A model generated the notes under the pieces. It worked only from the letters and a program-made list of their open reading frames with translations. It had not been told where the DNA came from and did no database searches. The translations under genes were made by a program, and so were the position numbers. Shown piece after piece: positions 1 to 20,387 of a DNA stretch of 20,387 nt. The DNA is from a virus. Within the stretch, counting starts at the first letter, position 1. Every line of letters begins with the position of its first letter. The DNA lies in the IMG/VR virus record IMGVR_UViG_3300006802_000783, positions 1 through 20,387 of that record. One strand, given 5' to 3'.

Positions 1-76
1 ATCCAGAGGGGACTTGACTTTCTACCGAGAAAGAAACCAACTCTCTTGGAAAACAAGTTTTCAACTATTTATCACT

Positions 77-331
77 ATGGAAGGACTGAAAGATTTCACT
101 GGTGAAGGATTCTTTGAAATGGAAGAAGTAGAACAAAAGAGATATGAGAATATGATATTCAATGTCTGTAATGAGATACTGGTTGCCATGGAGAAGGAGT
201 TTCCCCACCAAGATGTCAAACATATCTACACCAACAATTTGAGAGAACTGGAAAGGCATTTCATATTGGAGGAAGATTATGAAATGTCCTATCTGATAAA
301 CAACACAATCAATAGATTGAACAATGAGTGA
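77..331 (+). CDS. Small hypothetical phage protein
   Basis: I do not recognise this gene. From the ATG at 77 it encodes 84 residues, acidic and apparently mostly helical, rich in Glu, Asn, Met and aromatic residues, with no signal peptide or membrane segment. The frame stays open upstream to the left edge of the window (a TTG lies at 14), so the real start may be upstream and the gene partial. I chose 77 because the A/T-rich leader just before it (tatttatca) resembles the leaders of other genes here, for example at 12565. Its stop overlaps the ATG of the next small gene at 324, so it appears to belong to the same operon as the packaging genes. Function unknown. Confidence 0.6.
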   Translation: MEGLKDFTGEGFFEMEEVEQKRYENMIFNVCNEILVAMEKEFPHQDVKHIYTNNLRELERHFILEEDYEMSYLINNTINRLNNE

Positions 332-500
332 AATGAAATACAGAACAGGGAAAGAATCATTTGTGATACCAAATGCGAATCTCTATACAGACGAAGACAG
401 ATACATGGAGGCATGTTTGAGGGTGACCACCAAAGAGTTTCCACAAAACCAAGCATTGGCTATTTGTATATCAAATTGGAGAAATAGAACAAGAGGATAA
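324..500 (+). CDS. Small hypothetical phage protein with EFP-AIC-W motif
   Basis: This 58-residue frame runs from an ATG overlapping the upstream stop to TAA at 498-500. The C-terminal half contains EFPQNQALAICISNWRNR. It resembles a short motif (EFP, then Q-A-C, then W-R/N) that I associate with small proteins near the head genes of tailed phages; that resemblance is from memory. Two cysteines (in EACL and AICI) could bind a metal or form a disulfide, but nothing proves it. It is followed by a TAATG overlap with the next gene. The ordered overlaps on both sides and phage-like residue use support a real gene, but its function is unknown. Confidence 0.6.
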   Translation: MSEMKYRTGKESFVIPNANLYTDEDRYMEACLRVTTKEFPQNQALAICISNWRNRTRG

Positions 501-670
501 TGGGGTGTAATTGTAAGGACAATATCAAACGCAGAGCGTTGAGGTTGATAAACGGAAGGAAGTGGGAACAACTTGACGAGATTGAAACGGGACAACTCAA
601 TGGGTTGTACGATGAACAATTCAAGAAGTTTCCAACAGATGAAGAAGTAAGAAACTGGTTGGGGATATGA
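500..670 (+). CDS. Small CxC-motif hypothetical protein
   Basis: A 56-residue frame begins at an ATG sharing a base with the previous stop and ends in TGA at 668-670, which overlaps the ATG of the small terminase gene at 667. The N-terminus is MGCNCK, giving a Cys-x-Cys pair, followed by a basic stretch (KRRALRL) and an acidic helical tail ending in NWLGI. Short proteins starting with a CxC motif are common in Bacteroidota phages, from my recollection, without an assigned role. A metal-binding or nucleic-acid-associated role is conceivable but unsupported. Evidence for reality is the overlap with genes on both sides and the absence of a competing frame on this strand. Confidence 0.6.
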   Translation: MGCNCKDNIKRRALRLINGRKWEQLDEIETGQLNGLYDEQFKKFPTDEEVRNWLGI

Positions 671-1110
671 AACGAGGAAAGAAACCATTCACCATTGACC
701 TCCTTGTTCAACGAGGAAGGATACCAGAGACCTGGTATGAGGACATTATTGAGATTGGAAGACAGGGGAAGGCTGAGGTCTCAATCGTTGTTTATATGGG
801 GATTTCTTGGAACACACACAAACTCCTGATGGAGCGTTCCCCTGAATATCTGAAAGCCGTCACCAGCGCACAGAAACTTTCAGAGGAATGGTGGATGGAA
901 ATCGCAAGGAAAGAATGGATTGAGGGGAACTCAAAGAATATCAACTCCAACCACTGGTCTCTGATTATGAGAAATATGTTCAAAGACAGATGGTCAGATA
1001 GGAAAGATGTAGATATCACCTCAAAGGGGGACAAAATAAACGACAACACCATATCGGTGGAAATAATCAAAAAGACACAAGAAGATGGCGATAATGAGAG
1101 TATCAACTAA
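667..1110 (+). CDS. terS: Terminase small subunit (TerS), putative
   Basis: This 147-residue protein probably recognises phage DNA and hands it to the large terminase for packaging. The N-terminal half (about residues 25-60) looks like a helix-turn-helix, with a GISWNTHKLLM turn typical of sequence-recognition helices. It is followed by an oligomerisation-like helix with a Trp pair (75-76) and the segment NHWSLIMRNMFKDRW (95-109), which matches the pattern of small terminases that carry N-x-W followed by MKN-F-W. The C-terminus is hydrophilic and basic/acidic mixed. It lies in the same operon about 1.5 kb upstream of the large terminase, separated by a small regulator-like gene and a methyltransferase. 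The start overlaps the upstream stop (ATGA). Assignment rests on motif and context. Confidence 0.75.
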   Translation: MKRGKKPFTIDLLVQRGRIPETWYEDIIEIGRQGKAEVSIVVYMGISWNTHKLLMERSPEYLKAVTSAQKLSEEWWMEIARKEWIEGNSKNINSNHWSLIMRNMFKDRWSDRKDVDITSKGDKINDNTISVEIIKKTQEDGDNESIN

Positions 1111-1258
1111 TGGAAAGGTCTATGAGTACGACAGAAAGACAGTATTCGTGACATCAGACCTCCATAAGGAAATGAAACAAATGGCATTGGAGAATGACCA
1201 AACTCTACAAGAGTTGGTCAAAGAGGCATTCACAGCATACAAAAAAGCACAGAGATGA
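1085..1258 (+). CDS. Ribbon-helix-helix (Arc/MetJ-type) small DNA-binding protein
   Basis: A 57-residue protein lies between the terminase small subunit and the methyltransferase. A short polar N-terminus is followed by a beta-strand-like TVFVTSDLH and then two helices, EMKQMALENDQT and LQELVKEAFTAYKKAQR. This strand-helix-helix order, with the T-L-Q-E-L-V turn, is the hallmark of ribbon-helix-helix proteins, which bind operators as dimers. The ATG at 1085 overlaps the end of TerS by 26 bases; a second in-frame ATG at 1094 is an alternative. Its stop overlaps the methyltransferase start at 1255. By family it is probably a transcriptional regulator or DNA-binding accessory factor. The target is unknown; autoregulation of this operon or assistance to TerS are inferences. 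Confidence 0.7.
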   Translation: MAIMRVSTNGKVYEYDRKTVFVTSDLHKEMKQMALENDQTLQELVKEAFTAYKKAQR

Positions 1259-2574
1259 GGTTGATATTGGGAGAATGTTTGGAGAAACTCCGTGAGATGG
1301 AGGACAACTCCGTAGATAGTATCGTGACAGACCCACCATACGGGATATCCTTCATGGGAAAGAAATGGGACTATGATGTCCCCTCAACGGAGATATGGAG
1401 AGAGTGTTTGAGGGTGTTGAAACCTGGTGGTCATCTATTGTCCTTTGCGGGTAGTAGAACCTATCACAGAATGGCTGTGAATATTGAAGACGCAGGGTTT
1501 GAGATTAGAGACCAACTGATGTGGATATACGGGTCGGGATTTCCAAAGTCCCATAACATCGGGAAAGGTGTTGATAAGAAACTTGGTAATGAAAGAGAAG
1601 TGATTGGAATATCAAAAGGTAAAGGATATACAAGTATTCAAGAAAAAAACTTGGAACACGGAAATAGACCTTATGTTGATGGACTACCATATGAAAAGGC
1701 AGATAGAACACTCACCAAAGGAAACTCTGAATGGGAAGGTTGGGGAACAGCACTCAAACCAGCCCACGAACCCATTGTAATGGCACGAAAACCCCTATCA
1801 GAAAAGACAGTGGTAGATAATGTATTGGAGTGGGGAACTGGTGGAATCAACATAGATGGTAGTAGAATTACCCATAACGAACCTATAAAAGTTATGAAAG
1901 CACAAGAAGGTGGTAATAAAGTATTTGGACAGGCTGGTAGATATCAAGAAACAACTGAATTGAAACCAGAGGGTAGATTCCCTGCTAATATCCTATTGAG
2001 TGAGGAGGCTGCAGAAAACCTTGACCAATCCACAGAACCTACAAAGGGAAACAAGAAACCAAGAGTCCAAAAGACATCAAGAAGATATGGTGAGAATAAT
2101 TTCACCAGTGGAGGTCTATACGCACCAGAAGGGAATATCACTCCAACCTATAATGATGAAGGTGGAGTATCAAGATACTTTTATGTCGCAAAACCCTCAA
2201 AGAAGGAAAAGGATTTGGGATTGACAAGTGAGGAAAAAACACAAAAAGATTTAGCAACACAAAAAACACAACATCTAATACCAGATAAAAATAACAACGA
2301 TAAATTAAGGGAAAACCCTTATTTAGGCGCAACATCGGGAGTTAGAAAGAATACCCACCCAACAGTGAAACCAATCAAACTAATGGAATACCTTATCAAG
2401 ATGGTGACCCCTGTTGGAGGGACAACCCTTGACCCTTTTATGGGTAGTGGTTCAACTGGTGTCGCTGCTCTACAAAATGGATTTGATTTCATCGGTATTG
2501 AAATGGAACAAGAGTATATGGACATCGCTAAACAGAGAATAAACGCATCATACCAAACCAAGTTGGATATATGA
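1255..2574 (+). CDS. DNA methyltransferase, N6-adenine/N4-cytosine, beta class
   Basis: The 439-residue enzyme should transfer a methyl group from S-adenosylmethionine to the exocyclic amine of adenine or cytosine in DNA. The catalytic motif DPPY is at residues 26-29. The SAM-binding motif DPFMGSGSTG is near the C-terminus (393-402), preceded by HPTVKP (368-373). Catalytic motif first and SAM motif last is the beta-class order. The long middle (about 110-350) holds the presumed target-recognition region, with segments such as GRFPANILL and SRYFYVAKPSKKEK that I recognise from phage and prophage methyltransferases. No restriction endonuclease is adjacent, so it is likely an orphan enzyme. It overlaps TerL (ATGA at 2571), which suggests translational coupling with packaging. 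DPPY alone does not separate adenine from cytosine targets. Confidence 0.92.
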   Translation: MRLILGECLEKLREMEDNSVDSIVTDPPYGISFMGKKWDYDVPSTEIWRECLRVLKPGGHLLSFAGSRTYHRMAVNIEDAGFEIRDQLMWIYGSGFPKSHNIGKGVDKKLGNEREVIGISKGKGYTSIQEKNLEHGNRPYVDGLPYEKADRTLTKGNSEWEGWGTALKPAHEPIVMARKPLSEKTVVDNVLEWGTGGINIDGSRITHNEPIKVMKAQEGGNKVFGQAGRYQETTELKPEGRFPANILLSEEAAENLDQSTEPTKGNKKPRVQKTSRRYGENNFTSGGLYAPEGNITPTYNDEGGVSRYFYVAKPSKKEKDLGLTSEEKTQKDLATQKTQHLIPDKNNNDKLRENPYLGATSGVRKNTHPTVKPIKLMEYLIKMVTPVGGTTLDPFMGSGSTGVAALQNGFDFIGIEMEQEYMDIAKQRINASYQTKLDI

Positions 2575-3713
2575 AAATCCAAACCACCGAGATATATGAG
2601 ATGTTGGAAGAGAACAAGGACAAGAGATTGAAATTGTTTCAGGGGTCAGCCCGTTCAGGGAAGACCTACAACATCCTAATATGGTTGGTGGTATATCTTC
2701 TTCAAAACCCCGACAAAACTCTCTCTATCGTGAGAAAAACCCTACCAGCATTGAAGGGGTCTGTATTGAGGGACTTGAAGGAAATATTGGAGACCCTTGA
2801 AATCTACAACCCAAGTGATTGGAAGAAACAAGAGGGATACTACACCCTCCCAAATGGAGCGATGATAGAATGGTTCTCTACGGATGAAGAGCAAAAACTT
2901 CGTGGGAGAAAGAGAGAGATACTCTTTATCAACGAGGGGAACGAACTCACAAGAGATGAGTATGTCCAACTGGCAATCAGAACGACAGAACAAATCATCA
3001 TTGACTACAACCCCTCTGACCTGTATTCCTATATCTACGATTTGATTGAGGAGGACGGTGTATTCTTTCACAAAAGTACCTACAAGGAAAATCCCTTTCT
3101 GACGGACGAAATCATCAAGGAGATAGAATCACTCCAAGACAAAGATGAAAACCTATGGAGGGTCTTTGGATTGGGTGAGAGAGGGGTGGCAACCAACTCT
3201 GTATTCTCCAAATGGACGGAGGTAGATTGGTTTCCAAGTGAAGGACAAACATACAGAGGATTAGATGTGGGGTACTCTGACCCCATGGCACTGGTAGAGG
3301 TGAAGAAGATGGACGACAACATCTATATCAGGGAACTCATCTATCAAACACAGATGACCACACCAGACCTCATCTACAAAATACAACAAATGGGGATTGA
3401 CCCCACCGATGACCTATGGGTAGATTCCGCAGCCCCACAGGTGATTGAGGAACTCAAAAGAGCGGGAATAAATGCCAAACCAGTGAAGAAACACACCATC
3501 CTACACGGGATTGATATGATAAAGAGACATAGAGTACATATCCATCAAGATTCAAAGAACCTATTGGACGAGTTTCAGAACTACAAATGGAAACAAAATA
3601 AAGACGGGAAAATCATTGACCAACCCCAAGACGAATACAACCACGCCATTGACGCAGCACGATATGCCTTGGAGATGTCAAACAAACCCAAAACAACCTA
3701 TTCATTCTTATGA
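2571..3713 (+). CDS. terL: Terminase large subunit (TerL)
   Basis: This is the packaging motor ATPase with a C-terminal nuclease. The ATPase domain has Walker A GSARSGKT at residues 25-32, Walker B ILFINE at 117-122 with Glu122 as the likely catalytic residue, and a coupling-motif-like IIIDYNP at 142-148. The RNase H-like nuclease domain shows acidic residues at Asp232 (GLDVGYSD), Asp285 (LWVDSAAP) and Asp361 (NHAIDAARYAL), as in PBSX/XtmB-like Terminase_3 proteins. At 380 residues it is slightly short compared with the usual 400 or more, but both domains look complete. It overlaps the methyltransferase upstream and the tail chaperone downstream by four bases each. A portal gene, usually next, is absent here. 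Confidence 0.95.
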   Translation: MKIQTTEIYEMLEENKDKRLKLFQGSARSGKTYNILIWLVVYLLQNPDKTLSIVRKTLPALKGSVLRDLKEILETLEIYNPSDWKKQEGYYTLPNGAMIEWFSTDEEQKLRGRKREILFINEGNELTRDEYVQLAIRTTEQIIIDYNPSDLYSYIYDLIEEDGVFFHKSTYKENPFLTDEIIKEIESLQDKDENLWRVFGLGERGVATNSVFSKWTEVDWFPSEGQTYRGLDVGYSDPMALVEVKKMDDNIYIRELIYQTQMTTPDLIYKIQQMGIDPTDDLWVDSAAPQVIEELKRAGINAKPVKKHTILHGIDMIKRHRVHIHQDSKNLLDEFQNYKWKQNKDGKIIDQPQDEYNHAIDAARYALEMSNKPKTTYSFL

Positions 3714-4264
3714 AAATACAAATCGGAGAAAAAGAAATCACACTGGAACACATCACTATCAACCAGTATAGAAAACTACTATCAGACCCTGATATCAAGG
3801 ATATCAACTTCATATCTCTACTCACGGGGGTATCCATCGCAGAGTTGAGAGATGTTGAATATAATCAAATCACCTTTGTATCACAATTTTTGAGAACTTG
3901 GATGAACTCACTACAAGAAACCCCATTGTCTTTGGTGGTGGAATATAAGGGTGAGAAACTTGGATTGGTTCAACCAAAGAATATCTCCTATGGTGAGTTC
4001 TCTGACCTACACATTCTCACCTCACAAGAGAACATGGATTATGAACTCATCTCGTCCATTCTTTATCGTCCTTTGATTGAAGGTGAGGGTGAGGATAGGG
4101 TGATTCAGAAGTACGACTACGATGAATGTGTGAGAAGAAGCAAGGACTTTGGGGACTTCCCAATGAATGATTATATTTCAAGCATTTTTTTTTTCGTGAA
4201 ATACTACGAACTACTATTGGAAGATTCCCACTTGTCTTCGGGGAAAAAGAGGAAGGGAGAATAG
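3710..4264 (+). CDS. Tail assembly chaperone, zero-frame product (gpG-like)
   Basis: The 184-residue zero-frame product begins with a small beta-rich segment (IQIGEKEITLEHITINQYRK) and continues with a helical region containing ISLLTGVSIAEL and SSILYRPLI. This resembles the tail assembly chaperones of Bacteroidota-type phages: an N-terminal strand pair, then a TGVS-EL motif, then an ILYRP motif. Such chaperones hold the tape measure protein during tail assembly and are normally made in two forms by frameshifting, like gpG/gpGT of lambda. Near its 3' end is a ten-T run (4185-4194), after which this frame gives only about 24 more codons, while the -1 frame is open to 4470. The start overlaps the TerL stop. 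The position directly after TerL and about 5 kb before the tape measure gene is unusual. Confidence 0.75.
   Translation: MKIQIGEKEITLEHITINQYRKLLSDPDIKDINFISLLTGVSIAELRDVEYNQITFVSQFLRTWMNSLQETPLSLVVEYKGEKLGLVQPKNISYGEFSDLHILTSQENMDYELISSILYRPLIEGEGEDRVIQKYDYDECVRRSKDFGDFPMNDYISSIFFFVKYYELLLEDSHLSSGKKRKGE
4185..4194 (+). promoter_or_regulatory. Poly-T slippery site for -1 frameshifting
   Basis: Ten consecutive T residues lie in the chaperone gene. In the zero frame they are read as ATT TTT TTT TTC, so a canonical X-XXY-YYZ heptamer, T-TTT-TTT (4186-4192), is present in the right phase, and a second one, T-TTT-TTC, is at 4189-4195. The -1 frame is open from 4171 to the TGA at 4468-4470. Slippage may occur on the ribosome or, with so long a run, by RNA polymerase adding a base. 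I did not identify a convincing downstream pseudoknot. Confidence 0.75.
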
Positions 4265-4470
4265 ACAAACCCGATGATAGAACCCAAGATGAAAAATTGG
4301 GGGATTTGGTGGATTTCTACTACAAAACATTTATGGTTATTTCAGGGGAGGACGCATTGAAAATGAAACAGGTTGTAGAACTTGATGTTCAAGAAGCGTT
4401 ATTCTATTTATCATATATGGTCAAGAAGAATAAAGAACTTGAAGCAAAATACAAAAAACAAAAGTTATGA
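4192..4470 (+). CDS. -1 frameshift extension of tail assembly chaperone (gpGT-like)
   Basis: Read in the -1 frame from the T run, this region adds 92 codons, predicting a 253-residue fusion (161 zero-frame codons plus 92). The added part has a hydrophilic linker followed by a helical domain: LGDLVDFYYKTFMVISGED, then KMKQVVELDVQEALFYLSYM, then a Lys/Glu-rich end. The pattern of short aromatic helix, GED/GND turn, and L-V-EALFYL-Y helix resembles the C-terminal extension of other phage chaperones. There is no independent start nearby; the first ATG (4333) lies inside the domain and has no distinctive leader. Its TGA overlaps the ATG of the next gene by ATGA, as other real gene ends here do, which argues that this frame is translated. 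Without it, 4265-4466 would be an unexplained gap in a gap-free region. Confidence 0.75.
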   Translation, partial: FREILRTTIGRFPLVFGEKEEGRIDKPDDRTQDEKLGDLVDFYYKTFMVISGEDALKMKQVVELDVQEALFYLSYMVKKNKELEAKYKKQKL

Positions 4471-4889
4471 ACAATTATAGAACCATCATAGAGACCTTTG
4501 AGAACTTCTCAAATCAACACCCATTATTGAAGACCTTCACATGGGGTGATTTGTCTGATGTGGGTAGAAACAACGAGAAGATTGAGTATCCTCTGATGCA
4601 TGTCATTCCAACCCCATCAAGTGTGTATCAGGATTATACTGACTTCACATTCCAAGTATTGTTCATGGATTTGTTGGACGATGAGGAACTCAATCAGTTG
4701 GATGTCTTGAAAGAGGCACATTTGATACTACAAGATTTCTCAGCGTACTTTATCAACGATTTGAGAAACACATCGTATGCTCTTATCACCCCGATTCAGT
4801 TCCAACCCTTCATTGACCGATTACCTACAAGAGTGGGTGGGGTAGATGCGACCATAACATTGAGAGTAGAGGGTAGTTTCTGTTTATAA
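4467..4889 (+). CDS. Tail terminator / tail completion-like protein, putative
   Basis: The 140-residue protein has mixed helices and strands: a helical N-terminus (NNYRTIIETFENFSNQHP), a W-G-D-L segment, a stretch of alternating hydrophobic residues (YPLMHVIPTPSSVY, FTFQVLFMDLL), and a final beta-hairpin-like VDATITLRVEGSFCL. The size, the early FENF helix, the central strand pair with the D-L motif, and the final strand resemble tail terminator or minor tail proteins (gpU type), which cap the tail tube and set its length. That is a fold-level guess without a diagnostic motif. Its start overlaps the stop of the chaperone frameshift product, fitting co-translation in a tail block. It could equally be another neck or tail completion protein. 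Confidence 0.5.
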   Translation: MNNYRTIIETFENFSNQHPLLKTFTWGDLSDVGRNNEKIEYPLMHVIPTPSSVYQDYTDFTFQVLFMDLLDDEELNQLDVLKEAHLILQDFSAYFINDLRNTSYALITPIQFQPFIDRLPTRVGGVDATITLRVEGSFCL

Positions 4890-4890
4890 T

Positions 4891-5478
4891 ATGGCTTGGG
4901 AAGTAGTAGCGGATTTCATTCTCAAAGAGGTCAAACAAAGAATGGCTTCACCCCAAAGGAGGAAAGATGCTCTTGGGGGGTTCAAGAGAAACACATACAG
5001 ATTGGACGATACGGGTTCATTATCTGATTCACTATCAATGGAGGTGATTCAGTTGGGTGAGGACAGAGTTCAACTGGCATTGACATATCCAAATACCAAA
5101 CCCAACAACATCAAAGCCAAGATATTCTTTGAGACGGGTAGAAAGCCAGGGAAGGGTATTCGTATAGATACTCAATCCCCTGAAAGTAATGACATCTATG
5201 GGTTGGCATCAAGAAAACTACCAGGATTCTTGACATTGAGTAGAAAGGAACAAGTATTCCGACTGATTAGAATCAGTATGGCAATCAAAAATAAAGGTAT
5301 TGGAACATACCCAATCTTTGACCCATCATTCATCTCATCTGTGGAACAAGAATACGAGAGATGGTGGAATACCCTCTCTGACCAAGAAATAGAACAACTG
5401 CCAGGACTACAACAAGTATTTGAGGCAATAAGAAACATCAAACCATTTGATGAAGCAACAATATCAATATTCAGATGA
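4891..5478 (+). CDS. HK97 gp10-like head-tail/tail completion protein, tentative
   Basis: This 195-residue protein starts just after the previous stop. It has a helical, basic N-terminus (ADFILKEVKQRMASPQRRKDALGG), a polar centre with LSDSLSMEV and a strand-rich segment about VQLALTYPNT, then IFFETGRKPGKGIRID followed by a helix-rich C-terminus. The GRKPGKG segment after a beta-rich centre is reminiscent of HK97 gp10-like proteins, which act at the head-tail junction or tail completion. The match is weak; the length exceeds the usual 100-150 residues because of the C-terminal helical addition. Neighbours on both sides are tail genes, so a tail or neck role is likely. Its stop overlaps the next gene by four bases (ATGA). 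Confidence 0.4.
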   Translation: MAWEVVADFILKEVKQRMASPQRRKDALGGFKRNTYRLDDTGSLSDSLSMEVIQLGEDRVQLALTYPNTKPNNIKAKIFFETGRKPGKGIRIDTQSPESNDIYGLASRKLPGFLTLSRKEQVFRLIRISMAIKNKGIGTYPIFDPSFISSVEQEYERWWNTLSDQEIEQLPGLQQVFEAIRNIKPFDEATISIFR

Positions 5479-7043
5479 CAATAGACATTCAACCAAACCT
5501 CATACAACCAGCCTATGGAAACTTGGTCTATCAGTTCTCCTCAACGGCACAAACTACCTACTACAAATACAGATATGCGGTAGATGTGTGGATTGGAGGG
5601 GCTCAACAGACAAGATTGAAAATAACCCCACAGAACACTTCTTGGGGTCAGGTGGATATATCACCTATCGTGAAGAACTATCTCACTTCCAGACCCATCA
5701 ATAAGGGTTGTACGGGGACAACAGAGAACCCTATCACCCAAGCAGAATGGGGAGCAGTAGATACAGACATCCAATTCTACTATATCGTGGTAGGTGAGGA
5801 ATACTCAACAACACCAGAAGGTGCTGTGGTTATCTATGAACCATCTACTCAAAGTGATTTGAGGTATGTGTATAACGGTGTGAAAAATTGGAACAAGGGA
5901 AAGCAGTTTGACTTCACCCCTTTCTATCTATCCAACTATTCTCTACCAACAGAGTTTCCAGCAAATACACACAAGTTCTTGACAGACCAACCGAGAGTAC
6001 AATACATCTCTGATAGTGATTATGCTACCCTCACTGGTTTCAACATGCTGACCCCAAACATCTTGACGGGGACAACCTATGATACCTACTCACAGAGGGT
6101 ATATTCAGCGTTGTTTGAGTTCTTTGATGTGGATGGGGCATTCATATCATCGGCAAGGACATACAACACCCTTGATAACTGTGGTTTATGGGTAGATTGT
6201 CAAAACTTCTCTGCTTCCACATTCAATGCGGATTCCCATATGTTTGAGTATGTTGGAACAGGAACACAGAACCTTGAAGAACATGGAATCACCCTTCCTA
6301 CCAACTGGCACTACTATCGTGTTTCATTTGAAGGCACAAGTTACGAATGTAACAAGTGGAGGGTGAGAAACAACAGTGAAGAAGCGTTGTTGGAAGTGAA
6401 TTATGCGGATTGTGAAACCAATCAACTACAAACCATCTACATCGGTATTGGGTCATCACAAGACATCTGTGTGAGAGGGTCGTTTGCGATTGCCGAATAT
6501 GGAACAAAGACACCTCTTGGTTGGTGTGATAGTTGGGGTGGTGAAACAGAGTGTTGGACAACAAGAAGAATCTCTGAATATTTCTATTACTACAAAGACC
6601 CTGAATGTGGGCCTGGTAATCAGAGAGTGATGTGGTTGAACTCATTTGGAACATGGGAATACTTCACCTTCAAATACAGACACAATGTGGGTTATGATAT
6701 CCAAAGAGAATCTCTACAAAGAGAACCTGACAACTATCAAGCAGGTTGGGATGTGGATAAATACTATGGGTGGAACAACACCAACAGAGTATGGAAACAG
6801 AACATCTCAAAGACGGGTCTATTATACTCTGGTAGAATCTCAAAATCATACTTGGTATGGTTATCAGATGAACTATTGAAATCCCCATCAGTGTATCTCA
6901 TAGATTCTGACGGAGACATCCAACCGATTGTATTGACCAACACAGAGGTGGTTGAACCAAACTTCCAAAGAAATGACGGACAATACGAAATGGTATTGGA
7001 ATACAGAGGGGGATATAACGAAACAAGACAAGACAACGAATAA
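5475..7043 (+). CDS. Large tail-associated structural protein, unknown role
   Basis: A 522-residue, strand-rich and Trp/Tyr/Cys-containing protein. The N-terminal domain (residues 1-90) contains PAYGNLVYQFSST, YRYAVDVWIGG and VDISPIVKNYLTSRP. That pattern of a Y-x-Y-x-x-D-V strand followed by DIS-I-KNYL matches a family I recall from Bacteroidota and uncultured phages, where it sits beside the tape measure and baseplate-like genes. The rest has many short strands and several cysteines, with aromatic stretches such as CGPGNQRVMWLNSFGTWEYF; its C-terminal quarter includes SYLVWLSDELLKSPSVYLI. No signal peptide or membrane segment is evident. The following gene begins in its stop codon (TAATG). 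A distal tail or tail-tip part is inferred from context only. Confidence 0.5.
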   Translation: MTIDIQPNLIQPAYGNLVYQFSSTAQTTYYKYRYAVDVWIGGAQQTRLKITPQNTSWGQVDISPIVKNYLTSRPINKGCTGTTENPITQAEWGAVDTDIQFYYIVVGEEYSTTPEGAVVIYEPSTQSDLRYVYNGVKNWNKGKQFDFTPFYLSNYSLPTEFPANTHKFLTDQPRVQYISDSDYATLTGFNMLTPNILTGTTYDTYSQRVYSALFEFFDVDGAFISSARTYNTLDNCGLWVDCQNFSASTFNADSHMFEYVGTGTQNLEEHGITLPTNWHYYRVSFEGTSYECNKWRVRNNSEEALLEVNYADCETNQLQTIYIGIGSSQDICVRGSFAIAEYGTKTPLGWCDSWGGETECWTTRRISEYFYYYKDPECGPGNQRVMWLNSFGTWEYFTFKYRHNVGYDIQRESLQREPDNYQAGWDVDKYYGWNNTNRVWKQNISKTGLLYSGRISKSYLVWLSDELLKSPSVYLIDSDGDIQPIVLTNTEVVEPNFQRNDGQYEMVLEYRGGYNETRQDNE

Positions 7044-9586
7044 TGGTTGAGTTATTGGCGATTGACAAAAATGGAAACTACTCATACTTGGATTTGACCA
7101 GTGAGGTTTCCATTCCATTGAACCTCTCTATTGAGGACATTGAAGACATCACAGCAAGAAAGGGTGGATACACAAAGACCTTCAACATTCCTGGTTCAGC
7201 AAGGAACGATAGGTTCTTCCAATCTGCCTTCAATGTGAATGCGACAGATTTTGACGCTACCCTACAATCCTCTTGTGTGATTCAATACAGGGGGACAGAT
7301 GTATTCAATGGGACAATGAGATTGAACAAAATCACCAATACCAACGGAGTTATCAACTATGAGGTATATCTTGTGGAGACCCTCACACCTTTCACCAGTA
7401 CATTGGAACAAATCACCGTATGTGATTTGGATTTCTCTGATATTCAACACGAGATTGACTATGACACGATTGTATCCACTTGGGACTACACAGGAGGGAC
7501 ATACGACTCTTATTCGGGTCTGACGGGGAAAGTACTATACCCACTTGCTGAAACGGGTTATGACGAAGGTGGTACATTTGGTACATTCAACTTCACCTCC
7601 ACTGGTTTCACCTCAGCAACGGGAAACCCTATCCAAACCACACAGTTCAAGCCGTGGGTGAATGTGAAATACTTGGTGGATAAGATATTTGACAGAGCAG
7701 GATTCACCTATGAGAGTGGATTTTTCAATACCCAATATTTCCAATCCATCTTCATGCTGGCAGGTCAATCACCAACAATGGGGGCATCTCTATTGGAGGA
7801 CAGACCTGACAACCAAAACTTCTTTGAGGTATATCAGGCTATCCTTCCATATGTCTATGATTATCAAGAATTGGGTGATTGGAAGTACATTATGTTTGCC
7901 GATAAGAACTATGATTATTTGGAGAGTTATACCACTTCAACCTACCCTATTGTTCCTGGTCAAGCGGGGGCAAAAAACTATCTCACAGTACCTATTGGTG
8001 GTTTCTATCAGTTCAACTTTGACATCACATATTATGCTACATATTATGTTAGCCCATCATACATAGATTTCTCATTGAGAGATATTGACACGGGTACTCA
8101 ACTTGGTATCTATACCGCATACCCTGTGACATCACAAGAGTTTGACCTCAACCTATACTTCAATGTGACCCTGACAAAAGGTCAAAGGGTGGCATTATTC
8201 GTGAAAGAGAATCAACCATCGTTCAATGATGTGGCATTCAAGAATGGTATCTTCCGTTTATACTCATCACCTGAACTGACAACCACAGGAGCCACAATGA
8301 ACTGGGTAGATAACCTCCCATGTTCATTGAATACGGTGGAGTTTTTCAGAAATATTATCAACTATTTCAATCTTGTCCTTGTTCCAACGGGTGAGAGGTC
8401 GTTCTTGATTGAGACCTATAACGACTATCTATCATCGTTGAGTGGAAATACCTATGATTGGTCACAAAAACTCAATCTGAATGATACATATACCATTGAA
8501 CCCCTTGATTTCTCATTACAGAGACAACTGAACCTCACCTTCCAAGACGATGAAACGGTATTGGGGAAATACTACATTGACAACTACGATAACATCTTTG
8601 GTTCAAAGTTATACACCGCAACAAACTCTCTATTGAGTGGGAAACAGGACATTGAGTTTATCTTCAACTCACTACCTACCAACTCGGTGAATAACACCCC
8701 TGATTGTGATTTCGTTGTCCCTCAACTATTCGTTCAAGAGAGAGACACTAATAATGTCCTACAATCAAGACCAACATCGTCAGACCCACGATTGGGATTC
8801 TTCTGTGGTATGAAAGAACCTGTCTTATCGGGGTCACCAGTATCATGGTATCTACAAAGTGGAACAACGGAGGTCTTATGGGACAAATACCCTGTCATCA
8901 ACCACCTATCTCTATTGACATACACCGCCAACACCCAAGTGAGTGATTTGAACTTCACATCAAACTGGGATTTCTTTATGACCCATTCTGATTTGATTGG
9001 ATATACCCCAAATACCGCATGGAATGATTTCTACCGAAACCCTATTGAGTTGTTATACTCCACAGAAGCGAGGTTATTCACGGGGTATTTCTACCTCACA
9101 CCAGAGGACATGAAGAATATCAACTTCAATGACAGAATATACTTCCTCAATGCGGAATGGAGATTGTTGAATATACAAGATGGGGATTTGACAGAACCGA
9201 GTATTGTGAAATGTCAGTTATTGAAAGTACCATATAGAATACCAGCATCTACACCAATCCCACCAAACTACGAGGAACAAGCAAAACCTGTGGTGACCCC
9301 TACACCAACACCTACACCAGTACCATCGTATTCACACACATTGCCGTGGAGTTTCACGGTGAATTGTCCTACTTGTGATTTGACGGGTAGTAATCTCACA
9401 TTCTATTCACCAGATGCTGTATTGGTGAATGGTTCATTGGTGTATAGTGATTCAACCCTCAACTCACCACTTCCATCGGGTAGATACTTGAAGGACAACC
9501 CAGCAGGATACATTTGGGAAATTGTCACAAATGGAGCAGCATTATCAGAACTATCACTCTTCTGTTCTATCGGTGGAGGGTGTTAA
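7043..9586 (+). CDS. Baseplate/tail-tip-like protein with C-terminal PT linker and Cys domain
   Basis: This 847-residue protein opens with strands and an IPLNLSIEDIEDI segment followed by KGGYTKTFNIPGSARNDRFF (residues 40-59). This IPL-N-I-DI then K-G-Y-KT-IPG pattern marks a large tail or baseplate-type protein that I recall from Bacteroidota phages. The middle (about 60-745) is beta-rich, with aromatic repeats, and reads as several tandem strand domains. Around residues 750-763 a [12 protein letters not shown] linker connects to a compact 80-residue tail domain with Cys pairs (NCPTCD and FCSIGGGC). The same kind of Pro/Thr linker recurs in later genes, so the last domain may be a moveable, exposed add-on. 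Placement just before the tape measure fits the tail tip. Precise function is not known. Confidence 0.6.
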   Translation: MVELLAIDKNGNYSYLDLTSEVSIPLNLSIEDIEDITARKGGYTKTFNIPGSARNDRFFQSAFNVNATDFDATLQSSCVIQYRGTDVFNGTMRLNKITNTNGVINYEVYLVETLTPFTSTLEQITVCDLDFSDIQHEIDYDTIVSTWDYTGGTYDSYSGLTGKVLYPLAETGYDEGGTFGTFNFTSTGFTSATGNPIQTTQFKPWVNVKYLVDKIFDRAGFTYESGFFNTQYFQSIFMLAGQSPTMGASLLEDRPDNQNFFEVYQAILPYVYDYQELGDWKYIMFADKNYDYLESYTTSTYPIVPGQAGAKNYLTVPIGGFYQFNFDITYYATYYVSPSYIDFSLRDIDTGTQLGIYTAYPVTSQEFDLNLYFNVTLTKGQRVALFVKENQPSFNDVAFKNGIFRLYSSPELTTTGATMNWVDNLPCSLNTVEFFRNIINYFNLVLVPTGERSFLIETYNDYLSSLSGNTYDWSQKLNLNDTYTIEPLDFSLQRQLNLTFQDDETVLGKYYIDNYDNIFGSKLYTATNSLLSGKQDIEFIFNSLPTNSVNNTPDCDFVVPQLFVQERDTNNVLQSRPTSSDPRLGFFCGMKEPVLSGSPVSWYLQSGTTEVLWDKYPVINHLSLLTYTANTQVSDLNFTSNWDFFMTHSDLIGYTPNTAWNDFYRNPIELLYSTEARLFTGYFYLTPEDMKNINFNDRIYFLNAEWRLLNIQDGDLTEPSIVKCQLLKVPYRIPASTPIPPNYEEQAKPVVTPTPTPTPVPSYSHTLPWSFTVNCPTCDLTGSNLTFYSPDAVLVNGSLVYSDSTLNSPLPSGRYLKDNPAGYIWEIVTNGAALSELSLFCSIGGGC

Positions 9587-9590
9587 GGAA

Positions 9591-9607
9591 TATAAAAAAT
9601 ACTTATA
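9591..9607 (+). promoter_or_regulatory. A/T-only inverted repeat leader before tape measure gene
   Basis: TATAA (9591-9595) and TTATA (9603-9607) form a 5-bp inverted repeat with an A-rich 7-base loop, five bases or fewer from the tape measure start at 9612. The core ATAAAAAATACTTAT matches the leader of the 12565 gene at 14 of 15 bases. Possible roles are ribosome recruitment, operator or phage promoter. The stem is weak and could be chance in an A/T-rich spacer. Confidence 0.35.
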
Positions 9608-9611
9608 GAAT

Positions 9612-12527
9612 ATGGCACGAAGTATCGCATTAGGAATCAATATCCAAATCAACGGAGCACAACAGACCGTCAAGTCAGTTGATGAGTTGAAGCAGGCAAT
9701 CTCTACCCTTGAAAATGAAATCCAAACGGCTGAGTTTGGGTCAGAGGAGTTCAAGAGATTGAGTGCTGACCTCGCAAAACTAAAAGCAGGATTCAGAGAC
9801 ATCAACAAAGAGATTGAGGGTGCGGATAGAGAACAGGCATTGGGTGCGTTCGCAGCATCTGTCAATGGTGTCACTGGTGCGTTCTTGGTAGCCACCTCAG
9901 CCGTTCAAGCATTTGGTGTTGAAGGAAAGAATGCCGAAGAGTTGGCAAAGTTTCAAGCCAGAGCATTGGCATTGGTCAATGTCGCATTGGGTGTTCGTCA
10001 AATCTTGGAAGCGAAGGTCAAGTTTGAACAAATCCAAAGAAATGTTGTAGAGAAGGCATCTCTGATTGGAACACGATTATTGACCGCAGCACAGGCAGCA
10101 TACACCGCAGTGGTCGCAGGAACAACGGGGGCTCTCAAAGCATTGAGAATCGCCATAGCCTCCACAGGTGTTGGTCTATTGGTTGTTGGTCTTGCGTCTC
10201 TTATTTCCAAACTCACATCAGCAAAAGAGGAGACAACAGAGTTGGCAGAAGAGACAAAAACCCTTGCTGAGTTTGAGAGTGAGGCAGCACAGAATGCGGG
10301 TGTTGAAGTATTGAAAATACAGAACCTTGCCAAGGTTGTCAAAAACGCACAAGTACCATTGGAGGATAGAGTTGGGGCATACAAGGAACTACAAAAACTT
10401 GTCCCTGAACTTGCTGGTTATACCCTTGAAGAGGCTGAGAATCTTGGGATATTGAATCAAGCCATAAACGACCAAATCAAACTTATTGAACTCCGTGCGA
10501 GGGTCACCGCATTGGAGGGTTTCTTGGTTGAACAAGAAAAAGCAAGAATCGCTGCTGAACAAGCAGAAGCGGCTCAAAGAAAACAAACACAGGCTCTGAT
10601 TGACTTCAATCTTATCAATCAAGAGGCGACAAGAATCATGAACGGTATGGGTGCTGCCACATTTGAGCAAGCACAAGAGATGGCAAAAGCCCTACTCATC
10701 AGAAATGGTACTATCAAACAACAAGAAGATGAAAATACTGTTGCCAAGGAACTATTAGACGCAAAAACACAACTCTCAACACTTGAAGGTCAAATCACAA
10801 CAAGAATCGGTGGAAGAACCAAAGCACAGAAGGACGCTAATGATGCTGACAAAGAAGCGATTGAACTTGAAAAAGAGAGATTGAGATTATTCAACGAATC
10901 TATCAAAGCGTTGGGTCAATTCAACCTTGAAGGTCAAGTATCGGCACAAGTATTAGACCAAGCAAATGAACTCATAGAAAGACAGAATAACTTATTGAAT
11001 GAGAGAAAATCAATCCTTCAAGAACAGGTTGTTCAATCAGAAGAGGTTGCTGACCAATTCAAGAGATTGGTAGGTGGTATATTATCACCCGAAGAAGGTA
11101 TTATCAAGTTTGACGATGTATTTGAAAGTATTTTCAGAAATGTTGAGAAGGCTGGTGGGGACGCATTGACCCAATATCAAAATCTACAAAAACAAGTTGA
11201 AGAGTTTGGTGGGGTATTGGCTGTGAGAGAGAAGATTGGAGAAAAATCATTACAGATTCTCCAAGATTATTTTTCAACAAACATTGAACTTCAACAGTTA
11301 TTGGGTGAATACAATCAGGCAGCAGTGACGGCTGGTAAAGAGGTTGTCAATCTCAATATTGATTTGAGCAAACTCGTCAAAGAAATAGGGGATATCAGAG
11401 AAGAAGGTGAAAAATCACTTGAAAGAGAATCGGTGACCCAAGAGAAAATCTATAACTTGATTGCCAAGACCCTATTCCCTCAAACTCAAATTGAAAAACT
11501 TTCAGAAGACCAAAAGAACACATTGGATTCCATCACCAAATCACTGATTCAACAATCGGGGTTATATGCGGGTATCGCTGATGTGAATGACGAGTTGATA
11601 GAGAAGACAGCACAGGTTCAAGAAAATATCACAGCACAAGGTCAAAAGTTGGACGAAACCGCATTCAAAAACCTTCGTCAGTTTATTATTGACAATGCGG
11701 AGAGTATTGGGGCTATCAAGGAGACATTCGGTACTTTGAGTGTTGAATCATCAAACCTGACCCAAGAACAGATTGACAATATCAATAAACTGATTGAGGA
11801 TGTTGAGTTGAATAACTTGATAACAAGAATAGACCAAGTGGCACAGGCGGTTGTACAGATATTTGGTAATGTATCGGGACAACTTTCATCTATTGTATCT
11901 CAACAGAACTCACTATTGTTGGAACAACTCGCATATCAAGAGGAGATGACCCTTGCGACCATCGGTAATGCCACAGAGGAGGCAAGACAAGAACAAGAGA
12001 GAGCACAGAAAGAGTTTGCGGAACAGAGATTCAATCTTGAAAAAAGAGCAAGGATTTCTGAACTACAATTCGCTCTGGCTGATTCCATCGCAAACGGAGC
12101 CGCAGCATACATCTCAGCATTGACGGTGGCACCACCTGCGGGTTATGTTCTGGCTAATATATCGGCATTGTTAGCCGCAGCACAAATCGCAACCATCAGA
12201 AGTCAGATTGGATTCACAAAATCAAAACAGTTCATCGCAAGACGAGGTGGTTTGATTGGTGGAGCATCCCATGAGATGGGTGGTATGACCCTGAATGCTG
12301 AGGGTGGAGAGTTCCTTGTCAATAGACAAGCAGTATCTCAATTTGGAGACCTCTTATCACAAATCAACACATCAACGGGGGGAAGACCTTTGGCGATGGA
12401 CGATAGTAGAATCGTGGAGGAGATTAGAAGACAGAATCAAAGACCTATCAAGACCTATGTACTTGACCAAGACATTCAAGACACAAGGAAGATAAATGCG
12501 AGGTTGGAACAGATATCTCGTCTTTGA
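9612..12527 (+). CDS. Tail tape measure protein
   Basis: The 971-residue protein is the length ruler of the tail and probably takes part in DNA ejection. The N-terminus has helix-forming, coiled-coil heptads (ELKQAISTLENEI, LSADLAKLKAGF) followed by an Ala-rich region and a hydrophobic segment at about 172-199 (LRIAIASTGVGLLVVGLAS). The long middle (about 200-820) is Glu/Gln/Lys-rich with many heptads, and a second hydrophobic, Ala-rich stretch occurs near 823-868. The C-terminus contains a glycine-rich RRGGLIGG/MGGMTLNAEGGEFLVN segment, which is typical of tape measure ends. By the rule of roughly 0.15 nm per residue, the tail would be around 145 nm, a rough inference. It starts after a 25-base A/T-rich leader. 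Confidence 0.93.
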   Translation: MARSIALGINIQINGAQQTVKSVDELKQAISTLENEIQTAEFGSEEFKRLSADLAKLKAGFRDINKEIEGADREQALGAFAASVNGVTGAFLVATSAVQAFGVEGKNAEELAKFQARALALVNVALGVRQILEAKVKFEQIQRNVVEKASLIGTRLLTAAQAAYTAVVAGTTGALKALRIAIASTGVGLLVVGLASLISKLTSAKEETTELAEETKTLAEFESEAAQNAGVEVLKIQNLAKVVKNAQVPLEDRVGAYKELQKLVPELAGYTLEEAENLGILNQAINDQIKLIELRARVTALEGFLVEQEKARIAAEQAEAAQRKQTQALIDFNLINQEATRIMNGMGAATFEQAQEMAKALLIRNGTIKQQEDENTVAKELLDAKTQLSTLEGQITTRIGGRTKAQKDANDADKEAIELEKERLRLFNESIKALGQFNLEGQVSAQVLDQANELIERQNNLLNERKSILQEQVVQSEEVADQFKRLVGGILSPEEGIIKFDDVFESIFRNVEKAGGDALTQYQNLQKQVEEFGGVLAVREKIGEKSLQILQDYFSTNIELQQLLGEYNQAAVTAGKEVVNLNIDLSKLVKEIGDIREEGEKSLERESVTQEKIYNLIAKTLFPQTQIEKLSEDQKNTLDSITKSLIQQSGLYAGIADVNDELIEKTAQVQENITAQGQKLDETAFKNLRQFIIDNAESIGAIKETFGTLSVESSNLTQEQIDNINKLIEDVELNNLITRIDQVAQAVVQIFGNVSGQLSSIVSQQNSLLLEQLAYQEEMTLATIGNATEEARQEQERAQKEFAEQRFNLEKRARISELQFALADSIANGAAAYISALTVAPPAGYVLANISALLAAAQIATIRSQIGFTKSKQFIARRGGLIGGASHEMGGMTLNAEGGEFLVNRQAVSQFGDLLSQINTSTGGRPLAMDDSRIVEEIRRQNQRPIKTYVLDQDIQDTRKINARLEQISRL

Positions 12528-12535
12528 TATACCCA

Positions 12536-12554
12536 ATAAATAAAAAATATTTAT
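12536..12554 (+). promoter_or_regulatory. A/T-only 7-bp inverted repeat before protease gene
   Basis: ATAAATA (12536-12542) is the exact reverse complement of TATTTAT (12548-12554), with an AAAAA loop. It lies ten bases before the ATG at 12565 and nine bases after the tape measure stop. Similar short inverted repeats with A-rich loops precede the 9612 and 15337 genes. It is not followed by a T run, so it does not look like a terminator. An operator, promoter or mRNA structure role is a guess. Confidence 0.4.
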
Positions 12555-12564
12555 CATATAGATT

Positions 12565-14751
12565 ATGAAGATAGTTGAATTATACATTCAAGAGGAAGAT
12601 GAATCAGGTGTAGATGCTCTATCCCTTGTGGCTGACCCAGCATCACATGTGAATTGGTTGGTCTTCAAAAATGAAGAGGAGTGTAATGGGACATGTGCCT
12701 TGAAACACAATATAAAGACCAAAGGAGAGAGTTTCAACTCATATATCCAAGCAGGGGTTCAGTTCCGTGTTGAAGACATCACAGAGCAAGAATACCACAA
12801 GTTCTATTCCCCATTCTCAACAGCAAACCAACCCTCAAAAGAAGACAATGACAGAGAGTTGGTGAGATACTACTATGCGATTGACCCTGAAAGGGGTGCT
12901 ATCCTCAAAAGAGATTCAAGAAGTATCTGTCGTGATTTTGTATTTGCTGGTTTGGTGTATAGAGACGAGGATTTGACGGATATGTCAAGACAACTATCAA
13001 GTATAGATGCGGGTAGAACACTTATCCCAAGAACACAGGGGTATGATGTATCGTTGAAGGAATGGAAGGCTGGAAAACAGTGTAATCATATCTTCCGTAG
13101 GTTGATTTTCACAGTACCAGAAGGTATGACAAAAGAGGAGTTTGCTTCAACCCTCCCAAGTACCACATCACAAGCATTCGGTATCGCCAGTAGAAACGAA
13201 CTACAAGATGGACTACCAGGGTCTATCTCAAACAGAACGGGGTATCTACGAGGTATTCCTGGTTTCTCATCACAGGACAACCCTATTGGATTCATAGAGG
13301 GTCTTATCATCTATCCTACATTTGATTCCATGTTGAAATCAGAGATGGTTTTGGGATGGTCGTTCATTGAACTTGACGGTGTTCAAGGGTGGATTTCAGG
13401 AGTTGCTTCTGACGACTACTTTGAGACAGAGGGTGTGAAGATTATCAAAACAGGTATTGTCAAGGAAGAGTTCTACAATGATTATCCACAAGGTGCCAAG
13501 GAAGCGGCTGAGATGGGTATCAAAAGAAACGAGGAGAATAACAACAAATGTGCCACACAGGTCGGGAAGGTCAGAGCACAACAAATCGCAAAGGGAGAAA
13601 ATCTCTCATTGGAAACTTTGAAGAGAACCTACTCCTATCTGTCAAGAGCAGAGGACGGGTTCGTCAAAGCACAGAACGCAAAGGAATATGATTCGTGTGC
13701 GTATATCAGTTATCTACTATGGGGTGGATTGGATATGTTGAGATGGGTGGAGAACAAACTTGACCAGTTGGAGTATGACTTCATTGGAAACACAGGTTGT
13801 ATTGGGACTCTTATCACAGAAGGTGTTGGTGAGTTGGACGCCATCGCAAGATGTACAAAAAACCCACAAGCACATTTGACCCTACCACACTATGACCCAA
13901 CAGACAACAACGAGTATTCTGATATTGACGAGGACAAGGAAATGGTAGATGGTATTATTGAACTGATTATTCAGATTCAAGACCTTGAAGAGAGAAAGAG
14001 AGTTGCTGAGAAAGCGATTGAAACACTCACAGAAGAGGGGACAGCATTTGACATCAATGATTTCATTCAGAGATTGGGATTGAAGGGAGATATGGAGTTT
14101 CAACACCAATCCTTCAAGGACGACCTCAAATATGAAATCACCACAGTGGTTATGGAGCCTGACAGATATATCGTCAGAAGAGACCCATACACATCTGAAA
14201 TATATTATGTAGTATTCTCAAAGGAGACCATCAAGTTGATGGCTCAAAAGTTCTTCAAACAGAACAAACACAAAAACTTCAATGTGGAACATTCTGATTT
14301 GACCTTGAACGGAGGGTATGTCTATGAATCATGGATTGTGAATAACCCTGATACAGATAAAGCCAAAGAGTTGGGATTCGTTGTGAATCCTGGTACTTGG
14401 ATGGTCTCCCTGAAATGGGACGACAAAGAAGAGTTTGAGAAATATGTGTTGTCTCAAAAGACATTCGGTATTTCTCTTGAAGGGGCGTTTCTGTCAAGAG
14501 ATTTCAACAAGGCTGAGTACTCATACTCGGTGGTTGGAGATATGGACGGAGAACCCATCTATTCAACGGAGGAGGAGGCTTTGACAAGAGCAGAGGAACT
14601 CGGTTGTAGTGGAACTCATAAACACGAGGACGGGTGGATGGCATGTTCATCTCACGAAATCCTCATCGGTGCGAAAACCTCTTTGTATAAAGATGAATAT
14701 GAGATATTTATTGAAGAGGTGAAAGACATCATAAATAATCAACAAAAATAA
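12565..14751 (+). CDS. Multidomain capsid protein with XkdF-like head maturation protease domain
   Basis: A 728-residue protein, much longer than a lone maturation protease. Residues 1-180 contain a short N-terminal strand block (SGVDALSLVADPASHVNWLVF) typical of XkdF-like genes and a segment with RSICRDFVFAGLVYRDED and WKAGKQCNHIFRRL. Residues 304-402 form a helical region (NEENNNKCATQVGKVRAQQ, LSRAED, YISYLLWGGLDMLRW) that I recall from other Bacteroidota phage head proteins. Residues 524-650 match XkdF/Peptidase_S78_2-type proteases, with His576 (NVEHSD) and Ser637 (FGISLEGAF) as candidate catalytic residues. The end (680-697) has a Cys/His cluster: C681, H685, H687, C694, H697. Location just upstream of the scaffold and major capsid genes supports prohead processing. 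Confidence 0.75.
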   Translation: MKIVELYIQEEDESGVDALSLVADPASHVNWLVFKNEEECNGTCALKHNIKTKGESFNSYIQAGVQFRVEDITEQEYHKFYSPFSTANQPSKEDNDRELVRYYYAIDPERGAILKRDSRSICRDFVFAGLVYRDEDLTDMSRQLSSIDAGRTLIPRTQGYDVSLKEWKAGKQCNHIFRRLIFTVPEGMTKEEFASTLPSTTSQAFGIASRNELQDGLPGSISNRTGYLRGIPGFSSQDNPIGFIEGLIIYPTFDSMLKSEMVLGWSFIELDGVQGWISGVASDDYFETEGVKIIKTGIVKEEFYNDYPQGAKEAAEMGIKRNEENNNKCATQVGKVRAQQIAKGENLSLETLKRTYSYLSRAEDGFVKAQNAKEYDSCAYISYLLWGGLDMLRWVENKLDQLEYDFIGNTGCIGTLITEGVGELDAIARCTKNPQAHLTLPHYDPTDNNEYSDIDEDKEMVDGIIELIIQIQDLEERKRVAEKAIETLTEEGTAFDINDFIQRLGLKGDMEFQHQSFKDDLKYEITTVVMEPDRYIVRRDPYTSEIYYVVFSKETIKLMAQKFFKQNKHKNFNVEHSDLTLNGGYVYESWIVNNPDTDKAKELGFVVNPGTWMVSLKWDDKEEFEKYVLSQKTFGISLEGAFLSRDFNKAEYSYSVVGDMDGEPIYSTEEEALTRAEELGCSGTHKHEDGWMACSSHEILIGAKTSLYKDEYEIFIEEVKDIINNQQK

Positions 14752-14759
14752 ACTTCAAG

Positions 14760-15311
14760 ATGACAAAACAAGAAGTATTTGCGGCTATCAAGAACTTGGT
14801 TGCTCCAACAACAGTTGAAGTAAAGTTTGAGAGAGTAGCATTGGAGGGTGGTGAAGTATTCATCACAAACCAAACAGAGGCAGAACTCACTATCGGTGAT
14901 ACAGTATATGTTGAAACAGAAGCAGGATTTGAAACCGCTCCATCTGGTACCCACAGATTGGAAGATGGTAGAGAAATCGTGTTGGACGAATCATCTGTTA
15001 TTGTAGAAATCCGTGAGGAGGTTGAAGAAGTTGTTGAAGAGGTAGTTGAAGATGTTGTAGAAGAGGAAGTTGTTGAGGCTTCTGTTGATACAGCAAAGAT
15101 TGACGAACTCAAAACAGCAATCCATGATTTGTTGTTGGCATTTGAAAGCCACTCAAATGATATGGACAAAAGATTGAAGTCGTTGGAAGCCGACTATAAT
15201 GCTTTCAAAAAAGAGGCAGAGTATTCTCCTATCAAGAAGGATAACTCTATAAAAACAACTTTCAGCAAACTTGACGGTAGAATCAACACTATCAAGGAGT
15301 TGAAAAAATAA
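14760..15311 (+). CDS. Capsid scaffold-like protein
   Basis: The 183-residue protein is placed directly between the protease and the major capsid gene, the usual position for a scaffold. The N-terminal half is a small strand-rich domain (VEVKFERVALEGGEVFI and LEDGREIVLDESSVIVEI), a form seen in scaffolds of this phage type. Residues 84-106 are an acidic Glu/Val repeat (EEVEEVVEEVVEDVVEEEVV), then residues 112-153 have heptads consistent with a coiled coil, followed by a basic end. Scaffolds commonly have acidic, helical, oligomerising bodies with a basic end that contacts the capsid protein. It starts nine bases after the upstream stop. A head-decoration role remains possible. Confidence 0.65.
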   Translation: MTKQEVFAAIKNLVAPTTVEVKFERVALEGGEVFITNQTEAELTIGDTVYVETEAGFETAPSGTHRLEDGREIVLDESSVIVEIREEVEEVVEEVVEDVVEEEVVEASVDTAKIDELKTAIHDLLLAFESHSNDMDKRLKSLEADYNAFKKEAEYSPIKKDNSIKTTFSKLDGRINTIKELKK

Positions 15312-15314
15312 ACA

Positions 15315-15333
15315 TTATAAGAAAAAATTATAA
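15315..15333 (+). promoter_or_regulatory. TTATAA pair (A/T-only inverted repeat) before major capsid gene
   Basis: TTATAA occurs at 15315-15320 and 15328-15333. The hexamer is its own reverse complement, so the pair is both a direct and an inverted repeat, with an A-rich loop (gaaaaaa). It ends three bases before the capsid start at 15337. It is the third such A/T structure upstream of a late gene here. Weak thermodynamically, so a protein-binding or translation-start role is more plausible than a stable hairpin. Confidence 0.35.
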
Positions 15334-15336
15334 ATC

Positions 15337-16248
15337 ATGGAAAATTATAAGTTTTCATTTATCAACAACATGGCTGATTTCGTAAAGGCTAATGAGACAG
15401 AGTTGTTGTCAAAAATTGTAATCGGTACAAGTGTTGCTGATTATGTATCTATTTTTCCAGGTATCAAATATGCTGAAAAAGTTCCAGCATTTGAGACAGG
15501 AGATATTGATTCTATCGTATCAACAGGTCACTGTTCAACTACATTCGGTGACATAACTATGACAGAGAAGCAATTGACTGTTTGTGATTACAACATTCAA
15601 AAGGCTTATTGTGCGGAATCGTTAGCAAAAACAATCATGGGATTGAGAATGCAAGCGGGTTCTTATAACGAAGAGACAGGTGCTGAGGAAGCATTCATCA
15701 CTGATTTGGTTGCTAAGGCAGCAGTATTCAACGAAAGAAAGTTCTTCCAAGCAGACGCATCTGATTGTGCTTTGGGTATCAACGCTCAGTTGGACGCAGC
15801 ATCAGCATCTACTGTGAATGTTGCTTACACTGCGATGACACCATCAAACGCTATTGAAGTTGCTCAAACATATGTATTGGCATTACCAGAGGCATTGAAG
15901 TACAATCCAACAGTTGTATTTTTGAATCGCTCAGATTTTCAAGCACTCGTTCTTGGACTGTTGAATGCTAACTACTATAACCCACAATATGACCCAAGTG
16001 GAGCATTGATTTCTCCAATGGCATTACAGATTCCTGCTACGAACACATTGGCGATTTCGTCTGAAATCGGTAGTGGTAGAGCGTTATTGACATACGGAAC
16101 AAACCTTGCTATGGGTACTGACTTGATGACGGATTCAGCACAAGCATCTTCATGGTGGAGTCCAGACGACCAAAATTACAAATTATCTATGAAGTGGAGA
16201 ATGGGTTCGTTGGTTTTCTTTCCTGAATTAGCAGTGAGAGTAGCATAA
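15337..16248 (+). CDS. Major capsid protein
   Basis: The 303-residue protein should build the head shell, probably with the HK97 fold. It has a helical N-terminus (NNMADFVKANETELLSKIVIGTS), a strand with CDYNIQKAYCAES followed by a long helix containing ETGAEEAFITDLVAKAAVFNERKFFQAD, then a central region ending in ALPEALKYNPTVVFLNRSDFQ and a C-terminal strand set (LSMKWRMGSLVFFPELAVRVA). The arrangement of a Cys-containing strand, a long helix with ERKFFQ-D and the final G-x-x-x-F-P-E-x-A-V strand resembles major capsid proteins of Bacteroidota phages. Its place after protease and scaffold supports this. The length is typical of HK97-fold shells. Confidence 0.85.
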   Translation: MENYKFSFINNMADFVKANETELLSKIVIGTSVADYVSIFPGIKYAEKVPAFETGDIDSIVSTGHCSTTFGDITMTEKQLTVCDYNIQKAYCAESLAKTIMGLRMQAGSYNEETGAEEAFITDLVAKAAVFNERKFFQADASDCALGINAQLDAASASTVNVAYTAMTPSNAIEVAQTYVLALPEALKYNPTVVFLNRSDFQALVLGLLNANYYNPQYDPSGALISPMALQIPATNTLAISSEIGSGRALLTYGTNLAMGTDLMTDSAQASSWWSPDDQNYKLSMKWRMGSLVFFPELAVRVA

Positions 16249-16250
16249 TA

Positions 16251-16282
16251 GTGGTCAAACCACATCGTGATTGAAAAATCAC
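16251..16282 (+). other. Two perfect hairpins in the capsid 3' spacer
   Basis: GTGGT and ACCAC (16251-16263) form a 5-bp stem with loop caa. GTGATT and AATCAC (16267-16282) form a 6-bp stem around the loop GAAA, a GNRA-type tetraloop. No U tract follows, so they do not look like intrinsic terminators. They may protect the 3' end or mark processing between the capsid transcript and the next gene, which is separated by a 70-base spacer, the longest in the window. Confidence 0.55.
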
Positions 16283-16318
16283 ACAAATAAATAAACTGAA
16301 AAACAAAAATATTTAACA

Positions 16319-16888
16319 ATGGGAAACTGTGTTATTGAAAGAGGTCTATCTCTTGATTCTTGTGTGAATAATATCCCTGGTATTTCTGACTTGTGGGTAT
16401 TGACTACAACAGGAACATCTATTTCAGTTAGTGGTTTGACTTATGATGTATCAACCGAAGAGTTATCATCATTTGACGCAAACGCTACTGGTATCTTCAA
16501 GAAAATTGACCTTGTAAGAAACTCAAATGCTGTATTGAGTGAAGAAGTGAATGTAAATGCTCAATCATTATCATTCACATTCGTTCCATCATTACAGTTC
16601 CAAATCCCTGGTTGGGCACAAGAATATACCTTGCTGTATCAGGAGATTGTGAAATCAACAGAATCATACTTCATCGTGAAGTTGAAGTCGGGAAAATACT
16701 TCTTGGCTGCTCCATCAGGTATGTATGTATCGGCTGCGACTATCGCATCGGGTTCTCAACCTGGTGACGACCAGTTGTACGACATCACCGTGACTGGTAA
16801 TGAAACTCGTTCATTACCTGAAATGAATGTGGCTACTACTTTGGCTACATATTTCAGCGGAACAAACATCTCTGTTGATAGAGAATAA
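16319..16888 (+). CDS. Structural protein, tail-tube-like, tentative
   Basis: The 189-residue protein begins MGNCVIERGLSLDSCVNNIPG and is mainly beta strands. The opening pattern, a Cys-containing strand followed by L-x-C then a Gly-containing turn and ISDLWVL, and the central SESY-FIVKLKSGKYFLAAPSGMYV, resemble a group of structural proteins in uncultured and Bacteroidota phages that I believe to be major tail tube or related proteins. The resemblance is from memory and not tested; a head decoration protein is possible. Its abundance-type position right after the capsid gene and immediately before a strong terminator fits a highly expressed virion protein. Its leader carries AAATATTT at 16307-16314. 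Confidence 0.45.
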   Translation: MGNCVIERGLSLDSCVNNIPGISDLWVLTTTGTSISVSGLTYDVSTEELSSFDANATGIFKKIDLVRNSNAVLSEEVNVNAQSLSFTFVPSLQFQIPGWAQEYTLLYQEIVKSTESYFIVKLKSGKYFLAAPSGMYVSAATIASGSQPGDDQLYDITVTGNETRSLPEMNVATTLATYFSGTNISVDRE

Positions 16889-16894
16889 TAATTC

Positions 16895-16926
16895 AAAGGG
16901 GAGGGGGTCAAACCTCTCCCTTTTTT
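16895..16926 (+). terminator. Rho-independent terminator after tube-like gene
   Basis: AAAGGGGAGG (16895-16904) pairs with CCTCTCCCTTT (16913-16923) as a 10-bp stem with one bulged T, around an 8-base loop, followed by a run of T up to 16926. The stem is followed by the next ATG at 16945. It separates the capsid block from the adhesin block, so the downstream genes may rely on partial readthrough or a promoter that I could not identify. Confidence 0.85.
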
Positions 16927-16944
16927 AGCCAAAAGAAACAAGAT

Positions 16945-18039
16945 ATGCCGTTTATCAAACCCGAAGACCAAATCAAACAACTATTGATATACTACCCAAG
17001 AAAGGTGGGTGGTAGAAGAGGAGCAACCCCAACCCCTCCAACACCATCTGTTGAGGTGAGTATCGCTCCATCATCTGCGGTTCAATATGAAAATGTGATA
17101 TTATCCGCATCTACAACGGGAACATCACCAACCTTTATTTGGACTCTCACGGACTTTTATGATACTACTGACACCCAAGTATCATCATACACGGGAGCAA
17201 CTCTCACAGAGGGTTATTTCACTTCTACGGGGTCTTCCAATGTCTCTGTGAGTGTGACTTGTGTTGAGGGTGCTGGTTCAACATCAACATTCTCTGTAAC
17301 GGCATTTGATGTATCATCATTATCACCTGACTTATGGTATGACCCAAGTGATGCTTCAAGTTTGACTTTGAGGGAGGACGCTGGTAACTACTATGTTGAA
17401 CAAATCAATAATAAGGGGACATTATCATTAAATCTGGCACAAGCAACCGCATCACATCAACCACAATATTCAGCATCTACAATCAACAATTCATTATCGG
17501 TGATGTATGGTGATGGTGTGAGTAATGTTCTACTTGGTGATTATGGGTCAAGTATTCTTTCTATTAGTGGTAGAACAACTTTCCTTATGACAAAATATTT
17601 GGATAAGAGAGGTCAAGGTTTCCCTAATAATGATAATATGATGTATTGGACTTATATCACTTTATCCCGTGAAGGTAGATACTTTGGCGGTGGTGGTAGT
17701 GGAATTGAACTACTCAACAATGGTTCATATTCAACCAGATTCAGACAGAGTATTCCATTTTCTGGTGAGCCGACACTATACACTTGGATTAGAGAAAATA
17801 ATGTTGGACTTGCCGAGGCAGAATATAATGGGATTTCAACTTGGGATTTGAGTGATTCTTATACACAACCCTACAACTTCCGTTATGTGTCTATTATGAG
17901 ACAATATCCTTCTGGCACTAATGACTTTTGGGGTGAGTGGTGTGAATGGATACATTTCCACCGAACAATCACAACGGCTGAAAAAGACCAAATAAATAGA
18001 TATATGAACTACAAATGGTTTGGTTCAATGACCTATTAA
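16945..18039 (+). CDS. Adhesin-like protein with Ig/PKD-like and LamG-like domains
   Basis: The 364-residue protein has a basic N-terminus (1-26), a short Pro/Thr linker (about 27-34), then an Ig/PKD-like strand domain (about 35-125: VEVSIAPSSAV, IWTLTDF, SSNVSVSVTCVEG). From about 127 comes a concanavalin/LamG-like lectin fold: LSPDLWYDPSDASSLTL, a VEQINNKGTLSLNLAQA segment, QPQYS, and a C-terminal WIHFHRTITTAEKDQINRYM followed by NYKW. That set (LWYD-SD, N-G linker, QP-Y, DRALT-like helix) is characteristic of Laminin_G_3-type domains in phage and bacterial surface proteins. It likely binds host sugars as part of the virion or tail. It is preceded by a terminator and no clear ribosome site. 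Confidence 0.7.
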   Translation: MPFIKPEDQIKQLLIYYPRKVGGRRGATPTPPTPSVEVSIAPSSAVQYENVILSASTTGTSPTFIWTLTDFYDTTDTQVSSYTGATLTEGYFTSTGSSNVSVSVTCVEGAGSTSTFSVTAFDVSSLSPDLWYDPSDASSLTLREDAGNYYVEQINNKGTLSLNLAQATASHQPQYSASTINNSLSVMYGDGVSNVLLGDYGSSILSISGRTTFLMTKYLDKRGQGFPNNDNMMYWTYITLSREGRYFGGGGSGIELLNNGSYSTRFRQSIPFSGEPTLYTWIRENNVGLAEAEYNGISTWDLSDSYTQPYNFRYVSIMRQYPSGTNDFWGEWCEWIHFHRTITTAEKDQINRYMNYKWFGSMTY

Positions 18040-18051
18040 AAATAATAATAT

Positions 18052-18366
18052 ATGGCACACGAATTAGGACACATTGGTTGGTTAGAATACACCACAGAAA
18101 CAGAAGCAAACAATTTTGTATCACAAATCAACACTTGTAAAGGTTATCCCACACCTGATGGTAGAACTACCACTTGGTCATACCCATTCTGTTTGGCTGA
18201 CGGATATTATCCAACGGCAACAACGGAGAATTGGTATGTAATTGTCAAAGAGGAAATCCATAGTTGTTTGACTCCTGAACAAGAAGCCGCAGTTATATCT
18301 GAATTACCGTTTGGTTGGATACCTTGTGGAACACCAGCATCGGGTTCAACTGAAACATATCTATAA
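18052..18366 (+). CDS. Small tail-region hypothetical protein (104 aa)
   Basis: I do not recognise the function. The 104-residue protein has WLEYTTETEANNFVSQIN near its start, a GYPTPDG loop, then WSYPFC, and ENWYVIVKEEIHSC in the middle, ending in WIPCGTPASG. WLEY-T-EA-A helix plus GYP and W-V-P-type strands resembles small proteins found beside fibre genes in other phages, as far as I recall. Four cysteines are present. An HELGH string at residues 3-7 resembles a zinc-peptidase motif but is at the very N-terminus with no obvious third ligand and is probably chance. It lies between two adhesin-like genes and overlaps the next gene by TAATG, so a tail accessory role is likely. Confidence 0.6.
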   Translation: MAHELGHIGWLEYTTETEANNFVSQINTCKGYPTPDGRTTTWSYPFCLADGYYPTATTENWYVIVKEEIHSCLTPEQEAAVISELPFGWIPCGTPASGSTETYL

Positions 18367-18590
18367 TGCTCAGAAGAGATGAAAAGATTTGGGTTGATGG
18401 TACAGAGTATGAAAGATACATTGTCAAAGAGTTGGTCTTGGATTTGGAAACATCCCATATCTCAATGGTTGTTCATTACTTTGATGAAGACGAAAACAGA
18501 ACTTATATCAAGAAGCACACTTTTGTGGAAGAGGGTGAAAACATTGATGTGGTTGAAATGATAAAAAAAACACATAGAATACACAAATGA
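18366..18590 (+). CDS. Small hypothetical protein (74 aa)
   Basis: The 74-residue product has a central [18 protein letters not shown] stretch, [19 protein letters not shown], and a helical end. It reads as a compact beta-rich domain (alternating hydrophobics and charged residues) and has no recognisable motif, signal or membrane segment. It shares a base with the upstream stop and ends in an ATGA overlap with the PT-stalk gene, so it is translated in the adhesin operon. The codons near the end include an A run (18573-18580). Role unknown. Confidence 0.6.
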
Positions 18591-19741
18591 GTGATATTAG
18601 ATACATCAATCTACAAGTGACTCCACAAAAGTGGGAGAATCAATATTTCGGGGACTTTGAAGCCCCTATTTCGTTATATCCTGCTCCGTCAAGACCGACC
18701 CCTACACCAACAAAAACGCCTACACCTACACCGACACCATCGGTGACTCCATCTATCACTCCAACGGGAACACCAGCACCAACAAAAACTCCTACACCAA
18801 CACCATCTATCTCTGTTTCACCGACCCCAACTATAACGGCATCGGTGACACCTTCACCAACACAACAAACACCTACACCGACTCCAACTATCAGTGTGAC
18901 TCCGTCTATCACTCCATCGGTGACACCTACATACACCCCGACACAAACGGCTACGGTGACCCCAACGGCATCGGTGACTCCAACACATACACCAACACCG
19001 ACCCCGTCATCAACTCCATTACCGAACCCATACTATCTATTGGCTGAGAACTATGATGAGTTATTGACAGAGGGTGGAGATTATATTGACATCAGAGGTG
19101 ATAAGGTATTCAGTAATCACCTCCAATCTTTCAGTAGTGAAACACAAAGCACAACATACAGTTATAGTGGTTTCTCTTCGGGTAGTGAAGGTTTGATTGT
19201 TGTCGGTTTCGGTGGTGAAATGGTCAATAATTCAACTGATGTATTGAGTGTGAGTATCAACGGTAGTCCAGCAGCCCTCGCAGTGAAGAGTGTTGGTGCT
19301 GGCTCACCAGGTAATAAAAATATTGTCTCTATGTTCTATCAAAGAGTCAATAGTGATGTTCCATTGAGTATTGAGGTCACCTATGATGATATTATGGAAG
19401 AACATATGTGTAGTGTGTATAGATTGGATTATGTGACATTTGATGACCCATATCTCACCGATACAGATGTGAAATTATCGGGGGCTATATCACAACTCAA
19501 CTTTGGAACAATAAGTGATTACAGCACAGGTATTCTATTCCATTTCTGGGATTCTGGTGATAGTACAACTGCTTGGTTTGATGCCACAGAACAATTCACA
19601 TTCAGAAAACAGACATTTGGTTGGACATGGACAACTGCTGAAAATGAGTTTGGAACGGGTGTTCTTTCATGGGCACCATATACACAAAACTCAAATGGTG
19701 GATTGGGATACAAGACACTCATCGGAGCGATATGGAAATAA
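18587..19741 (+). CDS. PT-repeat stalk fibre-like protein
   Basis: The 384-residue protein has three parts. Residues 1-35 are a short globular or anchoring segment ([18 protein letters not shown]). Residues 36-147 are a Pro/Thr/Ser stalk of [14 protein letters not shown] and ISVTPS type repeats, likely extended and, if exported or surface-exposed, a candidate for modification. Residues 148-384 form a strand-rich, aromatic C-terminal domain ([51 protein letters not shown]) of jelly-roll appearance. Such stalk plus head organisation suggests a virion surface fibre or adhesin. Similar PT stalks occur in uncultured marine phage proteins, from memory. Overlaps the preceding gene by four bases. Confidence 0.6.
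18695..19029 (+). repeat. Degenerate Pro/Thr-coding tandem repeat tract
   Basis: About 335 bases encode imperfect TP/SVTPSIT repeats. Short DNA units such as cctacacc, cggtgac and atctatcactcc recur with spacing divisible by three. Thr and Pro codons vary freely, so the amino acid pattern is conserved more than the DNA. Expansion or contraction by slippage is plausible. The corresponding complement gives a long Val/Gly frame, which is an artefact. Confidence 0.85.
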
Positions 19742-19765
19742 AAATAAAAACAAAAATATAAAGAT

Positions 19766-20387
19766 ATGGCATCTATAAGAATCTCACAATTACCTCAATA
19801 CACAGACCAAATCATCAGTGTGGAAAAAATACCTTTGGTTATATCGGGTAATGTGGCTACAAACTATGTAGAAACAAAGAACTTGTTTGGGAATACAAAT
19901 ATCACCCCAACAAGTTTGAATGATGTGAATGCGATGTCATTCGTCGCAGCATCAAACAACTCTGCTGTCTCCTTCACTGATACTGGTAATTTAGCGGGTG
20001 GTAGAGCATTCATAGCCTCAAACGGAGGCTCAATAAACGGTTCATGGAGAAGTGGATACATCGGAACAGACGGTGGTGTTATTTCTGGTGCTGGTGGTGA
20101 TTGGATTATTGCCTCAGCAAACTCCAACATCTATGGTGGATACTACAACACAATTATCAGTAGTGAAAACCCAAACATCTTGGCAGGTGCTTGGAACTCA
20201 ATCATCGCATCATATGGTGGTTCAGAGATTCAAGGTGGAGACAACAACTTTATCGCTGGCTCACAAGGATTTGTCTTGGGTTCAAACTCAGCAAAATGTG
20301 GTGGTGTTGGTGTTGAAGCAGGTGGTTGGAACGGTCCGAGATTCTCATTCGCTGGTGGTGGATACAACTTGACCACAACCAATGATG
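19766..20387 (+). CDS. Tail fibre-like protein, Gly-rich repeats, 3' partial
   Basis: The frame opens at ATG 19766 and is open for at least 207 codons to the right edge, so the gene is incomplete. The start MASIRISQLPQYTDQIISVEK is typical of phage fibre N-termini (SQLP followed by a short helix/strand, then a V-x-x-K-N-L-F segment). From about residue 55 onward it becomes rich in Gly, Ala, Asn and Ser with motifs such as AGGRAFIASNGGSINGS, ISGAGGDWIIASANSNIYGG, NTIISSENPNILAGAWNSII and IQGGDNNFIAGSQG. This G-N-x-I pattern looks like a beta-helix or YadA-head-type repeat, expected to fold as a trimeric fibre. It follows a 24-base A/T-rich spacer. Host binding is inferred. Confidence 0.75.
   Translation, partial: MASIRISQLPQYTDQIISVEKIPLVISGNVATNYVETKNLFGNTNITPTSLNDVNAMSFVAASNNSAVSFTDTGNLAGGRAFIASNGGSINGSWRSGYIGTDGGVISGAGGDWIIASANSNIYGGYYNTIISSENPNILAGAWNSIIASYGGSEIQGGDNNFIAGSQGFVLGSNSAKCGGVGVEAGGWNGPRFSFAGGGYNLTTTND

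Follow-up and report, generated by a model that had tools for sequence, protein, structure and literature searches.

Why should the head maturation protease of a marine phage run to 728 residues? The question arises in the window analysed here, a 20,387-nt stretch of viral DNA, where one plus-strand ORF encodes such a protein (Table 1). A preliminary description had read it as a fusion of an XkdF-like protease with extra domains, and that reading holds. The protein is a mosaic: the XkdF leader is followed by the C-terminal domain of a portal and by a helical module, here called M, then comes the protease core, and a DUF3721 module lies after the protease. The ORF is single and intact, with an ATG start, and no rival long frame lies opposite it on the minus strand. 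Its length, unusual for a protease, might point to a chimeric assembly or a gene-calling error that joined separate genes. This explanation is refuted because seven separately assembled viral contigs also encode the composite protein (five full-length, two as fragments at contig edges; 55-76% identity to the window protein in the best segment) and four further XkdF loci have the order leader-portal domain-M-protease; we regard its probability as negligible.

Table 1. Features of the composite protease gene and the genes that follow it (window positions).
Feature	Position	Strand	Basis
Composite head maturation protease, 728 aa	12565..14751	+	ORF calling; relatives
XkdF N-terminal leader, res 1-35	12565..12669	+	BLASTP to L283 protease res 1-27; leader profile
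Portal C-terminal-type domain, res 85-182	12817..13110	+	phrog_33693 profile, alignment, BLASTP
Lineage-specific segment, res 186-300	13120..13464	+	Matches confined to close relatives
Module M, res 301-404, five helices, Cys pair C329/C378	13465..13776	+	Profile, model, alignments
Linker and helical segment, res 405-518	13777..14118	+	Hva1_TUDOR-like insertion here in L006/L007/L008
XkdF-type serine protease domain, PF14550, res 519-645	14119..14499	+	Pfam; alignment
DUF3721 module, res 660-707, C681/H685/H687/C694/H697	14542..14685	+	Pfam, alignments, model
Next gene, 183 aa, scaffold-like	14760..15311	+	Matches C-terminal part of phrog_24921
Putative major capsid protein, 303 aa	15337..16248	+	Gene order and weak match to phrog_11320

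The protease core matches PF14550 at residues 519-640 with an E value of 1.3e-8 and 35.4 bits, against a curated cut-off of 24. H576 (nt 14290) and S637 (nt 14473), at the positions originally proposed, are invariant across six aligned XkdF proteases, including those of Nonlabens phage P12024S and locus L283. By profile and by these conserved residues the window protein is classed as an XkdF-type head protease, with proteolysis of head proteins as its predicted activity. In ordinary XkdF proteins the leader is contiguous with the protease, whereas in the window protein about 480 residues intervene. The known counterpart, P12024S gp01 (XkdF/Peptidase_S78_2), shares the leader, the protease domain and the two conserved residues (His and Ser) and also precedes scaffold-like and capsid genes, but lacks the insert, M and DUF3721. 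In P12024S scaffold and protease form one fusion protein and the portal retains its C-terminal domain; the window lineage differs in both respects. The former fusion is captured in phrog_24921: the N-terminal part of this entry is the protease, and the C-terminal part resembles the 183-aa product of the window. Scaffold-like parts had also been suspected within the composite protein itself, and we found no sign of a scaffold role there. A jumbo-phage survey, in the part available, gives XkdF as the head protease of one phage group and does not mention these modules (PMC7824862).

Upstream, the protease gene is preceded by a tape-measure gene (9612-12527). Downstream, the assignment of the 303-aa product as major capsid protein is putative, since its match to phrog_11320, an entry without a named function, is weak. 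Elsewhere in the window, a 439-aa DNA methyltransferase-like ORF with a DPPYG motif (1255-2574) lies immediately 5' of the terminase gene, and two putative tail or surface proteins (18587-19741 and 7043-9586) contain Thr-Pro rich repeats (TPTPTPT...).

The first of the inserted domains, residues 85-182, has the conserved pattern C...Y-R-x-E-D...W-x-x-G-x-x-C-x-H. It matches portal columns 423-508 of phrog_33693 in a profile search (E 1.6e-5) and the L283 portal by BLASTP (E 6e-6), and it can be aligned with the P12024S and L283 portals; in the P12024S-type portal the matched part is the C-terminal end. By these matches, what had been described as an unrelated-looking N-terminal domain is the portal family's C-terminal domain, moved into the protease gene. 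An assignment of the same residues to MuF (Phage_Mu_F) was rejected (hhalign probability 0.06%).

The domain takes three positions. It lies at the portal C terminus in P12024S, L283 and six other genomes. The protease contains it in G309, G310 and G314 (portals of 368, 364 and 405 aa) and in three further contig fragments that have no portal. In G318 (L292) and G325 (L295) it forms a separate short ORF beside portals of 420 and 418 aa, a state intermediate between fusion and relocation. Of the window relatives, G309 and G310 are the two whose contigs include a portal; this portal matches columns 7-330 only, and columns 423/438-508 are found inside the protease ORF. No genome among those checked has the domain in two places; it occurs once per genome. 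The window (1-20387) has recognisable terminase, tail, protease and putative capsid genes but no recognisable portal gene; in relatives the portal lies far from the protease (at 1826-2761 of 28.7 kb in G309), and from these relatives we infer that the window phage has a short portal of its own.

Residues 186-300 match nothing beyond close relatives of the window protein; the idea that residues 235-295 are a decayed DUF3721 copy was rejected, as comparison showed no DUF3721 likeness. The next segment, M, has no match in Pfam, NCBIfam or PDB sequences, and PDB sequence searches with the whole 728-aa protein, M, DUF3721 and the protease gave no convincing match. Structure prediction, as proposed for the central helical block, gave five helices with high confidence (AlphaFold, 102-sequence alignment; mean pLDDT 96.4, pTM 0.88). 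A Foldseek search of this model against the PDB returned nothing at E <= 0.001 (best E 2.8) and no known DNA-binding fold, while many viral proteins matched at TM 0.7-0.9 under the names portal, XkdF, prohead protease, ParB/Sulfiredoxin and Hva1 TUDOR protein. The M family is unnamed so far and has no relative of solved structure. Its Cys pair is both present in 55 sequences and both absent in 210, and three apparent exceptions also have a Cys at the first site, outside the search pattern. The pair recurs in haloviruses and Bacteroidetes-type phages (related sequences counted separately), and the two cysteines may form a contact. The window copy departs from family-typical residues (RM to RT, SRHE to SRAE, WGGD to WGGL) and is not basic (pI 6.5, against about 10 in most M), so activity inferred from other copies may not hold for it.

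M is widespread both as a virion module and as a free-standing bacterial protein. Viral contigs contain at least 592 M stretches, and in 75 of the best 80 M lies within an ORF of at least 245 aa. A search with M alone gave 78 viral proteins, in which the partners were Phage_capsid (20), S78 (16), portal families (14 and 11), DUF5824 (13), Hva1_TUDOR (8), DUF3721 (5) and MuF (3). Where orientation could be assigned, M was N-terminal to S78 or capsid in 34/34 and C-terminal to the portal in 16/16. These fusions to portals, proteases and capsid proteins belong to viruses of bacteria and of archaea; annotated isolates include HRTV-28 (portal-M-MuF) and CRP-406 (M-S78-capsid). In bacterial genomes 267 stretches matched, mainly in Rhizobiales, plus Hyphomonadaceae and candidate phyla. 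Among 80 of the 267, M was nearly always free-standing, though one Burkholderiaceae MAG has it in a 1548-aa frame; stand-alone cellular M measures about 105-130 aa, against the long M-bearing proteins of viruses. One gene of Vibrio phage K459 (VPHK459_0024, L017:3983-4759), just 5' of the capsid genes, is annotated 'DNA methyltransferase' but reads like M with a protease-like domain behind it; phrog_1530, likewise named 'DNA methyltransferase', matches the protease region of the window.

In bacteria M has a conserved neighbour. A Hva1_TUDOR gene lies no more than 3 kb from M in 45/80 bacterial loci, on the same strand in 45/45 and usually directly upstream, with a spacing within about 150 nt in 41 of them. 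In a separate, independent search with Pfam, 4/10 M-bearing genomes had Hva1, each time immediately adjoining M. The pair is conserved in Rhizobiaceae, Bosea, Henriciella and Ponticaulis (among loci L027-L105; for example L041:2774-3291, L047:2750-3288 and L031:2755-3291), and it is apparently undescribed so far. The two being neighbours in cells, the pair would therefore work together outside virions. In the window relatives L006, L007 and L008, the Hva1-like domain follows M in the same polypeptide. One lead concerns DUF3140 (PF11338), whose motifs are co-linear with those of M (VG...R...L...RH...WG-D) and which, like M, has an adjoining Hva1 gene, in 1/9 loci found; hhalign between the two, with a shallow DUF3140 alignment, was not significant (E 0.011-0.05, probability 1-4%). 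At L270:1139-1806 a Hva1_TUDOR gene overlaps or abuts a DUF3140 gene, which occupies the place of M in other bacteria.

M and Hva1_TUDOR could bind nucleic acid, serving to condense the packaged genome or to hold it close to the portal and shell. The median pI is basic for M (10.1 for cellular and 9.9 for viral copies) and for Hva1 (9.7 and 9.0), every fusion point would face packaged DNA, and gp148 of jumbo phage PaBG, which has a free-standing M in its replication region, is annotated 'putative DNA-binding protein'. Against this stand the pI of the window M (6.5), the acidity of DUF3721 (pI 4.6), the failure of M to match any known DNA-binding fold, and the solved fungal Hva1, which in the part of its report available is discussed as NADPH-related, not DNA-related (PMC5008624). 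We consider this reading improbable.

The wider spread of these additions was surveyed in 80 XkdF loci retrieved by protease sequence alone, with controls removed. About 50 of the proteases carry M and 17 carry DUF3721. The architectures comprise leader-protease only (about 30), leader-protease-M (27) and M with DUF3721 (16); four are of the leader-portal domain-M-protease type, and a few others remain. DUF3721 is confined to M-bearing proteins (17/50 versus 0/30, P 1e-4, with related sequences counted separately). In L283 an M that is 51% identical to the window copy sits at the C terminus of an ordinary protease. Because the survey and L283 show the same modules, the window protein is a reordered version of a common set, part of a recurrent pattern. 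The search of PF14550 architectures suggested by the preliminary description thus found M, DUF3721 and the portal domain recurring; the protein is indeed long for a protease, but additions to this family are common.

The C-terminal Cys/His cluster had been proposed as a separate small module, and it is one: residues 666-697 match DUF3721 (PF12518) with an E value of 3.9e-10 and 39.7 bits, against a curated cut-off of 27. All five cluster residues lie where they had been placed, and the earlier domain borders were nearly right throughout (revised in Table 1). The C-x3-H ... C-x2-H core of the family is formed by C681, H685, C694 and H697; the loop is shorter in the window copy (EDG--W versus EDGxxxYMP). 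Across 73 distinct viral copies the four core residues never vary and the H687 position is kept in 68/73, but both search patterns cover the C/H/C/H residues, so that the invariance is partly a selection effect and conservation is overstated. In the copy of halovirus HGTV-1, found by another route, both Cys are lost together, which fits a shared site. AlphaFold gave a hairpin-helix-hairpin-helix with the four core residues around the second hairpin, at a pLDDT of about 84-91 over the core and 76 overall. The module may bind metal, and zinc is a plausible ligand for the window cluster. Foldseek against the PDB returned nothing at E <= 0.001; a designed repeat protein at E 0.0011 was dismissed, as it matched a short stretch only, with no passing domain. 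A tblastn search of phage records with a 46-aa query found no match, and none was found in 299 Pseudomonadota genomes, in a search without any positive-control match. Two tandem copies precede M in large proteins, mostly portal fusions (L165, L166, L209, L218 and L267). Our literature search found no mention of DUF3721 or of the M motif; among the papers searched, only three name the other modules: a catalogue of a secretome, an algal-virus genome and a paper on the Pfam database.

Viruses of both bacteria and archaea have M, DUF3721 and Hva1_TUDOR as small recurring modules on their portal, protease and capsid proteins, and the order of the modules varies. The 'prohead protease' gp11 of HGTV-1 also has M and a DUF3721-like segment in one polypeptide, but with a different domain order, a protease of another family (a weak DUF2213 match) and a DUF3721 copy without the two Cys that the window copy keeps.

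What do the additions do? Assembly brings proteases, portals and capsid precursors together inside the procapsid, the N-terminal regions of HK97-type proteins and the C termini of portals point inwards, and prohead proteases cut themselves and other head proteins. Because the assembly proteins sit inside the procapsid with the fusion ends inward, the added domains should be interior: they would face the head interior when N-terminal to HK97-type proteases and capsid proteins or C-terminal to portals, and in both positions on XkdF proteases. Most likely the add-ons lie inside the head, carried in by the assembly protein, and the mosaic anatomy and interior location, taken jointly, are highly probable. 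At maturation the protease would cut the polyprotein within its linkers; the portal-type domain would remain near the portal, and M and DUF3721 would stay behind in the head; as cargo they could act there on the packaged DNA or accompany it into the host, like polyvalent or MuF-linked effectors. Taken whole, this account of a mosaic head-assembly protein with interior modules freed by cleavage and left as cargo is evenly balanced in our judgement.

Alternatively, M and DUF3721 could be assembly propeptides, acting as chaperones or core-targeting elements that help the protease, portal and capsid precursor to fold or draw them into the procapsid, and then cleaved and lost. The fusion partners of M are exactly the proteins that enter the procapsid. 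Propeptides of T4 and SPN3US have targeting and chaperonin-recruiting roles, and a propeptide that a prohead protease has released is as a rule expected to leave the head (PMC10052503), which would argue for assembly roles and against cargo. However, about 30/80 XkdF proteases manage without M, and the free-standing M of bacteria, paired with Hva1_TUDOR, and that of PaBG imply a function outside head assembly. The propeptide reading is a serious minority possibility. A stand-alone bacterial M with a conserved partner argues for an activity of its own and so speaks for cargo; that the modules are interior cargo rather than discarded propeptide seems to us just short of an even proposition.

The closest published concept is that of polyvalent proteins and MuF- or portal-fused effectors (Iyer et al. 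2017, PMC5512222), which are likewise multidomain virion proteins with mobile modules on head components, encoded in late regions. By anatomy and gene order the window protein has at least two domains in one virion-linked late-region protein, and its add-ons could be packaged and delivered into the host in polyvalent style. It differs in that its portal-type domain is unlike MuF and its add-ons include no recognised toxin or enzyme domain; the terms XkdF, Tudor and HVA1 were not found in the portion of that paper's text available (PMC5512222).

Several consequences follow for these viruses. The portal domain shifts among the portal gene, a gene of its own and the protease gene, so that its role becomes testable. 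M is present in hundreds of viral contigs and in bacterial genomes, linked to Hva1_TUDOR by cellular pairing and by virion fusion. A wider proposal, tentative and rather doubtful, is that M is an undescribed new-fold family forming a bacterial two-gene unit with Hva1_TUDOR, and that viruses have repeatedly captured M, Hva1_TUDOR and DUF3721 into assembly proteins as a toolkit of delivered interior cargo; if true, loading would run through portal, protease and capsid genes, and delivery would occur with the genome. Annotation of such proteins names only 'portal', 'protease', 'capsid' or 'DNA methyltransferase', and if the modules are kept in mature heads, phages would carry a protein load hidden by current annotation.
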